Under the pieces are notes generated by a model. It saw only the letters and a list, made by a program, of their open reading frames with translations. It ran no database searches and was not told where the DNA came from. 64,000 nt of DNA from Candidatus Rokuibacteriota bacterium (GTDB lineage: Bacteria > Methylomirabilota > Methylomirabilia > Rokubacteriales > CSP1-6), in NCBI GenBank assembly GCA_003221695.1, contig QHSX01000038.1, positions 186,001 through 250,000 of the forward strand. The letters are read 5' to 3'. Both the position numbers and the translations under genes were made by a program. Positions 1 through 64,000 of this stretch are shown here, piece after piece (the stretch's first letter is position 1; each line of letters starts with the position of its first letter).

Positions 1-191
1 GCCGTGTTCTTGGCCATGATCGTGATGCCCTTCTCGCGCTCGAGGTCGATCGAGTCCATGATGCGCTCCGGGACCGACTCGTTCTCGCGGAAGAGGCCCG
101 ACTGCCAGAGCATCGCGTCCACGAGGGTGGTCTTGCCGTGGTCGACGTGAGCGATGATCGCGATGGTGCGGATCGAGTCGCGCTGGAGCAT
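1..191 (-). CDS. typA: TypA/BipA ribosome-associated GTPase, N-terminal part
   Basis: Only the first 63 or so codons lie in the window; the gene runs off the left edge. The translation starts [20 protein letters not shown], which contains the P-loop (G1) of translational GTPases. It goes on through a long switch I region to the [10 protein letters not shown] stretch typical of TypA/BipA and LepA/EF-G. The wording [13 protein letters not shown] followed by MAKNTA fits TypA best. TypA is a cytoplasmic ribosome-binding GTPase involved in stress and cold adaptation and ribosome assembly. The ATG at 191 has no SD. A TACGAT hexamer ends 6 nt upstream, so the transcript may be leaderless. It diverges from the PilZ gene. 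Confidence 0.88.
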
Positions 192-197
192 CGTCTC

Positions 198-203
198 ATC
201 GTA
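198..203 (-). promoter_or_regulatory. -10 hexamer of typA (leaderless type)
   Basis: On the minus strand this reads TACGAT and ends 6 nt before the typA ATG. No SD is visible in the gap. No convincing -35 was found; the call rests on the same spacing recurring at other starts in the window. Confidence 0.4.
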
Positions 204-241
204 CCACGTCGCATTCCGCGCTCGCCCGTCGCGGGCCATAG

Positions 242-247
242 TACCCT
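242..247 (+). promoter_or_regulatory. -10-like hexamer before the PilZ gene
   Basis: TACCCT lies 7 nt before the ATG at 255, without an SD in between. The match to TATAAT is moderate. It is one of the weaker members of the leaderless set. Confidence 0.3.
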
Positions 248-254
248 GAGACCG

Positions 255-905
255 ATGGGCGACCCCCGGTGTCCCCACTGCGGCCGTCGGCGCGCTCGGC
301 GTTGCCACCGCGTCGGCGGCCTCGAGCGGGCGCTGGCGGGCGTGTACGTCTACCCGTTCCGCTGCCAGGTCTGCGGCCGCCGCTTTCGCGCGCTCGCGTG
401 GGGGAAGCGCTACGTCCGGCGGCCGACGGACCACCGCGAGTGGGAGCGCGTCGCCATCCGCGCGCCCGTCGAGCTCCGGTCGAGCCACGTGAGCGCGCCG
501 GGCGAAGTGACGGAGCTGTCGGTCGAGGGGTTCACGGCGAAGACCGCGGCGCGACTCGACGTGGGCGCCACCGTGAGCGTCACGCTCGATCTCGTCACCG
601 GCGAGCCTCCCATCGAGGTCGAGGAGGCCGTCGTCAGGTCGGCGCATGACGACGCGCTCGGCGTCCAGTTCGTGCGGCTCCATCCCGAGGAGCTGCGTCG
701 CCTCCGGCGGGTCGTCGTCGGCCTGTTTCCCAGCGCCCACGACGCCACGGTCCCGACGGCTCCGGCCCTGCCCGATGAGCGGAAGCTGCGGATCCTCTAC
801 TCGGTCGACTTCTGGCTCGTCGCGCTCGCCGTCGTTCTCGTGGCGCTGGCCTGGCTCCGGCTCTTCCCCTGGTTCGGGCGGTGCGTGTACGGTATAAATT
901 GCTGA
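255..905 (+). CDS. Zinc-ribbon and PilZ-domain protein with C-terminal membrane helix
   Basis: 216 aa from the ATG at 255. An in-frame extension back to 138 would run into typA and has no conserved look. The N-terminus has CPHC (6-9) and CQVC (37-40), a zinc ribbon of two CxxC knuckles. A PilZ-like domain follows at about residues 58-165, with a basic RxxxR segment (REWER) and ELSVEG where PilZ domains usually have (D/N)xSxxG. Residues about 183-205 form one hydrophobic helix near the C-terminus. PilZ domains bind cyclic di-GMP. The motif here has Glu in place of Asp/Asn, so binding is plausible but not assured. Likely role: c-di-GMP-responsive regulator at the inner membrane. No operon partner is obvious. 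Confidence 0.7.
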
Positions 906-939
906 TGGCCGCGCCGCTCGCGCCCCGGGGGTTTCCCGT

Positions 940-1467
940 ATGACCCATCGCCTCTTCACGCTCGCCGCTGCCGCGATCCTTGCGGGAACGACGCCGGCCC
1001 TCGCGCAGGCGCCGGAGGCGGTGGTGACGCTCGAGAACGGTGGCGAGATCCGCATCGAGCTGTTCCCCGCGGACGCGCCCCGACACGTCGACAACTTCGT
1101 CAAGCTCGCGCGCCGTGGGTTCTACGACGGCCAACGGTTCCACCGCGTCGTCCCGAACTTCGTCGCCCAGATCGGCGACCCCAAGTCCAGGACGCTCCCG
1201 CTCGACGCTCCGGACATGGGCACCGGCGGGCCGGGCTACACGATCGCGGCGGAGTTCAACAAGCGCGAGTTCGTTCGCGGCGTCGTCGGCATGGCGCGCG
1301 GCCCGGACCCGAACTCCGGGGGGAGCCAGATCTTCGTGATGCTGGCCGAGGACCGGAGCCTGAACGGTCAGTACACCGCCTTCGGCCGGGTCGTGCGCGG
1401 CATGGACGTCGTGGACCGGATCAAGGTCGGCGACCGCGTGAAGTCCGTGCGGATCGTCACCAAGTGA
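940..1467 (+). CDS. Periplasmic cyclophilin-type peptidyl-prolyl isomerase
   Basis: 175 aa. Residues 1-23 are a signal peptide ending PALAQA, so the enzyme is exported. The rest is a compact bacterial cyclophilin with the [15 protein letters not shown] core (catalytic Arg), GGPGYTI, and the GSQIFVML substrate-binding strand. It catalyses cis-trans isomerisation of Xaa-Pro bonds during folding of exported proteins. A second, signal-less cyclophilin follows 10 nt downstream, so the two look like a duplicated pair serving periplasm and cytoplasm. No strong SD is visible before the ATG. The family call is firm; the substrate range cannot be read. Confidence 0.92.
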
Positions 1468-1477
1468 GGGGTGGAGC

Positions 1478-1912
1478 ATGAAGTCGACCGCTGTCATCAC
1501 CCTCGAGAAGGGCGGCGAGATCCGGATCGAGTTCTTCCCGGAAGACGCGCCGAAGACCGTCGCGAACTTCCTGGCGCTCGCCAAGAAGGGGTTCTACAAC
1601 GGGCTCACCTTCCACCGCGTCGTCCCGAACTTCGTCGTCCAGGGCGGCTGCCCCAAAGGCGACGGCACCGGCGGTCCCGGGCACACGATCCCCGCCGAGT
1701 TCAACGCGCAGAAGCACCTGCGCGGGTCCGTCGCGATGGCGCGAAGCCAGCACCCCGATTCCGCGGGCAGCCAGTTCTACATCTGCTATGGCCCCACGCC
1801 CCACCTCGACGGTAACTACACCGTCTTCGGGAAGGTCGTCGCCGGCATGGAGCACGTCGACCGGATCCGACAGGGCGACCGGATGACGTCGGTGGGGATC
1901 GTCGAAGCGTAG
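1478..1912 (+). CDS. Cytoplasmic cyclophilin-type peptidyl-prolyl isomerase
   Basis: 144 aa, a minimal cyclophilin without signal peptide. It shows [20 protein letters not shown], the GGPGHTIPAEF turn and the SAGSQFYICY strand that line the proline-binding pocket. It is closely related to the preceding exported paralog and probably arose by tandem duplication. A GGGGTGGAGC stretch upstream acts as SD (gagg ggtgg region before ATG 1478). It is followed 3 nt later by the amidohydrolase start, so the three genes are probably co-transcribed. Confidence 0.92.
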   Translation: MKSTAVITLEKGGEIRIEFFPEDAPKTVANFLALAKKGFYNGLTFHRVVPNFVVQGGCPKGDGTGGPGHTIPAEFNAQKHLRGSVAMARSQHPDSAGSQFYICYGPTPHLDGNYTVFGKVVAGMEHVDRIRQGDRMTSVGIVEA

Positions 1913-1915
1913 CGT

Positions 1916-3520
1916 ATGGCGAGCTGGTCGCTGCTCATCCGGAACGGCTCGGTCGTTGACGGGACGGGCGGGCCCGCGCGACGGGTGGACGTCGCCGTGG
2001 AGGGTGACCGTGTCGCCGCCGTCGACGCCGGGCTCCGGGGCGACGCGCACCGGGTGATCGACGCCGCGGGCCACGTCGTGGCGCCGGGCTTCATCGACGC
2101 GCATTCGCATTCCGATCTCTTCTATTTCGGCTGCCCGTCGTCCGAGTCGAAGATCCGCCAGGGCTGCACGACCGAAGTCGTCGGCATGTGTTCGTTCTCT
2201 CAGGCGCCGATCGCACCCGGGAGGGAAGACGCCGTACGCGGCTGGGCGGGAGGGATCGGCGCGAGCCTCGACTTTCGCTGGGAGACCTTTGGCGAGTACC
2301 TCGACGCGCTTCGCGCCGTGCGGCCGTCGATCAACGTCGTCCACTTCGTGGGTCACGGCGCGCTGCGGCTCGCGGCGGTCGGCTCGGAGAACCGTGCGCT
2401 CTCGACGGACGATCTGAAGGCGATGGAGCGGCGCCTCGACGAGGCGATGGACGCGGGCGCGTACGGCTACTCGACCGGGCTCGTCTATCCGCCGAGCGCC
2501 TACGCCACGACCGAGGAGCTGGTCCTCCTGGCGCGCTCGATGGCCCGGCGCGGTGGGCTCTACTTCTCGCACGTCCGCGGCGAGAGCGCGATGGTCGAGG
2601 ACTCGATCCGCGAGGCCATCCGTATTGGCGAGGAGGCAGGCGTCGGCGTCCAGATCGCCCACGTGAAGGTGGGCGGGCGCGAGAACTGGGGAAAGATGGA
2701 CGGCGTGCTCCGGCTGATCGACGACGCCCGAGCGCGCGGAGTCGACGTCAGCGGCGACGTCTATCCCTATCACGCCGGCAGTACCAAGATGGACAACCTG
2801 CTGCCCGCCTGGGTCCACGACGGCGGGCTTGCCAAGCTGCTCGAGCGGCTCGGCGACCGCACGACGCGGCGGCGCATCGTCGAGGAGTGCCTGGTGGACG
2901 GCGAGCGCTGGCTCACCCTGTCCGCGGGCTCCCTCGGCTTCGACGAGATCTGGATCGCGACGTGCCGCCAGCGCGAGCTGGAGGGCCTGACGCTCGCGGC
3001 GCTCGCGCGGCAGACGGGCAAGACTCCGGCCGAGGCGATGATGGATCTGCTCCGGGAGGAGCGCGCGACGGTCGGGATGGTCGCGTTCTCTCAGGACCTC
3101 ACGAACGTCGCCAAGGTGCTGCGCCATCCGGCCATCATGATCGGCTCGGACTCGATCGGGCTCTCCGAGGGGACGGGACCGAAGCACGGCAAGCCGCACC
3201 CGCGTATGTACGGGACCTTTCCGCGGGTGCTCGGCGAGTACGCGCGCGAGCAGAAGCTCTTCGCGCTCGAGACGGCGGTCCACAAGATGACCGGCATGCC
3301 GGCCGCGCGGCTCGGGCTCTCCGACCGCGGGCTCGTCCGCGAGGGGTGCGCGGCGGACCTCGTGGTCTTTGACCCGCGGACGGTGAGGGACGAGGCGACG
3401 TTCGCCGAGCCTCACCGATACCCCACCGGGATCCCTTACGTGATCGTCAACGGTGACGTGCTGGTCGACGCGGGGCGCTTCCGCGCGGCGGGTGGTGGCC
3501 GCGTGCTCACCCCGCGATGA
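1916..3520 (+). CDS. D-aminoacylase / N-acyl-D-amino-acid deacylase-type amidohydrolase
   Basis: 534 aa, cytoplasmic. It begins with the beta-sandwich LLIRNGSVVDGTGGPARRVD typical of the family, then the metal-binding HxH in GFIDAHSHSDLFYF. Further family blocks are TTEVVGMCSFSQAP, the QIAHVKVGGRENWGKM segment (bridging/ligand His), PYHAGSTKM, and the SDSIGLSEGTGPKHGKPHPR block carrying the late catalytic Asp. It closes with the C-terminal sandwich ADLVVFDPRTV. Family members hydrolyse N-acyl-D-amino acids, dihydropyrimidines or related amides. The exact substrate cannot be told. The start 3 nt after the cyclophilin stop and the aldehyde dehydrogenase downstream suggest a catabolic operon. 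Confidence 0.88.
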   Translation: MASWSLLIRNGSVVDGTGGPARRVDVAVEGDRVAAVDAGLRGDAHRVIDAAGHVVAPGFIDAHSHSDLFYFGCPSSESKIRQGCTTEVVGMCSFSQAPIAPGREDAVRGWAGGIGASLDFRWETFGEYLDALRAVRPSINVVHFVGHGALRLAAVGSENRALSTDDLKAMERRLDEAMDAGAYGYSTGLVYPPSAYATTEELVLLARSMARRGGLYFSHVRGESAMVEDSIREAIRIGEEAGVGVQIAHVKVGGRENWGKMDGVLRLIDDARARGVDVSGDVYPYHAGSTKMDNLLPAWVHDGGLAKLLERLGDRTTRRRIVEECLVDGERWLTLSAGSLGFDEIWIATCRQRELEGLTLAALARQTGKTPAEAMMDLLREERATVGMVAFSQDLTNVAKVLRHPAIMIGSDSIGLSEGTGPKHGKPHPRMYGTFPRVLGEYAREQKLFALETAVHKMTGMPAARLGLSDRGLVREGCAADLVVFDPRTVRDEATFAEPHRYPTGIPYVIVNGDVLVDAGRFRAAGGGRVLTPR

Positions 3521-3589
3521 CCCCGCGGCTCAGGAAGAACTTCGCGAACCATCGGTGACGTCGCCCGCCAGGGCGACGGAGGAGGTCCC

Positions 3590-5035
3590 ATGCCCACGGC
3601 AGAGCTCTTCATCGGAGGCGCCTGGCGCGCGCCGGTCTCCGGCGAGACGTATCAGACGATCAACCCCGCGACCGAGGAGCCGAGCGCCACGGTCGCCAAA
3701 GGCGACGAGCGCGACGTCGATCTCGCCGTGGCCGCCGCGCGCCGTGCCTTCGACGACGGCCCCTGGCCGCGGATGACCGCCGCCGAGCGGGGCCGGATCG
3801 TCTGGAGGCTCGGCGACCTCATCACCCAGCACCTCGACGAGATGGCGCGGCTCGAGAGCCTGTGCACCGGCAAGACCATGTTCGATTCGGGCAAGGTCGA
3901 GATCCCGTTCGCCGCGGAGGTCTTCCGCTACTACGCGGGCTGGGCGACCAAGATCCACGGCGAGACGCTCCCGCTCAGGGAGAACGCCTTCACGTTCACC
4001 CTGCGCCAGCCGGTCGGCGTCGTCGGCGCGATCGTGCCCTGGAACTTCCCGTTCCTGCTCTCGTCGTGGAAGCTCGCGCCGGCGCTCGCGGCTGGCAACA
4101 CGGTCGTCCTCAAGCCCGCCTCGCTCACGCCACTGACGGCGCTCAAGTTCGCCGAGCTCTGCCAGGAGGCCGGCCTCCCCGATGGTGTGTTCAACGTCGT
4201 CACCGGGCCCGGCGGCCGCGCGGGCATGGCGCTCGTGCGCGACCCGCGCGTCGACAAGATTGCGTTCACGGGCTCGACGGAAGTCGGCAAGGCGATCATG
4301 CGCGAGGCCGCGGGGACGCTCAAGCGGCTCTCGCTGGAGCTCGGTGGCAAGTCGCCGAACATCGTCTTTGCCGACGCCGACATGGACGCCGCGGTGAAGG
4401 GTGCGATGACCGGCATCTTCTACAACAAGGGCGAGGTCTGCGCCGCGGGCTCGCGGCTCTTCGTCGAGGACAAGGTGCACGACGTGTTCATGGCGCAGCT
4501 CACCCAGAAGGTCAAAGGCCTCAAGGTGGGCGATCCGATGGACAAGGCGACCCGCATGGGGCCGGTGGTCTCGCGGCAGCAGATGGAGACGGTGCTCGGC
4601 TACATCGACGCCGGCAAGAAGGAGGGCGCACGCCTGGTCGCGGGCGGCGGTCGCGCGACCGTGGGCGGCGGCAAGGGCTACTTCGTCGAGCCCACGATCT
4701 TCGACGGCGTCACGAACACGATGAAGATCGCGCGCGAGGAGATCTTCGGTCCCGTGCTCTCCGTCATCCCGTTCAAGTCCGTCGAGGAGGCCCTCGTCGA
4801 GGGCAACCGGACGACGTACGGGCTCGCGGCGGCGGTGTGGACGCGCGACGTCGCCAAGGCCCTCAGGGCCGCGCGCGCGATTCGGGCGGGCACGGTCTGG
4901 GTGAACGCGTACAACCTCTTCGACGCCGCGCTACCCTTCGGCGGCTTCAAGGAGTCCGGGTTCGGCCGCGAAATGGGCTCGGTCGGTCTCGACCACTACA
5001 CGGAGGTCAAGACGGTCTGGGTCGACCTCGGGTAA
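3590..5035 (+). CDS. NAD(P)+-dependent aldehyde dehydrogenase
   Basis: 481 aa, full length for the ALDH superfamily. Seen in order: VPWNFPFLLSSWKLAPALAA (cofactor-binding loop), VVLKPAS, the FTGSTEVGK Rossmann turn, ELGGKSPNIVFADAD with the general-base Glu, and NKGEVCAAGSR with the catalytic Cys. EIFGPVLSV follows, and PFGGFKESGFGRE near the C-terminus. The pattern is that of betaine/gamma-aminobutyraldehyde/phenylacetaldehyde-type enzymes. It oxidises an aldehyde to the acid, but the substrate is not readable. GGAGGAGGT 5-6 nt before the ATG is a strong SD. It may act downstream of the amidohydrolase. Confidence 0.93.
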   Translation: MPTAELFIGGAWRAPVSGETYQTINPATEEPSATVAKGDERDVDLAVAAARRAFDDGPWPRMTAAERGRIVWRLGDLITQHLDEMARLESLCTGKTMFDSGKVEIPFAAEVFRYYAGWATKIHGETLPLRENAFTFTLRQPVGVVGAIVPWNFPFLLSSWKLAPALAAGNTVVLKPASLTPLTALKFAELCQEAGLPDGVFNVVTGPGGRAGMALVRDPRVDKIAFTGSTEVGKAIMREAAGTLKRLSLELGGKSPNIVFADADMDAAVKGAMTGIFYNKGEVCAAGSRLFVEDKVHDVFMAQLTQKVKGLKVGDPMDKATRMGPVVSRQQMETVLGYIDAGKKEGARLVAGGGRATVGGGKGYFVEPTIFDGVTNTMKIAREEIFGPVLSVIPFKSVEEALVEGNRTTYGLAAAVWTRDVAKALRAARAIRAGTVWVNAYNLFDAALPFGGFKESGFGREMGSVGLDHYTEVKTVWVDLG

Positions 5036-5047
5036 TGGCGGGACGCG

Positions 5048-5764
5048 TCAGGGGTGAGCCTCCGCGTCCACGAGCAGGGTGCACCGGGGGTGCAGCCGGA
5101 GCGCCGAGGCTGGCACGGCGGGCTCGACGGGACCGTCGAGGACCCGTGCCAGCGGCACGCGCTTGGCGCGGCCGCTGACGAGCACGACGACCTCGCGCGC
5201 CTCGAGGATCGTCCCGATGCCGAGGGTGACGGCGCGGTCGCTGACCGCGCCCTGGAGGACCTCGTCGGTCAGGATGTAGCCCACGGTCTCGGGGGTGAGA
5301 TCCACGGGTCGGGTGCGGGAGTCGAAGTCGCTACCGGGCTCGTTCGAGGCGATGTGCGCGTTCGGCCCGAGCCCCAGCATGACAAGGTCGAGGCCACCGG
5401 CGCGCTTGATCGCCTCCTCGTACTCGTCGCACATCGCGGCGAGGTCGGACGCGCCGACGTCGAACGGGCGGCAGCGCTCGGGCGGCACGCCCGCCCAGGC
5501 GAGGAACTCGCGCCACACCTGGCGCCAGAAGTACCCGTCGGCGGGCGCGGGTGGGCAGAGCTCGTCGACGGAGAAGACGCGCATGGCCCCGTAGGCGACG
5601 GGCTCGCGCGCCTGCCGGTCGCGCAGCCGCGCGTACATGCGCCGCGGCGTCCGCCCCGCGGGCACCGCCATCGCGAGGTCCGGTCTCGCGGCGAGGTGCT
5701 CGCGGAACATGGCCGCCGCGGCCTCGGCGAGCTCGGCCGCGTCGCGGAGGACGACGACCTGCAT
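5048..5764 (-). CDS. Glucosamine-6-phosphate deaminase / 6-phosphogluconolactonase family protein with altered catalytic Asp
   Basis: 238 aa. It has the NagB/SOL fold signatures PAGRTPRRMY (phosphate loop, about 36-44), FSVDEL (D67-E68) and the block GLGPNAHIASNEPGSDFDSR (131-150). NagB normally reads GPDGHIAFNEP; here the Asp of the DGH triad is Asn135 and the Gly is Ala, while His137 and Glu142 are kept. The deaminase or lactonase chemistry may therefore be changed or lost. The ATG lies 2 nt after the stop of the upstream selenoprotein gene, so the pair forms one operon. The fold is certain. The reaction is not. Confidence 0.75.
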   Translation of the reverse strand: MQVVVLRDAAELAEAAAAMFREHLAARPDLAMAVPAGRTPRRMYARLRDRQAREPVAYGAMRVFSVDELCPPAPADGYFWRQVWREFLAWAGVPPERCRPFDVGASDLAAMCDEYEEAIKRAGGLDLVMLGLGPNAHIASNEPGSDFDSRTRPVDLTPETVGYILTDEVLQGAVSDRAVTLGIGTILEAREVVVLVSGRAKRVPLARVLDGPVEPAVPASALRLHPRCTLLVDAEAHP

Positions 5765-5766
5765 CC

Positions 5767-6129
5767 CTAGGTCGAGACGACCTTGTCGGCCGCCGCCACT
5801 TTCTCGGCGAAGACCTTGGGCGTGACGAACTGCGCGTTCAGGGACTTGAGGTCCTGCTCCGTGACCCCACGGGCCACCGAGCAGCGGCCTCAGACCCAGA
5901 CGGGCACGCGGTGCTCGACGACCTTGCGGATCATCTCGGCGAGCGGTGGCATACCGACCGGGAGCACCGCGCTCGCGATCTCCTGCTTCACGAGATAGGC
6001 GGCCTCGCCGGCGATGAAGATCTCCGGCGCGTGGCCCGCCTCGACGGCCCCCAGCGCGAAATTGAACGGGAACCCGGCGCGCGTCGGATCGTCGCTGCCC
6101 GAAGTCCCCACGTACAGGATCCTGGCCAT
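5767..6129 (-). CDS. DsrE-family selenoprotein (in-frame TGA read as selenocysteine)
   Basis: 120 residues from the ATG at 6129 (GGAGGAG SD upstream) to the TAG at 5767-5769, with an in-frame TGA at 5890-5892. Residues 1-79 are a DsrE/DsrF-like domain: MARILYVGTSGSDDPTRAGF, then FALGAVEAGHAPEIFIAGEA, then VEHRVPVWV. At this point Cys-containing DsrE homologs have a CxxC-like cysteine (V-x-V-C-G-x-C). Here the sequence is V-TGA-G-R-C, so Sec80-x2-Cys83. The 40 codons after the TGA continue sensibly (CSVARGVTEQDLKSLNAQFV). A SECIS-like hairpin follows the TGA, and the next gene starts 2 nt after the distal TAG. DsrE-like proteins handle sulfur or thiol-redox chemistry in the cytoplasm. A conventional caller would end this gene at the TGA. 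Confidence 0.82.
5854..5884 (-). promoter_or_regulatory. Bacterial SECIS-like hairpin
   Basis: On the minus strand, starting 5 nt after the TGA: CTGCTC (5884-5879), G, GTGGCCC (5877-5871), loop GTG (5870-5868), GGGTCAC (5867-5861), G, GAGCAG (5859-5854). This gives a 6-bp lower stem, a G-G mismatch, and a 7-bp upper stem with one G-U pair. The 3-nt apical loop has G first. The loop begins 20 nt after the TGA, inside the 16-37 nt window and with the loop-G rule described for bacterial SECIS elements. Confidence 0.75.
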
Positions 6130-6230
6130 GGCGTGCTCCTCCCCGGGCTCGTCTGCCCACCACAGCATATGCGAAGCCGTCGCGGTCGGGAACCGGTGCG
6201 CCCCCGCACGGGGTTGACTAGCGTGTCGGG

Positions 6231-6236
6231 TATAAT
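6231..6236 (+). promoter_or_regulatory. Consensus TATAAT -10 box
   Basis: A perfect TATAAT, with 9 nt (ccgctcgcg) to the ATG at 6246 and no SD. A TTGACT at 6214-6219 lies too close (11-nt spacer) to be a normal -35. It probably drives the 6246-9590 gene group as a leaderless or near-leaderless transcript. Confidence 0.55.
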
Positions 6237-6245
6237 CCGCTCGCG

Positions 6246-6776
6246 ATGACCCGCTGGCGCGTCGGCTTCGCGGTGCTGCGGGCGCTCACGGCGCTCGGGC
6301 TGCTCCTGGCCCTCGTCGCCCCGGTGTCCGCGCACGTGAGCGCCCTGCCGTCGGGGGCGCGCGTCGAGCCCTCGCCGCCGACGGCCACTGCCGTCGCGAC
6401 CGCGCCGGGTCCGAGCGCGGTGGTTGCCGCGTCGCCGACGGCCGGCTCGTGGTGGGTCGTCCTCGCCCTCACGGCGCTGACGCTCGGCCGGCGTCGACCA
6501 CGCCGCGGGCTCGCGCTCGGCCTCTGTCTCGCTCTCGCGGTCTTCGCCTTCGCGAGCGGGTTCCACTCCGTCCATCATCTCGGCGCGCGCGACCCCTCCC
6601 ATCAGTGCGCCATCGCCTCGATCGCGGCCCAGGCGCCCGCCGATCTCGCGATGTCGGTCGACTTCGAGCCGACGTTGGAGCTCGAGCGCCGGAGCGGCGC
6701 CCACGCCGACGACCGGGCCCCCGCGGGCCAGTCGCTCCGCCCCGACTCCGGCCGCGCGCCTCCAGCCCTCGCGTAG
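6246..6776 (+). CDS. Small exported/membrane protein with His-rich segment, function unknown
   Basis: 176 aa, not recognised. Residues about 8-29 are a signal-like hydrophobic stretch ending VSAHVSA. A second hydrophobic segment at about 70-83 is followed by RRRPRR, and a third spans about 91-107. The segment FHSVHHLGARDPSHQC (about 107-122) holds four His and one Cys, which could bind a metal. The C-terminus is charged and probably disordered. It is first of four genes on one strand ahead of the porin-like gene, so a role in metal handling at the envelope is possible. The annotation is limited to topology. Confidence 0.5.
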   Translation: MTRWRVGFAVLRALTALGLLLALVAPVSAHVSALPSGARVEPSPPTATAVATAPGPSAVVAASPTAGSWWVVLALTALTLGRRRPRRGLALGLCLALAVFAFASGFHSVHHLGARDPSHQCAIASIAAQAPADLAMSVDFEPTLELERRSGAHADDRAPAGQSLRPDSGRAPPALA

Positions 6777-6862
6777 CGCCCCAGCTCTCACCACGATCCG
6801 GTGAGACGCCCGTCTCCCGGAGCGGGGTCTCGGATTCTCCCCGCACGCACGAGGAGGCGACT

Positions 6863-8350
6863 ATGCGTCGACTGTTGGTAACGCTCGTAACGACCGGCGT
6901 CTTCGTTCAGACTGTTTGGTGCGGCTCGGCGTTCGCCCAGGCGGCCGGGCCGTCGGAGATCGAAGCTCTCAAGCAAGAGCTCCGCCGGCTCCAGGAGCGC
7001 CTCCAGCGGCTCGAACAGAGCTCCTCGCCGCCGCTCCCCGTTGCCCCGCCCCTCGCGGCCCAGGCGCCGCCGGCTGTGGCCCAGCGCCCCGGCGAGTACC
7101 AGATCCAGCCTGGTCGGGAGCACCCGGCCGAAATGGTCGGGCTGCCGAAGCCCGAGATCGGAGGAGTCCGTATCTCGGGGTTCTTCGTCGGCTCGGCGAA
7201 CTATAACTCGCATATCCAGATGGTGCCGGAGTTCGCGGGCAACGCTCCCGTCAGCTCGGAGCCCGGTAGCCTCGACTTCAGATTCGACCAGTTCACGATC
7301 GGCGCCTACAAGACGTTCTCGCCCTGGCTCTCGGCCGGCGCCAGCCTCGAGGTGGAGCGCCACGGCCACCGGCACAGCCATCTCACGCCGGCCGGCTGTC
7401 CCGCCATCGGTCCCTGCACCGAACGGTTCGGCGCGGAAGACATCACGACCGAGGTCAGCTTGCACCGCTTCAACATCACCGGCATCGCGCCCATGGGCAA
7501 CGGGCTGGCGCTCTCGTTCGGGCGCTTCGACACTCCCTTCGGCTACGAGCGGCACGACGCTGCCCTGAACCTGACGGCGACGACGTCCGAGGTGAACCGC
7601 TTCGGGCGGCCGATGAGCATGACGGGCTTCCAGGCTGCCTATCAGTTCGCGCCCTGGTTCGACGCCGCCGCCTGGGTTGTCAACCGCTGGGAGAACGAGA
7701 CGACCGAAGACACGCTGGAGGATGACAACCGCGACAAGAGCTTCGGCGGCCGCATCGGCTTCACGCCGCTCCCCGGTGCTGGGCTGCTGAACTTCGGCAT
7801 CGGCGGGTGGTGGGGCCCGGAGCAGGAGAGCGACACCAAGCACGACCGGTGGATCCTGGACGTCGACCTGACATGGTCTCCGCTCCCGAGGCTGCTCCTA
7901 GCCGGCGAGGCGGTGTACGGCGGCGAGTCGGGAGTGTCCTTTCGCTCCCGGGGGGCGCCGATTGGAGCCCCTGCCGCTGACAACCAGGACGTGAACTGGC
8001 TCGGCCTCTACGCCCTCGCCCACTACGACCTCACGCGGTGGCTGGGCCTCTCGTTCCGCTACGGGTTCTTCGACGACCCGGACGCGGCCCGGACCGGCGT
8101 GGCGCAGACGCTGCACTCGTTCACCATCGCGCCGATCGTCCATCTCTCGCGCCTCATCCCGGATCTCCGGCCGCTGGGCGTGACGTACGCGCGCACGCAA
8201 CACCCGCTCGACTGGGTGGACGTCAGGCTCGAGTACCGGCTGAACCACTCCAACAAGCCGGTGTTCTCCGATGCCAAGCCCGGCGTCCCCATCGGGGAAG
8301 CGGACCATGACAGCCACCAGGTGACGTTGCAGTTCGTGCTCAACTTCTAG
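6863..8350 (+). CDS. Outer-membrane porin-like beta-barrel protein
   Basis: 495 aa. The ATG at 6863 follows GAGGAGG. A signal peptide occupies about residues 1-26 (ends GSAFAQA). A short coiled coil of about 30 residues follows (IEALKQELRRLQERLQRLEQ), the trimerisation/periplasmic element seen in several porin families. After a Pro/Ala linker come many alternating strands with aromatic girdles (VRISGFFVGSANYNSH, FRFDQFTIGAYKTFSPWLSA), ending VTLQFVLNF, a terminal-Phe barrel signature for BAM recognition. A HGHRHSH cluster is exposed early in the barrel. Likely an outer-membrane pore for a small solute or metal. Neighbours share the strand with short gaps. Confidence 0.78.
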   Translation: MRRLLVTLVTTGVFVQTVWCGSAFAQAAGPSEIEALKQELRRLQERLQRLEQSSSPPLPVAPPLAAQAPPAVAQRPGEYQIQPGREHPAEMVGLPKPEIGGVRISGFFVGSANYNSHIQMVPEFAGNAPVSSEPGSLDFRFDQFTIGAYKTFSPWLSAGASLEVERHGHRHSHLTPAGCPAIGPCTERFGAEDITTEVSLHRFNITGIAPMGNGLALSFGRFDTPFGYERHDAALNLTATTSEVNRFGRPMSMTGFQAAYQFAPWFDAAAWVVNRWENETTEDTLEDDNRDKSFGGRIGFTPLPGAGLLNFGIGGWWGPEQESDTKHDRWILDVDLTWSPLPRLLLAGEAVYGGESGVSFRSRGAPIGAPAADNQDVNWLGLYALAHYDLTRWLGLSFRYGFFDDPDAARTGVAQTLHSFTIAPIVHLSRLIPDLRPLGVTYARTQHPLDWVDVRLEYRLNHSNKPVFSDAKPGVPIGEADHDSHQVTLQFVLNF

Positions 8351-8386
8351 AGTGCCGGGCTGACCGGTGGAAGGGAGGCGATACCG

Positions 8387-8980
8387 ATGAACGGCATCTA
8401 CCTTTCGCGTCTGCCGTGGAGCGGCAAGGTGTTCTGCACGCTCTACCTGCTCGGCATCGGGTGCGGCGCTCTGGCTGCCTTCACCCAGGCGGCGACGGCC
8501 ATCGGTCTCTCCCCGGCCGACGTGCAGGCCAGCCTGGCTCCGGCGATGCCGATGACGCACATGAGCGCTGGCCAGATGATGGGCGAGAAAGAGATCACGC
8601 TGGGCGAGGTCAGCAGCGCCGCCAAGGTGTGGATCCGCACGCCGCTCCTCATCCAGACCAGCCACACCCATCTCTTTGGTCAGACCCTCATCGCCGGGCT
8701 CCTCGGGCTGATCTTCCTCTTCGCGTCGGTGCGCGAATGGCTCAAGGCCCTGATCCTGGCCCTGCCCTTCGTCGGCACGCTGATGGACATCGGCGGGATG
8801 TGGCTGACGCGCTTCGTCTGGCCGGGGCTGTCCGTGCTCGTCATCGCTGGGGGCAGCCTCTTCGCGCTCGGCTACGCGCTGATCACCGTCATCTCTCTGT
8901 GGCAGCTCTGGATCGGGACGGCGGTACGAGCCGCAGGGCGTCGTGGGGCTGGGGCCCCGCCGTCCGAGGCGAGTCTGTGA
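8387..8980 (+). CDS. Four-helix inner-membrane protein, function unknown
   Basis: 197 aa. Hydrophobic helices lie at about 15-37, 100-116, 118-138 and 145-172. A periplasmic or cytoplasmic Met-rich loop between helices 1 and 2 reads PAMPMTHMSAGQMMGEKE, and helix 2 is entered by QTSHTHLFGQT. His and Met placed like this can bind heme or copper, so an electron-transfer or metal role is possible, but no family was recognised. GGAAGGGAGGCG upstream of the ATG at 8387 is a good SD. It sits between the porin-like gene and the FMN_bind-like gene and is probably co-transcribed with both. Confidence 0.55.
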   Translation: MNGIYLSRLPWSGKVFCTLYLLGIGCGALAAFTQAATAIGLSPADVQASLAPAMPMTHMSAGQMMGEKEITLGEVSSAAKVWIRTPLLIQTSHTHLFGQTLIAGLLGLIFLFASVREWLKALILALPFVGTLMDIGGMWLTRFVWPGLSVLVIAGGSLFALGYALITVISLWQLWIGTAVRAAGRRGAGAPPSEASL

Positions 8981-8996
8981 ATAAAGAGCCCCGCGT

Positions 8997-9590
8997 ATGA
9001 GACGTCGAAGGCTCGGCTGGCTCGGCGGCGTCGTGAGCGGCGCCGTGATGCTCGCCGGCGTCGCCTGGGCCCACATCACCCCGCCGGTCGTGCTGATGTC
9101 GGACCGCGACGCCATCGTCACGCTCCTGGCCGGCGCCCAACGGTTCTTCGTCCGGGAGGTCCGGCTTTCGCGTAGCGAACAGGCGCAGATCAAGCAGCAG
9201 ACCGGCTGGACCCCGGACGAGGACTTCTACCGTTTCTATCTGGGTCGCGACGGCCAGGGCCGACTCGTGGCCGGGACGATCTTCGTCACCGAGTTCACCG
9301 TGCACGGCCCCATCCGCATCGCCGTCAGCCTGGGACCGGACGGGAAGGTGCGGGGGGCCGCGGTGGTCGAATTGACGGAGGAGACGTATCCCTGGGTGAA
9401 GCCGCTCATCGACCGGGACTTCGCTCGCGACTACGCGGGCCAGGACAGCCGGGGCCACTTCCACCTGAGCGCCCGGCTCGGCAATCTGGAAGCGATGCCA
9501 CAGTTCTATGGCCAGGTCATCGCCAGCCTCATCCAGCGGGCGGCGCTGCTCTACGATGTCGGCGTCCTCAAGCGGGGTGATGCGTCCTAG
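8997..9590 (+). CDS. Exported FMN_bind-like domain protein lacking the flavinylation motif
   Basis: 197 aa with an N-terminal signal peptide or anchor (about 8-26, ends AWA). Residues about 85-190 resemble the FMN-binding domain of RnfG/NqrC: GTIFVTEFTVHGPIRIAVSL, then GPDGKVRGAAVVELTEET, then DFARDYAGQDS. The usual C-terminal SGAT(S/T) site for covalent FMN attachment is replaced by a segment around LSARLGNLEAMPQF. If the domain call is right, flavin must be held non-covalently or not at all. It lies directly after the four-helix membrane protein (16-nt gap), and the two may form a periplasm-facing redox pair. Family assignment is by eye and moderate. Confidence 0.5.
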   Translation: MRRRRLGWLGGVVSGAVMLAGVAWAHITPPVVLMSDRDAIVTLLAGAQRFFVREVRLSRSEQAQIKQQTGWTPDEDFYRFYLGRDGQGRLVAGTIFVTEFTVHGPIRIAVSLGPDGKVRGAAVVELTEETYPWVKPLIDRDFARDYAGQDSRGHFHLSARLGNLEAMPQFYGQVIASLIQRAALLYDVGVLKRGDAS

Positions 9591-9612
9591 CCGGCGAGAA
9601 TAGCGCGTGCGC

Positions 9613-9618
9613 TACACT
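9613..9618 (+). promoter_or_regulatory. -10-like TACACT before tupA
   Basis: TACACT lies 21 nt before the ATG at 9640, with AGGAGGAG between. The box overlaps codons 3-4 of an upstream in-frame GTG at 9607, which argues that the ATG is the true start. Confidence 0.4.
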
Positions 9619-9639
9619 CGGCACAGGAGGAGACTCGCG

Positions 9640-10473
9640 ATGGTCCTGCGTCTCGTGGTCGCCGCCCTCGTGCCGCTCATGCTCGCCGCGCCCGCGGGCG
9701 CGGGCTCGAACGTCGTCATCCTGTCGACGACGACGTCCACGCAGGACTCGGGGCTGCTCGACGTGCTGGTTCCGCTCTTCGAGCGCCGGACGGGCTACAC
9801 GCTGAAGACGATCTCGGTCGGCACGGGTCAGGCGCTCGCGCTCGCCGCGCGCGGGGAAGCGGACGTCGTGCTCTGCCACGCGCCGTCACTGGAGAAGCGC
9901 TCCCTCGCCGATGGCACGCTGACGAATCGCCGGCTCGTCATGTACAACGACTTCGTGCTCGTCGGCCCCGAGGCGGATCCGGCGAGGATCGCCGGAGACA
10001 AGAGCGTGGTCGCCGCGCTCGGCAGGATCGCCGCCGCGGGCGCCCGCTTCGTGTCGCGCGGTGACAAGTCGGGGACCCACACCGTCGAGCTCGCCCTCTG
10101 GAAGGTGGCGGGCGTCACGCCCGCCGCGCCCTGGTACATCGAGTCGGGCCAGGGCATGGGCGCGACGCTGGGCCTCGCCGACGACCGTCGGGCGTACACG
10201 CTGACGGACCGCGCGACGCTCTCCGCCTTCGGCAAGCGCGTCGCGCTCCGGGTCATGGTCGAGGGCGACCGGCCGCTGCGCAACGTCTACTCGGTGCTGG
10301 AGGCCAACCCCGCGAACGGCCCGCGCGTCAACGCGGCGGGCGGCCGGGCCTTCGCCGACTTCATCGTGTCGCCCGAGGTCCAGCAGGTCATCCGCACCTT
10401 CGGCGTCGACCGATACGGCCAGCCGCTGTTCGTCCCGATTGCCGGCCAGCGCGAGGAGGAGGTGGCGCCATGA
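9640..10473 (+). CDS. tupA: Tungstate ABC transporter substrate-binding protein
   Basis: 277 aa from the ATG at 9640 (AGGAGGAG SD; the in-frame GTG at 9607 lies inside the promoter). The signal peptide spans about 1-21. Mature TupA begins with the diagnostic ILSTTTSTQDSGLLDVLVPL that forms the oxyanion pocket. It continues with VGTGQALALAARGEADVVLC, FVSRGDKSGTHTVE, and a GMGATLGLADDRRAYTLTDR block. TupA binds tungstate very tightly in the periplasm and delivers it to TupBC. Its last 4 nt overlap tupB. Tungstate uptake implies tungsto- or molybdo-pterin enzymes elsewhere in the genome. Confidence 0.93.
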   Translation: MVLRLVVAALVPLMLAAPAGAGSNVVILSTTTSTQDSGLLDVLVPLFERRTGYTLKTISVGTGQALALAARGEADVVLCHAPSLEKRSLADGTLTNRRLVMYNDFVLVGPEADPARIAGDKSVVAALGRIAAAGARFVSRGDKSGTHTVELALWKVAGVTPAAPWYIESGQGMGATLGLADDRRAYTLTDRATLSAFGKRVALRVMVEGDRPLRNVYSVLEANPANGPRVNAAGGRAFADFIVSPEVQQVIRTFGVDRYGQPLFVPIAGQREEEVAP

Positions 10474-11165
10474 CCCTGCTGCTCGACGGGGTGCGCGCGG
10501 CGACCGGGCTGATCGTGAGCGGCGATAGTGAGATCTGGTCGATCCTCTGGCTCTCGCTCCAGGTCTCGGGGAGCGCGACGCTGATCGCGTTGCTGCTCGG
10601 CGTTCCTGCCGGAACGGCGCTCGCCCTCGCGCGCTTTCCGGGGCGCGGGCTCGTCGTGAGCGCCGTGAATTCGGGAATGGGGCTGCCGCCAGTCGTCGTC
10701 GGCCTCTTCGTCACGATCCTCCTCTGGCGGAGCGGCCCGCTCGGCGCGCTCGAGATCCTCTACACGCCCGCGGCGATCGTGGTCGCGCAGGCCGTCATCG
10801 CCGCGCCGATCGTCACCGGGATCACGCTGGCCGCCGTCCAGCAGGTGCCGCGGGAGTTCCGCCTCCAGCTCCTGGCCCTCGGCGCCTCGCGCGTCCAGAT
10901 GATCTGGGTGGTGCTCCGCGAGGCGCGGCTACCGATGCTCGCCGCCGTGATGGCGGGGTTCGGCGGCGTCATCTCCGAGATCGGCGCCTCGATGATGGTC
11001 GGCGGCAACATCAAGGGGCAGACGCGCACGCTCACGACCGCGATGGTGCTCGAAACCAGCAAGGGCAACTTCGAGGCGGCGATCGCGCTCTCGCTCCTCC
11101 TGCTGGTCCTCGTCTTCCTCGTCAACTGGGCGCTCACCTCGATCCAGCAGCGCCGGGCCCTCTAG
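10470..11165 (+). CDS. tupB: Tungstate ABC transporter permease
   Basis: 231 aa, inner-membrane permease of the CysTW/ModB type. About five to six helices are seen. The conserved cytoplasmic EAA loop, LQLLALGASRVQMIWVVLRE, contacts the ATPase. GGVISEIGASMMVGGNIKGQ is a TupB/WtpB-typical segment. The ATG at 10470 overlaps the tupA stop (ATGA). No ATPase follows directly. The best matching one lies five genes on at 13739, after modABC, so the two transporters share one transcription unit. Confidence 0.92.
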   Translation: MTLLLDGVRAATGLIVSGDSEIWSILWLSLQVSGSATLIALLLGVPAGTALALARFPGRGLVVSAVNSGMGLPPVVVGLFVTILLWRSGPLGALEILYTPAAIVVAQAVIAAPIVTGITLAAVQQVPREFRLQLLALGASRVQMIWVVLREARLPMLAAVMAGFGGVISEIGASMMVGGNIKGQTRTLTTAMVLETSKGNFEAAIALSLLLLVLVFLVNWALTSIQQRRAL

Positions 11166-11177
11166 GGAGTGAGCCTG

Positions 11178-11183
11178 TAAGAT
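11178..11183 (+). promoter_or_regulatory. -10-like TAAGAT before modA
   Basis: TAAGAT ends 6 nt before the GTG start of modA and no SD is present. This suggests that modA can be transcribed as a leaderless message inside the longer tup-mod unit. Confidence 0.45.
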
Positions 11184-11189
11184 AGGGGC

Positions 11190-11960
11190 GTGATCCGGCG
11201 CTCGCTCTCCCCGGCTCTGGTCCTCGCGTGGCTCGCCCTCGGGTCCGGCGGGGCGCCCGCCGCCGAGCCGCCGTCGCTGACGGTCTTCGCCGCCGCCGAC
11301 CTCGCGTTCGCGTTCCGAGAGATCGTGCCACGCTTCGAGAAGGCGCTGGGCGTGCGGGTCACGCTGGTGCTCGGCTCGACGGGCCAGCTCGCCCAGCAGA
11401 TCGAGCACGGCGCTCCCGCCGACGTCTTCTTCGCCGCCGACCAGACCTTCGTGGATCGCCTCGTGGCCGAGCGTGCGCTCCTTGGCGAGACGCGGGCGCT
11501 GTACGCGCAGGGCCGACTCGTGCTCGCCACGCCGAAGACGTTCGCGCCGAAGCTGACGGAGCTCCGGCGCCTGACCGACCCGAGCGTCCGGCGCGTGGCG
11601 ATCGCGAACCCGGCGCATGCGCCCTACGGGCGCGCGGCCGAAGAGGCCCTCAGGAAGACGGGGGTCTGGGAGGCCATCAGGCCCAAGCTCGTCTACGGCG
11701 AGAACATCCGGCACACGCTCCAGTTTCTCCAGACGGCGGCGGTCGATGCCGGCATCGTCGCGCTGTCCGTCGCGAACGTCCCGGAAATCGACTGGGTGGC
11801 GATCGACCCGGGCCTCCACGCGCCGCTCAACCAGGCGGCCGCGGTGGTGCGGCGGAGCGCGCGGCCCGAGGTCGGGCTGGCGTTCATCCAGTTCGTGAAC
11901 GGGCCGGAGGGGCGCCCGATCATGAAACGTCACGGGTTCCGGCTGCCCGGGGAGTTCTGA
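11190..11960 (+). CDS. modA: Molybdate ABC transporter periplasmic binding protein
   Basis: 256 aa with a GTG start at 11190 and a signal peptide to about residue 25. It has the ModA hallmarks TVFAAADLAFAFREI (oxyanion Ser/Ala region), VTLVLGSTGQLAQQIEHGAPADVFFAADQ and VRRVAIANPAHAPYGRAAEEAL. Further along come ENIRHTLQFLQTAAVDAGIVALS and the closing GRPIMKRHGFRLP. It captures molybdate (or tungstate) and hands it to ModB. It is separated by 24 nt from tupB and 7 nt from modB. The start has a -10-like hexamer 6 nt upstream. Confidence 0.93.
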   Translation: MIRRSLSPALVLAWLALGSGGAPAAEPPSLTVFAAADLAFAFREIVPRFEKALGVRVTLVLGSTGQLAQQIEHGAPADVFFAADQTFVDRLVAERALLGETRALYAQGRLVLATPKTFAPKLTELRRLTDPSVRRVAIANPAHAPYGRAAEEALRKTGVWEAIRPKLVYGENIRHTLQFLQTAAVDAGIVALSVANVPEIDWVAIDPGLHAPLNQAAAVVRRSARPEVGLAFIQFVNGPEGRPIMKRHGFRLPGEF

Positions 11961-11967
11961 TCCGAGC

Positions 11968-12621
11968 ATGGACCTGTTTCCCGTCTGGCTCTCGCTCCGC
12001 GTCGCCCTGACGGCGACGGCGCTCACACTCCTGATCGGCATCCCCGTCGCCCTCCTGCTGGCCCGTCGGCGCTTTCCAGGGCGCAACGTGCTCGAGGCGG
12101 CCGTCGTCCTGCCGCTGGTCCTGCCACCGACCGTCCTCGGCTACTACCTGCTCCTCGTCATCGGGAACCGTGGCCCCGTCGGGCGGGCGCTGGCCGCGCT
12201 CGGCGTCGAGCTCGCCTTCACGTGGGGCGCGGCGGTGCTCGCGGCGTGCGTCGGCTCGATCGCGCTCGTGATCAAGTCGGCCCAGGCGGGCTTCGAGTCC
12301 GTCGACCGGCAGCTTGAGCAGGCCGCACGGACCCTCGGGCGCTCCGAGTGGTCGGTCTTCTGGAGCGTGACCCTGCCGCTCGCGTGGCGTTCGGTGCTCG
12401 CCGGCGGCGTGCTGGCCTTCTGCCGGGCGCTGGGCGAGTTCGGGATCACGCTGATGGTGGCGGGGAACATCCCGGGCCGGACGCAGACCCTACCGCTCGC
12501 GATCTACGACCGCGTGCAGGCCGCGCAGATGGACGAGGCGAACGCGCTCGCGCTGATCGCCGTCGCCGCCGTCGTGGTGCTGCTCTTCGGCTTGAGCCGG
12601 CTGGCCCGGCTCCGCTACTGA
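11968..12621 (+). CDS. modB: Molybdate ABC transporter permease
   Basis: 217 aa inner-membrane permease with about five helices. Typical ModB features are LPPTVLGYYLLLVIGNRGPVG, the EAA loop QLEQAARTLGRSEWSVFWSV, and FCRALGEFGITLMVAGNIPG, followed by RTQTLPLAIYDRVQA. It forms the transmembrane channel of the ModABC importer. Its TGA overlaps the modC ATG by one base, so translation is coupled. Confidence 0.94.
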   Translation: MDLFPVWLSLRVALTATALTLLIGIPVALLLARRRFPGRNVLEAAVVLPLVLPPTVLGYYLLLVIGNRGPVGRALAALGVELAFTWGAAVLAACVGSIALVIKSAQAGFESVDRQLEQAARTLGRSEWSVFWSVTLPLAWRSVLAGGVLAFCRALGEFGITLMVAGNIPGRTQTLPLAIYDRVQAAQMDEANALALIAVAAVVVLLFGLSRLARLRY

Positions 12622-13739
12622 TGGTCGCGGTCGAGCTGGTCAAGCGATACCCTGGCTTCACGCTCGACGTGCGCTGGCGCGCCGAGACGTCCGTCGTCGG
12701 GCTCTTCGGCCCCTCGGGCGCCGGGAAGACGCTGACCCTCCAGTGCCTCGCGGGACTGATCCGTCCGGATGCGGGGCGGATCGTGGTGGGCGAGCGCGTG
12801 TTCTTCGACGCTGCCGCGGGGATCGACCTGCCGCCTCAGCAGCGGCGCATCGGTTATGTCTTCCAGGGCTACGCGCTCTTCCCGCATCTCACGGTCGAGG
12901 AGAACATCGGATTCGGGCTCTCCGACCGCTCGCGCGGCGAGCGCGCCCGACGCAGCGCCGAAGTCATCGAGCGCCTTGGCCTGGGGGGCTTCGAGCGTCG
13001 ATACCCGCGAGAACTTTCGGGCGGCCAGCGACAACGGGTCGCCCTCGGGCGCGCCCTCGCGATCGACCCGGCGCTCCTGCTGCTCGACGAGCCGCTGTCG
13101 GCGCTCGACGCGCCGCTCCGACGGACGCTGCGCGACGAGCTGCGCGAGACGCTCACGGGGTGGTCCACCCCCGCGGTCGTCGTCACGCACGACTTCACCG
13201 AGGCGTACCGTCTCGCCGATCGGATCGTGGTGTACGAGTCCGGGCGCGTCATCCAGTCGGCGCCGCGCGCCGAGCTCCTGTGGCAGCCCGCGTCGGAGAC
13301 GGTCGCGCGCATCATGAGCCTCAAGAACGTGCTGCGGGGCACGGTCGTCAAGGCGACGCCGGACCGCATCCAGATCAGCTGGCGCGGCCAGACGCTCGAG
13401 GCGGTGAACTCGCCGACGCGCTCCTACCTGCCGCCGCCCATGAGCCCGATCGCGTTCTTCATCCGCCCCGAGTACGTGCGGCTCATCCGCAAGGATCGCG
13501 GCGCGCCGGACCCGCAGCACCATATGAACCTCCTGTCGGGCCGGCTCGTCAGCGAGGCGGATTTCGGCACCGTGTGGACCCTCCGGCTCCGCCTCGACGC
13601 GCCGGGCGAGCCCGCGCAGGGCGCCTTCGACCTCGAGGTCGAGGTGCCGCACCTCGTCTACGAGATTCTCGAAATCGAGCGTGACCGCCACTGGCAGCTC
13701 TCGATCCACCGGGGCTCGATCCACGTGCTGCCCGCCTGA
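12621..13739 (+). CDS. modC: Molybdate ABC transporter ATP-binding protein
   Basis: 372 aa. Walker A GPSGAGKT lies at residues 30-37. The Q-loop is in YVFQGYALFPHLTVEENI. LSGGQRQRVALGRAL is the ABC signature, LLLLDEPLSALD is Walker B with catalytic Glu, and VVVTHDF carries the switch His. After about residue 240 comes a TOBE/Mop-like regulatory extension (IMSLKNVLRGTVVKATPDRI onward). It hydrolyses ATP to power ModB. The start overlaps the modB stop and the gene runs directly into the next ATPase gene by one base. Confidence 0.92.
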   Translation: MVAVELVKRYPGFTLDVRWRAETSVVGLFGPSGAGKTLTLQCLAGLIRPDAGRIVVGERVFFDAAAGIDLPPQQRRIGYVFQGYALFPHLTVEENIGFGLSDRSRGERARRSAEVIERLGLGGFERRYPRELSGGQRQRVALGRALAIDPALLLLDEPLSALDAPLRRTLRDELRETLTGWSTPAVVVTHDFTEAYRLADRIVVYESGRVIQSAPRAELLWQPASETVARIMSLKNVLRGTVVKATPDRIQISWRGQTLEAVNSPTRSYLPPPMSPIAFFIRPEYVRLIRKDRGAPDPQHHMNLLSGRLVSEADFGTVWTLRLRLDAPGEPAQGAFDLEVEVPHLVYEILEIERDRHWQLSIHRGSIHVLPA

Positions 13740-14884
13740 TGGCGCTCCCCGTCCTGGCGCTGGCGAACGTGCGCGTCGGCTATGGCGGGGCCGACGTGCT
13801 CGACGTCCCGTCGCTGGAGATCGCGGAGGGCGAGGTGCTCGCGGTGATCGGACCGAACGGGAGCGGCAAGTCCACGCTCCTGCGCGTGGCGGGGTTGCTC
13901 GAGCGGCCGACCACGGGCCGCGTGAGCTTCGGCGGGTGCCTGGTGGACGCGACCCATGCGCTCGCCGAGCGGCGCCGGATGGCGATGGTGTTCCAGCAAC
14001 CGCTCCTCGCCGACATGACGGTGGCCGAGAACGTCGGGCTCGGCCTGGCCTTCCGCGGCGTGGGCGCCGACCCGAGCGAAGCGCGGGTCAGCCGCTGGCT
14101 CGAGCGGCTCAACATTGCGCCGCTCCGGGACCGGCGCGCGCGGACGCTCTCGGGCGGCGAGGCGCAGCGCGTGGCCCTTGCGCGCGCGCTCGTGGTCGAG
14201 CCCGACCTCTTGTTGCTCGACGAGCCCTTCGCCGGCCTCGACGCACCCTCGCGGGAGGCGCTTCTGCCCGACCTCGCCGCGATCCTCCGTGGCGACCGGC
14301 TGACGACGATCCTCGTCTCCCACGACCGCGCCGAGGCCCAGGCCCTCGCCGACCGCGTGGCGGTCCTGATACGCGGCCGGATTTCCCAGCTCGACGAGAC
14401 CGCGCGCGTTTTCTACGCCCCCGTGTCGGAGGAGGTCGCGCGCTTCGTCGGCGTCGAGACGATCGTGACGGGCCGCGTGCTGGCCCGCGACGGCGGCGTC
14501 ACAGTGGTGGAGGTCGCGGGGCGCAAGCTCGAGATCGCCGCTCGGGGCCGGCCGGGGGACCTGGTGAGGCTCGGCATTCGCCCCGAGGACGTGACGCTCA
14601 CCCTGCCTACGGAGCACGCCCCCCTGTCGAGCGCGCGCAACCACCTCACGGGCACGATCAGGCACCTGGTCCCGTCCGCGCCGGCGACCCGGGTGGTCGT
14701 GGACGTGGGCTTTCCGCTCGTCGCCACGGTCACGGCGCGCTCGGCCGCCGATCTGGGCCTCGCCGAGGGGCTCCCGATCACCGCGGTCTTCAAGGCGAGC
14801 GCGGCCCACCTCATTGGTCCCGCGGGGAGCGCGGGCGGCTCTCCGGCGGGTTTGCTTGACACTATGACGGCTCCGGAGCTATAA
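13739..14884 (+). CDS. tupC: Second oxyanion ABC ATPase, probably the tungstate transporter ATPase
   Basis: 381 aa. Walker A GPNGSGKS lies at about residues 38-45, the signature is LSGGEAQRVALARAL, Walker B is LLLLDEPFAGLDA, and the H-loop is in TTILVSHDRAEAQ. The FQQPLLADMTVAENVGLGL Q-loop segment is typical of TupC/WtpC-like enzymes. The C-terminal third is a TOBE domain pair (TGRVLARDGGVTVVEVAGR; NHLTGTIRHLVPSAPATRV). TupAB upstream lacks a dedicated ATPase, so this one most likely completes TupABC; sharing with ModB is possible. A promoter for the next gene lies inside its 3' end. Confidence 0.8.
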   Translation: MALPVLALANVRVGYGGADVLDVPSLEIAEGEVLAVIGPNGSGKSTLLRVAGLLERPTTGRVSFGGCLVDATHALAERRRMAMVFQQPLLADMTVAENVGLGLAFRGVGADPSEARVSRWLERLNIAPLRDRRARTLSGGEAQRVALARALVVEPDLLLLDEPFAGLDAPSREALLPDLAAILRGDRLTTILVSHDRAEAQALADRVAVLIRGRISQLDETARVFYAPVSEEVARFVGVETIVTGRVLARDGGVTVVEVAGRKLEIAARGRPGDLVRLGIRPEDVTLTLPTEHAPLSSARNHLTGTIRHLVPSAPATRVVVDVGFPLVATVTARSAADLGLAEGLPITAVFKASAAHLIGPAGSAGGSPAGLLDTMTAPEL

Positions 14885-14885
14885 A
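14856..14885 (+). promoter_or_regulatory. Sigma70-type promoter inside the 3' end of tupC
   Basis: TTGACA (14856-14861), 18-nt spacer, TATAAA (14880-14885). It drives the DUF465 gene (ATG 14937) with a leader of about 45 nt. A 6-bp inverted repeat, CCGGAG/CTCCGG, flanks the -10 box (about 14873-14893) and could act as an operator or a weak hairpin. Confidence 0.6.
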
Positions 14886-14936
14886 AACTCCGGCGGCACC
14901 CACGAGTTGAGAACCCTCCACCCAAGGAGGCCGCGC

Positions 14937-15164
14937 ATGGACCAGGAGACCCTCATCGAGCGATTGATGGCCGAGAACGAGGAGTTCCGGCGCCTCCGCG
15001 GCGAGCACCACGCCCACGATCAGGAGCTCGAGGCGCTCAGACGAACCGCCCCGCTCTCGGCCGACCAGCAATGGCGAATGAGCGAGCTGAAGAAGCTGAA
15101 ACTGATGGCCAAAGACCGGATGGAGGCAATCATCCGGCACGCTCGCTCCGGCGTCACGGCCTGA
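14937..15164 (+). CDS. DUF465 (YdcH-like) small helical protein
   Basis: 75 aa from the ATG at 14937, preceded by AAGGAGG. It is a helical hairpin of about 60 residues: ETLIERLMAENEEFRRLRGE, then a loop, then LSELKKLKLMAKDRMEAI-type repeats. The LKKLKL-KDRMEAI half is the characteristic DUF465/YdcH signature. The molecular role is unknown; members are small cytoplasmic coiled coils. It has its own promoter inside tupC, and its stop codon overlaps the likely moaC start. Confidence 0.8.
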   Translation: MDQETLIERLMAENEEFRRLRGEHHAHDQELEALRRTAPLSADQQWRMSELKKLKLMAKDRMEAIIRHARSGVTA

Positions 15165-15676
15165 CCAAGCCCCGCGCGGGCAAGGTCCGCGGCCTGTCCC
15201 ACCTGTCGCCGGCGGGCGCCGCGCGTATGGTGGACGTGTCCGAGAAGCGTGAGACCGTCCGTGCGGCGGTGGCACGGGCGGTCCTCAAGATGGCGCCCGC
15301 GACCCTGCGGGTGATCCGTCGCGGCAATGCGCCCAAGGGGGACGTGCTCGGCGTCGCCCGCACCGCCGGCATCCTCGCGGCCAAGCGTACCCCCCAGCTC
15401 ATCCCGCTCTGCCACCCGCTCCGCATCACCGGTGTGGACGTAAATTTCTCCGACGACCTCCGCCGCGGCGAACTCGCCGTCGAGGCGCGCGTGCTCACCG
15501 TGGACAAGACGGGCGTCGAGATGGAGGCGCTCACCGCGGTGAGCGTCGCGGCGCTGACCGTCTACGACATGATCAAGTCGGTCGAGAAGGGCGTGACGAT
15601 TGCGAAGGTCCAGCTCGTCGAGAAGACGGGCGGCAAGTCCGGCACGTGGCGGAGGGCGGGACGAAAGGCGACATGA
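15161..15676 (+). CDS. moaC: Cyclic pyranopterin monophosphate synthase MoaC
   Basis: About 171 aa if started at the CTG at 15161, which overlaps the preceding TGA (CTGA), as many ATGA/GTGA junctions here do. The only in-frame ATG upstream is at 15071, inside the DUF465 gene; the next ATG (15227) would cut conserved LSHLSPAGAAR sequence. Conserved MoaC blocks are RMVDVSEK, LIPLCHPLRITGVDV, DKTGVEMEALTAVSVAALT and YDMIKSVEKG. It converts the MoaA product into cyclic pyranopterin monophosphate for molybdenum/tungsten cofactor. It sits right behind the Mo/W uptake genes. Confidence 0.9.
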   Translation: MTKPRAGKVRGLSHLSPAGAARMVDVSEKRETVRAAVARAVLKMAPATLRVIRRGNAPKGDVLGVARTAGILAAKRTPQLIPLCHPLRITGVDVNFSDDLRRGELAVEARVLTVDKTGVEMEALTAVSVAALTVYDMIKSVEKGVTIAKVQLVEKTGGKSGTWRRAGRKAT

Positions 15677-15689
15677 TGGCCCCGCTCCA

Positions 15690-16817
15690 GTGAAGACCGC
15701 GCTCGTCTACTCGGACGCGTACGGGCGCTTCGACTACGGGCCCGAGCACCCGCTCAGGATGGAGCGGCTCGGCCTCACGTGGCGACTCATGCAGGCGTAC
15801 GGCCTCACGGCGCTGCCGAACGCGCGCGTGCACCTCCCCGAGCCCGCGACCGAGCAGGCGCTCGCGCTCTGGCACACGCGGGACTACCTCGACGTGCTCA
15901 AGGCGGCGAACGGCGGCACGGCCCCCGAGCACGCGGCCCGCTGCGGCCTCGGCCCGGGCGACAACCCGGTGTTCCCCGGGCTCTGGGACGCGGCGCGGCT
16001 CTGCGCGGGCGGCTCGCTGCTCGCCGCCGAGCTGGTCGCGAGCGGCAAGGCGACGCGCGCCTTCCACTTCGCCGGCGGCCTCCACCACGCGCTGCCTGGG
16101 CGCGCGTCGGGATTCTGCTACGTCAACGACGCGGTCCTCGCGATCCTCCACCTCAAGTCGCGCGGCCTCCGCGTCCTCTACGTGGACATCGACGCCCACC
16201 ACGGCGACGGTGTGCAGCACGCCTTCTACGAGGACCCGGAGGTCATGACCATCTCGACGCACGAGCGCGGCGATTACCTCTTCCCGGGGACCGGCTTCGT
16301 CGAGGAGCTGGGCACGGGCGCGGCCCTCGGCTATTCCGTGAACCTCCCGCTCGAGCCGTTCACCGACGCGTCCGTGTATCTCCCAGCGTTCGAGGAGGTC
16401 GTGCCACCGCTCGTCGGCGCGTTCAAGCCCGACGTCGTCGTCGCCCAGCTCGGCATCGACTCCCACCGAACCGACCCGCTCACGCACCTCGAGCTGGACG
16501 TCCAGGGGTTCGCGCGCGCGGTCGCGCGCATCGTGGAGCTCTCGCCCCGGCTCGTGGCGCTAGGCGGCGGCGGCTACGACCTGCCCAACGTGGCGCGCGC
16601 GTGGACCGCCGCGTGGGCGGCCATGAACGACGTCGAGCCCACGGCGGAGCTCCCGGTGTCTTTCGCCGAGGACGCTCGGCGTTACGGGTTCCGCGCGCCG
16701 ACCCTGTGGGACCCGCCGGAGCGGCCCGCGGGGGCGAAGCGCCTCCGCGCTGAGGCGTACGTGCAGCGGCAGATCGAGGCGATCCGCCGCCTCATCTTCC
16801 CGATCCACCACCTGTAG
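15690..16817 (+). CDS. acuC: AcuC-type class I histone deacetylase-like hydrolase
   Basis: 375 aa from the GTG at 15690 (MKTALVYSDAYGRFDYGPEH). Catalytic core in order: GGLHHALPGRASGFCYVND (His-His pair), VLYVDIDAHHGDGVQHAFYE (zinc Asp/His), ISTHERGDYLFPGTG, QLGIDSHRTDPLTHL (zinc Asp) and GGGGYDLPNVARAW (Tyr). AcuC-like proteins are zinc amidohydrolases that deacetylate protein lysines, such as acetyl-CoA synthetase, or small acetyl-polyamines. All key residues are present. Its last 26 nt overlap the 3' end of the convergent SCO gene. Confidence 0.9.
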   Translation: MKTALVYSDAYGRFDYGPEHPLRMERLGLTWRLMQAYGLTALPNARVHLPEPATEQALALWHTRDYLDVLKAANGGTAPEHAARCGLGPGDNPVFPGLWDAARLCAGGSLLAAELVASGKATRAFHFAGGLHHALPGRASGFCYVNDAVLAILHLKSRGLRVLYVDIDAHHGDGVQHAFYEDPEVMTISTHERGDYLFPGTGFVEELGTGAALGYSVNLPLEPFTDASVYLPAFEEVVPPLVGAFKPDVVVAQLGIDSHRTDPLTHLELDVQGFARAVARIVELSPRLVALGGGGYDLPNVARAWTAAWAAMNDVEPTAELPVSFAEDARRYGFRAPTLWDPPERPAGAKRLRAEAYVQRQIEAIRRLIFPIHHL

Positions 16818-17541
16818 CGCCAGACGCGTCCTCCATGAGGAGCGTTTCGATGTCGTTGAGCACCGTTCGCGGGTGGAGGAAGGTGGACGTGTAAATCTCC
16901 CGGATGAAGCCCGCAGCGTCGATCAAGAACAGCTTGAGCACGTGCGAGAGCTCCCGCCGCGGCTTCCCGTTCGACCGGTCGATCGTGTAGCGGATGTCCT
17001 GGCCGAAGCCTTCGACCAGCGGCATGAGCTCCTGCACCGAGCCCGTCGTGAGGAAATACCAACGCAATCCGCGACCTTCGTCGCGCACGCGGCTGCCGGC
17101 ATACCGACGCATGATCACCGGCGTGTCGCGCGCCGGATCGAACGACAGTGTCACGAACCGCACCTTGTCGCTCAAGGCGGGGGTGGCCTCGATCGCCGCC
17201 TTCATCGCATCGAACACGCGGTACGCAAGCGGGCAGCCGTCGGGATCGACGCACGTGGTGTAGACGAACCCGAGCAGCGTGATGCGGTCGCGCGTGAACT
17301 GAGAGAGCCGCCGGCTGCGCCCGTCGATGCCCAGCACCGCCCCGTCCGGCGCCGCCATGATCCGGTGCAACGTGTAGCTCCCAGGCGGCGGGGGATCGAA
17401 GTTGAGTGCGGGAAGCGGCGCTCCCGCATGCGTGGACGCAGGGCTCGCCCAGACGAGCCATGCGAGAAGCACGGCCGCGCGCGCATGCTGGCGCAGCCTG
17501 GCCGCCGCGGGGGGAATGGCGCGACGGCCTCTGCCCCTCAC
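16792..17541 (-). CDS. SCO1/SenC-like periplasmic copper/thiol protein
   Basis: 249 aa. The N-terminal hydrophobic segment at about 21-40 is a signal peptide or anchor. The thioredoxin-like core starts near residue 70. The cysteine motif is TTCVDPDGCP, so C97-x5-C103 rather than the usual CxxxC of SCO1, and H200 (ELSHVLKLFLID) matches the third copper ligand. It lies 10 nt downstream of the methanethiol oxidase gene. Published mtoX loci carry a SCO1/SenC gene beside mtoX, where it probably delivers copper. Convergent with acuC, overlapping by 26 nt. Confidence 0.8.
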   Translation of the reverse strand: MRGRGRRAIPPAAARLRQHARAAVLLAWLVWASPASTHAGAPLPALNFDPPPPGSYTLHRIMAAPDGAVLGIDGRSRRLSQFTRDRITLLGFVYTTCVDPDGCPLAYRVFDAMKAAIEATPALSDKVRFVTLSFDPARDTPVIMRRYAGSRVRDEGRGLRWYFLTTGSVQELMPLVEGFGQDIRYTIDRSNGKPRRELSHVLKLFLIDAAGFIREIYTSTFLHPRTVLNDIETLLMEDASGATGGGSGR

Positions 17542-17551
17542 GGTGACGTGC

Positions 17552-18886
17552 TCAACGCCGCGCGAGCCGCTCGAGCCCCGCCGCGTCGGCCGCCGCGCTG
17601 CGCAGCGCCTTCGAGCCGAGCTTCATGTGATGGGCGCGGCCGAGCTTCTCCTTCGTGAAATCCACCGCGAAGACCTGTTTGAGCCCCTTGCCGTCCCACC
17701 TGAAGCCGCGCAGGAACTGCTCGTTGTCCGCACCGACCTTGTCCCAGTTCGCCAGCAAAGACGAGGTGATGTAGACGCGCTTGCCGTCCCAGCTCTGCGA
17801 GATCATGTTGACCTGTTTGCCGGTGACCTTCGCGTAGGTCTGCTTGGGCGCTTCCGGGTTGCTCAGATCGAAGTAGCGCGTGGTGCCGTCCATGAACGTG
17901 TTGACCCACAGCCCCTTGCCGTCACGGGTGATGCTGATGTCGACGGGCAGCGGGACCTTCGCTGGATCGCCGATCGTCGCCACATCCTTCGCCTGCCACT
18001 CCCCCTTGCCGTCCTGCTTGAGGAGCCAGATCTTGGACGTGAGCGCGGTCGCGGTCACGGCCCAGTTGTGCCCGGGGTTGAGCGACCAGCGGATCTCCAG
18101 CGGCGCGCCGGGCACACTGAGAATCTTCTTCGGCTTGATGGCCTTCAGGTCCCACACGACCATGGTGTTACCGAAGCGCTTCATCGCCTCCGCGTCCTTC
18201 ACGAGGTCCCAGAGCGACCGCATGTAGTTCGTGTAGCCGGTGAAGCTCGACGTGAGCAGCACGTTCTTCTTCGGGTTGACCGCGAGATCGTAGCCGTAGC
18301 CGTCGCCGCCGCCGTCGGTCGGCATCTTGTAGGTGGCGATGAACTCGCCCTTGTTGTTGTAGAGCGCCATGCCGGTAACGCCGCTCTTGTCTTGGGTGTT
18401 CGAGAGCGCCTGCACCAGCATCCGTCCGGGGAGGGCATAGTAGGTGTGTGGGCCGAGGTAGCCGGTCTTGTCGGCCAGGTCGGCGATCGTCTGAACGAGC
18501 TTGGGCTTCGCCGGGTCGGTGGCGATGTCGAAGACGTAGATCTTGGCCTCCGAGAGCCCGCCCGCCCAGATGAAGCGCCGGTCGTCGGTGAAGCCCATGT
18601 GGTGAGCCTCGCCTCGGGATCCGACCGACACGGAAGCGATCACCTTCCCGTAGCTCTTCGACTTCGGGTGCACGTCCACGGTCACCAGCTTGTCGGAGCC
18701 GTCGCCGAGCCCCTCGACGCCCAGGGCCCACACGTAGACGTAGTCTTCCTGACCCTTGATGAGCTTGGCGGTGTAGGGCGAGTTGCAGGTCTCGTCGGCG
18801 CGGACCGGGCCGGCGTCGACCGTGCACATCAGGGCGACCCAGAGAGCCGCCAGAATGCCCGAACGCATCATGCGATGAGAGATCAT
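17552..18886 (-). CDS. mtoX: SBP56-family methanethiol oxidase (periplasmic)
   Basis: 444 aa from the ATG at 18886 (SD GGAAGGAGAG). A signal peptide of about 30 residues ends GPVRADE. The mature protein is a seven-bladed propeller of the selenium-binding protein 56 family: TCNSPYTAKLIKGQEDYVYV, VTVDVHPKSKSYGKVIASV, RGEAHHMGF, LGPHTYYALPGRMLVQALSN, GYDLAVNPKKNVLLTSSFTG, WSLNPGHNWAV and a closing RAHHMKLGS. Bacterial members oxidise methanethiol to formaldehyde, H2S and H2O2 using copper. No TGA/Sec is present in this protein. With the SCO gene it forms a two-gene operon reading away from 19124. Confidence 0.87.
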   Translation of the reverse strand: MISHRMMRSGILAALWVALMCTVDAGPVRADETCNSPYTAKLIKGQEDYVYVWALGVEGLGDGSDKLVTVDVHPKSKSYGKVIASVSVGSRGEAHHMGFTDDRRFIWAGGLSEAKIYVFDIATDPAKPKLVQTIADLADKTGYLGPHTYYALPGRMLVQALSNTQDKSGVTGMALYNNKGEFIATYKMPTDGGGDGYGYDLAVNPKKNVLLTSSFTGYTNYMRSLWDLVKDAEAMKRFGNTMVVWDLKAIKPKKILSVPGAPLEIRWSLNPGHNWAVTATALTSKIWLLKQDGKGEWQAKDVATIGDPAKVPLPVDISITRDGKGLWVNTFMDGTTRYFDLSNPEAPKQTYAKVTGKQVNMISQSWDGKRVYITSSLLANWDKVGADNEQFLRGFRWDGKGLKQVFAVDFTKEKLGRAHHMKLGSKALRSAAADAAGLERLARR

Positions 18887-19123
18887 GAGACTCTCCTTCC
18901 CCTTAGGGATGCGGCGGCTCAGCCGCACCGCCCTGCGCGTACCGGCCTGCCCTTGTTGCTGACTGGCCGGACCCTACCACACGCGTGTAGTCCCGGCAAC
19001 GCGCGTCGGGCCAGAGTGCAGTTGAACCGGCCAGTCGATTTGCAGATAATCGCACCACTCGAAGGTCGCCTCGGCGTCTCGTCCGCACGATTCCCAGGTT
19101 TGCGACGCGGGGAGGAGATCACG
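18887..19123. promoter_or_regulatory. Divergent control region between mtoX and the solute-binding protein gene
   Basis: 237 nt without a gene. Toward the plus strand there is a good promoter at 19022-19050. Toward mtoX there is a TTGCCG / 17 nt / TAGGGT arrangement, about 18973-19001 on the minus strand. The palindrome ACACGCGTGT at 18979-18988 sits in its spacer and could be an operator. The mtoX leader carries its SD at about 18890-18900. Confidence 0.45.
19022..19050 (+). promoter_or_regulatory. Promoter of the 19124 solute-binding protein gene
   Basis: TTGAAC (19022-19027), 17-nt spacer, GATAAT (19045-19050). Both boxes are close to sigma70 consensus with ideal spacing. The leader to the ATG at 19124 is about 67 nt and holds GGGGAGGAG as SD. 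Confidence 0.55.
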
Positions 19124-20677
19124 ATGAGCCGATCGCCGCTCGAGGGAAGGCTGGGTCGCGCCGTGGTCGTGGCGCTCTTGCTGTCCGTGGTATGCCTCAC
19201 GCCCACGCCGTCCCGCGCCGCGCCCGAGGGGCAGATCACCTGGGGCGTCCACATCTCGCTGGCGCCGACCTGGTTCGACCCCGCGGAGACCCCGGGGATC
19301 ATCACGCCGTTCATGCTCATGTACGCGCTGCACGACGCCATGGTGAAGCCGATGCCCGGCAACCCGCTGGCCCCGAGCCTCGCCGAGTCGTGGACGGTCT
19401 CCCGGGACGGTCTCGCCTACGAGTTCGTCCTCCGGAAGGGCGCGAAGTTCCACAACGGCGACCCCGTCACCGCCGAGGACGTCAAGTTCTCGCTCGAGCG
19501 CTACCGGGGCACCAGCCACAAGACCCTCAGGGACCGGGTCGCGGCGATCGAGACGCCGGACCCGGCGCGGGTCCGCATTCGCCTCAAGCAGCCGTGGCCC
19601 GACTTCATGATCTTCTACTCGACCGCCACCGGCGCCGGCTGGATCGTGCCCAAGAAGTACGTAGAGAAGGTAGGCGACGAGGGCTATAAAAAGGCGCCGG
19701 TCGGCGCGGGTCCTTATCGTTTTGTCTCCTTTACGCCGGGCGTGGAGCTGGTTCTTGAGTCCTTCGACCTCTACTGGCGCAAGACGCCGAGCGTCAAGCA
19801 CCTGGTCTTCAAGGTCATCCCCGACGAGTCCACGCGCTTGGCCGCGCTCAAGCGGGGCGAGGTGGACGTGGTCTACTCGATCCGCGGCGAGCTGGCCGAG
19901 GAGCTCCAGCGAACGCCCGGGCTCACGCTCAAGCCGGCGGTGATCCAGGCTCCGCAGTGGGTCAACTTGCTCGACCAGTGGGACCCGAAGTCGCCGTGGC
20001 ACGACCGCCGCGTGCGACTGGCCGCCAACCATGCCATCGACCGGAGGGCGATCAACCAGGCCATCACGCTGGGGCACTCCGCGCTGACCTTCAGCATCAT
20101 CCCGAGCACGTTCGAGTTCTTCTGGCAGCCGCCGCCCTATCCGTACGATCCGGCCCGGGCCAAAGGGCTCCTCGCCGAGGCCGGGTACCCGAACGGGTTC
20201 GACGCCGGCGAGTACTACTGCGACCTCTCATATGCCAACGTGCAGGAGGCGATCCTCAACTACCTCCAGAACGTCGGGATCCGCGCGAAGCTGCGCCCGG
20301 TCGAGCGCGCGGCCTTCTTCAGGGAGTGGGGCGAGAAGAAGTACAAGAACCTCACCTACGGGGCCAGCGGCGCGTTCGGCAACACCGCCACGCGGCTCGA
20401 GGCGTTCGTCGTGGCCGGCGGGGCGTACGTCTACGGCAGCTACCCGGACATCGACGGGCTTTTCCGCGAGCAGTCCGCGGAGCTCGACCGGAAGAAGCGC
20501 GAGGCGATCCTCGTGAAGATCCAGCAGCTCGTCCACGAGAAGGCGATCTTCGTGCCGATCTGGCAGCTCGCGTTCCTGAACGGTGTCGGCCCGCGGGTCG
20601 AGGAGTCTGGGCTCGGTCTGATCGCGGGCCACGCCTACTCCGCACCCTACGAGGACCTGAAGCTCAGGGCCCGGTAG
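19124..20677 (+). CDS. Peptide/nickel-type ABC transporter solute-binding protein (SBP_bac_5), orphan
   Basis: 517 aa from the ATG at 19124 with GGGGAGGAG upstream. The signal peptide runs to about residue 31 (ends PSRAAP). Family features: PLAPSLAESWTVSRDGLAYE, FVLRKGAKFHNGDPVTAEDV, KFSLERYRG and APVGAGPYRFVSFTPGVELV, then the DDRAVRLAANHAIDRRAINQA-like helix and VHEKAIFVPIWQLAFL near the end. It binds oligopeptides or similar ligands in the periplasm of a DppA/OppA-like importer. No permease or ATPase genes adjoin it, so the rest of the transporter is elsewhere. A small coiled-coil gene follows 16 nt on. Confidence 0.9.
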   Translation: MSRSPLEGRLGRAVVVALLLSVVCLTPTPSRAAPEGQITWGVHISLAPTWFDPAETPGIITPFMLMYALHDAMVKPMPGNPLAPSLAESWTVSRDGLAYEFVLRKGAKFHNGDPVTAEDVKFSLERYRGTSHKTLRDRVAAIETPDPARVRIRLKQPWPDFMIFYSTATGAGWIVPKKYVEKVGDEGYKKAPVGAGPYRFVSFTPGVELVLESFDLYWRKTPSVKHLVFKVIPDESTRLAALKRGEVDVVYSIRGELAEELQRTPGLTLKPAVIQAPQWVNLLDQWDPKSPWHDRRVRLAANHAIDRRAINQAITLGHSALTFSIIPSTFEFFWQPPPYPYDPARAKGLLAEAGYPNGFDAGEYYCDLSYANVQEAILNYLQNVGIRAKLRPVERAAFFREWGEKKYKNLTYGASGAFGNTATRLEAFVVAGGAYVYGSYPDIDGLFREQSAELDRKKREAILVKIQQLVHEKAIFVPIWQLAFLNGVGPRVEESGLGLIAGHAYSAPYEDLKLRAR

Positions 20678-20693
20678 AAGGGAGGGCGCGCCG

Positions 20694-20984
20694 GTGAACC
20701 GACTCGTCGTAGGTGGCGTGATCGTCGGGATCCTGATCGGTGTCCTCGTGGGGTTCCTCTGGTGGGGCATGCCTCCACGAGGCGCGCAGGCGGACCTCGA
20801 CGCCGCGCGGAAGCGCGCAGACGGACTCGAGCGCGAGCTCGACGCGGCTCGCACCGGCGCGCAGGGACTGGAAACGCGGCTCAAGGAGGCCCAGGATCGC
20901 CTGACGGCGGCCGAGAAAGATCTGGCATTGGTCAAGGAGATGAACCTCAAGCTCCAGAGACTCGTGGGTCGCGGGAAAAAGTAA
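20694..20984 (+). CDS. Small single-helix membrane protein with coiled coil
   Basis: 96 aa from a GTG at 20694 (GGGAGGG-type SD). Residues about 4-25 form one transmembrane helix (VGGVIVGILIGVLVGFLWWG). From about 35 on, heptad-like Leu/Ala/Glu repeats (DLDAARKRADGLERELDAAR and onward) make a long coiled coil ending in a basic tail GRGKK. No family was recognised. A protein of the same build is encoded at 46255. Likely an inner-membrane tethered scaffold or divisome/envelope helper. Confidence 0.6.
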   Translation: MNRLVVGGVIVGILIGVLVGFLWWGMPPRGAQADLDAARKRADGLERELDAARTGAQGLETRLKEAQDRLTAAEKDLALVKEMNLKLQRLVGRGKK

Positions 20985-21021
20985 GAGAAGGCGACGCGCG
21001 CACTTCGGGGTCGAGTCGGGG

Positions 21022-21066
21022 TAAAATTCTGAGAGGCCCTCTGAGCTCCCGGCCCTCCCTGCCGGG
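21022..21066 (+). promoter_or_regulatory. -10-like TAAAAT and leader hairpin before the otsA fusion gene
   Basis: TAAAAT lies at 21022-21027; no good -35 was found. In the leader, CCCGGC (21048-21053) pairs with GCCGGG (21061-21066) across a 7-nt loop, 15 nt before the ATG at 21082. The hairpin could affect ribosome access. Confidence 0.35.
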
Positions 21067-21081
21067 ACGGGGTCGTGCGCC

Positions 21082-23316
21082 ATGAAATTCACCATTCGCC
21101 TCGTCGGTGCCATCTGGCTCTCGGTGCTGATCGTCATCGGGGGGTTCGCGTTCCTGCAGATCCGCGAGGAGCGCGAGCGGCTCGTCGACGACCTGAAGCG
21201 CCGAGCCGTCCTCGTGGGCGAGGGGCTCAAGGAGGCGATCGAGCCCCAGGTCGCGCGCGGCTCGACGGTCGGCGTCGAGCGCATCCTCAAGAAGTTCGGC
21301 CGGCCGACGCGCGGGATCGCGGTCTACGACCGCTTCGCCGGCCTGATGGTCGCGACGCCCGACGTTGCCAAGCTCCTTCCCCCGTCGCTCCCCGAGGTGA
21401 CCGACGCCGTCGCCAACAACGCCGTGAGCCAAGGCTTTCGCGTGGTCGGTGGACGACTCGCGTACGTGTACGCGGCGCCGCTCACGCAGGACGAGCGGCC
21501 GGTGGGCGCGCTGGCGGTGTTCCTCGACGCCGAGCACCTGCAGGCCGCAGAGTGGGACCTCTGGTGGCGCAACGCGCTTCGGTTCCTCGCGCTGGCACTC
21601 GTGATCTCGCTCATCGCGCTGGGTCTCGTCCGCAGCAGCGTGACGGCTCCGATGGCGAAGATGTCGGAGTGGACGAAGGCGCTCCGCGCCGGCCGCTACG
21701 TGCCGCCCCCGGAGGTGCCCGACACGAACGTCTTCGGACCGCTCGCCCGCGAGGTCGCCGGGCTCGCGCGGAGCATGCAGCGGGCCCGCGCGGCGGCCGA
21801 GCACGAGGCCGCGCTGCGTCTGGCGGGCGAGTCCATCTGGACCGAGGAGCGTCTGAAGCAGTTCGTCAGCCTTCGCCTGAGTGGCCGGCTGCTCGTCGTC
21901 GTGTCCAACCGCGAGCCCGTGAGCCACGTGCGAAAGGGCGGGCGGATCCAGACGCTGACCCCCGCCAGCGGGCTCGTGACCGCGATGGATCCGATGATGC
22001 GTGCGTGCGGCGGCGTCTGGGTCGCCCACGGGAGCGGGGACGCCGACCGGGAGACCGCGGACGCGCGCGGGCGGCTCGCCGTGCCGGAGGACGACCCGCG
22101 CTACACGCTGCGCCGGGTGTGGCTGACGGCGGCGGAGGAGCGCGGCTACTACTACGGGTTCGCGAACGAGGGGCTCTGGCCGCTGTGCCACATCGTGCAC
22201 ACGCGGCCCGTGTTCCGCCCGGACGACTGGGCCAGCTACCTCGAGGCGAACCGCAAGTTCGCCGAGACGGTGCTCGACGAGATCCGGAACGCCGAGGAGC
22301 CGCTCGTGCTGATCCAGGACTACCACTTCGCGCCGCTGCCCGCGCTCATCAAGGCGGAGCGGCCCGATGCGCGCGTCGCGCTCTTCTGGCACATCCCCTG
22401 GCCGAACTTCGAAGCCTTCGCGATCTGCCCGTGGCAGCAGGAGCTGCTCGCCGGCATGCTGGGCGCCGATCTCGTCGGCTTCCACACGCAGTACTACTGC
22501 AACAATTTTCTGGAGACGGTGGATCGAACGCTCGAGACGCGGATCGACTGGGAGCACTTCACGGTCACCCGCGGGGAGCGCGTGACCGCCGTCAAGCCGT
22601 TCCCGATCAGCGTCGCGCCCGAGTTCGTGGACGACCCGCCCCAGCGCACGCGCGAGGAGCTCCGGCGCCAGCTCGGGATCTCCGCCGAGTTCCTGGGCGT
22701 CGGCGTCGAGCGGCTGGACTACACGAAGGGGCTCCCCGAGCGCCTCCGCGCGATCCAGTGGTTCTTCGAGCGCTATCCCGAGTACCGCGAGCGTCTCGTG
22801 TTCGTCCAGCTCGGCGCGCCGAGCCGGACCTCGATCAAGCGCTACGCGGAGCTCGCGCTCGAGGTCGAGGCGACCGTCCGCGAGGTGAACCAGCGGCTCG
22901 GGACCAAGGGCTGGCGGCCGATCGTGTACCTCTCCGGCCACCACGAGCACCGCGAGATCTGGTCCTACTATCGCCACGCGGATTTCTGCATGGTCACCTC
23001 GCTCCACGACGGCATGAACCTCGTGGCCAAGGAGTTCGTTTCCGTTCGCGACGACGAGGACGGCGTGCTCATCCTGAGCCGGTTCGCGGGCGCGTCCCAC
23101 GAGCTGCGGGACGCGCTCATCATCAACCCGTACGACCTCGCCGGGACCGCCGAGGCGATCCGCACGGCCCTGGAGATGTCCAAGGACGAGCGGCGGGCGC
23201 GGATGACGCGGATGCGCCACGTGGTGTCCGAGCACAACATCTACCGCTGGGCCGGGCTCCTCCTGAGCGAGCTCTCCCGAATCCCGGTCGAGACGCCGGG
23301 AGTCAAGGCGTCCTGA
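21082..23316 (+). CDS. otsA: Membrane sensor-HAMP-trehalose-6-phosphate synthase fusion
   Basis: 744 aa. Residues 7-26 are TM1, about 28-163 an extracytoplasmic sensor-like domain, 165-184 TM2, about 185-238 a HAMP-like linker, and 239-262 a short helix. A full GT20 trehalose-6-phosphate synthase starts near 269 (LLVVVSNREPVSHVRKGG). GT20 landmarks are QDYHFAPLPAL, FWHIPWPNFEAF, GFHTQYYCNNFL, GVERLDYTKGLPERL (UDP-glucose Arg/Lys) and MNLVAKEFVSVR. The enzyme makes trehalose-6-phosphate from UDP-glucose and glucose-6-phosphate. Normal OtsA is soluble and about 470 aa, so the 260-residue sensor half is the odd part. otsB starts 1 nt after the stop. Confidence 0.88.
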   Translation: MKFTIRLVGAIWLSVLIVIGGFAFLQIREERERLVDDLKRRAVLVGEGLKEAIEPQVARGSTVGVERILKKFGRPTRGIAVYDRFAGLMVATPDVAKLLPPSLPEVTDAVANNAVSQGFRVVGGRLAYVYAAPLTQDERPVGALAVFLDAEHLQAAEWDLWWRNALRFLALALVISLIALGLVRSSVTAPMAKMSEWTKALRAGRYVPPPEVPDTNVFGPLAREVAGLARSMQRARAAAEHEAALRLAGESIWTEERLKQFVSLRLSGRLLVVVSNREPVSHVRKGGRIQTLTPASGLVTAMDPMMRACGGVWVAHGSGDADRETADARGRLAVPEDDPRYTLRRVWLTAAEERGYYYGFANEGLWPLCHIVHTRPVFRPDDWASYLEANRKFAETVLDEIRNAEEPLVLIQDYHFAPLPALIKAERPDARVALFWHIPWPNFEAFAICPWQQELLAGMLGADLVGFHTQYYCNNFLETVDRTLETRIDWEHFTVTRGERVTAVKPFPISVAPEFVDDPPQRTREELRRQLGISAEFLGVGVERLDYTKGLPERLRAIQWFFERYPEYRERLVFVQLGAPSRTSIKRYAELALEVEATVREVNQRLGTKGWRPIVYLSGHHEHREIWSYYRHADFCMVTSLHDGMNLVAKEFVSVRDDEDGVLILSRFAGASHELRDALIINPYDLAGTAEAIRTALEMSKDERRARMTRMRHVVSEHNIYRWAGLLLSELSRIPVETPGVKAS

Positions 23317-23317
23317 C

Positions 23318-24091
23318 GTGCCGCCCCGTCTCCTCGCGCGTCTCGAGCGCGAGCTCGCGTGCGGCGCCGGCCTGGTGGCCATCCTCGACTACGACGGGAC
23401 GCTGACCCCGATCGTGCCGTCGCCGCAGACGGCGATCCTGGCGCCATCGGTGCGGACGACGCTCGAACGTCTGGCGACGAGCGACCGGGCCCGCCTGGCG
23501 ATCCTCTCGGGGCGCGCGCTGGCGGACGTCCGGGCCCGGGTGGCGCTCGACGACGTCATCTACGGGGGGTGTCACGGGCTGGAGATCCGGGGCGGCGGCC
23601 TCGCCTTCCGTCACCCAAGGGTGCGCACCGCCAGCCTCGTCAGGGCGCGGCGCACGCTGGTCGCCGCCGCCGAGGCGATCCCGGGCTCGCGCGTCGAGTT
23701 CAAGGGGCTCGCGGTGAGCCTTCACTACCGGCACGTCGCCCCAGCGTGGCGCCGCGCGGTGCGGGAGCTGGTGACGCGCGTGCTCCGGGGCGTGCCCGGG
23801 CTGACGCTCATCCCCGGTCGCGAGGTCTTCGACTTCGTTCCGCGGGTCCGCTGGGGCAAGGGCGAGGCCGCGTGCTGGATCGCGTACCGCGCGAGACGAA
23901 CGCTCCCGCGCGGCGGCTCCGTCGTCCTCTACGCGGGCGACGACGCCACCGACGAGGCGGCGTTCGCCGCGCTGAAGGGGCGCGCGCTGACCGTCCGCGT
24001 CGGCAACGGGCCGAGCGCCGCGAACTACCGCGTGCGTGACGTGCGGGAGATGCAGGTCGTGCTCCGCCGACTCGCCGTCGCGCTCGCCTGA
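23318..24091 (+). CDS. otsB: Trehalose-6-phosphate phosphatase
   Basis: 257 aa HAD-superfamily phosphatase. ILDYDGTLTPIV contains the DxDGT nucleophile motif at about residues 26-30. AILSGRALADV is motif II, HGLEIRGGG and RVEFKGLAVSLHYRH are family blocks, and YAGDDATDEAAF is the Mg-binding motif IV. It removes phosphate from trehalose-6-phosphate to give trehalose. The start is a GTG at 23318, right behind the otsA-fusion stop, so the two are translationally coupled. Confidence 0.94.
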   Translation: MPPRLLARLERELACGAGLVAILDYDGTLTPIVPSPQTAILAPSVRTTLERLATSDRARLAILSGRALADVRARVALDDVIYGGCHGLEIRGGGLAFRHPRVRTASLVRARRTLVAAAEAIPGSRVEFKGLAVSLHYRHVAPAWRRAVRELVTRVLRGVPGLTLIPGREVFDFVPRVRWGKGEAACWIAYRARRTLPRGGSVVLYAGDDATDEAAFAALKGRALTVRVGNGPSAANYRVRDVREMQVVLRRLAVALA

Positions 24092-24126
24092 CACGATTCC
24101 GTCGAGAGGGGGCCGACCGCCCGACC

Positions 24127-24792
24127 ATGCGTAGCGCCGCGCGCCCGTTCCTCTTCATGGGCTGCGTCGAGCTGCGACAGGCGCTCGACATGCACGCGCT
24201 CGACGAGCGCGAGCTGATGCACCGCCTGGAGGAGGCGCCGGGCGACTCGGTCTTCTTCCACACCTTCGGCTACGTCCTCCGCCACCGACCGTTCACGACC
24301 GCGTACGGCAACGATTTCGCGCGGTGGGCCGCGCTCGAGATCGGCGACCGCACGCTCGCCGAGCGACTGGCCGTCGTCGATCCGTTCGCGTTTCAGAACG
24401 TCGAGGCGCTGCGCGAGCACCTCGTGACGATCCTCCAGGACCACCTCCGGGCGCGCGGTGGAGACCTCCGCGTCGAGTTCGATCGAGCGTTCCACTTCCA
24501 GCGCTCCCATCTCGTCGAGGTGGAGCTCGGCCTCGTGGCGACGACGCTGGCGGAGTTCCGCGCCGGGCTCGCCTCCGTCGACGCGAGCGCGATCTATCTG
24601 CACGCGGTCGAGGCGCGGGCGCGGGGCGGCCGCCGCGCGGGCGACTTCGGCGAGTGGCTCCGGGCCGCGCTCGAGCTGCCGGCGCTCGCCGAGCGGTTCG
24701 AGCGCATCGACCCCTACCTGACGACGCTGGAGCGGGTCCGCGGGCGGCTCCTGAGCCTCGTCGACCGCGCGCTGGAGGAGGAGCCGGGATGA
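24127..24792 (+). CDS. DUF5752-type protein in the trehalose cluster
   Basis: 221 aa, soluble and mostly helical, no signal peptide. The opening FLFMGCVELRQALDMHALDE, the FFHTFGYVLRHRPFTTAYGN block and DDLAVVDPF-like ERLAVVDPFAFQNVEALREHL look like the DUF5752 family, which I know only as an uncharacterised domain. Its stop overlaps the treT ATG (ATGA), and it lies between otsB and treT. A regulatory or accessory part in trehalose metabolism is a reasonable inference, but no catalytic motif is visible. Confidence 0.6.
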   Translation: MRSAARPFLFMGCVELRQALDMHALDERELMHRLEEAPGDSVFFHTFGYVLRHRPFTTAYGNDFARWAALEIGDRTLAERLAVVDPFAFQNVEALREHLVTILQDHLRARGGDLRVEFDRAFHFQRSHLVEVELGLVATTLAEFRAGLASVDASAIYLHAVEARARGGRRAGDFGEWLRAALELPALAERFERIDPYLTTLERVRGRLLSLVDRALEEEPG

Positions 24793-25979
24793 GCCGGATC
24801 GACGACTACCGTCAGGTGGCGCCGCCCGGCGCCGTGGATATCATCCTGCGACTCGCCGAGCGCGTGCGGGGTCGACGGTTCCTCAACGTCACGGGCGGTC
24901 GGCTGGGCGGTGGCGCAGCCGAGATCCTCCGCGCGGCCGTCCCGATCCTGAGCGACCTGGGCGTCGACACGAGCTGGGAGATCACGGGCGGCGATCCGGC
25001 CTACTATGCGACCACGCGCGCGCTCCAGGCGGCGCTGGAGGGCGCGGAGCGCGTGCTCGGCGACGAGGGGCTCGCCCACTGGGTCGAGATGAACCGGGTG
25101 AACGCCAAGAAGCTCGCGCTCGACGCCGACCTCGTCCTCGTCCACGACGTCCAGCCGGCGAGTCTCGTGACCCACCGGACCGAGGGCCGCTGGCTCTGGC
25201 GGTGCCATTTCGACTGCTCCGCCGCCCGCCCCGCCGCCTGGTCTTTCTTCCGGCAGTTCGCCGACCAGTACGACGCCGCGGTCTTCTCACTGCCGGGGTT
25301 CGAGGGCAGGCTCGGGATCCCGATGTACGTGATTCAGCCGTCCATCGACCCGCTGTCCGAGAAGAACCGCGAGCTGTCGGCACGCGAGCTCACGGACATC
25401 CTGACGTCGCTCCGCGTGGTCCGGGGCAAGCCGCTGCTGGTGCAGATCGGGCCGTTCACGGCGAGTGAGGACCCGGTCGGCGTCGTGAACGCCTACCGCA
25501 TGGTGAAGAAGCACCACGACGTGCGGCTCGTCCTGGCGGGCACGGCCAGCGACGAGCCGGACCGGGTCGAGATTCTGAGCGAGCTCCGAGAGGCCGCCCG
25601 CGAGGACCCCGACGTCGTCGTGCTCGAGCTGCCAGCGGAGGCGCACCGTCAGATCAACGCCCTCCAGCGCGCGGCGACGATCGTCTTACAGAAGTCGGTG
25701 CGCGCAGGGTTCGAGCTCGGCCCCGCCGAGGCGATGTGGAAGGGGAAGCCCGTGATCGGCGGCTACGCGGGTGGCCTGGCGCAGCAGATCATCCCTAACG
25801 TGACGGGCTACACGGGCTACACGGTCGAAGGCGCGGCGTTTCGGATCCGCCACCTGCTCAACAATCCGGAGCTGATCCCCCGGATGGGCGCGGCCGGTCG
25901 AGAGCACGTGCGACGGTCGTTTCTCATCACGCGCCATCTCACGGACTTCCTGGCGCTCATGACCCACCTCGCGCGATGA
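24789..25979 (+). CDS. treT: TreT-type trehalose glycosyltransferring synthase (GT4)
   Basis: 396 aa. It begins with a GT-B N-domain: FLNVTGGRLGGGAAEILRAA (glycine loop), DTSWEITGGDPAYYATTRAL, VLVHDVQPASLV and RWLWRCHFDCSAARPAAW, a block typical of TreT. The C-domain has LLVQIGPFTASEDPVGVVNA and SVRAGFELGPAEAMWKGKPV, the E-x7-E donor-binding region, then IGGYAGG. TreT joins NDP-glucose and glucose directly to make trehalose, reversibly. It overlaps its neighbours by 4 nt on both sides, so it is firmly part of the operon. Confidence 0.85.
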   Translation: MSRIDDYRQVAPPGAVDIILRLAERVRGRRFLNVTGGRLGGGAAEILRAAVPILSDLGVDTSWEITGGDPAYYATTRALQAALEGAERVLGDEGLAHWVEMNRVNAKKLALDADLVLVHDVQPASLVTHRTEGRWLWRCHFDCSAARPAAWSFFRQFADQYDAAVFSLPGFEGRLGIPMYVIQPSIDPLSEKNRELSARELTDILTSLRVVRGKPLLVQIGPFTASEDPVGVVNAYRMVKKHHDVRLVLAGTASDEPDRVEILSELREAAREDPDVVVLELPAEAHRQINALQRAATIVLQKSVRAGFELGPAEAMWKGKPVIGGYAGGLAQQIIPNVTGYTGYTVEGAAFRIRHLLNNPELIPRMGAAGREHVRRSFLITRHLTDFLALMTHLAR

Positions 25980-27235
25980 CGGCCGGCGCCCAGGATTCCG
26001 CGCTGCCGCCCGACGTCGAGCGGGAGCTCGAGGGCGTCCCGCCGTGCGAGATCGCCGTCGGCGTGCTCACGTACAACAACGCGGAGACCGTGCCGGCCGT
26101 GGTGGAGGTCGTCCGCGCGGGCCTCGAGCGTCACTTCCCCGGCGCTCCGGCAGTGCTGATCAACGCCGACGCCGGCTCGACCGACGGGACGCCGGCTCGC
26201 CTCGCGGCGGCCGGACTCCCTCTCGTCCGGGCCCGCCACGCGACGCCGCTCGGCCAGCGCCTCGCCGTGCCGTTCCACGGCGTGCCCGGGCGCGGCGCCG
26301 CGCTCCGTCTGACCTTCGCGGTCGCCCGGCGGCTCGGCGCGCGTGGACTCGGCCTGCTCGAGGCCGACGTGACCTCGGCAGCCGACGAGTGGCTCGGGCG
26401 TCTGCTCCGTCCCGTCCTCGAGCAGAAGGCCGACCTCGTCGTCCCGGTGCACGCGCGCCACCGTTACGACGGCACGATCACGAACCTCGTGCTGGCGCCG
26501 CTGGTCCGGGCGCTCTTCGGGCGGCGGCTGCACCAGCCGCTGGCGGGCGCGGGGGCGCTCTCTGCCAGGCTGCTCGATCGGCTGCTCGCCGACCCGCGGT
26601 GGCCCGCGCCCGGAACGAACCAGACCGACTTCTGGGTCGAGGGGACTGCGATCGCCGACGGGTTCGCCGTTTGGGAGGCGTGGCTCGGCCACCGGCGCGC
26701 GGCGTCGCGCTCGCGGACGGCGGACCTGCCGACGATGGTGGCCCAGGCGGTCGGGGGACTCTTCGCCGTGATGGGTGGGTACGACGACCTGTGGCTCGAC
26801 ATCCGCGGCAGCGAGCCGGTACCGGCCGCGGGCGCGCCGGTCGCGTCGTCGGTGGAGCCCGTCGCGCTCGACGTCGACCGCATGGTGGGCGCGTTCCGGC
26901 GGGGGCTGCGAGATCTCGGCACGATCTGGGAGCACATCCTGGCGCCCGAGACGCTCGGCGACGTCCTGAGCCTCGACGCGAGCAGCGCGGCGCGCTTTCG
27001 CTTCCCGGACGAGTTGTGGACGCGGGTGGTATACGACTTCGCGCTCGGCCACCACTACAACGTCGTGTACCGTGACCACCTGCTGCGCTCCTTCGTCCCG
27101 CTCTACCTGGGCCGCACCGCCGCCTTCGTCGTCGCGACGCGGGATCGCGATGTCGGGGCCGCCGAGGCCCACCTGGACGGAGTGGGAGAGGCCTTCGAGC
27201 GGCACAAGCGTTACCTCGTGGAGCGCTGGCGATGA
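25976..27235 (+). CDS. GT-A glycosyltransferase resembling glucosyl/mannosylglycerate synthases
   Basis: 419 aa. The N-terminal GT-A fold shows [33 protein letters not shown] (donor Asp) and [10 protein letters not shown] (metal-binding D/E). Then come [29 protein letters not shown] and [15 protein letters not shown]. These blocks resemble GT78/GT81-like enzymes that make mannosyl- or glucosyl-glycerate or their 3-phosphates. The C-terminal 150 residues are helical. In this operon it would add a second compatible solute, glucosylglycerate or similar. The acceptor is not provable from sequence. Start and stop overlap treT and treS by 4 nt. Confidence 0.65.
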
Positions 27236-28920
27236 CGCGGAGCTTGGTGGAGCGCGACTGGTACAAGGACGCCGTCTTCTACGAGGTCCACGTCAAGGCG
27301 TTCATGGACGGTAACGGCGACGGCGTCGGCGACTTCGCGGGCCTGACCGAGCGGCTCGACTACCTGGCGGAGCTCGGCGTCGACTGCCTCTGGATCTTGC
27401 CGATGTACGCCTCGCCGCTGCGCGACGACGGGTACGACATCGCCGACTTCTTCGCGATCCACCCCGCGTACGGCACGCTCGAGGACTTCCAGAAGTTCCT
27501 CGACGCCGCCCACGCGCGCGGCCTCCGGGTCATCGCCGACCTGGTCATGAACCACACCTCGGACGCGCACCCGTGGTTCCAGGCCTCGCGCGCCGATCCC
27601 GCGTCACCCTACGCGGACTACTACGTGTGGAGCGCGACCGACCGGCGGTACACGGACGCCCGCGTCATCTTCGTCGACGCGGAGAAGTCGAACTGGACGT
27701 GGGACCCCCAGCGCAGGGCGTACTACTGGCACCGGTTCTTCAGCCACCAGCCGGACCTCAACTACGACAGCCCCACGGTCCGCCGCGCGATGCTCGACGT
27801 CATGCGCTTCTGGCTCGCCCGCGGTCTGGACGGCTTCCGCTGTGACGCGGTCCCGTACCTGGTGGAGCGCGACGGCACGAGCTGCGAGAACCTGCCTGAG
27901 ACTCACGCGGTCCTGAAAGAGCTCCGCGCGGTCATCGACCGCGAGTACGGCGGCGACCGGCTCCTGCTGGCCGAGGCGAACCAGTGGCCGGAGGACGTGC
28001 GCCCCTACTTCGGCGACGGCGACGAGTTCCACATGGCGTTCAACTTCCCGCTGATGCCGCGCCTCTACCTGGCGCTCCGCCTCGAGGAGCGGCGGCCGAT
28101 CGTGGACATCTACACGCACACGCCGCCGATCCCGCCCGGGTGCCAGTGGGGTCTCTTCCTCCGGAACCACGACGAGCTGACACTCGAGATGGTCACGAAC
28201 GAGGAGCGCGCCTTCATGTACTACGCGTACGCCCAGGACCCGGAGATGAAGCTCAACCTCGGGATCCGGCGGCGGCTGGGGCCGCTCCTCGACAACGACC
28301 GGCGGCGGATCGAGTTGCTGAACTGTCTCTTGCTCACGCTGCCGGGCAGCCCGATCATCTACTACGGCGACGAGATCGGAATGGGCGACAACGTCTACCT
28401 CGGCGACCGCAACGGCGTGCGCACGCCGATGCAGTGGTCGAGCGACCGGAACGCGGGCTTCTCGACGGCGCCGGAGGGGACGCTCTACCTCCCCGTGATC
28501 GCCGATCCCGTCTACGGCTACCAGGCGGTGAACGTCGCCGCGCAGATGCGGCAGCCCGCCTCGCTCCTCAGCACGATGCGGCGGCTGATCGCCGCGCGCC
28601 GCACGTCGCCCGTGTTCGGCCGCGGCACGATCGAGTTCCTGCGGCCGCGCAACGCGAAGGTGCTCGCCTACCTGCGGCGGCACGGGCGCGAGACGGTGCT
28701 GATCGTCGCGAACCTCTCGGGGGCGCCGCAGCCCGTGGAGCTCGACCTCGCCGAGTTCGCTGGCATCAGGCCGCTCGAGATGCTCGGCGACACGGTCTTC
28801 CCCCCGATCCAGGCGGCCCCGTACGTCGTGAGCATCGGACCGCACGGGTACTACTGGTTCCGACTCGATCGGTCCGACGGTGCGGACGAGCCGTATGGGA
28901 TCGAGACCACGGCCATCTAA
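27232..28920 (+). CDS. treS: Trehalose synthase / maltose alpha-D-glucosyltransferase (GH13)
   Basis: 562 aa GH13 enzyme of TreS type. Seen: [57 protein letters not shown] and [20 protein letters not shown] (nucleophile Asp). [18 protein letters not shown] carries the acid/base Glu, and [19 protein letters not shown] the third acid. [12 protein letters not shown] and [12 protein letters not shown] are subfamily marks. It interconverts maltose and trehalose. The maltokinase gene follows and overlaps its 3' end, matching the TreS-Pep2 pair known from the GlgE route. No glgE is in the window. Confidence 0.93.
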
Positions 28921-30475
28921 GGGACGTCGGGGGGAGCGGACGCCGGCGCTCGGACCGCGGCTGATCCAGGAGGCGCTCGACCGCGCGGTCGCCGCGGAGC
29001 TTCCGCACCTGCTGCCGCACCACCGGTGGTTCGGGAGCAAGGGGCGCGCCATCGCCGCCGTGCGGGCCGCCGACTGGGCGCGGGTCGGTGAGCGCGGCTG
29101 GCTGGGCCTCGTCGACGTCGCGTTTGACCAGGGAGCCGCCGAGCGATACCTCGTGGCCTTCGTCCTCCGCGAGGGCGGCGCGCCGCGCGGGGCCGTGTCG
29201 CTCGCGCTTGATCTGAACGGTGCGTCGGTGTGCGCCGAGGATGCGTTCGACGATCCCGCATTCTGCCGCGCGCTGCTCGAGGCGTTCGGGCGGGGGAGGC
29301 GGGTGTCGAGCGTCCGCGGTCACCTCCGCTTCGTCGTAGGGGACGGTGGGCCCGCCCTCGCGCAAGCGGCTCGTCTGAAACCCCGGCGCCTCGGCGTCGA
29401 GCAGTCCAACACGTCGGTGGTCTACGGCGATCGCTTCGTCCTCAAGGCGCTCCGGCGGATCGAGCCGGGGCGGAGCCTCGACTACGAGATCGGCGCCTTC
29501 CTGACTTCGCGCGTCGGCTTCGCGCACGTGCCCCAGGTCGCCGGCGCGATCGAGTACGTCCCGGCCGCGGGGCCCGCCGCGACCCTCGCCATCCTCCAGC
29601 GCTACGTCCCGAACCATGGCGACGGGTGGGCCTGGGCGCTCGAGCAGCTCGGCGGTCTCCGGGACCGCGTCGTCGCACGGGGGCGCCGCGAGCGGATCGA
29701 GGCGTCACGGCTCGACGCGATCGTCCATGCCTCCGCGGCGAGCATGCTCGGCGCTCTCGGTCGGCTCGGTGCGCTCACGGGCGGCCTGCACGACGCGCTC
29801 GCCTCGGACGCCGCCGATCCGGTCTTCGCTCCGGAGCCGATCACGGCGGCGGACGCCGAGGCGTGGAGCGCACGCATCGCGGCGGACGTGCAGCGCACGT
29901 GCGCGATGGTCCGCGCGCGCCACGGGCGCGTGCCGCCGGAGTGGAGAGACGAAACGCGCGCGCTCGCCGCGGGGGAGGGAGCGCTGCTCACGTACGCGCG
30001 CGCGCTCGGCGCCCTCGCCGATGCAGGCTGCGCGAAGATTCGGATCCACGGCGACTATCACCTCGGCCAGACGCTCCGCACCGACGACGGCTTCGTGCTC
30101 CTCGACTTCGAGGGCGAGCCCGCCCGGCCGGCGGCGGAGCGGCGGGCGAAACAGTCGCCCCTCACGGACGTGGCGGGCATGCTGCGCTCATTCGACTATG
30201 CGGCCGCGACCGCGTTCGGATCGGCGGACGAATTCGCCGCGACGGGCGAGGCGTGGCGCCGGCTCGCGGCGGGCGTCTTCCTCGACGCGTACGTCGAGGC
30301 CGTGTCGCAGGCGCCCGTGCGGCTCCTTCCGGCGTCCCGACCCGCGCTCGAGCGGGCCCTGGCCGCGTTCGAGCTGGACAAGGCGCTCTACGAGGTCCGG
30401 TATGAGATCGACCATCGTCCGGGTTGGGTCGGCGTCCCCCTGCGCGGACTCTGCCGGCTCTGGGGTGGCGTATAG
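28895..30475 (+). CDS. Maltokinase (Pep2/Mak-like)
   Basis: 526 aa from the ATG at 28895 (a GTG at 28880 is also in frame); the start lies inside the treS 3' end. The N-terminal cap has [20 protein letters not shown], the usual maltokinase opening. The kinase core has [20 protein letters not shown] (Lys), DYEIGAFL (Glu), [13 protein letters not shown] (catalytic HGD-x-H) and [13 protein letters not shown] (metal DFEGEP). It phosphorylates maltose to maltose-1-phosphate, drawing maltose from TreS. It is the last gene of the trehalose cluster. A TATAGT overlaps its stop and may belong to pal. Confidence 0.88.
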
Positions 30476-30494
30476 TGCCTCGCGCTCGTACACT
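30471..30494 (+). promoter_or_regulatory. -10-like boxes before pal
   Basis: TATAGT (30471-30476, over the maltokinase stop) and TACACT (30489-30494). Either could start the pal transcript, whose ATG is at 30534. No clear -35 was found. Confidence 0.3.
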
Positions 30495-30533
30495 CCGAGG
30501 AGACGCAGCAGCCGCCGACAACCAGGAGGAATC

Positions 30534-31169
30534 ATGAAGAACCGACAGCTCTGGGTCCTCGCCGTCTCGATGCTGGTGCCCGCGACGCTCGTCGCGGGGT
30601 GTGAGAAGCGTACCGTCACGGCGGACGTCTCCCCGCCGCCACCGGTCGCCACACGCGCGCCGGAGCGCGCCGGCGGAACCACGGCGCCGGAAGGGTCGGT
30701 CGCGCCCCTCGGAGAGGTCACGACGCGGCCGGGCACGGTGACGCCCGGCGCACCAACCGCACCAGCCGTCACGCCAGACACGCTTGCGCCGATCGGGCCA
30801 GCACGTCCGTCCGTCGCCGAGTTCGCCACGCGGGCCGAGCTCGAGGACATCCACTTCGACTTCGATCGCTACGACATCCGTCCGGGCGACGCGAGGATCC
30901 TCGACGCCAGCGCCGCTTGGCTTCGGACGAACCCGAGCGCGCTTCTCCTCATCGAGGGCCACTGCGACGAGCGGGGCACAGACGCCTACAACCTGGCTCT
31001 CGGCGACCGTCGTGCGAAGGCGGCGATGGACTATCTCGTCTCGCGCGGGATCCAGGCCGACCGCATCACCGCGCTGAGCTACGGAGAGGAACGGCCCCTG
31101 TGCCGGGAGCGCACCGAGGCGTGCTGGGCCAAGAACCGGCGCGCCCACTTCCTCGCGAAGGCACGCTGA
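30534..31169 (+). CDS. pal: Peptidoglycan-associated lipoprotein (OmpA-like)
   Basis: 211 aa, preceded by CAGGAGGA. Lipoprotein signal with lipobox LVAGC (Cys23), so lipid-anchored, probably in the outer membrane. A Pro/Thr/Ala-rich linker covers about 30-95. The OmpA/Pal domain follows: IHFDFDRYDIRPGDARILD, ALLLIEGHCDERGTDAYNLA, LGDRRAKAAMDYLVSRG and ITALSYGEERPLC. It binds meso-diaminopimelate peptidoglycan and, with Tol proteins, links the envelope layers. No tol genes adjoin it. Confidence 0.92.
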   Translation: MKNRQLWVLAVSMLVPATLVAGCEKRTVTADVSPPPPVATRAPERAGGTTAPEGSVAPLGEVTTRPGTVTPGAPTAPAVTPDTLAPIGPARPSVAEFATRAELEDIHFDFDRYDIRPGDARILDASAAWLRTNPSALLLIEGHCDERGTDAYNLALGDRRAKAAMDYLVSRGIQADRITALSYGEERPLCRERTEACWAKNRRAHFLAKAR

Positions 31170-31247
31170 CGGCAGGTCTCGGCGGTGCGCCGCCTGTTCC
31201 CACCGCGCGGGCCTCCTCCGGAGGTATGGCTCGCGCCGCCCGTGGGG

Positions 31248-31253
31248 TACACT
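31248..31253 (+). promoter_or_regulatory. -10-like TACACT before the LapA-like gene
   Basis: TACACT lies 25 nt before the ATG at 31279; no -35 was identified. Confidence 0.3.
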
Positions 31254-31278
31254 TCAGCCCGAGGCCGCGAGGTGCGCC

Positions 31279-31578
31279 ATGGCGTTCAAATACATCGTCG
31301 TCGCCGTCATCGCCGCCGCCATCACCCTGTTCGCGCTGCAGAACAACGCCCCGACCGCCATACGCTTCCTGATCTGGCAGCTCGACGCGGTCCCGCTGGC
31401 GGGCATCATGCTCGTCTCGGTCGCCCTGGGCGTCGTGCTCGTGGGCGTGCCGCTCCTCGTCGAGCGCTGGCGGCTCCGCTCGCGCCTGCGCGCGCTCGAG
31501 TCACGGCTCGGCGCGGAAGAGACGGTCATCGGCGAGCAGGACCGCGCCCCGACGCAAGGAGGTCCGAGCGATGGCTGA
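31279..31578 (+). CDS. LapA-domain (DUF1049) small membrane protein
   Basis: 99 aa with two transmembrane helices (about 4-20 and 38-60). The FALQNNAPTAIRFLIWQLDA turn between them is the hallmark of LapA/YciS-like proteins. A short basic, coiled-coil tail follows (ERWRLRSRLRALESRLG). Relatives take part in lipopolysaccharide assembly control in Proteobacteria. Here only the domain is seen. Its end overlaps the next gene's start by 8 nt. Confidence 0.8.
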   Translation: MAFKYIVVAVIAAAITLFALQNNAPTAIRFLIWQLDAVPLAGIMLVSVALGVVLVGVPLLVERWRLRSRLRALESRLGAEETVIGEQDRAPTQGGPSDG

Positions 31579-32278
31579 CTTCTGGCGCGATCTCGTCTGG
31601 ACCGCCGTCCGCGACACGGGGGCGACGGTGCGCGCGGTGATGCCCAGCGTCGTCGCCATGCTCACGCTCGTGGCCCTGGGGGCCACGCTCGGCTGGGTCG
31701 GCGGCGCGTTGTCGGGGTGGCTCGCGCGCGCGGTGGACCTCGACCGGCGGAGCCGAGCGTGGGGGCTGACCGGGGCGCTCGCGCGGGCGGGCGTCTACAA
31801 GACGCCGTCGCTGCTCCTGCGGCTCAGCGTGTTCTGGGGCGTCTTCGTGGTCTTCGCGACCATGGGGATCGATGCCCTCGCGATTCCCGGCGCTCCGGGC
31901 GCGACCCGCACGCTGATGCACCTGCTCCCGCGCACGCTCGCCGCGCTGCTGATCCTCGTCGTCGGCTGGCTCGCGGCGAACTTCCTCGGCCAGGCGGTGC
32001 TGATCGCCGCGGTCAACGCGGGACTGCCCGAGGCGGGCCTCCTGGCCCGCGCCGCCCGGTGGCTCGTGCTCCTGTTCGCGTTCGCGACCGCGCTCACCGA
32101 GGTCGGGATCGGTCGCGACACGGTGGTGATCGCCTTCGGCATCCTCTTCGGCGGGCTCGTGCTCGCCCTCGCGGTCGCGTTCGGCCTCGGCGGCCGTCAC
32201 CTCGCCCGCGATATCCTCGAGCGCGGGCGGCGTCGCGAGCGAGAGCCCGCCGAGCGCGAGACGATCAGCCACATCTGA
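31571..32278 (+). CDS. MscS-like conserved transmembrane-helix protein
   Basis: 235 aa with four to five hydrophobic helices: about 20-45, 80-98, 115-137, 155-175 and 185-205. The repeated pattern LPRTLAALLILVVGWLAANF with FLGQAVLIAAVNAGLP, and VVIAFGILFGGLVLALAVAF ending FGLGGRHLARDILE, resembles the conserved helix repeats of MscS-related small channels. The beta domain of true MscS is missing. Likely a small inner-membrane channel-like protein. It overlaps the LapA-like gene and is probably translated with it. Confidence 0.7.
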   Translation: MADFWRDLVWTAVRDTGATVRAVMPSVVAMLTLVALGATLGWVGGALSGWLARAVDLDRRSRAWGLTGALARAGVYKTPSLLLRLSVFWGVFVVFATMGIDALAIPGAPGATRTLMHLLPRTLAALLILVVGWLAANFLGQAVLIAAVNAGLPEAGLLARAARWLVLLFAFATALTEVGIGRDTVVIAFGILFGGLVLALAVAFGLGGRHLARDILERGRRREREPAERETISHI

Positions 32279-32338
32279 GACCCCGGTACCGATCCTACGG
32301 GTCACGTGCGAATATTTCCGTATGGACGAGGATCTGGC

Positions 32339-32821
32339 GTGAACCGCCGCGCGTGGGCGTCGCTCGGGCTCGCGCTCGCCCTCTGGGCCCGAGCCGCGGC
32401 GGGAGAGACGGCCGACGCGCCCGTCGAGCTGATCGACGTGAGCGTCCAGTCCCGGAGTGACGGCGTCCGGGTCGACGTCAAGACGTCGGGCCCGCCGCGG
32501 TATCGGAGCGAGCTCATGGACGGGCCATACCGTCTGGTTCTCGATTTCGAGGACGCCTTGTATCACTGGACGGTGGGCCCCCTGGCGGTCGACATCGATC
32601 CGGTCAAGACGATCCGCGGTGGGCAGTTCCGCACGAACGTCGCCCGGCTGGTGATCGAGCTGACCCGCGAGGTTCCTTACAGGGTCGAGGCTCACTCGAG
32701 GGGTGTGCGTGTCCTCCTGGGCACGGGCCAGGCGTCGGCCCCGGCCACCGAGGCGCGGGTCCCGCCCGCCGACGCCGCCACGAACGAGGAGTCGCCTCCG
32801 GCGCGCGCGCCACGACGATAG
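32339..32821 (+). CDS. Exported AMIN-domain protein
   Basis: 160 aa from the GTG at 32339. That start gives a clean signal peptide (MNRRAWASLGLALALWARAA, cleaved near AAG). A farther in-frame GTG at 32306 would place charged residues ahead of it. The rest is one AMIN domain: VELIDVSVQSRSDGVRVDVK, PYRLVLDFEDALY, KTIRGGQFRTNVARLVIEL and AHSRGVRVLLG. AMIN domains target proteins to the periplasm and peptidoglycan or septum and are found on amidases and secretins. Here the domain stands alone with a disordered tail. Confidence 0.75.
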   Translation: MNRRAWASLGLALALWARAAAGETADAPVELIDVSVQSRSDGVRVDVKTSGPPRYRSELMDGPYRLVLDFEDALYHWTVGPLAVDIDPVKTIRGGQFRTNVARLVIELTREVPYRVEAHSRGVRVLLGTGQASAPATEARVPPADAATNEESPPARAPRR

Positions 32822-32873
32822 GGGCGGGGCCCCGCGCGAGCGTGGCATACTGCGGTACGCGGAGGGTCTGGAC

Positions 32874-33485
32874 GTGAACGGAGTGCTCATCACGTTCGAG
32901 GGGGTCGAGGGGTCGGGCAAGACGACCCAGATGCGGCGCCTCGCACGCTGGCTGCGCGCCAAGGGGCACCGGGTCGAGTGCACCCGGGAACCCGACGGGA
33001 CGCGCCTCGGGCTCGCCGTGCGCGGGCTGTTCGAGCTTCGGCCCGAGCCGCTCGTCGAGGTGTTCCTGTTCATGGCCGCGCGTCACCAGCACGTCGCCGA
33101 GAAGGTCCGCCCGTGGCTCGAGCGCGGCCGCGTGGTGCTCTCCGACCGCTACGCCGACGCGACCGTGGCGTATCAGGGCTACGGGCGCGGCATCGACCCC
33201 AACCTGGTCCGCGAGCTGAACGTCCGGGCGACCGGCGGTGTCCTGCCGGACCTCACCCTGCTGTTCGACGTCGATCCCGCCGAGGGGTTCCGGCGGATGC
33301 GCGGCCGGCGGCGCGACCGCTTCGAGCGCGAGCCGCTCGCCTTCCATCGGCGCGTGCGTCGGGGCTACCTCGAGATCCTGCGCGCGGAGCCCAAGCGCGT
33401 GCGCCTCGTGCGCGCGGGGGAGGCCCCGGACGTGGTCGCCGCGGCGGTGCGCGCGAGCGTCGAGGAGTTCCTGCGTGGCGCTTGA
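32874..33485 (+). CDS. tmk: Thymidylate kinase
   Basis: 203 aa from a GTG at 32874, preceded by GGAGGG. P-loop FEGVEGSGKTTQ lies at about residues 8-19. TREPDGTRLG is the DRX-type dTMP-binding segment, LSDRYADATVAYQGYGRGID the catalytic DR motif, and DLTLLFDVDPAEGFRRMRGR leads into the LID region. It converts dTMP to dTDP. The last 11 nt overlap holB, a frequent gene order in bacteria. Confidence 0.95.
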   Translation: MNGVLITFEGVEGSGKTTQMRRLARWLRAKGHRVECTREPDGTRLGLAVRGLFELRPEPLVEVFLFMAARHQHVAEKVRPWLERGRVVLSDRYADATVAYQGYGRGIDPNLVRELNVRATGGVLPDLTLLFDVDPAEGFRRMRGRRRDRFEREPLAFHRRVRRGYLEILRAEPKRVRLVRAGEAPDVVAAAVRASVEEFLRGA

Positions 33486-34425
33486 CGCGATCCGCGACCA
33501 GCCGCGTGCCGTCGCGCTGCTCCGGCGGGCGCTCGCGACCGACCGCGTCGCGCATGCGTACGCGTTCGTCGGGCCGCCGGGCGCGGGACGGATGACGACC
33601 GCGCTCGCCTTCGCCCACGCGCTGCTCTGTGGTAGCGGGGGCCGCGAGGCGGGTGCGGTCGGCGGGTGGCCCGAGACGAGGCGCGACCCGGCTGCGTCCG
33701 GCATGCCGCCCTGTGGACGGTGTCACGGCTGCCGGCTCGCCGCCGCGCGCACGCATCCCGATCTGCACGTGATCGCGCCGACGCCGCCCGAGACGAATCC
33801 GAAGGGCGCCCGCGCGATCCGCATCGACGCGATCCGCGAGCTGGAGCGCCAGGCGGCGCTCCGGCCGGTGATGGCGCCCCGGAAGCTGTTCGTCCTCGAC
33901 GAGGCCGAGCGCATGACGGGCGAGGCGCCCCAGGCGTTTCTCAAGACCCTCGAGGAGCCGCCCCCCGCGACGGTGCTGATCCTCATCCTGCCGCGGGCGC
34001 GGGCGCTGCCCGCCACCGTCATCTCGCGCTGTCAGGTCGTGCGCTTCGAGCCGCGTGGCGGGGAGGCTGCCGCGGTCGCGCGTGCCCAGGCGCGCACGCT
34101 CCTGGGCGAGGTGAGGGCTGAGGGCACCGACGCGATGTTCAGGCGCACCGAGCGCATCGACCGCGAGACGGCAGAGGGGCTCGTGGATGCCTACTGGCTC
34201 CTCTGCCGCGATCTCGTCCTGGCCAAGGCGGCCGTCCCCGCCTCGCTGCTCGCCGACACCCCGCGTGCCGTGGAGCTCGCCCGCGAAGCCGAGACGTGGA
34301 CGCTCGACGACCTGCTGCGGGCGATCGAGCTCTGCCGGCAGGCGCGGGAGGCGCTCGCGCGTAACGTGGCGCCCCGGCTCACCCTCGAGGTGATACTGAG
34401 CCGCCTTGCCCTGCGGGCGGCATGA
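33475..34425 (+). CDS. holB: DNA polymerase III delta' subunit
   Basis: 316 aa from the GTG at 33475. It shows the clamp-loader AAA fold: VGPPGAGRMTTALAFAHALL (P-loop variant GPPGAGRMT), the zinc module PCGRCHGCRLAAARTHPDLH, IRELERQAALRPVMAPRKLF, VLDEAERMTGEAPQAFLKTL and EEPPPATVLIL. P-loop Lys is replaced by Arg. It is part of the clamp-loader complex that puts the beta clamp on DNA. The gene lies between tmk and ricT in the common order. Confidence 0.92.
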   Translation: MALDAIRDQPRAVALLRRALATDRVAHAYAFVGPPGAGRMTTALAFAHALLCGSGGREAGAVGGWPETRRDPAASGMPPCGRCHGCRLAAARTHPDLHVIAPTPPETNPKGARAIRIDAIRELERQAALRPVMAPRKLFVLDEAERMTGEAPQAFLKTLEEPPPATVLILILPRARALPATVISRCQVVRFEPRGGEAAAVARAQARTLLGEVRAEGTDAMFRRTERIDRETAEGLVDAYWLLCRDLVLAKAAVPASLLADTPRAVELAREAETWTLDDLLRAIELCRQAREALARNVAPRLTLEVILSRLALRAA

Positions 34426-34435
34426 GGATAGATCC

Positions 34436-35296
34436 ATGGAATCTCAGGCGGAATACCTGATCGGGGTCCGGCTCCACGGGAGCGCGCCGGCCGACGACTA
34501 CAAGCTGGTCGATCTGGATGCCCACGTGGGCGACCTCGTGGTGGTCGAGACGGCGCAGGACACGGCGATCGGCGAGATCCGGCGGCCCAAGCGTGCGCTC
34601 CCGGAGACGAAGCGCGACCGCCTCTATCGCCGCGTCGTGCGCCTGGCGACGGAGGCCGAGGGCCGCGAGTACCGCGAGCGCCGCGAGCGCGAGAAGGCGG
34701 CGATCGTCACCTGCGCAGAGCTGGCGCACGCGCGGGGGCTCTCGATGAAGGTGGTGGACGTCGAAATGCAGCCGGCCGCGCGCCGCGTCACCGTCTATTT
34801 CAACGCCGAGGACCGCGTCGACTTCCGCGAGCTGGTCCGCGACCTCGCCCGCGAGTTCCACTCTCGGATCGAGATGCGCCAGGTCGGCGCGCGCGATACG
34901 ACCAAGCTCATGGACGGCATCGGACCGTGCGGCCGCCAGCTCTGCTGCTCGTCCTACCTCCGGCGCTTCGAGCCGATCTCCGTGAGGATGGCGAAGGCCC
35001 AGGACATGCCGCTCACCGACAACCGGCTCCTGGGCAACTGCGGACGGTTGAAGTGCTGTCTCCTCTACGAGTTCTCGACGTACCAGGAGCTCCGGGCGCA
35101 CCTGCCGCGCGTCAACACGCCGTGCCAGGCCTCGTGCGGCGGCGGCGGCTGCATGGCCGGCAAGGTGACCTCGATCCGCGTGCTCAAGCAGACCGTGGTG
35201 GTCGGCTTCCCGGACGGAACCGAGGCGGAAGTGCCGCTCGACCAGCTCACCTGGGAGGGGCGGCCCCACATCCAGGCCCAGCTCGAGGACTCGTGA
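34436..35296 (+). CDS. ricT: PSP1-domain RicT/YaaT-like protein
   Basis: 286 aa from the ATG at 34436. The PSP1 domain is followed by the diagnostic cysteine blocks: GIGPCGRQLCCSSYLRRFEP, NCGRLKCCLLYEFSTY, and NTPCQASCGGGGCMAG. These Cys ligate iron-sulfur clusters in RicT of Bacillus, where the RicAFT complex controls RNase Y activity. Whether RicA and RicF exist here is unknown. Its TGA overlaps the metG GTG. Confidence 0.9.
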   Translation: MESQAEYLIGVRLHGSAPADDYKLVDLDAHVGDLVVVETAQDTAIGEIRRPKRALPETKRDRLYRRVVRLATEAEGREYRERREREKAAIVTCAELAHARGLSMKVVDVEMQPAARRVTVYFNAEDRVDFRELVRDLAREFHSRIEMRQVGARDTTKLMDGIGPCGRQLCCSSYLRRFEPISVRMAKAQDMPLTDNRLLGNCGRLKCCLLYEFSTYQELRAHLPRVNTPCQASCGGGGCMAGKVTSIRVLKQTVVVGFPDGTEAEVPLDQLTWEGRPHIQAQLEDS

Positions 35297-37221
35297 CCGA
35301 CGGCGCCCGCGTCTTCTACCTCACGACGCCGATCTACTACGTCAACGACCGTCCGCACCTCGGCCATGCCTACACGACGATCGTCGCCGACGCGATGGCA
35401 CGCTACCGGCGCCTGGCCGGTGACGATGTCTGGTTCCTCACGGGGACCGACGAGCACGGCGACAAGATCGCGCAGGCCGCCGCCGCCGCCGGGATGACTC
35501 CCCAGCAACTCGCCGACCGCAACTCGGCGGCGTTCCGGGACGCGTGGCGCCAGCTCGGGATCCAATACTCCGACTACATCCGGACGACCGAGCCGCGCCA
35601 CACGAAGGTCGTCCAGGCGATCCTCCAGACTCTGTGGGACAAGGGCGAGCTCTACCTCGGCAAGTACGGCGGCCCATACTGCTTCGGCTGCGAACGCTTC
35701 TACACCGAGAAGGAGATCGTCGAGGGCAAGTGCCCGGACCACCAGACGCCGCTCGCGTGGATCGAGGAGGAGAATTACTTCTTCAAGATGTCGAAGTACC
35801 AGGCGTGGCTGATCGAGACCATCGAGCGCCAGCCTGACCTGATCCGCCCGGAGCGCTACCGCAACGAGATTCTCGGCTTCCTGCGTGACCCGCTGCAGGA
35901 CCTCTCGATCAGCCGGCCGAAGAGCCGGTTGAGCTGGGGCATCCCGCTGCCGTTCGACGACACGTACGTCACGTATGTCTGGTTCGACGCGCTGATCAAC
36001 TATGTCTCGGCGCTCGGCGGCCCCGGGGACGCGCGCTTCGAGACGTACTGGCCGCACGTCCAGCACGTGACCGCCAAGGACATCGTGAAGCCCCACGCGA
36101 TCTACTGGCCCTCTATGCTCAAGGCCGCGGGCCTGCCCGTCTACCGGCACCTGAACGTCCACGGGTACTGGACGCTCGGCGGCCGCAAGATCTCCAAGTC
36201 CGTGGGGAACCTCGTGGAGGCGCTCGCGCTCAAGGATACGTACGGCAACGACGCCTTCCGCTACTTCGTCCTGCGCGAGATGGTCTTCGGCCTCGACGCC
36301 GACTTCTCGGAGGAGGCGCTGGTCGGGCGCCTCAACGCCGACCTGGCCAACGACCTGGGTAACCTCGTCTCGCGCGCGACGACGCTGCTCAGCTCCTTGG
36401 CCCCCGACGAGCAGCCCGCGCTCGCCAGCGCCGCGGGACCTCACCAGCGGGTGCGCGCGGCTTCGGGCGAAGCCCGCAAGATCGTCGACGCCGCGATGAG
36501 CGAATTCGCGTTTCAACGCGCCCTCGGCGCCCTCTGGGAGTTCATCGGTGAGGTCAACCGCTACATCGACACGACGCAACCCTGGGCGCTGGCGAAAGAC
36601 CCGACAAGGAAGCCCGAGTTCCACCGGGTGATGGTGACGTTGGCGGACTCCCTTCGTTTCCTTGGGATCATCCTCACGCCGTTTCTGCCAGACGCCGCGA
36701 CGAAGATCCGACACGCAGTCGGCGACGTGCGTGAGCCTCGCCTCGAGAATGCTCAGATGGGACGCGACGACCGCCTCTCGCGAGTTGAGCGGCTGTCGGG
36801 GCTCTTCCCCCGTGTGGAAGCGATAAAACAATCGGACTCGACGGACGCAGCCACGCGCACCCGCGGCACGCCACCCACGGGACACGCCGACCCAGCGGCC
36901 CTCGTTACAGTATCCGATTTCTCCAGGGTCGAGCTGCGCGTCGCCGAGGTGTTGACCGCAGAGGCCGTGCCGAAATCGAGGAAGCTCCTCAGGCTCACGG
37001 TCTCGCTCGGCAGCGAGCAGCGAACGCTCGTCGCGGGCATCGCCGAGCACTACGCGCCGGCGGAGCTCGTGGGCAAGAAGGTCGTCGTCGTGGCCAACCT
37101 GGTGCCGGCGAAGCTCATGGGGATCGAGTCCCACGGGATGGTGCTGGCCGCCTCCACCGAGGGGAAGCTGGCCGTGCTCACGGTCGACCGTGACCTGCCG
37201 CCGGGAGCGAAGATCACGTGA
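35293..37221 (+). CDS. metG: Methionyl-tRNA synthetase with C-terminal tRNA-binding domain
   Basis: 642 aa from a GTG at 35293 overlapping the ricT stop (GTGA). It has YYVNDRPHLGHAYTTIVAD (HIGH motif as HLGH), WFLTGTDEHGDKIAQ, the zinc/knuckle segment CFGCERFYTEKEIVEGKCPD, and GYWTLGGRKISKSVGN (KMSKS as KISKS). Residues about 535-642 form the EMAP/Trbp111-like tRNA-binding domain (VTVSDFSRVELRVAEVLTAE to GIESHGMVLAAS). It charges initiator and elongator tRNA-Met. A variable linker at about 470-535 is poorly conserved. Confidence 0.96.
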   Translation: MTDGARVFYLTTPIYYVNDRPHLGHAYTTIVADAMARYRRLAGDDVWFLTGTDEHGDKIAQAAAAAGMTPQQLADRNSAAFRDAWRQLGIQYSDYIRTTEPRHTKVVQAILQTLWDKGELYLGKYGGPYCFGCERFYTEKEIVEGKCPDHQTPLAWIEEENYFFKMSKYQAWLIETIERQPDLIRPERYRNEILGFLRDPLQDLSISRPKSRLSWGIPLPFDDTYVTYVWFDALINYVSALGGPGDARFETYWPHVQHVTAKDIVKPHAIYWPSMLKAAGLPVYRHLNVHGYWTLGGRKISKSVGNLVEALALKDTYGNDAFRYFVLREMVFGLDADFSEEALVGRLNADLANDLGNLVSRATTLLSSLAPDEQPALASAAGPHQRVRAASGEARKIVDAAMSEFAFQRALGALWEFIGEVNRYIDTTQPWALAKDPTRKPEFHRVMVTLADSLRFLGIILTPFLPDAATKIRHAVGDVREPRLENAQMGRDDRLSRVERLSGLFPRVEAIKQSDSTDAATRTRGTPPTGHADPAALVTVSDFSRVELRVAEVLTAEAVPKSRKLLRLTVSLGSEQRTLVAGIAEHYAPAELVGKKVVVVANLVPAKLMGIESHGMVLAASTEGKLAVLTVDRDLPPGAKIT

Positions 37222-37472
37222 CGCCGCGGCCCGAGCTCGGCGCGGACGAGTTCGTGGATTCGGTCCTGGAAGTCGCGGCGCGCGACGCGTCGATCGCGCG
37301 GGTGCTGCGCGAGATCTGCGGTCTCGACGGCGCGGCCCGCGCGAGCGCGCTCGACCTCGTCGGCGCCCACCTCCGCATCCACTCCGCCGCCGGCGACGTC
37401 CTCGACTGCGTCCTCGCCCTCAAGCGCGACGACGTCGCGCGGCGGATCGCCGAGCGGCTCGGCCCGGCCTAG
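37218..37472 (+). CDS. Small helical protein of unknown function
   Basis: 84 aa from a GTG at 37218 that overlaps the metG stop (GTGA). It is all-helical in appearance with LREICGLDGAARASALDLVG and AGDVLDCVLALKRDDVARRI, two Cys far apart, and no signal or membrane segment. No family was recognised. The overlap with metG and the sensible amino-acid make-up support a real gene. Confidence 0.55.
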   Translation: MTPRPELGADEFVDSVLEVAARDASIARVLREICGLDGAARASALDLVGAHLRIHSAAGDVLDCVLALKRDDVARRIAERLGPA

Positions 37473-37495
37473 CGGCGGGCCCGCCGACCGCGCGC

Positions 37496-38482
37496 GTGGA
37501 ACGGGCACTGGCCTTTCTGTCGATCTGGGGCGTGTCGTGCGCCTCGTTCGGCGGTGGGCTCCTCACGCTGTTCGTCTTCCGCCGCGGCCTGCCGAACGTC
37601 GGCTGGATGGTCGGCTACCTCCTGCTCCTCTGGCTGCTCTTCGCCGTCTTCGTCGACATCCGGGCGCTCGAGGGCTCGGAGCGGAAGTCGCTGCGCCTCC
37701 TCGTGACGGCGGTCGATTACACGATCCAGACCCTCTACCACGGCCTGCTCCTCTTCGTGCTGCCGGCGTACTGGGCCGCCACCACGCTCACCTCGCGGAA
37801 CGCCGCGTTCCTTGCGTTGCTCGTGACCCTGGCGCTCCTGGCGACCTTCGACCCGTGGTACCGGGCCGTCGTCCAGCCGCGGCCGTGGCTCGGGTACGTC
37901 TTCTTCGTCGTGTCGATCTTCGCGTCGCTCAACGTGGCGCTGCCGCTGGTCGGCGTGCCGCCGTTCCCGTCGCTCATCGCGAGCGCGTTCCTGGCGTCGG
38001 TCGCGCTCACGCCCGCGGTCCGGCGCGGCCAGCGTCTCCCCTGGCCCGCGGCGTTCCGGGCCACCGTCGCCGTGGGGGTCGTGGCCGCGACGATCGTCGC
38101 GCTCGGCCGTGCCGCGATCCCGCCGGCGCCGCTCTTCCTCGCGCGCGCCGTGATCGCGTGGGACGTGTTGAGCACGGACGCGCTCGAGCTCGCCCCGAGC
38201 CCCATCAGCGCGGACGAGCTCAGGCAACGGGGTCTGATAGCGTACACTCCCATTTACGCGCCGGCCGGGCTGTCCCAGTCGGTCACCCACGTGTGGCGGC
38301 GCAACGGGCAGGTGGTGAACGTGGTGAACCTGTCTCCCGTCCGGGGCGGGCGGCAAGAGGGGTTCAGGACCTATTCGCGCAAGACGTCGTTTCCGGCCGA
38401 TCCGACGGGCCGCTGGACGGTGGACGTCGAGACGAGCTCGGGTCAGCTCATCGGCCGGCTGCGCTTTCGCGTGACCCCGTAG
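37496..38482 (+). CDS. DUF5924/DUF2914 integral membrane protein
   Basis: 328 aa from a GTG at 37496. Six or more helices fill residues about 5-225, with the pattern GGGLLTLFVFRRGLPNVGWM, VDYTIQTLYHGLLLFVLPAY and FASLNVALPLVGVPPFPSLI. From about 230 comes a soluble DUF2914-like domain: SQSVTHVWRRNGQVVNVVNL, then GFRTYSRKTSFPADPTGRWT and VDVETSSGQLIGRLRFRV. The function of either part is not known; DUF2914 has an Ig/carbohydrate-binding-like look and would face the periplasm. The neighbours are housekeeping genes. Confidence 0.72.
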   Translation: MERALAFLSIWGVSCASFGGGLLTLFVFRRGLPNVGWMVGYLLLLWLLFAVFVDIRALEGSERKSLRLLVTAVDYTIQTLYHGLLLFVLPAYWAATTLTSRNAAFLALLVTLALLATFDPWYRAVVQPRPWLGYVFFVVSIFASLNVALPLVGVPPFPSLIASAFLASVALTPAVRRGQRLPWPAAFRATVAVGVVAATIVALGRAAIPPAPLFLARAVIAWDVLSTDALELAPSPISADELRQRGLIAYTPIYAPAGLSQSVTHVWRRNGQVVNVVNLSPVRGGRQEGFRTYSRKTSFPADPTGRWTVDVETSSGQLIGRLRFRVTP

Positions 38483-38509
38483 AGCTCCCAATCACGAGAG
38501 GAGGCTGTC

Positions 38510-38923
38510 ATGCCTGAGACAGTGCGAGCCGTCGACTACTTCTACGTGATGGTGCCCGACAAGCCGGGCGAGGGGGCGCGGCTCCTGGGCGAGCTCAAGC
38601 GGGCGGGCGTGAACCTGATCGCCTACTCGGGCTTCCCGAGCGGACGTGGCGCCCAGCTCGACTTCGTCCCGTCCGATCCCGACCAATTCCGTGCCGTCGC
38701 CAAGCAGAACAAGTGGAAGGTGAAGGGGCCGAAGCGCGCGTTCGTGATCGAAGGCGACGACCGGGTCGGCGCCTGCTCGGACCTCCTCAACAAGCTCGCC
38801 GCGGCGAAGATCAATGTGACCGCCATGGACGCGCTGGCGGTCGGCTTCGGGCGCTGGGGAGCGATCCTCTGGGTCAAGCCGGGCGCCGTCAAGAAGGCGG
38901 CCACCGTCCTGGGAGTGATGTGA
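38510..38923 (+). CDS. Tandem ACT-domain protein
   Basis: 137 aa, with GAGAGGAGG before the ATG at 38510. The first half (VDYFYVMVPDKPGEGARLLG ... NLIAYSGFPSG) and the second (KGPKRAFVIEGDDRVGACSD ... INVTAMDALAVG) are both ACT-like beta-alpha-beta units. ACT domains bind amino acids and regulate metabolism. No enzyme domain is attached, so it is a stand-alone sensor. Its TGA overlaps the tatD GTG. Confidence 0.78.
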   Translation: MPETVRAVDYFYVMVPDKPGEGARLLGELKRAGVNLIAYSGFPSGRGAQLDFVPSDPDQFRAVAKQNKWKVKGPKRAFVIEGDDRVGACSDLLNKLAAAKINVTAMDALAVGFGRWGAILWVKPGAVKKAATVLGVM

Positions 38924-39696
38924 CGCCGGACCTCTTCGACACCCACGCGCACCTGCACTTCCCGGAGTTCGCCGACGATCTCGACGCCGTCCTGGCACGG
39001 GCGCGTGCGGCCGGGGTGCGGCACATGGTCACGATCGGCACCGACGTCCCGAGCTCGCGCGCGGCCGTGGCGCTCGCCGCGCGCGAGCCCGACGTCTGGG
39101 CCGCGGTCGGCATTCACCCCCACGAGGCGGGCCTGGCCGACCCCGCCCAGCTCGCCGAGATCGAGCGGCTCGCCGCGGCGCCACGCGTGGTCGCGATCGG
39201 CGAGACCGGCCTCGATTTCTTTCGCAATCTCTCGCCCCGCGACGCCCAGGCGCGCGCGTTCCGGGCCCAGCTGGCCCTGGCCCGGCGGGCGCGCAAGCCC
39301 GTGCTCGTCCATTGCCGCGACGCCCACGAGGAGACGCTGGCGATCCTCGCCGAGGGGTCGGTGGGCGAGACCGGTGGGATCATGCACTGCTTCTCCGGCG
39401 ACACGGCGATTGCCAAGCGCTGCCTCGACCTGGGATTGCTGATCTCGCTCGCGGGGCCGGTGACCTACCCGAAGGCCCGCGCGCTCCCCGAGGTGGCGAA
39501 GCTCGTGCCCGGCGACCGCCTCGTCGTCGAGACCGACTGCCCGTTCCTCCCGCCCCAGCCCCACCGGGGCCAGCGCAACGAGCCCGCCTATCTCACGATC
39601 ACCGCCGCGCGCGTGGCCGAGCTGCGTGGCGAGCCGCTCGCCGGGCTCGCGGCCCGCATGTCGGAGAACGCCCGCACGCTCCTCCGCCTGCCGTGA
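38920..39696 (+). CDS. tatD: TatD-family metal-dependent hydrolase / deoxyribonuclease
   Basis: 258 aa from a GTG at 38920. Metal ligands are visible in LFDTHAHLHFPEF (HxH), VVAIGETGLDFFRNLSP (Glu), PVLVHCRDAHEETL (His), IMHCFSGDTAIAKRCLDLG (His) and VVETDCPFLPPQPHRGQRNE (Asp). TatD proteins are 3'-5' exonucleases or related hydrolases in DNA quality control. The genes before and after it overlap by 4 nt. Confidence 0.93.
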   Translation: MTPDLFDTHAHLHFPEFADDLDAVLARARAAGVRHMVTIGTDVPSSRAAVALAAREPDVWAAVGIHPHEAGLADPAQLAEIERLAAAPRVVAIGETGLDFFRNLSPRDAQARAFRAQLALARRARKPVLVHCRDAHEETLAILAEGSVGETGGIMHCFSGDTAIAKRCLDLGLLISLAGPVTYPKARALPEVAKLVPGDRLVVETDCPFLPPQPHRGQRNEPAYLTITAARVAELRGEPLAGLAARMSENARTLLRLP

Positions 39697-40487
39697 CGCG
39701 CGCGCTCGCGCTGGCCGGCCTGCTCGCCGGCCGGCCGAACGCCGAGCGCGAAGCGGCGGTGGCCGACGCGCTCGCGTCGCGCGGCGTTCCGTTCGTCCGT
39801 CATGCGTTCGCGATCGGCGAGAGTCGCGGCGAGAGCTTCGCGGTGGACCTGGGCTCGGGCGACCGGGTCTTCGTGCTCTGCGCCCACCATGACGCCGTCC
39901 CCGGCAGCCCGGGCGCCAACGACAACGCCGCCGCCGTCGGGATCCTTCTCGAGCTCCTCGAGCGCGTCCCGGTCCCGCCGGGGCTCCGCGTGCGGCTCCT
40001 CTTCACGGCGGCCGAGGAGCTCGACTACCTCGGCGCCCGCGCGTACGTGCGCGACGTCGGCGTGTCTGGGGTCGTCGGCGCCCTGAGCCTCGAGCTGTGC
40101 GGCATCGGCGACAGCCTGGTCGTGTGGGATGCGGCCGAGGAGACCCCCGTCACACGCGCCTTCCGCGCCGCGCTCGACGCGCTCGGGCTCCAGGCGGACG
40201 CGGGCTACCACGTCGTCGGCCGGATCCCCCGCTTCGGCAGCGACCACCGGGCGTTCGCGGCCGCGGGCGTGCCCGCCCACGGGCTCACCGTGGTCCCCGC
40301 CGCGAACGCCGACGCGCTCCGGCGGTTCATCTTCCACCCGAGGTGGGGCGCCCTCAGATTCCTGCTCCGCCGCCCGGCACCCTTCGACACCTATCACACC
40401 CCCCGCGACGCCGTCGCCACGCTGGACCCGCGGGCGCTCGACCTCGTCGGCCGCGCCCTCGAGGCCGTGATCGCCGAGGTGGGATGA
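39693..40487 (+). CDS. M28-family zinc aminopeptidase-like protein
   Basis: 264 aa from a GTG at 39693. Metal-binding blocks: VFVLCAHHDAVPGSPGANDN (His and bridging Asp), LLFTAAEELDYLGARAYVRD (catalytic Glu-Glu), LSLELCGIGDSL and the late FDTYHTPRDAVATLD (His). There is no signal peptide, so it acts in the cytoplasm unless exported otherwise. Shorter than many M28 peptidases but the ligand set looks complete. It ends 7 nt before the convergent DUF2007 gene. Confidence 0.85.
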   Translation: MTRALALAGLLAGRPNAEREAAVADALASRGVPFVRHAFAIGESRGESFAVDLGSGDRVFVLCAHHDAVPGSPGANDNAAAVGILLELLERVPVPPGLRVRLLFTAAEELDYLGARAYVRDVGVSGVVGALSLELCGIGDSLVVWDAAEETPVTRAFRAALDALGLQADAGYHVVGRIPRFGSDHRAFAAAGVPAHGLTVVPAANADALRRFIFHPRWGALRFLLRRPAPFDTYHTPRDAVATLDPRALDLVGRALEAVIAEVG

Positions 40488-40494
40488 CGCGCGA

Positions 40495-40782
40495 CTAGGG
40501 CGCGCCGGGCCCGGGCTCGATGCGGGTCAGGAGGCGCCTGCTCCGGGGCGCGTCGGCCGCGGGGACCAGGATGACCACGCCGCCCTGGTCGCCGACCGAG
40601 AACGGGTGCACCGAGTGGGCGAGGTGCGAGCGTAGCAGCGTCGGGATGCCCTCGCTCTCGAAGAGGCTCTTCACGACCTCCGCCTCCGCCCGATCGCAGC
40701 GGTGCACGGCGACGAGGCTGCGCGCGTCGCGCGGCTCGGTCGGCCGTGTCGGGAACCGGATCACCTTGCCACGGCGGGTCAT
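40495..40782 (-). CDS. DUF2007-type putative signal-transducing protein
   Basis: 95 aa. VAVHRCDRAEAEVVKSLFES and EGIPTLLRSHLAH, followed by VVILVPAADAPRSRRLLTRI, match the short DUF2007 fold (a GlnB-like ferredoxin fold). The function is unknown. Its ATG has no SD. A TATACT hexamer lies 7 nt upstream, so it is another leaderless candidate. It diverges from the dioxygenase gene. Confidence 0.75.
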   Translation of the reverse strand: MTRRGKVIRFPTRPTEPRDARSLVAVHRCDRAEAEVVKSLFESEGIPTLLRSHLAHSVHPFSVGDQGGVVILVPAADAPRSRRLLTRIEPGPGAP

Positions 40783-40789
40783 GGCTCCG

Positions 40790-40795
40790 AGTATA
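40790..40795 (-). promoter_or_regulatory. -10 box TATACT of the DUF2007 gene
   Basis: On the minus strand TATACT ends 7 nt before the ATG at 40782, with no SD between. Confidence 0.5.
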
Positions 40796-40836
40796 GTCCG
40801 ACGGCGCCGACGAGACCCGCCACGGCCGAAGTAGCG

Positions 40837-40842
40837 TACAAT
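40837..40842 (+). promoter_or_regulatory. -10 box TACAAT before the dioxygenase gene
   Basis: TACAAT with a leader of about 39 nt holding GCGAGG as weak SD before the ATG at 40882. It is divergent from the DUF2007 promoter. Confidence 0.4.
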
Positions 40843-40881
40843 CTGGCCCTGGACCCCGGGCCATCCGGACGCGAGGTGCCT

Positions 40882-42180
40882 ATGGAGAAGTTCGAGTATT
40901 TCAGCGGCACGCCAGAGGTCGGGATCGTCCCCCGTGCGCCCCACGCCGGTCCCCTCATCCGCCAGGCCTACGAGCAAGAGCACGGTCGGGGTGGCTTCGC
41001 GGGCAAGGTCACCCACAGCTATCATCTGTACCCTCCCACGAACTGGCTGCCCGACGAGACGCGCGTGCTGGACGGCCGCGCGTGGGCGCCCCACTGGGAC
41101 TCGCCGCTCCGGCCCATCGGGGGCACCCACCACCTCTTGAGCGTCATGAGGCCCGACGCGCCGCGCGACGTCTATCGCGGGATGGCGCGGCTCGTCCGGA
41201 ACAGCACGGTGGCGATGCACGTCACGGCTCCGCGCGCCCCCATGGACTACTTCTTCGAGCACCACGGGGCGACGCTCGTCTTCTTCGTCCACCAGGGCGG
41301 CGGCACGCTCGAGACGATGTTCGGCCCGATCGAGTTCCGGAAGGGCGACTTCCTGATCGTCCCGAAGGGGATCACCCACCGGTTCGAATTGGCGCCGGGC
41401 CCGCAGTACTACTGGGTGTACGAATCCTTCGCGGGCGACCCCGAGAAGTCCGAGGCGCCCACGACCGGGCAGTTCATCACCCACAGCCGGAGCGATTACA
41501 AGTACCCCCGCACGCTCGACACGCGAAACGAGTCTGGCCGGTTCGAGATCGTCTCGAAGGTCGCCGACGTGTATACCCGTCGCGTGCACCCGACCCACCC
41601 CTTCGACGTGGTCGGCTGGCGCGGCGACTACCTTCCGTACAGGTTCGCCGTCGAGGACGTGCGACCGCTCGTCGCCGACCGTTCGCACGTGCCGCCCTCG
41701 GGCCACACGATCTTCAAGCTCCCGGGGTGCTACCTCTGCATCTTCACCGTCCGCTCGGTCGAGAAGGAAGGGATGTGGCTGCCGTTCTTCCACAAGAACC
41801 TCGATTATCTGGAGACGCTCGGCTACCACTTCGGCGACTTCTTCAGCGGCGGCGGCGTGGTCCGTGAGGGGATGGTGACGCTCCATCCCGTCGGCCTGCC
41901 CCACGGGCCGAAGCCGGCGTCCCTGAAGGCGTTCCTGGACGGGAAGAATCCGGGCGTCCACAACGAGGTGGGGATCATGGCCGACCTCGCGAACCCGACC
42001 GAGATCTCGGAGTTCGCGCTGTCGCTCTCGGCGCCCGACTACATGGCGGCCTGGTCCGCCTACACGACCGACCCGCGCTTCGTGCACCGGCCCGACCGGC
42101 TCGCGGAGATCCGCGCGCTGGCCGAGCGCGATGCGGACGCGCGCGACGAGCTCCGGCCGAGGTATCCGGAACGCGAGTGA
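40882..42180 (+). CDS. Homogentisate 1,2-dioxygenase-like protein
   Basis: 432 aa, cupin fold. HgmA-like landmarks: GTLETMFGPIEFRKGDFLIV and PKGITHRFEL in the N-domain, HPFDVVGWRGDYLPYRFAVE, and the metal site region FFHKNLDYLETLGYH (H304, E311) with VTLHPVGLPHGPK (H335, H341). In typical enzymes the Glu is six residues after the His; here it is seven, so there is one extra residue in the ligand loop. It may open homogentisate or a related catechol-type ring. A P450 gene overlaps its end by 4 nt, which hints at an aromatic-compound pathway. Confidence 0.72.
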   Translation: MEKFEYFSGTPEVGIVPRAPHAGPLIRQAYEQEHGRGGFAGKVTHSYHLYPPTNWLPDETRVLDGRAWAPHWDSPLRPIGGTHHLLSVMRPDAPRDVYRGMARLVRNSTVAMHVTAPRAPMDYFFEHHGATLVFFVHQGGGTLETMFGPIEFRKGDFLIVPKGITHRFELAPGPQYYWVYESFAGDPEKSEAPTTGQFITHSRSDYKYPRTLDTRNESGRFEIVSKVADVYTRRVHPTHPFDVVGWRGDYLPYRFAVEDVRPLVADRSHVPPSGHTIFKLPGCYLCIFTVRSVEKEGMWLPFFHKNLDYLETLGYHFGDFFSGGGVVREGMVTLHPVGLPHGPKPASLKAFLDGKNPGVHNEVGIMADLANPTEISEFALSLSAPDYMAAWSAYTTDPRFVHRPDRLAEIRALAERDADARDELRPRYPERE

Positions 42181-43415
42181 CGGCGGTCCGCGTCCACTGC
42201 GAAGAAGCGGAGCGCGCGGCCGCGCTCGCCTTCGACCTGCGCGCGCTCTCCGACGACTTCTACGACGACCCGTTCCCCACCTACCGAGGGCTGCGGCGCT
42301 GGGACCCCGTGCACCGCTGCCCCGACGACTCCTACTTCCTCACGCGCTACGACGACGTCGTCACCGTCTATGCGGACCACCACGCGTGGAGCTCAGACAA
42401 ACGCGTGGAGTTCGCGCCGAAGTTCGGCACGAGCCCACTCTACGAGCACCACACCACGAGCGTCGTCTTCCGCGACCCGCCCGATCACACGCGCATCCGG
42501 AGGCTCTTCGCCCCGGCGTTCACGCCGAAGGCGCTCGCGGCGCTCGAGCCGCGCGTCGTCCGGTTCGTCGACGGGCTCCTCGACGGCGCGGCGGCCCGGG
42601 GCGGGATGGACGTGGTGGACGACTTCGCCGCCGCGTTGCCCGTGCAGCTTATCGGCGACATGCTGGGCGTGCCGCAGGAGGAGCGCGGGCCGCTCCGCGG
42701 CTGGTCGCTCGCGATCCTCGGGGCGCTCGAGCCGGAGCCGGGCCCCGAGCGCCTCGAGGTGGGCAGCCGCGCCGTCGAGGAGTTCAAAGACTACCTCCGC
42801 CGGCTGATCGCCGACCGGCGGCGGCGCCCGTCCACCGACCCCGGCGAGATCCTCTCGGCGCTCCTCGCGGCGGAGGACGCCGGCGACCGGCTCACCGAGC
42901 TCGAGCTCCTGCACCAGTGCATCTTTCTCCTCAACGCGGGCCACGAGACCACGACGAACCTGATCGCCAACGCCGTCGTGAGCCTCCTCGAGCACCCCGC
43001 GGAGCTGGCGCGCCTGCGAGCGGAGCCGGCGCTCCTGGGGACCGCCGTGGAGGAGTTCCTGCGCTTCCAGAGCCCGAACCAGCTCGGCAACCGCCGCGCC
43101 GCACGCGACGCGGTGATCGGCTCGGTCGAGATGCTCGCGGGGACGCTCGTCACGCTCGGGATCGGTGCGGCCAACCGCGACCCCGCCCAGTTCCACGAGC
43201 CGGACCGCCTCGACCTCGCGCGCACGCCCAATCGCCACCTCGCGTTCATCACCGGCATCCACGCCTGCGCCGGGATGTGGCTCGCGCGGATGGAGGGCCG
43301 TGTCGCGATCGGCCGACTCGTCGCCCGGTTCCCGAATCTGCGCGCGTCGGGGCGGCCGGTGCGCGCCCGGCGGGCACGCTTCCGGGTGGTGAGCTCCTTC
43401 CCCGTCGCCGTATGA
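42177..43415 (+). CDS. Cytochrome P450
   Basis: 412 aa, soluble bacterial P450, GTG start overlapping the dioxygenase stop (GTGA). Features: VFRDPPDHTRIRRLFAPAFT (C-helix), LLNAGHETTTNLIANAVVSL (I-helix with the AGxET/T oxygen-activation motif), VEEFLRFQSPNQLGNR (K-helix ExxR), and FITGIHACAGMWLARMEG (heme loop with proximal Cys). It resembles CYP107/CYP109-like enzymes. It needs ferredoxin partners from elsewhere. A role in hydroxylating an aromatic or terpenoid compound is inferred from its neighbour. Confidence 0.94.
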   Translation: MTAVRVHCEEAERAAALAFDLRALSDDFYDDPFPTYRGLRRWDPVHRCPDDSYFLTRYDDVVTVYADHHAWSSDKRVEFAPKFGTSPLYEHHTTSVVFRDPPDHTRIRRLFAPAFTPKALAALEPRVVRFVDGLLDGAAARGGMDVVDDFAAALPVQLIGDMLGVPQEERGPLRGWSLAILGALEPEPGPERLEVGSRAVEEFKDYLRRLIADRRRRPSTDPGEILSALLAAEDAGDRLTELELLHQCIFLLNAGHETTTNLIANAVVSLLEHPAELARLRAEPALLGTAVEEFLRFQSPNQLGNRRAARDAVIGSVEMLAGTLVTLGIGAANRDPAQFHEPDRLDLARTPNRHLAFITGIHACAGMWLARMEGRVAIGRLVARFPNLRASGRPVRARRARFRVVSSFPVAV

Positions 43416-43452
43416 CGCGTCTCCCGCTCCGCCTCCTGCTCGAGCCGTACCG

Positions 43453-43704
43453 CTGACCTCCGCTGGCGTCGTCGTCGCCTGCCCGTGCGGCGAGGTGTAC
43501 GAGCTCAGGCCCGAGTACGCGGGCCGGCTCCTCGAATGCCCCGCGTGCGGGCGCCACCTGCGCGCCGGGCCGGCGCCGGGGACGGGCCAGCCGGCGGCGT
43601 CGCAGGGCGATCCCGCGTTCGACCGCGACGTGTTCCTCCTGCGCGCCGTGCAGAACGGCGTGGCTATGTGCTTGCGCTGTTCGACACCCTCAATCTCCTC
43701 TTAG
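43453..43704 (+). pseudogene. Zinc-ribbon protein remnant
   Basis: The frame open from 43453 reads ACPCGEVYELRPEYAGRLLE then CPACGRHLRAGP, a tidy two-knuckle zinc ribbon, followed by FDRDVFLLRAV and then a sequence that looks non-coding up to TAG at 43704. The only non-CTG start (GTG 43495) would discard the first CPC knuckle. Either a CTG start is used or the gene is a decayed fragment. The abrupt change after FLLR fits a truncated or frameshifted gene. 43416-43700 otherwise holds nothing I can support. Confidence 0.4.
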
Positions 43705-44651
43705 AGGTCGCGGGCGGCGGGCAGGTGAGGGAGGGACGCGGCGGCGCGGACGGCGCGGCAGATCGCGCGTGCGACCGCGTCGGCCGCGGCCACGCCGAGG
43801 CGGGTCAGGTCGGCGCGGACGTCGCCCAGCGCGAGCGTGAAGAGGGTGTCGCCGTCGAACGCGGTGTGGGGCGGCGAGAGCGCGCGCGCGAAGCCGAGCA
43901 TTCCGAGCGAGGCGAGCATGGCGGCCCCGGCGCGGTCGAGGCCGGCGTTCGTCGCGACCACGCCGATCGTCGTGTGCTCCGGCGCGGCGAAGCGGCCGAG
44001 CGTGGCGCCGGCCAGGAGCTCCTTGGCCGAGTCCACGAGGCGTCGCCCCTCGGCGCCGTCGCGCGTGCCGGCGACGAGGGCGCCCGTGTCGGGATCGCGC
44101 ACGTCACCGACGGCGTTGACCGCCACGAGCGCGCCGACGACGACCTCGCCGAGCCGCACGCTCGCGCTGCCGATGCCGCCGCGCATCGCCCGGGCGATGC
44201 CGTGGATCTTGCCGACGCTCGCTCCGGCGCCCGCGCCGACGCTGCCCTCGGCCACGGGGCTCGCGACGGCGCGCGCGGCCGCGTCGTACCCCATCTCGCG
44301 CGTGGGGCGGGCGCGGCGGTCGCCGACGCCGAGGTCGAAGAGGAAGGCGCCCGGCACGTGCGGGACGACCGCGGGGCCCGCGGCGAAGCCGACGCCGCGC
44401 TCCTCGAGCCAGCGCATGACGCCGTAGATCGCCTCCTCGCCGAACCGGCTGCCGCCGCCGAGGACGACGCCGTTGACCGTCGCGACGAGGTGGCGGGGGT
44501 GGAGGTAGTCGAGACCGACGACGTCGTTGGCGCCGCCGCGGAGCGCGACGCCGCACGTCGCGGCGCGGTCGCACAGCACGACCGTGACGCCGGTGAGGCC
44601 GACCGGGTCGGTCGCGTGACCGACGCGGATCCCCGGGACGTCGGTGATCAC
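43701..44651 (-). CDS. P1-family (DmpA/NylC-like) peptidase
   Basis: 316 aa from a GTG at 44651. It opens ITDVPGIRVGHATDPVGLTG, typical of the P1/S58 family. It then has TCGVALRGGANDVVGLD, NGVVLGGGSRFGEEAIYGVM, GSVGAGAGASVGKIHG and HTTIGVVATNAGLDRAGAAM. The last block bears the Thr nucleophile region (T-T-I-G-V-V) at the autocleavage site seen in NylC/DmpA-like enzymes. Members are N-terminal nucleophile aminopeptidases that cleave D-amino-acid or beta-peptide bonds. It overlaps the upstream gene (GTGA) in a three-gene minus operon. Confidence 0.88.
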   Translation of the reverse strand: MITDVPGIRVGHATDPVGLTGVTVVLCDRAATCGVALRGGANDVVGLDYLHPRHLVATVNGVVLGGGSRFGEEAIYGVMRWLEERGVGFAAGPAVVPHVPGAFLFDLGVGDRRARPTREMGYDAAARAVASPVAEGSVGAGAGASVGKIHGIARAMRGGIGSASVRLGEVVVGALVAVNAVGDVRDPDTGALVAGTRDGAEGRRLVDSAKELLAGATLGRFAAPEHTTIGVVATNAGLDRAGAAMLASLGMLGFARALSPPHTAFDGDTLFTLALGDVRADLTRLGVAAADAVARAICRAVRAAASLPHLPAARDL

Positions 44652-45697
44652 GCGCCGGGCTTGCGGCTGACGTCGGAGGCGCGGAGGCGGCCCGACGCGA
44701 CTTCCGCCGCGACCTCGAGGGCCCGCCGGGTGAGGGCGCGCGCAAACGGGTGACGACTCACGTCGGCGTCCGGGTCGGCGAGGGCGGCCGCCGCGGCGCG
44801 GGCGAGCCCGCCCGTGTCGGCGCGCTCCGTCGCGTCGAACACGAGCGCCATCTCGGCGAGTCGCCGCGCCCAGCGCCGGCGCGCCTCGGGGCCGAGCTCG
44901 CGCGCGATCACGCGGCCGACGATCGCGTCCTCGCGCTCGGCCTTGGTCTGGTCGGAGACGACGAGGCGGCTCTCGCGGGCCGCGAGGAGATCGACCGCGT
45001 CGGCCTGCACGGCCTCCGGATCGAGGAACCAGCCGGCCGTCTCGGGGAGCTCCGCGAGCGCGGCCGAGCGCTCGACCAGCGCGGGATCGGCGGCCGGAAG
45101 CGGGAGCGGCACCGGCGGGGTCGCGCCATCGAACAGCCGGCGCCAGCGCGCGAAGGCTTCGGGCGGCGCGGTTCCGAGCGCCTGGTGAAGGGCGAGCGCC
45201 TCGGCGGCGAGGCCCCGCGCGCGCGGGGGATCGCACTCGACCCACGGGAGCTTCTGCGACGCCCGGAGGGCCGCGAGCTCGGCCTCGAGCCGCCGCTTGG
45301 TGATCTCGCCGCCCGCGACCTCGAGGATGCCGGCCGTGTCGTTGACGATGAGCGAGCAGAGCGTGGCGCCGCCGAAGCCGCCCTCGAACAGGATCCACAC
45401 GGCGCGCGAGCCGCTGCCGTCGACGCCCGAGACCCACGCGCGCGTGGCGCGCTCGGCCGCGCGCTCGACGACGGGGCGCGGCGCCGGCCGCGGCGGCGGC
45501 GTCACGCCCCGCTGCGCCAGCCGGTAGAGCGCCCGCTTCGCGGCGCGGCGCACCGCGCGCTCGGCGCCCGAGGCGAGCGCGGCCAGCGCGGGCAGGGCCT
45601 CGGCGCCGTGGGCGTCGGCAAACGAGCGGAGCGTGTCGTCCAGGGCGTCCTCGGCGAGGCCGCGGAGCCGCTCGGCGTCGAGGACGGGCGCGGTCAT
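44648..45697 (-). CDS. Conserved protein of unknown function with HEAT-like N-terminus
   Basis: 349 aa, soluble, no signal. The N-terminal 75 residues look helical and repeat-like (LPALAALASGAERAVRRAAK), then VSGVDGSGSRAVWILFEGGF introduces a beta segment. The C-half is helical with many charged residues. No catalytic motif or family was recognised. It is very GC-rich, but the frame shows normal third-position bias and overlaps both neighbours by 4 nt, so it is a real gene in the operon with the P1 peptidase. Confidence 0.6.
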   Translation of the reverse strand: MTAPVLDAERLRGLAEDALDDTLRSFADAHGAEALPALAALASGAERAVRRAAKRALYRLAQRGVTPPPRPAPRPVVERAAERATRAWVSGVDGSGSRAVWILFEGGFGGATLCSLIVNDTAGILEVAGGEITKRRLEAELAALRASQKLPWVECDPPRARGLAAEALALHQALGTAPPEAFARWRRLFDGATPPVPLPLPAADPALVERSAALAELPETAGWFLDPEAVQADAVDLLAARESRLVVSDQTKAEREDAIVGRVIARELGPEARRRWARRLAEMALVFDATERADTGGLARAAAAALADPDADVSRHPFARALTRRALEVAAEVASGRLRASDVSRKPGA

Positions 45698-46215
45698 CCG
45701 AAGCGGAACCCGAAGAACGGGTGCTGCGGATGGTCGTGGAAGTGGACCTTGTGTGCGTACTCGAGCACGGCCACGTAGCGCTCGAAGCGGTCGGCGAGCC
45801 GTCGGTAGAGCGGCGCGCCGGCGCCGCCCGTGCGCGAGCTCGCGCGGTCGTGCTCGGAGACGAAGGCGTAGGCGCGCTTGCCCTGGTCGATGTAGTAGCG
45901 GGTCGAGGCGGTCTGCTCGACGCGCTCTGGGAAGATCCCGGTCATGAAGAGTGTGAAGTCGCCGATGTGCCGTCGCACGACCACCTCGCGCTCGGGCTGG
46001 AAGGACGCCCGGTCCTCCCAGACGGCCTGTGTCTCGAGGAGCATGTCCACGACCGTCTCGAGGCGCGGCATCGCGAGCCCCCGCGGGTAGAGATTGTCGG
46101 TGCGCGCGAAGCGCGTGAGGAGATCGGCGAGGTACGCCGAGGCGGGATCGTCGCCCAGGGCCAGGTCGCGGAGGCTCGCTCCGATCGCCCGACCGAAGAA
46201 CTTCCGGAGCTCCAC
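45694..46215 (-). CDS. Conserved protein of unknown function
   Basis: 173 aa from a GTG at 46215. It is mostly helical: MPRLETVVDMLLETQAVWED, REVVVRRHIGDFTLFMTGIF and ASTRYYIDQGKRAYAFVSEH. The closing segment, KVHFHDHPQHPFFGFRFG, is rich in His and aromatic residues. No known family was recognised. First gene of the minus operon 46215-43701, with a TATCAT hexamer 7 nt before the start, so probably leaderless. It diverges from the coiled-coil gene at 46255 across a 39-nt gap. Confidence 0.6.
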   Translation of the reverse strand: MELRKFFGRAIGASLRDLALGDDPASAYLADLLTRFARTDNLYPRGLAMPRLETVVDMLLETQAVWEDRASFQPEREVVVRRHIGDFTLFMTGIFPERVEQTASTRYYIDQGKRAYAFVSEHDRASSRTGGAGAPLYRRLADRFERYVAVLEYAHKVHFHDHPQHPFFGFRFG

Positions 46216-46222
46216 AATCCGG

Positions 46223-46228
46223 ATGATA
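46223..46228 (-). promoter_or_regulatory. -10 box TATCAT of the minus operon
   Basis: TATCAT on the minus strand ends 7 nt before the GTG at 46215, with no SD. It is back-to-back with the plus-strand box at 46241. Confidence 0.45.
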
Positions 46229-46240
46229 GCAAAACCTTGC

Positions 46241-46246
46241 TAGAAT
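46241..46246 (+). promoter_or_regulatory. -10 box TAGAAT of the 46255 gene
   Basis: TAGAAT ends 8 nt before the GTG at 46255 and no SD is present. Two opposite leaderless-type promoters therefore share about 39 nt. Confidence 0.45.
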
Positions 46247-46254
46247 CCGAGCCC

Positions 46255-46563
46255 GTGGCCGAGCGGTCGGGTGCCAAGCTCTCCTGGATGCTCGTCGTGG
46301 CGAGCCTGCTGTTCTTGGTCCTCCTGCTCTATGTCATGTTCGTCGGCTACCTGCCCGCGAAGCAGCGGATGGCGGGGCTCGAGCGCGAGCTCCGGCAGCT
46401 CTACCGGCACGAGGCGGAGCTCCAGCTGAAGCTCCAGGCGCAGGAGCAGGGGCAGACGCAGCGCGAGCGCCAGCTCGCGACGCTCGCCGCCGAGCGCGCC
46501 GCGCTGGCCAAGCGCGTCGAGGCGCTCGAGCGCGAGCTCGCGGCCGCGCGCGGACGCCGCTGA
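46255..46563 (+). CDS. Small single-helix membrane protein with coiled coil
   Basis: 102 aa from a GTG at 46255. Residues about 10-32 form one membrane helix (SWMLVVASLLFLVLLLYVMF). From about 38 to the end comes a continuous coiled coil (RMAGLERELRQLYRHEAELQ, then LAALAKRVEALEREL-like heptads). Same architecture and size as the protein at 20694, but without clear sequence identity. Function unknown; membrane tether or scaffold is inferred. It ends 7 nt before the convergent hisC. Confidence 0.6.
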   Translation: MAERSGAKLSWMLVVASLLFLVLLLYVMFVGYLPAKQRMAGLERELRQLYRHEAELQLKLQAQEQGQTQRERQLATLAAERAALAKRVEALERELAAARGRR

Positions 46564-46570
46564 GCGCGCG

Positions 46571-47644
46571 TTACAACACCCCGAGCAGCCTCTCGTCCGT
46601 CTCGCGGAGGCCCAGCGAGATCCGGAGGTGGCCGGGGAAGCCCACGCCGGCGCCGTCCCGCACGAGGAGACCCGCGCGGAGGAGCTTGTCCCTGAGGGCC
46701 GCCGCGTCGGGGACCTTCACGAGCAGGAAGTTCGCCTGGGACGGCGGGAAGGCGTACCCGCGCTTCCGCAAGCCCGCCGAGACGAACGCGCGCTCCTCGA
46801 GGACGAGGCGTCGGGTCTGTTCCCGGTGCTCCCCGTCCTCGAGCGCCGCGAGCGCCGCCGCCTGGCCCAGGCGGTTGACGTTGTAGGGCGCGCGCACGCG
46901 GTTCAGGCGATCGCACGTCTCCGCGGTCGCCACCGTGTAACCCACGCGGAGCCCCGCGAGCCCCGCGATCTTCGAGAAGGTCCGCAGCACGATCAGGCGC
47001 GGATAGCGCGCGAGGAGGCCGACGCCGTCGGGATACTCCGGATCGTCCGCGAAGTCGCAGTAGGCCTCGTCGAGGAGGACGAGCGGCGGGTCGGCGCCGA
47101 GCGCGTCGAGGAAGGCGAGAAGCGGCGCCTTCTTGATGATCGTCCCCGCCGGATTGTGCGGCGAGCAGAGGATCACGGCCTTCGTCCGCCCGGTGACCTT
47201 CCGGCGCATGTCGTCGAGGTCGGTCTCGTACCCGGCGAGCGGGCTCGCGACGACCCGCGCGCCCGCGAGGATGGCCGAGGTCGCGTACGGCTCGAAGGAG
47301 GGCTCGGGGACGACGACCTCGTCGCCACGCTCGAACGCCGCGAGCGCCACGAGCGCGATCAGCTCGTCGGCGCCGTTGCCGACGACGAGCTGCTCGGGCG
47401 CGACGCCGAGCCGCTGGGCGAGGGCCTCACGCAGCGCGAGGGCGCCACCGTCGGGGTAGAGGTGCACGCGCGTCGCCTCGTGCGCGATCGCGGCGACGAC
47501 GCGAGGCGAGGGTCCGAGGGGGTTCTCGTTCGCCGACAGGCGCACGAGCTCCGGCAGGCCGAGCTCCGCCGCGAGCCGCTCGAGGGGCTTCCCCGCGTCG
47601 TACGGGGTCATCCCGTCGAGGACGGCGCGCCAGACGTTCCTCAC
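46571..47644 (-). CDS. hisC: Histidinol-phosphate aminotransferase
   Basis: 357 aa from a GTG at 47644, fold-type I PLP enzyme. Blocks: VRLSANENPLGPSPRVVAAI, VVGNGADELIALVALAAF, VVLLDEAYCDFADDPEYP-like (PLP-contact Asp/Tyr), RTFSKIAGLAGLRVGYTVA (Schiff-base Lys) and GFPGHLRISLGLRETDERL (substrate-carboxylate Arg). It transfers an amino group between histidinol phosphate and 2-oxoglutarate in histidine synthesis, sometimes also acting on aromatic amino acids. No other his gene is near. The start has TAGAAT 6 nt upstream. Confidence 0.92.
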   Translation of the reverse strand: MRNVWRAVLDGMTPYDAGKPLERLAAELGLPELVRLSANENPLGPSPRVVAAIAHEATRVHLYPDGGALALREALAQRLGVAPEQLVVGNGADELIALVALAAFERGDEVVVPEPSFEPYATSAILAGARVVASPLAGYETDLDDMRRKVTGRTKAVILCSPHNPAGTIIKKAPLLAFLDALGADPPLVLLDEAYCDFADDPEYPDGVGLLARYPRLIVLRTFSKIAGLAGLRVGYTVATAETCDRLNRVRAPYNVNRLGQAAALAALEDGEHREQTRRLVLEERAFVSAGLRKRGYAFPPSQANFLLVKVPDAAALRDKLLRAGLLVRDGAGVGFPGHLRISLGLRETDERLLGVL

Positions 47645-47650
47645 GGCCCC

Positions 47651-47656
47651 ATTCTA
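47651..47656 (-). promoter_or_regulatory. -10 box TAGAAT of hisC
   Basis: On the minus strand TAGAAT ends 6 nt before the hisC GTG. A 17-nt spacer places a weak -35 on the same hexamer (47674-47679) that serves glnD in the other direction. Confidence 0.5.
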
Positions 47657-47673
47657 GTAAGTCTGCGTCGGAT

Positions 47674-47703
47674 TTGACAGTCTTCGTTCCCGGTTGCTAC
47701 GCT
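47674..47703 (+). promoter_or_regulatory. glnD: Promoter of glnD
   Basis: TTGACA (47674-47679), 18-nt spacer, TACGCT (47698-47703). The ATG at 47713 is 9 nt on, so the message is leaderless or nearly so. An in-frame TTG at 47674 is the -35 itself and is rejected as a start. Confidence 0.65.
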
Positions 47704-47712
47704 CTGGCCGTC

Positions 47713-50391
47713 ATGTCCGTCGAGCTGTATCGCCGGGCCCGGCGTGCAGAGGCCAGAGCGCCGCGCGCGCCCGAGCGGCGGCGCCTTCGCCTCGAGTTTT
47801 TCCGTCAGGCCCTTGCCGAGGGATACGACGCGCTCAAGGTGCGTCACGCCGAGGGCGCGTCGGGCCAGGAGTCCGTCCGCACCCACGCGCGGCTGATGGA
47901 CGACGTGATCTTCTCGCTCACGCGCCTCATCGCCGCCGACGCGGTCGGCGACGGCCTCGAGGCGACGCCGCTGGTCGTCATCGCGCTCGGCGGCTACGGC
48001 CGGGGGGAGCTCCACCCGCTCTCGGATGTCGACCTCATGGTCATTTACGGCGACGTGATGTCGCCGTACGTGCAGCGGATGATGCAGGAGCTGCTCTACT
48101 CCCTCTGGGACCTCGGGCTCCACGTCGGCCACAGCCTCCGCTCGCTCGACGACTGCGTCGCGATGGCGCACACGGACTTTCCGAGCCGCACGTCCATGCA
48201 GGAGGCGCGCTTCCTCGCGGGCGAGCGGCGCCTGTTCGCGCGCTTCCAGCGGGTGCTGCGCGAGAACGTTTTCAGCCGTGACTTCGGCCAGTTCCTCGAG
48301 ACGACCCTGGTGGAACGCGACGCGCGCTACCGCAAGCACGGCGCGTCCCCGTACATCGGCGAGCCGAACGTCAAGGAGTCGGCGGGTGGCCTGCGCGACA
48401 TGCACACGGCCATGTGGCTCGGCGAGGCGAAGTTCGGCGCCCGCACGCTGCGCGAGCTCGCCGACAAGGGGCTCATCACGCCGCGCGAGCAGGCGGCGGC
48501 GGATGGCGCGCTGACGTTCCTCTGGCGCGTGCGCAACGAGCTCCACTTCTTCTCGGGCCATAAGAACGACGTCCTCACGCGCGACCTCCAGCCTCGGATC
48601 GCCAAGAACCTCGGTTACGAGAACGACGAGACGTCGCTCGGCGTCGAGCGCTTCATGCGCGACTACTATCTGCACGCGCGGGTCATCCACCGGGTGTCGA
48701 AGCGGCTCATCGCGCGCTGCCAGGAGACGCTCTCGCGTCGCGGCTCCGCCGAGCGGCGCCAGCGGCAGCAGGCCCTCGCGGACGGGCTCGTGTTCTTCGA
48801 CGGCCGGCTCCACCTCGCCGACCGCGACCCCTCGCAGCTCCGGACGGATCCGGCCCGTCTCATGAAGGTGTTCTGGCACCTGCACCGGCTGGGCTGCGAG
48901 CTGGCGCTCGATCTCGAGCGAGCGGTGGAGGACTCGCTCCACCTCGTCGACGACGCGTTCCGCCGGGCGGACGCGGTCCGGGAGCTCTTCCTGGACGTCT
49001 GCCGGACGTGGGGCCGCGCGGCCCAGACGTTCTCGGAGATGCACGAGCTGGGGCTCCTCGGCCGCTATCTGCCCGAGTTCGGCGCGCTGACGTGCCTGGT
49101 GCAGTACGACGCCTACCACAAGTTCTCCGCGGATCAGCACTCGTTGTTGGCCGTCGAGCACCTCGAGGCGCTGGCGCCCGGCCAGTCGGCGGAGTCGGAG
49201 GGGGCCGCGCACGTCCTCAGCGAGGTGGAGAAGCCCGAACTCCTGATGCTGGGGATGCTGCTCCACGACATCGGCAAGGCGAAGGGGCACGGCCATGTCG
49301 CCAAGGGCATCCCGCTGGTGCGCGAGCTGACCGCGCGCCTGGGGCTCCCGGCCGCCGACGCGGCCGTCGTCGAGTTCCTCGTGGCGCACCACCTGACAAT
49401 GTCGCACGTCGCCCAGCGGCGCGACATCGACGACCCGCGGACGGTCACCGACTTCGCCGCCGCCGTCAGCGACCCGTCGCGGTTGCGCATGCTCTACCTC
49501 CTGACCTATGCCGACATGCGCGCCGTCGGCCCCGGCGTCCTCACGCCCTGGCAGGCGCGAATCCTGCACGAGCTCTACACCCGGACGCTCGCCGCCCTCA
49601 CCGGCGGCCGCGTGGCGAAGCCGAGCCGGACGAAGCTCGCGGAGCGGCTGCACGCGGCGGCGAAGCGCGAGGTGGACCTCCAGGCCGTGAAGGCGCACCT
49701 CGCGATGATGGCCGACCGCTACCTCGAGTCCACGAGCGTGCAACGGATGGCCGAGCACTTGCGGCTGCTCGGCGGCCTCGGCGAGACGCCGGTGGTGACC
49801 GCGCTGTTCCAGCATCCCGACCTCGGGTCCTCCGACCTCGTGGTCGTCACGCGCGACCTGCCCGGCCTCTTCTCGCTGATCGCGGGTACACTCGCGGCGA
49901 GCGACGTCAACATCATCTCGGCGCAGATCCACACGCGCGCGGACGGCATTGCGATCGACACCTTCCAGGTGAACGACCCGGTGGGCGAGGTGATCGGCTC
50001 GCCCGCCCGCTGGGCGCGCCCGCTCGAAGCGCTCCGCGCCGTGCTCACCGGCGAGCAGACCGTGCCCGCGCTCCTCGCCCGGCGTCGCGCCGCGGGACGC
50101 GAGGCGACGGGCCCTGGTGGCCCGCCGAAGATCGCCCTCGACAACCAGCTCTCGGACACCGCCACGGTGATCGAGGTGAAGTGCCCGGACCGGCTCGGTC
50201 TGCTCTACCTCATCACGCGGACGCTCGCCGGGCTCGGGCTCGACATCGTGAGCGCGCGGATCGCGACCGAGATCGACCAGGCGTTCGACACGTTTTACGT
50301 GCAGGACCACGAGGGGCGGAAGATCGAGGATCCGGAGACGCTCGAGCGCGCCCGCGAGGCGCTCGAGCAGGCGCTCGGGCAGTCGATCTGA
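47713..50391 (+). CDS. glnD: [Protein-PII] uridylyltransferase / uridylyl-removing enzyme
   Basis: 892 aa, four-domain GlnD. Nucleotidyltransferase motif GGYGRGELHPLSDVDLMVIY lies at about 93-112. The GlnE/GlnD-type helical region follows (VKESAGGLRDMHTAMWLGEA). The HD phosphohydrolase has FSADQHSLLAVEHLEAL and MLLHDIGKAKGHGHVAKG. Two ACT domains near the end read VVTRDLPGLFSLIAGTLAAS and EVKCPDRLGLLYLITRTLAG. It adds UMP to PII under nitrogen limitation and removes it when glutamine is high. All domains are complete. The downstream fusion gene starts 2 nt after the stop. Confidence 0.95.
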   Translation: MSVELYRRARRAEARAPRAPERRRLRLEFFRQALAEGYDALKVRHAEGASGQESVRTHARLMDDVIFSLTRLIAADAVGDGLEATPLVVIALGGYGRGELHPLSDVDLMVIYGDVMSPYVQRMMQELLYSLWDLGLHVGHSLRSLDDCVAMAHTDFPSRTSMQEARFLAGERRLFARFQRVLRENVFSRDFGQFLETTLVERDARYRKHGASPYIGEPNVKESAGGLRDMHTAMWLGEAKFGARTLRELADKGLITPREQAAADGALTFLWRVRNELHFFSGHKNDVLTRDLQPRIAKNLGYENDETSLGVERFMRDYYLHARVIHRVSKRLIARCQETLSRRGSAERRQRQQALADGLVFFDGRLHLADRDPSQLRTDPARLMKVFWHLHRLGCELALDLERAVEDSLHLVDDAFRRADAVRELFLDVCRTWGRAAQTFSEMHELGLLGRYLPEFGALTCLVQYDAYHKFSADQHSLLAVEHLEALAPGQSAESEGAAHVLSEVEKPELLMLGMLLHDIGKAKGHGHVAKGIPLVRELTARLGLPAADAAVVEFLVAHHLTMSHVAQRRDIDDPRTVTDFAAAVSDPSRLRMLYLLTYADMRAVGPGVLTPWQARILHELYTRTLAALTGGRVAKPSRTKLAERLHAAAKREVDLQAVKAHLAMMADRYLESTSVQRMAEHLRLLGGLGETPVVTALFQHPDLGSSDLVVVTRDLPGLFSLIAGTLAASDVNIISAQIHTRADGIAIDTFQVNDPVGEVIGSPARWARPLEALRAVLTGEQTVPALLARRRAAGREATGPGGPPKIALDNQLSDTATVIEVKCPDRLGLLYLITRTLAGLGLDIVSARIATEIDQAFDTFYVQDHEGRKIEDPETLERAREALEQALGQSI

Positions 50392-50393
50392 CG

Positions 50394-53000
50394 ATGCTGG
50401 GGCGCTACCGCGAGCGCGTCCGCGCGTGGACCGACCCGGTGGGCCGCGCCCTGTTCCGGCTGCACCTGCGCCCCAACCATCTCACCGTCATCGGTCTCGG
50501 CGTGAGCTTCCTGGCCGCGAGCGCGTTCTCCGCGGGTCGGACGCGTGCGGCCGGGCTTCTCCTGATCGTTGCCGGGCTCTGCGACTTCTTCGACGGCGCG
50601 CTCGCCCGCGTGTCGGGCCGCGTGACGCCGTTCGGCGCCTTCCTCGACTCGGTCATCGACCGCTACTCGGATCTGCTCGTCCTGCTCGGCATCGTCGTGT
50701 TTTTCGCCCGGATGCCTCACGCGCGCGGGGCGATCGTCGCGATGTCGGGCCTGATCGGCTCGATGATGGTGAGCTACACGAAGGCCCGCGCCGAGTCGAT
50801 CGGCGTCACGTGCACGGTGGGGATGATGGAGCGCCCCGAGCGCATGATCTGCCTCATCGCCGGCGCGCTCCTCGGCCTCCTCGAGCCCGCGCTCTGGGTC
50901 CTCACGATCCTGTCGAACCTGACCGCCCTCCAGCGGATCCTCTTCACGCTGCGGGCGACGCGCTCCATGCCGGCGCTGCGCGCGGTCGTCCTCGGCGCGC
51001 TGTTCCTGGCGCCGGCCGCGGCCGGCGCCGGGCCGGCGCGCGCCCGCCCGGCGATCGCGCCCGGGACCGAGCGCGCGTGGGCGGACGCGGTCCTCGCCTA
51101 CCAGCAGGGCGAGCCCGGCCCGCTCATCCGCGAGTTCGCGACCGAGACCGCGCGGGAGGGCCCGATCGGCGACCACGTCCGCTACCTCCTCGCGCAGGCC
51201 CAGGCCCAGACGGGCGATTTCGACGGCGCGCGGGCGACGGCGGCGAGCGTCGCCGAGCGCTACCGCTCGAGCCGCCTGGCGCCGCGCGCGCTCCTCTTGG
51301 CCACGACGTTCGCCCTCCGAGTGGGCGACGACGCGCAGGCCCAGACCCTGCTCGGGCGGCTCGTGGACCGATACCCGGACGGGCCCGAGCTGCCCGAGGC
51401 GCTCTACCTCCTCGGGATGTCGGCCGAGGCGCGCGGTCAGCGGGAGCTGGCGGCGCGCACGTACCGTGAGCTCCGCGTCCTGCTCCCGGCGAGCGACTAC
51501 GCTGACGGCGCCGCCGATCGGCTCGCGGCGCTCGAGGCGGCGGGCGTGACCGTGGCGCCGCTCGCGCTCGAGGAGCGGCTGGATCGCGCGGAGCGGCTCG
51601 TCCGCGGCGGCGTGGCGCAGACCGCGATCGACGAGGCCGAGCGGATCGCGACCGAGACGCGCGAGTCCGTGATCGCGCTCCGCGCGCTCCGCGTCGTCGC
51701 CGACGGCGCGCGGAAGCTCGGCCGGTACGAGGCCGCCGCACGCACCCTCGCCGAGGCCGTGACGCACGCGCCCGCGGCCGAGCGGCCCGCGCTCCAGCTC
51801 GAGCGCGGCAAGCTCCTCGTGCGCGCCGGCCAGCCCCAGAAGGCGCTCGTCGCGCTCGACGGAGCGGTGACGGGCGGGGACGCGGACGTCGCCGAGGCGC
51901 TCTACCAGCGCGCGCGCATCCTCGACGACCTCGACCGCCGCGCCGAGGCGGCGACCGCCTACCGCGCCGTGATCGCACGCTACCCGTCGCGCGAGGTCGG
52001 CGCCGCGTCGCTCTGGCGGTTGGGCTGGCTCGCGTGGCTGGCGGGTGACGCGCGCGGCGCGGCGGGGGAGTGGACGCGCCTCACCGAGCCCGGGGTGGAC
52101 CGTGGCTACCGGATCGTGGCGCTCTACTGGGCCGGGCGCGCCCGCGCCCAGCAGGGTGACGGAGCTGTCGCGGAGCAGTTGTTCACCCAGGTGCTCGCCG
52201 AGGTGCCGCGCAGCTACTATGGCGAGCTCGCCGCGGCCCGGCTCCCCGAGCGGCAGGTCGCGGGCGTCAAGGGGCGGGTGACGCTGCCGGACGAGCCGTC
52301 GCAGGCCGTCGCGGCCGATGCCGGCTTCGCGCGGGTCGAATTGCTGCGGCGGATCGGCCTCCTCGAGGACGCGGTCGCTGAGCTGGAGGACCTCGCGGAG
52401 CGCGCGACGGGCGACCCGGTGCGCCTCTACGGGATCTCGAGCGCCTACGTGAAGGAGGAGCGGTACCACCTCGCGCTTCGGATCTTCCGCCGCTCCCTCG
52501 CTCCGCTCGCGGCGACGGGCGATCCCGCGCTGCCCCAGGCGTTCTGGGAGACGTTTTACCCGTTGGGGTGGCGTGCGGAGCTGACGGCGGCCGCCCAGAG
52601 CGCCGGGCTCGATCCCTACCTCGTCGCCGCCGTCGTGCGGGAGGAGTCGAGCTACTACCCGCGCGCCCTCTCGCCCGTGGGCGCCCGCGGCCTCATGCAG
52701 CTCATGCCGGACACGATGCCGATGAAGGGCGCGCGCGCGGACCATCTCGACGATCCCGCGCAGAACCTCCGGCTTGGCGCGCGCTTTCTCGCCGCGCTCC
52801 TGCGGGAGTTCGGCGACCCGCGTGTGGCGGTCGCCGCCTACAACGCCGGGCCGAAGCGCGTGCGTCAGTGGTGGACCGGCCGGCGCACGGACGACCTCGA
52901 GGCGTGGGTGGAGTTGATCCCGTACGACGAGACGCGCCACTTCGTGAAGCGGGTCGTGCTCTCCTGGACCGAGTACCGGCGAATCTACGGCGGTCGCTGA
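50394..53000 (+). CDS. In-frame fusion: CDP-alcohol phosphatidyltransferase and Slt-type lytic transglycosylase
   Basis: 868 aa from the ATG at 50394. Residues 1-190 are a polytopic CDP-alcohol phosphotransferase with the full DxxDGxxARx8GxxxDxxxD motif (D64, D67, G68, A71-R72, G81, D85, D89) and the segment ARAESIGVTCTVGMMERPER of phosphatidylinositol-phosphate/PgsA-like enzymes. Residues 192-212 look like a signal peptide, then a long superhelical TPR-like region covers about 220-710. The catalytic SLT domain has VVREESSYYPRALSPVGARG, LMQLMP and VAVAAYNAGPKRVRQWW. No stop separates the halves; an internal ATG at 50967 could start the second alone. The pair links phospholipid head-group transfer and murein cleavage. 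Confidence 0.8.
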   Translation: MLGRYRERVRAWTDPVGRALFRLHLRPNHLTVIGLGVSFLAASAFSAGRTRAAGLLLIVAGLCDFFDGALARVSGRVTPFGAFLDSVIDRYSDLLVLLGIVVFFARMPHARGAIVAMSGLIGSMMVSYTKARAESIGVTCTVGMMERPERMICLIAGALLGLLEPALWVLTILSNLTALQRILFTLRATRSMPALRAVVLGALFLAPAAAGAGPARARPAIAPGTERAWADAVLAYQQGEPGPLIREFATETAREGPIGDHVRYLLAQAQAQTGDFDGARATAASVAERYRSSRLAPRALLLATTFALRVGDDAQAQTLLGRLVDRYPDGPELPEALYLLGMSAEARGQRELAARTYRELRVLLPASDYADGAADRLAALEAAGVTVAPLALEERLDRAERLVRGGVAQTAIDEAERIATETRESVIALRALRVVADGARKLGRYEAAARTLAEAVTHAPAAERPALQLERGKLLVRAGQPQKALVALDGAVTGGDADVAEALYQRARILDDLDRRAEAATAYRAVIARYPSREVGAASLWRLGWLAWLAGDARGAAGEWTRLTEPGVDRGYRIVALYWAGRARAQQGDGAVAEQLFTQVLAEVPRSYYGELAAARLPERQVAGVKGRVTLPDEPSQAVAADAGFARVELLRRIGLLEDAVAELEDLAERATGDPVRLYGISSAYVKEERYHLALRIFRRSLAPLAATGDPALPQAFWETFYPLGWRAELTAAAQSAGLDPYLVAAVVREESSYYPRALSPVGARGLMQLMPDTMPMKGARADHLDDPAQNLRLGARFLAALLREFGDPRVAVAAYNAGPKRVRQWWTGRRTDDLEAWVELIPYDETRHFVKRVVLSWTEYRRIYGGR

Positions 53001-53004
53001 GCGT

Positions 53005-53430
53005 CTAGCGCGGCGCCGGTGCGCGCGCGGCGACCGCGGCCAGCGGCGCGAGCGGCGCGAGCTGCGCGAGCCGGTCGGCGAGCGGGGGCTCGGTCGCGAG
53101 GAGCCCGCCCGTCGCGGGGCCGTTCGCGGCCGCCGCGGCGGAGAGGGCGGCCGCGAGCGTCCGCCGCGGCGCCCCGTGGCCCATCGCGCGCAGGATCGCC
53201 GTGGCCCGGGCATCGGCGGCGAGCGCCTGCTCGCGGGTGAACGCGCGGACGACCAGCGGGTTGACCAGGAGGTCGAGCAGCCCGAGCCCGGGGACGGCGA
53301 TGCCGACGGCGACGAAGCCGGCCGTGACCGAGAGTGAGAGCGTGCGGCGTTGCCCCGCGTGGCCGAGGACCTCGTGCGCTACCTTCTGTGCGACGAGCGC
53401 GTCGATGGTGGGCTGGGGCTGCCGCGCCGC
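53005..53430 (-). pseudogene. Degenerate M48-type metalloprotease remnant
   Basis: The minus frame from 53430 to the TAG at 53005-53007 is open for 141 codons but has no usable start; a TGA lies directly upstream at 53431-53433. The translation looks like the C-terminal part of an M48 peptidase: ALVAQKVAHEVLGHAGQRRT (HEVLGH, so HExxxH in place of HExxH), then hydrophobic segments, then FTREQALAADARATAILRAM where active enzymes have R-E-x-E-A-D. The end, GGLLATEPPLADRLAQL, parallels the family THPP block. The N-terminus is lost and metal ligands are altered, so it is most likely a dead gene. Confidence 0.5.
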
Positions 53431-53561
53431 TCATGGTACGGAGCGGGCCGCGTCCAGCCGGCAAGAATAGCGACGTCGCGTCGGCGAGACTAGATCTTGG
53501 GGCGCGGCGCGCGACGAAGCCCAACGCGTGGAGGCGCGCCCCGCTGACCCCGTCCTGGCGC

Positions 53562-53567
53562 TACACT
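53562..53567 (+). promoter_or_regulatory. -10 box TACACT of the VOC gene
   Basis: TACACT ends 7 nt before the GTG at 53575 with no clear SD, another leaderless candidate. 53431-53561 shows no other feature. Confidence 0.45.
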
Positions 53568-53574
53568 GAGGGGC

Positions 53575-53964
53575 GTGACGTTCAAGCCGCTCGGGCTCGA
53601 CCACGTCGTGCTCAGGGTGCGCGACCAGGGGCGCTCCCGGCGCTTCTACGAAGAGGTCCTCGGCTGCACCCTCGATCGCGTGAACGAGAAGGTATCGCTC
53701 GTCCAGCTCCGCTTCGGCGACCACCTCATCGACCTCCTGCCTGCCGGCCAGGATGCATCGCCAGGAGGGCTCGACCACTTCTGTCTCTCGATCCACTGCG
53801 ACGATCTGGAGACGGCGGCCCGCGAGCTCCGGAAAAAGGGCGCCGAGCTGGAGGGGGGCGTCGTCCAGCGCTACGGGGCCTACGGCGACGGGCCCTCCCT
53901 CTATCTGCGCGATCCCGACGGGTACAAGATCGAGCTCAAACCGCGGATCACCAGACCCACGTAA
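53575..53964 (+). CDS. VOC-family (glyoxalase-fold) protein
   Basis: 129 aa from a GTG at 53575. Beta-alpha-beta-beta-beta halves: PLGLDHVVLRVRDQGRSRRF and YEEVLGC, LVQLRFGDHLIDLL, GLDHFCLSIHCDDLETAARE, GPSLYLRDPDGYKIELKP. His in LDHVV and GLDHF and Glu in IELK sit where the metal ligands of the fold lie. VOC proteins include glyoxalase I, dioxygenases and fosfomycin-resistance enzymes. The substrate is not readable. It stands alone. Confidence 0.88.
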   Translation: MTFKPLGLDHVVLRVRDQGRSRRFYEEVLGCTLDRVNEKVSLVQLRFGDHLIDLLPAGQDASPGGLDHFCLSIHCDDLETAARELRKKGAELEGGVVQRYGAYGDGPSLYLRDPDGYKIELKPRITRPT

Positions 53965-54018
53965 ATACCCTGCTCGCGCCCGGCGTCCAACCGTCCAGAA
54001 GCGGATACGGGAGGAGCC

Positions 54019-54156
54019 ATGGGCGCGGTCGTGAAGTTCGCGGTGGTGCTGTACCTGGTGACCCACGGTGTGCCGGTCTCCGGCGACGTGGATCTCCGGA
54101 GCCTTGCGACGGTCTTCGTTCAGGCCGTCCTCGCCCAGCTCGGGCTTCTCCGATAG
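54019..54156 (+). CDS. 45-aa small protein, function unknown
   Basis: ATG at 54019 after GGGAGGAG, TAG at 54154-54156. It reads MGAVVKFAVVLYLVTHGVPV then SGDVDLRSLATVFVQAVLAQ and LGLLR. Two hydrophobic/amphipathic stretches suggest a small membrane-associated peptide. The ideal SD and placement 54 nt after the VOC gene and 48 nt before uspA support expression. No relative is known to me. Confidence 0.45.
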   Translation: MGAVVKFAVVLYLVTHGVPVSGDVDLRSLATVFVQAVLAQLGLLR

Positions 54157-54204
54157 CGTTTCACCCCCGCCTCCCCGCGGTGTCATAACGAGCGGAGGTG
54201 GGTC

Positions 54205-54636
54205 ATGGCGAAACGAATCCTGGTCCCGCTCAGCGGCCGAGAGCGCGCCGAGTCCGTGCTGCCCCTGGTCGCTGACGCAGCTCGGAGCTCGGGGGCCACG
54301 CTCCGCCTGCTCCGGGTCGCTCCCTATCCCCGGATCCGCACCGCTCCCTCCGGTCGGGTGGTCGCGTACGTCGACCAGGAGACCGATCGGCTCGAGGGGG
54401 AGTCGCAGGCCTATCTGCGCGGCGTCGAGGTCCGGCTCGGCGGCGTGGCGGTCGAGCGGCGGGTGGCGTTCGGCGATCCGGCCGGGGAGATCGTGCGGGA
54501 GGCCGAGGTCTTCGGCGCCGACCTGATCGCGATGGTGGCGCCGCGACCACGGTGGCTCACGCGCGGGCTCCGCGGCAGGGTGGCGCGACGCGTGCTGCGG
54601 AAGGCACCGGGGCCGGTCCTCCTCCTACAGACGTAG
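54205..54636 (+). CDS. Universal stress protein, UspA family
   Basis: 143 aa with GGAGGTGG SD. It begins MAKRILVPLSGRERAESVLP (beta1/alpha1). It ends with the nucleotide-loop region ADLIAMVAPRPRWLTRGLRG, then RVARRVLRKAPGPVLLLQT, the usual G-x2-G-x9-G-S/T pattern in a weak form. A typical single-domain Usp. It binds ATP or is non-nucleotide type; the loop suggests reduced conservation. Likely a cytoplasmic stress-response protein. Confidence 0.85.
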   Translation: MAKRILVPLSGRERAESVLPLVADAARSSGATLRLLRVAPYPRIRTAPSGRVVAYVDQETDRLEGESQAYLRGVEVRLGGVAVERRVAFGDPAGEIVREAEVFGADLIAMVAPRPRWLTRGLRGRVARRVLRKAPGPVLLLQT

Positions 54637-54649
54637 CCCCGGTCCTCTC

Positions 54650-56617
54650 CTAGAGGAGTCCCCGGATCGCCGCGGCGATGTCCTGCTGGCTCGGGATGGT
54701 CGCGCGCTCGAGCGAGTCGTTGTAGGGCATCGGCACGTTGCGCGCGGCCACCCGCACGATCGGCGCGTCGAGGACGTCGATCGCCCGCTCGGCGACGAGC
54801 GCGGCCAGCTCGGCGCCCCAGCCCCCGCGCTTGACCGCCTCGTGGGCGATCACGAGCCGGCCGGTCTTGGCGACCGACGTGAGAATCGTCGCCTCGTCGA
54901 GCGGGACGAGGGTGCGCGGGTCGATCACCTCGACGCTGACACCCTCCTTCTCGAGGTCGGCGGCGGCGGCGAGCGCGCGCGACACCATCGCCTGGGTCGC
55001 CACCAGGGTGACGTCCTTGCCCGCGCGCTTCACGTCGGCCTTCCCCAGCGGGATCGCGTAGTGCGCCTCCGGCACCGCGCCCTTCGTCGCGTACAGGGCC
55101 TTGTGCTCGAGGAAGATCACCGGGTTGTCGTCGCGGATCGCGGAGACGAGCAGCCCCTTCGCGTCGTAGGGCGTGGCGGGGGCGACGACGACGAGCCCCG
55201 GCACGTGCACGAACCACGCCTCGAGGCTCTGCGAGTGCTGGGCGGCGAGCCGGATGCCGCCGCCCTGCGGGCCGCGGATCACGAGCGGCACCGTCGGCCG
55301 GCCCCCGAGCATGTAGCGGAACTTCGCCGCCTGGTTGACGAGCTGGTCCATTGTGAGCGCGACGAAGTCGAAGATCTGGATCTCGACCACGGGCCGGAGC
55401 CCGGCGATCGCCGCGCCGACGCCGGCGCCGACGAACGTCGCCTCGGAGATCGGCGTGTCGCGCACGCGGTCCTCGCCGAAGCGCTCGCGGAGCCCGCGCG
55501 TCACGCCGAAGATGCCGCCGATCAGGCTGACGTCCTCCCCCATGACGAACACCCGCGCGTCGCGCTCCATCTCGCCGCGGAGGGCCTCGTTGAGCGCCTC
55601 GGCCATCGTGAGCTCCCGCCCGGCCCGCGTCGCGGGCTCGCTCACCTGGATGTGCGTCGCGTACACGGAGGACTCCATCAGCTCCACGGTGGGCTCGGGG
55701 CTCGCCTTCGCGAACTCGACCGCGCGGTCCAAGTCGAGCTCGACCGACTCCTCGAGCTCCTTGAGCCGAATCGGTGTCGCGCGCTTACCGTCCACCAGAT
55801 GGTTCCGGAAGCGCGCGATGGGATCGCGCTCCATCCACTCGCGCTCCTCCTCCTTGGTCCGGTACTCGGGCAGGTTCGCGCGCATCGAGTGGCCGCCCCA
55901 GCGGTAGGTCACCGCCTCGACGAGCGTGGGCCCCTCGCCCTTGCGGGCGCGCGCCACCGCCGTGCGCACGGCCTCGTACACGGCGAGGACGTCGTTACCG
56001 TCCACGCGGACGCCCGGGATCCCGTACGCCGCGGCGCGCGCGGCGATCGACTCGCCCGCCGTCGTGCGCGCGGTCGCGGTCGAGAGGGCGTACTGGTTGT
56101 TCTCGCAGAGGTAGATGGCCGGCAGCTTCCACACGGCGGCGAGGTTGAGCGCCTCGTGGACGACGCCCTGGTTGGCGCCGCCGTCGCCGAAGAAGGCGAC
56201 GACGACGTTGTCGGTCCCCCGGAGCTTGGCGGCGAGCCCCGCGCCGGTGCCGATCGGGAGCCCGGCCGCGACGATCCCGTTACAGCCCAGGATGTTCAGG
56301 TCGAGCGCGGCGATGTGCATCGAGCCTCCCAGGCCGCGGCAGTAGCCGTCCTGCCGGCCCATGAGCTCCGCCATCATGCGGTCCACGCGCGCGCCCTTGG
56401 CGATGCAGTGGCCGTGGCCGCGATGGGTGCCGACGATGTAGTCGCCCTCGCGGAGGTTCGCGCAGGCGCCCGCCGCCACCGCCTCCTCGCCGACGTAGCT
56501 GTGCGCCGTCCCCTTGACGAGCCCGGCGTTGAAGAGCTCCGTCGTCTTCTCGTCGAAGCGGCGGATCTTGACCATCGTGGTGTAGAGGCTCTCGAGCTGC
56601 TCGCCGCTGAGCTTCAT
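54650..56617 (-). CDS. Fused alpha-beta E1 component of a 2-oxoacid/acetoin dehydrogenase complex
   Basis: 655 aa. Residues about 1-320 are E1 alpha: [34 protein letters not shown], and the TPP motif [20 protein letters not shown] ending in [11 protein letters not shown]. Residues about 330-655 are E1 beta: [60 protein letters not shown] and [17 protein letters not shown]. It decarboxylates a 2-oxoacid (pyruvate, acetoin or branched-chain) with thiamine diphosphate. Most relatives have separate alpha and beta genes. No E2 or E3 gene is next to it. Convergent with uspA, 13 nt apart. Confidence 0.9.
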
Positions 56618-56811
56618 TCTGGCTCCTCCAGGGTAGGCCCGCCGAGGGACCGGCGGTGAGCCGCCAGCGGGGCTACGAGAGCTTAGACCACGGCTCGGCG
56701 GTCCGAGTCAAGCGGGCGCCGGGCGGCTTGACCCCGGTGCGGGCGGCCACGTACCATCGCCTGCAGTCCCGCACCGACTCGCGGTACGCCATGCCCAAGG
56801 GAGGCGCTGCC

Positions 56812-58113
56812 ATGACCTCGCTCATCCGCGGCCTGTCGGTCGTCCTCGCGGCCCTGCTCCTCCTGTCCGGCGTCACCACCCCGGCGGGCGCCCAGAAGCC
56901 GAAGGTCCGCGTGTGGCTCCTGCGCACCTACGTTCCGGACGCCAACCACGCGCTCGAGGACTCGATCAAGCGCTGGGCCACGGCGAAGGGCGTCGACCCC
57001 GTGATCGAGTACTTCACGTTCGACGACATCGAGACGAAGTACGTCGCCGCGATCGAGACGAACGCCCTGCCCGACGTCGGCCAGCTCCAGACGATCGGCC
57101 CGGCGCGCTACCGCGGCATGGGCAAGCTCACGGACCTCACGGACCTGGCGAACGAGTTGGTGCGGGCGAACGGCCCGATGCTCGAGTCGGCGCTGCCGGT
57201 CGTGCGCGCGCCCGACGGCCGCTATCACGCGGTCCCGTTCAACTACATCACCGACATGCAGTTCGTCCGGACGGACGTCTTCAGGAAGGCGGGGGTGAAG
57301 GTTCCCACCACGTGGGAGGAGGTCCGCGAAGCCAGCCGCGTCATCAAGGCCAAGGGCGTGATGGAGTACCCGCTCGGCCAGAGCTGGAACCGCAGCGCCG
57401 ACGGCTACGGCGTGTTCCAGGCGCTTCTCTATTCCCACGGTGGGGGCTGGGCGGACGAGCAGGGCAACTACACCTCGATCATGAACGACACGTGGCGGGC
57501 GGTGGTCCGCTGGGCGAGCGAGATCTATCTCAAAGACAAGACGGTGCCGCCCGACGCGATGTCCTGGACGGGCTTCGGCAACAACGAGGCGTTCCTCACG
57601 GGCAAGGTCGCCTTCACCTTCAACGGCCCCAGCATCTACTACGTGCTCGAGAAGGAGAACCGGCCAATCCTGAAGGACACGCTCATGGCCGTCAAGCCGG
57701 CAGGGCCCGCCGGGCGGAACCACGACGTGCTCCTCCTGTCGTGGACCGTGTTCACCACCAGCAAGCAGCCCGAGCTGGCCCGCGACCTGATCCGCTTCGT
57801 CATGTCGAGCGACGAGGCGAAGAAGTACATGCACGCCTCGTGGGGCCAGATGGTGCCCGCGTTCGAGCGGCTGCGCGCGGACCCGTACTGGCAGAAGAAC
57901 GAGTCGTACCGGGCCGTCCTCGAGGCGCCGAAGTACGCGCGCACGCCGGGGTGGCCGGGGCCGCTGACGGCCGCCGCCGCCGAGGTCGTCGCGACCAACG
58001 TCCTCACCGACCTCTGCGCCCGGGTCATCGTCGACGGCTGGGACATCGAGCGCGCGCTCGAGGAGGCCGACAAGCGGATCAGGGACATCTACGCGAACGT
58101 CCCGGCTCGCTGA
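56812..58113 (+). CDS. Sugar ABC transporter solute-binding protein (family 1)
   Basis: 433 aa from the ATG at 56812 (SD GGGAGG; an earlier ATG at 56791 would lengthen it by 7). The signal peptide is about 1-27, ending TPAGAQ. Family-1 blocks: VRVWLLRTYVPDANHALEDS, AIETNALPDVGQLQT, GRYHAVPFNYITDMQFVRTD, VFRKAGVKVPTTWEEVREA and AFTFNGPSIYYVL. It binds an oligosaccharide or polyol for import. Two permease genes follow. No ATPase gene follows, so a shared MsmX/MalK-like ATPase is expected elsewhere. Confidence 0.92.
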   Translation: MTSLIRGLSVVLAALLLLSGVTTPAGAQKPKVRVWLLRTYVPDANHALEDSIKRWATAKGVDPVIEYFTFDDIETKYVAAIETNALPDVGQLQTIGPARYRGMGKLTDLTDLANELVRANGPMLESALPVVRAPDGRYHAVPFNYITDMQFVRTDVFRKAGVKVPTTWEEVREASRVIKAKGVMEYPLGQSWNRSADGYGVFQALLYSHGGGWADEQGNYTSIMNDTWRAVVRWASEIYLKDKTVPPDAMSWTGFGNNEAFLTGKVAFTFNGPSIYYVLEKENRPILKDTLMAVKPAGPAGRNHDVLLLSWTVFTTSKQPELARDLIRFVMSSDEAKKYMHASWGQMVPAFERLRADPYWQKNESYRAVLEAPKYARTPGWPGPLTAAAAEVVATNVLTDLCARVIVDGWDIERALEEADKRIRDIYANVPAR

Positions 58114-58138
58114 CGCGTCCTATCCACGCGCGTCGGTC

Positions 58139-59029
58139 GTGAGGCCGTCGGCGCTCCGGCGCGGCCGGGTCGCCGACGCCCTCGTCGGTTATGTCTTCGT
58201 CCTGCCCCTCTGCGTCCTCGTCCTCGGGCTCGTCGCCTATCCCCTGGGCAACGCCGTCTGGATCAGCCTCACGGACAAGTACGTCGGCTACGCGCCGCGC
58301 TTCGTGGGGTTCGCGAACTACACAGCCCTCGCGGGGGACCCGATCTTCCACAAGGTCGTGCGGAACAGCGCGGTCTTCACGCTGGCCTCGGTGGCCGTGA
58401 AGGTCGTGCTCGGCATGCTCATGGCGCTGGCGCTCCAGCGCGCGCTCGTCGCCCGGTCCTTCCTGAGATCCGTCCTGCTGGTGCCCTGGGTGATTCCGAC
58501 GGTCGTCACCGCGCTCACCTGGCACTGGATGTTCAACGCGCTCTGGGGCGTCATCAACGTCACCCTCCAGACCGTGGGGCTCCAGCGCGAGCCGATCGCC
58601 TGGCTCGGGCAGCCCACGACCGCGATGGCGGCGGTCGTCACCGCCAACATCTGGCGCGGCTTCCCATTCTTCGGCGTCTCGCTGCTCGCCGGCATGCAGA
58701 CGATCCCGCGCGACCTCTACGAGGCGGCGGCGGTCGACGGCGCGTCGCCTGCCCAGCGCTTCTGGCACATCACGCTGCCGGGCCTGCGCGTGGTGCTGCT
58801 CGTGACGACGCTCATCTCGCTCATCTTCACGCTGAATGACTTCAACATCGTCTACGTGCTGACGCGGGGTGGCCCCGGCACCGCCACCCACGTGCTGGCG
58901 ACCTACACGTACGAGATCGGCTTCCAGGCGCTCCGGTGGGGCAAGGCCGTCGCCGTGTCGATGTTCCTCATGCCGGTGATCGCGGTGATGATCGTGATCG
59001 TCACGCGCTCCCTGACCCGGGAGGAGTAG
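58139..59029 (+). CDS. Sugar ABC transporter permease, MalF/UgpA type
   Basis: 296 aa from a GTG at 58139, six helices. It has the conserved cytoplasmic EAA loop LYEAAAVDGASPAQRFWHIT LP and the typical VTANIWRGFPFFGVSLLAGM lead-in. VPWVIPTVVTALTWHWMFNA lies at about 118-138. It forms half of the inner-membrane channel with the next gene. Confidence 0.93.
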   Translation: MRPSALRRGRVADALVGYVFVLPLCVLVLGLVAYPLGNAVWISLTDKYVGYAPRFVGFANYTALAGDPIFHKVVRNSAVFTLASVAVKVVLGMLMALALQRALVARSFLRSVLLVPWVIPTVVTALTWHWMFNALWGVINVTLQTVGLQREPIAWLGQPTTAMAAVVTANIWRGFPFFGVSLLAGMQTIPRDLYEAAAVDGASPAQRFWHITLPGLRVVLLVTTLISLIFTLNDFNIVYVLTRGGPGTATHVLATYTYEIGFQALRWGKAVAVSMFLMPVIAVMIVIVTRSLTREE

Positions 59030-59851
59030 GTGGCCGGGCGTGGCGTCCTCGCCTACGGCTTCCTCGGCCTCCTGCTCCTCGTCGTCGGCGTGCCGTTCTA
59101 CTGGATGGTGAACACGTCGCTGAAGACCTCCGCGCAGCTCCAGAGCCTGGCACCCTACTACTACCCGAGCCCGGCGACCCTCGGAAACTACGCGGCGCTC
59201 CTCGGCACGACGAACTTCCCGATTTGGATCCGGAACAGCGCGCTCGTCGCCGTCGGCGGCACGCTCGTGACCGTGCTCGTGTCGAGCCTGGCGGGCTACA
59301 GCCTCACGCGTATCCCGTATCCCGGGCGGCGGCTCCTCGCGACGGCCGTGTTGATCGTGTACCTCGTGCCGCCGACCCTGCTCTTCATCCCGCTCTACAC
59401 GATCCTCAGGCGCGTCGAGCTCGTGAACAGCCTCTGGGCGCTCATCGTCGTCTACCCGACGTTCACCGTCCCCTTCTGCACCTGGCTCCTGATGGGCTTC
59501 TTCCGGTCGATTCCGCGCGACCTGGAGGAGGCGGCGATGGTGGACGGTGCGACGCGCCTCGGCGCGTTCTGGCGCGTGATCCTCCCGCTCACGACGCCCG
59601 GCATCCTGGCGGCGGCGCTCTTCGCGTTCACGCTCGCCTGGAACGAGTTCCTCTATGCCCTCGTCTTCCTTCACGACACCGAGCTCAAGACGATCCCCGT
59701 CGGCCTGAACGACCTGATGTTCGGCGACATCTTCCTCTGGGGCGAGCTGATGGCGGCGGCCGTCCTGACGACCCTGCCGGTGATCGTGCTGTACACCTAT
59801 CTCCAGCGCTACATGGTCGAGGGCCTCACGGCGGGCGCGGTCAAGGGGTAG
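59030..59851 (+). CDS. Sugar ABC transporter permease, MalG/UgpE type
   Basis: 273 aa from a GTG at 59030, directly abutting the previous stop. It opens [20 protein letters not shown]. The EAA loop is [20 protein letters not shown], and [20 protein letters not shown] is a MalG-like loop. It ends GLTAGAVKG, the usual MalG C-terminus. It completes the permease pair. The operon stops here, 15 nt before the convergent alr end. Confidence 0.93.
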
Positions 59852-59866
59852 GCATCGGCGAGCCCA

Positions 59867-61018
59867 CTACGTCCCGCCGCGGTAGACGCGCGGCACGCGG
59901 GTGTTGATGCTGGTGAGGATCTCGTGCGGGATGGTGGACGCCCAGCCGGCCATCTCCTCGATCGAGATCCCGGCGGCGCCCTGGCGCCCGAGCAGGACGA
60001 CCTCGTCGCCGTTGTAGGCGGAGTCCCAGCCGATCGACACCATGATCTGGTCCATGCAGATCCGGCCGACCACGGGATACCGCTTGCCGCGCACGATCAC
60101 CTCGGCCCGCCCGCTCATGGCGCGCGCGTAGCCGTCGCCGTAGCCGACGGGCAGGGTCACGACGCGCGTCTGCGCGGGCGCCACCCACTCGCCGCCGTAG
60201 CTGACCGGCTGCCCGGCCCTGACGACCTTGAAATAGACGACCCGGGTCACCCAGGAGAGCGCCTGCCGCACGGGGATGGCCGCCGCCACCTCGAGAGTCG
60301 GCCGGACACCGTAGAAGAGGACGCCGGGGCGCACGAGATCCAGGTGGCTCTCACGCAGCTGCACGATCGCGCCCGAGTTCGCCGCGTGGCGCAGCGGCGG
60401 CGGCAGCGAGCGGCGCTCGTAGAAGCCGAGGGTCTCGTGGAAGCGCTCGAGCTGCAGGCGCGCGTGGGCGAGGTCGCGCGCGTCGGCGTTCGCGAAGTGC
60501 GTGAAGATCCCCTCGACGCGCACGTGGCGGCAGCGGAGCGACTCCTCGAGCAGCATTTCGGCGCTGTACCAGTGCACGCCGATGCGCTCCATCCCGGTGT
60601 CGATCTTGAGGTGCACGGTCGCGGTGCGCCCCGCCCGGGCGGCGTGCTCTTCAATCGCCCGCAGCTTGTCGACGGAGGAGGCGGTCAGGGTCAGGTCCGC
60701 CTCGAGGAAGCGCGGGATCTGCGAGCCCAGGATGCCCCCGAGCACCAGCACGGGCAGGCGCACGCCGTGCTGGCGAAGCCGCAGGCCTTCCTCCAGGTAG
60801 GCGACGCCGATATAGGGCGCGCCGAGGCGCTCGACCACGCGCCCGACCTCGACCAGCCCGTGGCCGTAGGCGTTCGCCTTGAGAATCGGCATCACACGCG
60901 CGGGCGCGACGTGCGCGGCGATGGCCCGGTAGTTCTCGGCGAGGACGTCGAGATCGACCTCGACGCGGGTCGGGCGCAGCTCGTCGGTCGCGATGGTCGA
61001 CTCGTGGAGCGCGGTCAT
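59867..61018 (-). CDS. alr: Alanine racemase
   Basis: 383 aa PLP enzyme. PTRVEVDLDVLAENYRAIAA and VMPILKANAYGHGLVEVG contain the PLP Lys. Further blocks are HLKIDTGMERIGVHW, RHAANSGAIVQLRESHLDLV, RPGVLFYGVRPT, SYGGEWVAPAQTRVVTLPVG and YGDGYAR (catalytic Tyr), and VVGRICMDQIMVSIG. It supplies D-alanine for peptidoglycan. Complete. It has a TACGCT hexamer about 17 nt upstream of the ATG on the minus strand. It diverges from the branched-chain amino-acid transporter operon. Confidence 0.95.
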   Translation of the reverse strand: MTALHESTIATDELRPTRVEVDLDVLAENYRAIAAHVAPARVMPILKANAYGHGLVEVGRVVERLGAPYIGVAYLEEGLRLRQHGVRLPVLVLGGILGSQIPRFLEADLTLTASSVDKLRAIEEHAARAGRTATVHLKIDTGMERIGVHWYSAEMLLEESLRCRHVRVEGIFTHFANADARDLAHARLQLERFHETLGFYERRSLPPPLRHAANSGAIVQLRESHLDLVRPGVLFYGVRPTLEVAAAIPVRQALSWVTRVVYFKVVRAGQPVSYGGEWVAPAQTRVVTLPVGYGDGYARAMSGRAEVIVRGKRYPVVGRICMDQIMVSIGWDSAYNGDEVVLLGRQGAAGISIEEMAGWASTIPHEILTSINTRVPRVYRGGT

Positions 61019-61117
61019 ACGCGGTGGTGACCCCTAGCGTACACGGGTTGAGCAGCGACGGAAAAAGTCCTGCGCCGGGCGAGCTGAGCTAGGATATGGC
61101 GGCCAAAGGAGGGTCAC

Positions 61118-62437
61118 ATGCGACGAGTGTCTACTGTCCTGACCGCGATCATGTGTCTCCTGCTGGTCGCCGCGCTCGCCTCCCGGACCCCGGCGGCGAG
61201 CGTCCCGGAGGTGCTCATCGGCGACGTCCTGCCGCTCACCGGAAACTTCGCGAGCCTCGGCCAGCAGTACCTCTGGGCCGGGCAGACGGTCGAGGACATC
61301 ATCAACAACGACTACCCGGACCTCGCGGTGCCGCTCGGACCGGGCAAGGGGTTCCCGGGACTCGGCGGGGCGCCGGCCAAGTTCATCTTCCGCGACGACC
61401 AGAGCCGCGGCGATCTCGCGCGCACGATCGCCGAGCAGCTCATCACGGTGAACCGTGTCCACTGGCTGAACGGCGACGGTACCAGCGGCAACACGTCGAT
61501 CATCCAGCCGGTCGTCGAGAGCTATGGCATCCCCATGTCCTGCCACCCGTGCGCGTCGCCGACGCTCACCGAGAAGGGGATGAAGTGGTACTGGCGCACC
61601 GGGCCGAACGACCGCACGATGGTCGCCAGCCTCTTTTCCTTCCTCAAGGAGTGGCCCGAGCACGGCGGCCCGAAGGGCCTCAAGACCGTCGCCGTCTTCA
61701 CCTGCGACAACCTCTTCTGCCAGGACAACCGGAAGATCGCCAACGAGCTCCTCCCGAGGCTCGGCTTCGAGATCGTGCTCGATCTGACGACCAAGACCGG
61801 CGCGACGACGCTCGCCTCCGAGGTCCAGCGGTTGCAGGCGGCCAAGCCAGACATCCTTTTCCTCGTCCAGTACCCGCCCGAGACGTCGATTTTCCAGGGC
61901 GACGCCAAGCGCGCCGGCTGGACGCCGAAGGTCATCGCGACGTCGAACGGCGCCTACTCCGACCAGACGTGGCTCGAGGCGCAGAAGAAGACGAACGGCG
62001 GCGCCGGCTGGGTCGGGCGCGACCCGACGGCGATCGACCTCGTGCAGGGCCGGCCGAGCTGGAAGAAGGTCAACGAGATCTACAAGACATACAGCCGCGG
62101 CCAGACCATGGGAGAGCTCGCCATGCGCGAGATCACGGGTCTGCTCTGGATGGCGGACACGATCAACCGCGCGAAGTCGGTCGAGCCCGCGGCGCTGGCC
62201 CAAGCGGCCATGGACACCAACACCCCGCCCGAGCAGCTGATCATCGACTACAAGGGCATCCGGTTCAATCAGAACCATCAGAACGAGCTGGCGACCGGCG
62301 TCGTCACGCAGATCGGCTGGGACGGCGAGAAGCACACCGTCTGGCCGTGGGAGCTCGCGAAGCGGGCGAACTTCAAGATCCTCTACCCCAACCCGGGCTG
62401 GCAGGAGCGGGACAGCACGCCCAAGCCGGCTGAGTGA
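61118..62437 (+). CDS. Branched-chain amino-acid-type ABC transporter solute-binding protein
   Basis: 439 aa, SD AAAGGAGGG before the ATG at 61118. The signal peptide ends near residue 27 (TPAAS). Peripla_BP_6 features: EVLIGDVLPLTGNFASLGQQ, KFIFRDDQSRGDLARTIAEQ, GDGTSGNTSIIQPVVESYGI, PMSCHPCASPTLTEKG and LQAAKPDILFLVQYPPETSI. LivJ/LivK-like; ligands range from branched-chain amino acids to aromatic acids, amides or urea. It is followed 9 nt on by livH and livM. Confidence 0.92.
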   Translation: MRRVSTVLTAIMCLLLVAALASRTPAASVPEVLIGDVLPLTGNFASLGQQYLWAGQTVEDIINNDYPDLAVPLGPGKGFPGLGGAPAKFIFRDDQSRGDLARTIAEQLITVNRVHWLNGDGTSGNTSIIQPVVESYGIPMSCHPCASPTLTEKGMKWYWRTGPNDRTMVASLFSFLKEWPEHGGPKGLKTVAVFTCDNLFCQDNRKIANELLPRLGFEIVLDLTTKTGATTLASEVQRLQAAKPDILFLVQYPPETSIFQGDAKRAGWTPKVIATSNGAYSDQTWLEAQKKTNGGAGWVGRDPTAIDLVQGRPSWKKVNEIYKTYSRGQTMGELAMREITGLLWMADTINRAKSVEPAALAQAAMDTNTPPEQLIIDYKGIRFNQNHQNELATGVVTQIGWDGEKHTVWPWELAKRANFKILYPNPGWQERDSTPKPAE

Positions 62438-62446
62438 AGCGCGCTC

Positions 62447-63319
62447 GTGACGCTCCTCCTCCAGGCGATCGTCAACGGGCTCGAGATGGGGTTTCTCTAC
62501 GCTCTCGTCGCGGTGGGGCTCACCATCATCTGGGGCCTCATGGAGATGATCAACTTCGCCCACGGCGAGTTCCTGATGCTCGGTATGTTCGGCGCCTGGT
62601 GGGCGAGCGTCGCCTTCGGCCTCGACCCGCTCCTCTCGATCGTCCCGGTGGGGCTCGCGATGTACGCGCTCGGCGTGCTCGTCTACCGGCAGCTCATGCG
62701 GCGCGTCCAGCGGGGCGACCCCTTCACCCAGATCTTCGCGACGGTCGGCCTCCTCTTTCTCCTGCAGAACTCTGCCGTCGCGGTCTTCACGAGCGACTAC
62801 CGCTACCTCTCGGACACGCTGCTCACCCGGCTCAGCGGCGCGAACGTTAACCTGCTCGGCATCACCATCGGCGTCCCGCTCCTGATCGGCGCGCTCCTGG
62901 CGCTCGTGCTGTTCCTCGCTCTCTACCTTCTGATCGACCGCACCGAGTTCGGGCTGGCGCTCCGGGCGACGGCGGAAGACCGTGAGGCGGCGATGCTCGT
63001 CGGCATCCGGCCGCAGAAGATGTTCGCCGTCGCCTGGGGCCTCGGGGCGGCGCTCGTCGCCGTCGCCGGGGCGATCCTGGCTAACTTCTTCGCCGTCTTC
63101 CCCCAGGTCGGCTTCCCGTTCACCGTCCTCGCCTACGCGATCGTCGCGCTCGGCGGGTTCGGCTCGATCCTCGGCACGCTCCTCGCCGCGCTCCTGGTCG
63201 GCGTGGTCCAGAGCGTCACGACCGTGTACCTGCCGCCGGCGTTCAAGGACGCGTTCGTCTTCGCCTCGTACATCGTGATCGGGCTCTGTCGACCCCAGGG
63301 GCTCTTTGGACGGTTCTAG
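62447..63319 (+). CDS. livH: Branched-chain amino-acid ABC transporter permease, LivH type
   Basis: 290 aa from a GTG at 62447, about eight helices. Landmarks: IVNGLEMGFLYALVAVGLTI, IWGLMEMINFAHGEFLMLG, LRATAEDREAAMLVGIRPQK (the cytoplasmic coupling loop) and YAIVALGGFGSILGTLLAAL. It ends RPQGLFGRF as LivH proteins do. It forms the importer with LivM. Its last 14 nt overlap the livM start. Confidence 0.94.
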   Translation: MTLLLQAIVNGLEMGFLYALVAVGLTIIWGLMEMINFAHGEFLMLGMFGAWWASVAFGLDPLLSIVPVGLAMYALGVLVYRQLMRRVQRGDPFTQIFATVGLLFLLQNSAVAVFTSDYRYLSDTLLTRLSGANVNLLGITIGVPLLIGALLALVLFLALYLLIDRTEFGLALRATAEDREAAMLVGIRPQKMFAVAWGLGAALVAVAGAILANFFAVFPQVGFPFTVLAYAIVALGGFGSILGTLLAALLVGVVQSVTTVYLPPAFKDAFVFASYIVIGLCRPQGLFGRF

Positions 63320-64000
63320 CGGACGGCGCCGGGCGCGGCTCGCGCTCGCCGCCGGCGTCCTCCTGGGCCTCGCCTACCCGATCCCCCTCCAGTGGAGTGG
63401 CTACACCTACTTCCACACCGTCGGCTTCCTCGTCCTGATCAACGCCATGCTCGGCGTCGGCTGGAACGTCATCGGCGGCTGGGCGGGCCAGTTCGACTTC
63501 GGGCCCCAGGTGTTCTTCGCGATCGGCGCCTACACGGCGGCGATCCTCTTCGTGCACGTGGGACTGAGCCCGTGGCTCGGCATGCTCGCCGGGGTGCTCG
63601 CGGCGATGGGGATCTGCGCGCTCGTGACCTATCCGCTGACGCGCCTGCGCGGCCACTACTTCGCCATCTCCACCGTGGCGATCTGGATGATCGCGCAGCC
63701 GATCGGCGCGACCTGGGAGTTCATCAACGGGAGCCGCGGCCTCTTCATCCCGATGCAGGGGGCGCAGGGCGTGCTCGGGGCGACGGCGAGCCTGCAGTTC
63801 GCCGGCCGCACCAAGGCCCTCGGCTACTACTATGTCGCCTTCGGCCTCCTCGGGCTCACCCTCTGGCTCCTCAGGCTCGTCGAGCACTCGAAGCTCGGCT
63901 TCTACTTCAGGGCGATCCGCGACGACCAGGAGGGCGCCGAGGGCATCGGCATCGACAGCCGGCTGTACAAGGTGATCGCGCGCTCCATCACGGCGGCGGT
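63306..64000 (+). CDS. livM: Branched-chain amino-acid ABC transporter permease, LivM type, cut by window end
   Basis: Open from a TTG at 63306 (MDGSSGRRRARLALAAGVLL) to the right edge, about 231 codons, no stop. The start overlaps livH by 14 nt. LivM features: NAMLGVGWNVIGGWAGQFDF (the G-Q-x-x-F/G motif), FFAIGAYTAAILF, VTYPLTRLRGHYFAISTVAI, and the coupling loop FYFRAIRDDQEGAEGIGIDS. ATPase genes livG and livF are expected just beyond. Confidence 0.92.
   Translation, partial: MDGSSGRRRARLALAAGVLLGLAYPIPLQWSGYTYFHTVGFLVLINAMLGVGWNVIGGWAGQFDFGPQVFFAIGAYTAAILFVHVGLSPWLGMLAGVLAAMGICALVTYPLTRLRGHYFAISTVAIWMIAQPIGATWEFINGSRGLFIPMQGAQGVLGATASLQFAGRTKALGYYYVAFGLLGLTLWLLRLVEHSKLGFYFRAIRDDQEGAEGIGIDSRLYKVIARSITAA

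Follow-up and report, generated by a model that had tools for sequence, protein, structure and literature searches.

The cysteine of TusD and DsrE has an established role as a sulfur carrier, and both proteins act in heterohexamers, TusBCD and DsrEFH. Family members with selenocysteine (Sec) are also on record. DsrE-like selenoproteins were reported from the Sargasso Sea in 2005 (PMC1088965), DsrE 1 and DsrE 2 from the GOS in 2008 (PMC2398784), and a DsrE-like selenoprotein in Desulfovibrio vulgaris (PMC1794560). PMC13188914 has a review table in which DsrE-like selenoproteins appear as UxxC with one Sec only, and a metagenome-assembled genome (MAG) of Methylomirabilota with 63 predicted selenoproteins.

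Here we consider a stretch of 64,000 nucleotides (the window) from an uncultured soil organism, a Candidatus Rokuibacteriota bacterium of the phylum Methylomirabilota, in which a sequence-only reading had proposed a DsrE-family selenoprotein. That reading mentioned an earlier DsrE-like group from marine metagenomes, and the literature agrees (PMC1088965; PMC2398784). It also held that the presence of such a gene in this GC-rich diderm looked new. This point is weaker: the finding is unsurprising in Methylomirabilota because MAGs there are reported with up to 63 selenoprotein genes (PMC13188914). DsrE-like UxxC selenoproteins are already catalogued; a set of double-Sec relatives is the less expected part. 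The window protein shares with the known ones the PF02635 domain, a single Sec, the UxxC motif and a bacterial SECIS just past the UGA. Unlike them it is terrestrial (Methylomirabilota/Rokubacteria), the comparison with DsrE 1 and DsrE 2 being by description. It puts on firm ground a terrestrial example of a family so far met mostly in marine metagenomes and in sulfate reducers, and it comes from a phylum that is now regarded as rich in selenoproteins.

The gene, its product and its host

The features of the coding region are as follows.

5767..6129, minus strand: selenoprotein gene of dsrE-like type, 120 codons followed by TAG (TGA translated as Sec; Pfam DsrE; orthologs)
5890..5892, minus strand: in-frame UGA, codon 80, read as Sec (UxxC alignment, Cys homologs, YchN Cys78)
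5770..5889, minus strand: 40 codons downstream of the UGA, whose three helices and two strands complete the DsrE fold (pN/pS, AlphaFold2)
5048..5764, minus strand: NagB/glucosamine-6-phosphate deaminase-like gene (Pfam Glucosamine_iso, PF01182, 9.5e-26), starting 2 nt after the dsrE stop

We regard the gene at 6129-5767 on the minus strand as almost certainly a true selenoprotein gene whose product has the DsrE/TusD fold and would be a UxxC redox or sulfur carrier with a hairpin-directed Sec80. Genomic comparison establishes, at the level of sequence, the gene and its UGA, the Sec machinery, the exchange of Sec for Cys, and selection on both the hairpin codons and the C-terminus. The sequence-only reading did not give the strand. 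On the minus strand the gene runs from ATG (6129-6127) through TGA (5892-5890) to TAG (5769-5767), and its motif is U80-G-R-C83 in the product MARILYVGTSGSDDPTRAG...VPVWV-U-GRC-SVARGVTEQDL...ADKVVST. The Pfam DsrE match (PF02635) covers residues 3-119, across the UGA, with E = 1.2e-15 and 58.2 bits against a curated cut-off of 22.7; the profile search found no NCBIfam model for the product. All 40 codons described as open past the TGA are sense codons, and the gap sizes given for the two stops are right: after the TAG come GG and the NagB-like ATG (5764-5762), so that the distal stop lies 2 nt from the next start, and a stop at the TGA would lie 125 nt from it.

The AlphaFold2 model has a mean pLDDT of 96.6, with 93-97 in the C-terminal blocks, and residues 81-120 supply the domain with three helices and two strands. 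The best solved matches (Foldseek) are E. coli YchN (1jx7), TusD (2d1p), Allochromatium DsrE in DsrEFH (2hy5) and a Sulfolobus DsrE/F-like protein (3mc3). All four have the fold of the window protein (TM-scores 0.71-0.82), but they differ from it in having Cys instead of Sec and are only about 13-21% identical. Sec80 aligns with Cys78 of YchN. In the model it would lie where a beta-strand ends, in the reactive-Cys place of YchN, TusD and DsrE, with Cys83 one helical turn on in the following helix, and a selenenylsulfide cycle between the two residues may be envisaged. The window protein is most likely a small cytoplasmic carrier, working in thiol/selenol redox reactions or with sulfur (persulfide), as judged from fold and motif. 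Unlike TusD and DsrE, it is encoded without adjacent hexamer partners: neither DsrF/DsrH nor TusB/TusC was found next to the dsrE-like gene, which is surrounded by the NagB-like gene, an aldehyde dehydrogenase gene and other, unrelated ones. The gene neighbourhoods of the orthologs point to no substrate.

The sequence-only reading proposed searching the genome for selA, selB, selC and selD, and held that lack of a selB/selC system would speak against Sec. All four are present. selB (C52:14578-16461) scores 373 bits against a cut-off of 242, with selA (TIGR00474, 588 bits) directly upstream; tRNA-Sec (C52:11779-11872) scores 69.8 bits against 47 and has the anticodon TCA (UCA in RNA). selD (C35:113035-113976; 337 bits, over cut-off) has an in-frame TGA of its own, in YATCAGUASKMAPG, where U is TGA. 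Within Methylomirabilota, selB is over cut-off in 83/95 genomes; four with a UGA-dsrE have no strong selB match (G010, G034, G067 and G086, two of them 63-77% and two 95% complete). In a comparison where all but one record of the UGA-gene genomes lay outside the window's phylum, selB was over cut-off in 17/19 of these and in 12/23 Cys-gene genomes (Fisher p = 0.017).

Close orthologs, 86-96% identical, occur in Candidatus Rokubacteria/Rokuibacteriota MAGs, and the UGA and the C-terminal 40 codons are kept in 16/16 ortholog sequences compared (about 16 related species). The pN/pS ratio is 0.288 before the UGA, 0.267 after it and 0.206 beyond the hairpin; by this measure purifying selection is as strong past the UGA as ahead of it. 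We found 109 distinct family members: 46 UxxC, 45 CxxC and 18 UxxU. In a position-by-position comparison, UGA stands in 45/45 UxxC sequences and a Cys codon at the same place in the 45 CxxC homologs, which agrees with the placing of the TGA at the DsrE Cys site (Sec80-x2-Cys83). The Cys homologs (mostly CGAC) are from Acidobacteriota, Verrucomicrobiota, Bacteroidota and some Pseudomonadota and have the same full C-terminus. Aligning them across the TGA had been suggested, with homologs ending there as the adverse outcome; they have Cys at the site and run on past it. Those of Acidobacteriota and Verrucomicrobiota resemble the window protein in length, ARGV and C-terminus (about 41-50% identity), but differ from it in the Cys and in hairpin codons that are not under selection. 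A search of plasmids gave only DsrE proteins about 31% identical.

Two relatives are irregular. In a Rokubacterial MAG (L090:5001-5356) the dsrE frame is broken in its N-terminal part, the match falling in two frames, by a frameshift or an assembly error. A short contig of an Acidobacteria MAG (L084) carries a Rokubacterial-type UGKC dsrE, probably through a binning error or transfer.

The SECIS hairpin and readings of the UGA

The RNA after the UGA contains two stems.

5861..5877, minus strand: SECIS upper hairpin, 7-bp stem GUGGCCC/GGGUCAC with core CCC-GUG-GGG (fold, pairing counts, synonymous-codon test)
5854..5884, minus strand: arms of the lower 6-bp stem, 5879-5884 with 5854-5859 (fold; not conserved in the family)

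The bacterial SECIS rules given in PMC13188914 are a loop of 3-9 nt with G in the first two positions, an upper stem of 4-16 bp, a distance of 16-37 nt from the UGA and a minimum free energy (MFE) of at most -7.5 kcal/mol. The window hairpin agrees with these rules in its 3-nt GUG loop, 7-bp stem, 19 nt and -25.5 kcal/mol, the last being the MFE of the 43-nt stretch. The loop (5868-5870) starts 20 nt after the UGA, with 19 nt between. Folded from the TGA, the RNA has an MFE of -32.2 kcal/mol (z = -3.8 against dinucleotide shuffles) and takes the form that the sequence-only reading had described and proposed to check by folding: a lower 6-bp stem beginning 5 nt after the TGA, a 7-bp upper stem and a G-led 3-nt loop. 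In the family, only the upper part of that description is borne out. Paired cells in the upper stem amount to 98% in orthologs (14 distinct sequences), 88% in all UxxC and 45% in CxxC genes; for the lower stem the values are 63%, 52% and 48%. The lower stem was accordingly rejected as part of the conserved SECIS, and the element is smaller than first described.

Since the orthologs show no variation at most pairs of the upper stem, covariation is not decisive as proof, and for this reason we used, as the strongest test, a comparison of codons for the same peptide, Ala-Arg-Gly-Val, which lies 6-9 codons after the site in UGA and Cys proteins alike. It is spelled GCC-CGK-GGG-GTN in 38/40 UGA genes and in 0/29 Cys genes (Fisher p = 7e-16, computed with 1/29 where the exact count is 0/29), and the hairpin, compared with synonymous versions recoded at random by local codon usage, has a mean z of -2.14 in UxxC and 0.07 in CxxC genes (difference p = 9e-13), both p-values being overstated because related sequences are not independent. 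This spelling is the core of the SECIS hairpin, CCC-GKG-GGG, and on the codon evidence the hairpin codons are selected in UGA genes only. The same core is also present across Rokubacteria, Myxococcota/"Deltaproteobacteria", Acidobacteriota and Chloroflexota; a few UGA genes (L045, L046, L146, L153) fit the hairpin poorly. Comparing this one peptide between genes that have a UGA and genes that lack it amounts to a natural experiment on the requirements of a bacterial SECIS, in which the CCC/GGG core and G-led loop are held and the lower stem drifts.

From machinery and hairpin together we infer that SelB, bound to the downstream hairpin (core CCC-GUG-GGG, loop 20 nt away), would bring Sec-tRNA-Sec(UCA) to codon 80, after which translation would run on through the 40 codons.

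Other accounts of the UGA meet these same data. A standard gene caller would stop at the UGA (ORF 5890..6168, 92 aa), and long chance ORFs are plentiful in the window, so one might take the protein to end there at 79 residues, with the downstream frame a chance product of a GC-rich genome. We consider this very improbable, given that purifying selection is equal before and after the UGA, that the Pfam match and predicted fold span it and that the Cys homologs run through. MAGs do carry errors, and the broken dsrE frame of the related L090 could lend some colour to a pseudogene mutation or sequencing error; such an event has hardly any chance of explaining a UGA found at the same codon in 16/16 orthologs compared and in the UGA genes of other phyla. 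A variant code reading UGA as Trp or Gly without a SECIS is formally possible for any in-frame UGA, and no tool result supports it. It is just as remote as an error, since homologs have Cys at the site, neither Trp nor Gly, the Sec machinery is complete, including a selD that itself contains UGA, and hairpin selection is limited to UGA genes. Chance ORF, pseudogene or assembly error, and alternative code were thus rejected on selection, orthologs, Cys homologs, machinery and hairpin codons, in favor of Sec insertion.

Relatives with two UGA codons

In 18 distinct Methylomirabilota relatives a second UGA occupies the Cys83 position (UGGU or UTGU). They are still DsrE by Pfam.

UGGU loci: L035-L039, L041, L042, L044, L157-L161, L164, L174, L176
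Other, divergent UxxU loci: L034, L069

The double-Sec motif is V/L-U-G-G-U, with the UGA codons 9 nt apart, and the genomes that have it include one of Methylomirabilis type in a single contig (G045). Parsimony requires three changes of the UxxU label, pointing to about three origins, on a tree from a short alignment in which 43/103 branches are well supported.

The main UxxU clade retains the first core (CCC-GKG-GGG), whose loop lies about 20 nt past the first UGA, and has an apparent second hairpin, GGTCTT-GGAYG-AAGACC, with a loop that begins 20 nt beyond the second UGA. The second hairpin is present in 15/18 UxxU, 1/46 UxxC and 0/45 CxxC genes; L034 and L069 have a different one, whose loop lies 26-27 nt beyond the second UGA. 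Across 17 UGGU genes the hairpin-2 codons GGG, GTC, TTG and GAA are invariant wherever the residue is kept, as against 0/42 four- or six-fold codons in the upstream comparison. Synonymous shuffling gives hairpin 2 modest support per gene (8/18 UxxU genes at p < 0.05); it is codon invariance and spacing that carry the case.

Because both main-clade hairpins share GGGGT, they cannot coexist. Being mutually exclusive, they suggest that a ribosome moving on 9 nt would open hairpin 1 and so switch the RNA to hairpin 2. We give about an even chance to the idea that each UGA has its own SECIS, the overlapping, exclusive hairpins forming a stepwise signal for double Sec. On a rival reading, both UGAs depend on hairpin 2 alone, the loop of which lies 29 and 20 nt from them, both within the SECIS rules; the retained hairpin 1 codons would then call for another reason. 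These relatives would make it testable how one mRNA directs two Sec codons 9 nt apart.

Two Sec three residues apart are also found in the UxxU selenoproteins Prx-like 2 of the GOS (PMC2398784) and the metal-binding protein NF041115 (PMC13188914). These belong to families other than DsrE, and the available parts of the two papers do not describe a two-hairpin arrangement. The literature searched contained no mention of UxxU DsrE proteins or paired overlapping SECIS, which does not prove their absence from the literature as a whole; neither DsrE nor UxxU comes up in the text of the deep-Sep paper.

Two arrangements of these genes may be recorded. In Methylomirabilis-type genomes a UGGU dsrE is followed on the same strand by a quinone-oxidoreductase-like zinc dehydrogenase gene (L165:6676-7644, minus strand; L166:7365-8333, plus strand). 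At L157 (G019:C164, 1-6000) about 1.8 kb separates a double-Sec from a single-Sec dsrE, and a cysteine-desulfurase-like gene (Aminotran_5) follows about 1.4 kb beyond the two, a gene set suggestive of a sulfur/selenium role.

The NagB-like neighbor and the rest of the window

The NagB-like gene reaches none of the NCBIfam cut-offs (nagB: 138 bits, cut-off 236.9; pgl: 61.5 bits, cut-off 124.45). At the deaminase active-site segment (Asp-Gly-His...Asn-Glu-Pro), GLGPNAHIASNEPG aligns with GIGPDGHIAFNEPG; His and Glu are kept and Asp is replaced by Asn, which also stands at the deaminase Asp place in the solved chain 2bkv. To the sequence-only reading, the pairing of this gene with the selenoprotein gene looked new. 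The adjacency is real, the NagB-like gene coming directly after dsrE in seven species (G000, G001, G002, G003, G006, G027, G034). It is limited to these seven related species, and NagB as obligate partner was rejected on that count. One could still suppose that the two proteins form a dedicated pair, for instance in amino-sugar metabolism or, given the nearby aldehyde dehydrogenase, in aldehyde metabolism, and the 2-nt or overlapping spacing in the seven species would suit this. We think it unlikely: the NagB-like gene is away from dsrE in 24 of the 31 genomes that possess one, and the gene next to other orthologs codes for an alpha/beta hydrolase, a cupin protein, a LysR regulator or, on the opposite strand, an aldehyde dehydrogenase. 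The pairing is probably incidental and, being real but local, says little about function.

Elsewhere in the window, an SBP56 selenium-binding protein/methanethiol-oxidase-like gene (17552-18928, minus strand; PF05694, E = 2.9e-45) has an SCO1/SenC gene (16792-17541) next to it and is about 12 kb away from dsrE. The regions 9607-14884 and 15071-15676 (plus strand) hold two molybdate/tungstate-type ABC transporter gene sets followed by moaC, fitting a molybdo- or tungsto-enzyme economy.

Follow-up and report, generated by a model that had tools for sequence, protein, structure and literature searches.

Introduction

FbcH of Bradyrhizobium is made as one precursor, which signal peptidase cuts to yield cytochrome b and cytochrome c1. 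Enzymes of the CDP-alcohol phosphotransferase family keep their C-terminus in the cytoplasm. In one of these, the PIP synthase MtPIPS, S132, K135, P153, R155 and R195 are assigned roles in the inositol-phosphate pocket in PMC4634129.

Here we describe a gene of Candidatus Rokubacteria (Methylomirabilota), uncultured bacteria of soil and groundwater, in which a CDP-alcohol phosphotransferase (PTase) resembling PIP synthases runs into a lytic transglycosylase (LT) of the Slt70 type. The gene lies in a window of 64,000 nucleotides, the whole stretch of DNA that was analysed, from a genome of 4.6 Mb in 109 contigs (G000). What is new is the pairing; the enzymes and the kind of arrangement were already known. 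A literature search limited to open-licence PMC articles found no paper on a PTase-LT fusion, nor one on such a fusion when Rokubacteria and LT were searched together. The search also returned PMC12419801, which was set aside since it deals with another superfamily.

Results

One reading frame encodes two envelope enzymes

A single stop-free frame on the forward strand (50394-53000) encodes 868 amino acids followed by a TGA stop, as established from the ORF list, its translation and the comparison of relatives. Directly 5' of it on the same strand lies glnD, encoding PII uridylyltransferase (47674-50391; Pfam GlnD_UR_UTase, HD and ACT), with a gap of 2 bases between the glnD stop and the PTase ATG. 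Pfam matches in the 868-aa product were CDP-OH_P_transf at residues 26-172 (8.9e-16), TPR repeats, and SLT at residues 732-832 (1.9e-25). The first-pass annotation had described a PTase with a complete motif that continues without a stop into a helix, a TPR-like superhelix and an intact SLT domain, and the frame, the Pfam matches and the motifs all agree with that description.

ORF length is no evidence in this region: because of the very high G+C content, antisense ORFs on the reverse strand reach 889 aa opposite glnD (47641-50310) and 972 aa opposite the fusion (50295-53213). A 59-aa ORF on the reverse strand (53005-53184) ends beside the stop of the fusion, and its letters may resemble the end of a membrane peptidase.

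The phosphotransferase half resembles PIP synthases

The PTase domain (50469-50909, + strand) was matched by Pfam PF01066, by NCBIfam models below their cut-offs and by PDB entry 5d92, and resembles the PIP/archaetidylinositol-phosphate-synthase type. Its signature D64xxD67G68xxA71R72...G81xxxD85xxxD89 (50583-50660, +) is whole in translation and alignment. Across 54 PTase loci, D64, D67 and G68 were kept in 54/54, and D85 and D89 in 53/54 with 1 gap. The residues that align with MtPIPS S132, K135, P153, R155 and R195 are S127, K130, P148, R150 and R181. S127 was present in 53 of the 54 loci (1 gap), position 130 was Lys in 47 and Arg in 6, and P148 was found in 49. Both pocket arginines, Arg150 (50841-50843, +) and Arg181 (50934-50936, +), were kept in 52/54 loci, with 2 gaps each; Arg181 lies about 10 residues ahead of the joint between the two halves.

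By sequence the PTase lay nearest to PIP synthases (PDB 5d92, RsPIPS; E 9.6e-23). NF040950, the model for archaetidylinositol phosphate synthase, gave 173.5 bits, under its cut-off of 180, and NF045883 gave 140.1 bits, under its cut-off of 170. Inositol-1-phosphate synthase (PF01658) was found in 56/57 genomes of the family, which suggests that Rokubacteria make inositol lipids or solutes. The window's own genome has 2 copies of the domain, in inositol-1-phosphate synthase-type genes on contigs C14 (38466-38792) and C107 (571-885). The CDP-AP enzyme encoded near the inositol-1-phosphate synthase, at a distance of about 2-3 kb, is in several genomes another paralog and not the fused PTase (for example, the pair at 3116 and 5393 on C181 of G054, at 3160 and 5320 on C134 of G055, and at 18208 and 20211 on C215 of G047). 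Since both NCBIfam cut-offs were missed and this other paralog is the one near the synthase, we class the fused PTase only as PIPS-like, with inositol phosphate as a candidate acceptor.

The transglycosylase half is a full-length Slt70-type enzyme

The LT half comprises a TPR-like alpha-superhelix from residue 223 to about 720 (51060-52553, +), recognized by Pfam TPR families, the structure model and the Slt/Slt70 fold match, and an SLT catalytic domain at residues 732-832 (52587-52889, +; PF01464). The SLT motifs are whole: a catalytic-type Glu751-Ser752 pair, GLMQ at 766 and AYNAG at 815. Glu751 (52644-52646, +) is the predicted catalytic acid; its counterpart in P. aeruginosa Slt is the Glu of the QES motif, and it was E in 48 of 50 aligned rows, the other 2 having a gap. 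The catalytic part matched that of Slt by sequence with E 6.9e-24. SLT proteins were encoded at 7 further places in the source genome, so the fused LT is not its sole LT.

A structure model was built from 29 aligned sequences (22 fused proteins and 7 outside PTases) and reached a mean pLDDT of 84.7. Six PTase helices extended up to residue 188. Two short weak helices (193-204 and 206-209) came next, ahead of the superhelix and the SLT domain, and confidence was low at 191-196 and 205-217. The PTase half superimposed on M. tuberculosis PgsA1/PIPS (6h5a) with Z 18.2 and rmsd 3.8 over 186 residues, and other PIPS structures were matched too. The LT half matched P. aeruginosa Slt (5ohu; Z 22.3, rmsd 8.0, 577 residues) and E. 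coli Slt70 (1qte; Z 19.4, rmsd 7.4, 579 residues), and Foldseek gave the same Slt/Slt70 fold match. Residue 1 of the solved Slt70, which we take to be the mature N-terminus, aligned with model residue 219.

The open joint is conserved throughout one clade

An open frame alone is weak evidence at such a G+C content: 7317 of 10854 off-frame 45-codon windows within the same ORFs (67%) were also free of stops. Conservation was therefore the deciding test. PTase orthologs (E <= 1e-20) were found at 54 loci among 95 genomes of the phylum, and the DNA around all 54, the window included, was compared. glnD lay directly 5' of the PTase at every one. By state of the joint, the loci comprised 33 fused, 16 split, one each for G017, G038 and G054, and 2 in which a contig ended (G033 and G093).

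In the fused clade (n=35) the joint was open and in frame in 34 members, namely the 33 whole joints and G017. The 33 joints had 15 different codon lengths and yet kept the frame; two of these copies (G011 and G008) run into a contig end after 628 and 718 aa, respectively. The 16 split relatives were organized differently: their PTase frame stops 193-201 codons after its start (at about codon 194-202) and is followed by an LT with an N-terminal signal peptide of its own. This agrees with the earlier remark that a natural stop expected near residue 190 is absent from the window's gene. The LT began a few to about 130 bases past the PTase stop in 15/16 split loci and about 1.4 kb past it in G034. 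In G054 no LT was found within 5 kb of the PTase, and at locus L068 the LT sits further on past the PTase.

Identity among the 33 fused copies was 69-98% in the PTase and 49-91% in the LT. LT identity as low as 49% makes the fusion too old for recency alone to explain the open joint. The frame at 50394-53000 is a genuine conserved gene fusion and not an assembly slip. The same fusion, which the first-pass annotation had proposed to seek in related genomes, was thus found across the clade; its refuting case, orthologs consistently split by a stop, did not hold inside the clade and was the state of the sister and outgroup lineages.

Several loci had features of their own. G038 (L095) has the sole broken joint of the clade: a 19-nt gap just past the helix, seen against the two relatives closest to it, shifts the LT out of frame, through either an assembly error or real LT loss. 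In G017 (L137) about 70 residues are missing within the PTase, where the frame is also lost; the joint and the LT are each open and in frame. In G010 (L092) and G017 a long Pro-rich linker joins helix 7 to the LT. The full fusion also occurs on a contig titled Myxococcales bacterium nzgw250 (L042; JAHFDS010000356.1), with 82% identity to the window, close to values within the window's own genus; most likely this is a Rokubacteria contig that was wrongly binned or named.

Outside Rokubacteria, 16 PTase-only loci (L069-L084) showed neither glnD nor LT in the available flanks, some of which are short; L072 is without downstream flank. These 16 were part of 46 loci from a genome-contig scan in which close relatives only were detectable.

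The fusion arose once

Trees were built for glnD and for PTase plus LT from rows with about half of the columns filled (51/54 and 50/54 loci, respectively). G038 and G017 were labelled fused by hand, and in the glnD tree G033, G093 (both contig ends) and G054 were labelled split by default. In both trees a branch with SH-aLRT 100 separated the fused loci from the others, and the state changed once. Two genes were present, wherever the joint was visible, in the nearest split group (G031-G033) and in the order-level outgroups (G092 and G094). It follows that the two-gene state is ancestral and that fusion happened once; both trees are consistent with one event at the clade's base. The stop codon of the PIP-synthase-like PTase would have been lost, so that the frame was read into the next gene, that of a secreted Slt70-type LT. 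In G031 the LT lies in the same frame as the PTase, past its stop, a picture of the pre-fusion state.

The joining helix resembles a signal peptide

At the joint, the PTase active-site residues, which extend to Arg181, are followed by a basic tail (...QRIxFTxRATRD..LLR), a hydrophobic run of 12-25 residues, an Ala-rich end and a variable hydrophilic linker. In the window's protein the run corresponds to a short hydrophobic helix at residues 193-209 (50970-51020, +; pLDDT about 50 in the model), which we regard as the probable former signal peptide of the LT. Helix hydrophobicity did not differ between fused proteins and the signal peptides of the 16 split relatives (p = 0.65 for the core and 0.41 for the 19-mer), and the hydrophobic, uncharged run was shorter in the fused proteins (median 18 vs 21.5 residues; p = 0.019). 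By its sequence the helix looks like a former signal peptide rather than a lengthened anchor, and cleavage after export is therefore favoured.

The region past the helix was examined in an alignment of 32/33 fused joints, from which G010 was left out for its long linker. The last Ala column was Ala in 23/28 rows, compared with 12/28 in the column before it and 18/28 two before, and Pro stood five columns ahead of it in 23/32. When the cut was placed at the hydropathy boundary instead, position -1 was Ala in 24/33 joints. From column conservation, the likeliest signal peptidase I cut would be Ala-Gly-Ala212/Gly213 (51027-51032, +), scoring being not decisive; Ala210/Gly211 is an alternative candidate. 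The proposed cut would fall just upstream of the start of the solved Slt70, since that aligns with residue 219.

Cleavage scoring gave mixed results. An unsupervised motif search of signal peptides from the same genome yielded no cleavage motif, and joints did not score above TM helices (p = 0.92). The analysis was then rerun with a starting matrix that followed the signal peptidase (-3,-1) rule and was trained on signal-peptide candidates, of which 0.8 Mb of that genome supplied 64. The c-regions of the joints now scored about as well as its signal peptides (difference p = 0.20) and higher than internal TM helices (n=66; p = 2e-9). They had no advantage over the same segment with its residues shuffled (p = 0.39), owing to its high Ala content. 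The helix thus has a signal-peptide-like composition, and the exact cut site is a candidate.

A cleaved precursor is the favoured explanation

Because no stop closes the PTase frame, the PTase is made only within the long chain, barring a frame shift or recoding. In the reading that we favour, and consider somewhat probable, a fusion of single origin produces one precursor that signal peptidase I cuts into two enzymes, the PTase in the membrane and the LT in the periplasm. The old signal peptide would form a seventh hydrophobic helix within the precursor and, if the PTase follows the topology of its family and ends in the cytoplasm, would lead the polypeptide from there across the membrane into the periplasm. 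Signal peptidase I would most likely cut past this helix and release a soluble Slt70-like LT, and the PTase, with the used helix still attached at its end, would presumably remain in the membrane. The consequence would be a fixed 1:1 synthesis and membrane delivery of two enzymes rather than one double-headed machine. The end products would equal those of the split relatives, which would explain why the fusion was tolerated and kept.

Permanent physical coupling is possible and ranks second, although we think it rather unlikely. Here the seventh helix would be an anchor tethering the LT to the PTase, so that murein is cut beside lipid head-group transfer. The uninterrupted frame in 34/35 clade members suits this arrangement, as do the shuffled-segment result and the Pro-rich linkers of G010 and G017, which are such as a tether might have. 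The 19-mer hydrophobicity of the joining helix, 1.78 against 1.03-1.83 in the six PTase helices, is also enough for it to span the membrane and stay as an anchor. However, it is not longer than the signal peptides of split relatives, and the model gives it just 12 to 17 residues at low confidence. The last Ala ahead of the hydrophilic stretch is, moreover, the most conserved position locally, whereas the one preceding it varies.

An internal start could instead give two products from one frame, the full-length protein and a separate LT, as had been suggested from the ATG at 50967. This codon (50967-50969, +; residue 192) exists, continues into a signal-peptide-like stretch and was kept in 4/4 members of the window's genus; it occurred nowhere else. 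Some ATG, GTG or TTG lay between residue 179 and the hydrophobic core in 18/33 fused copies, at differing places, but 15/33 had none. A separate LT start is therefore not conserved, and an internal start was rejected as a conserved device: the suggestion stood for the codon itself and failed for a second start shared across the clade. The internal start codons of the fused copies were not preceded by any SD-like sequence, although the search is uninformative here since the PTase start itself had an SD-like string in 2/33 copies against a background of 12% of random positions. Production of two proteins in this way is improbable.

Loss of the stop through a sequencing or assembly error, the missed stop or frameshift that the first-pass annotation had wished to see checked, is very improbable: the assemblies are drafts throughout, most of the named ones are MAGs by their titles, and G038 and G017 look broken, but 34/35 clade members from many assemblies concur and their joints vary in length while keeping frame.

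Discussion

At this locus two unrelated envelope enzymes have come to be encoded by a single gene, a clear natural example for which sister lineages still show the ancestral, unfused state. The fusion step can be read directly: one stop was lost between tightly spaced genes, with a signal peptide presumably rescuing export. Annotation pipelines that assign the 868-aa product one function or one compartment would be misled.

If the precursor is cut, as we favour, this would be a bacterial polyprotein-type gene outside the respiratory complexes. If the chain stayed uncut, lipid and murein metabolism would be linked in one molecule: throughout the clade, a lipid head-group synthase of seven helices would reach into the periplasm with an arm that cuts murein, tying inner-membrane phospholipid synthesis to wall opening at the same spot.

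Each half has close counterparts among known enzymes. The PTase shares the whole six-helix domain and the CDP-AP signature with PIP synthases (RsPIPS, 5d92; MtPIPS/PgsA1, 6h53 and 6h5a) and with NF040950, and it shares with bacterial PIP synthases the Ser, Lys and Pro residues, both pocket arginines and the fold (Z about 18). It differs from PIP synthases in its C-terminal extension and in scoring just below the NCBIfam cut-offs. The LT matches Slt70-type enzymes (E. coli 1qte and 1sly, P. aeruginosa Slt 5ohu, Neisseria LtgA 5o2n) over the full length of superhelix and SLT domain with Z 19-22, and its catalytic motifs are intact. In contrast to these enzymes it is synthesized at the C-terminal end of a membrane enzyme, and its score against the equivalog for E. 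coli-type Slt, 96.9 bits, is far below the cut-off of 536.

For the arrangement as a whole the comparison is with FbcH. The proteins are unrelated, and the halves of FbcH belong to one complex whereas PTase and LT have no known shared pathway. Both genes nevertheless combine a polytopic membrane enzyme, an in-frame internal signal peptide, which in the PTase-LT gene is a signal-peptide-like helix, and a periplasmic domain, in that gene the secreted-type LT.
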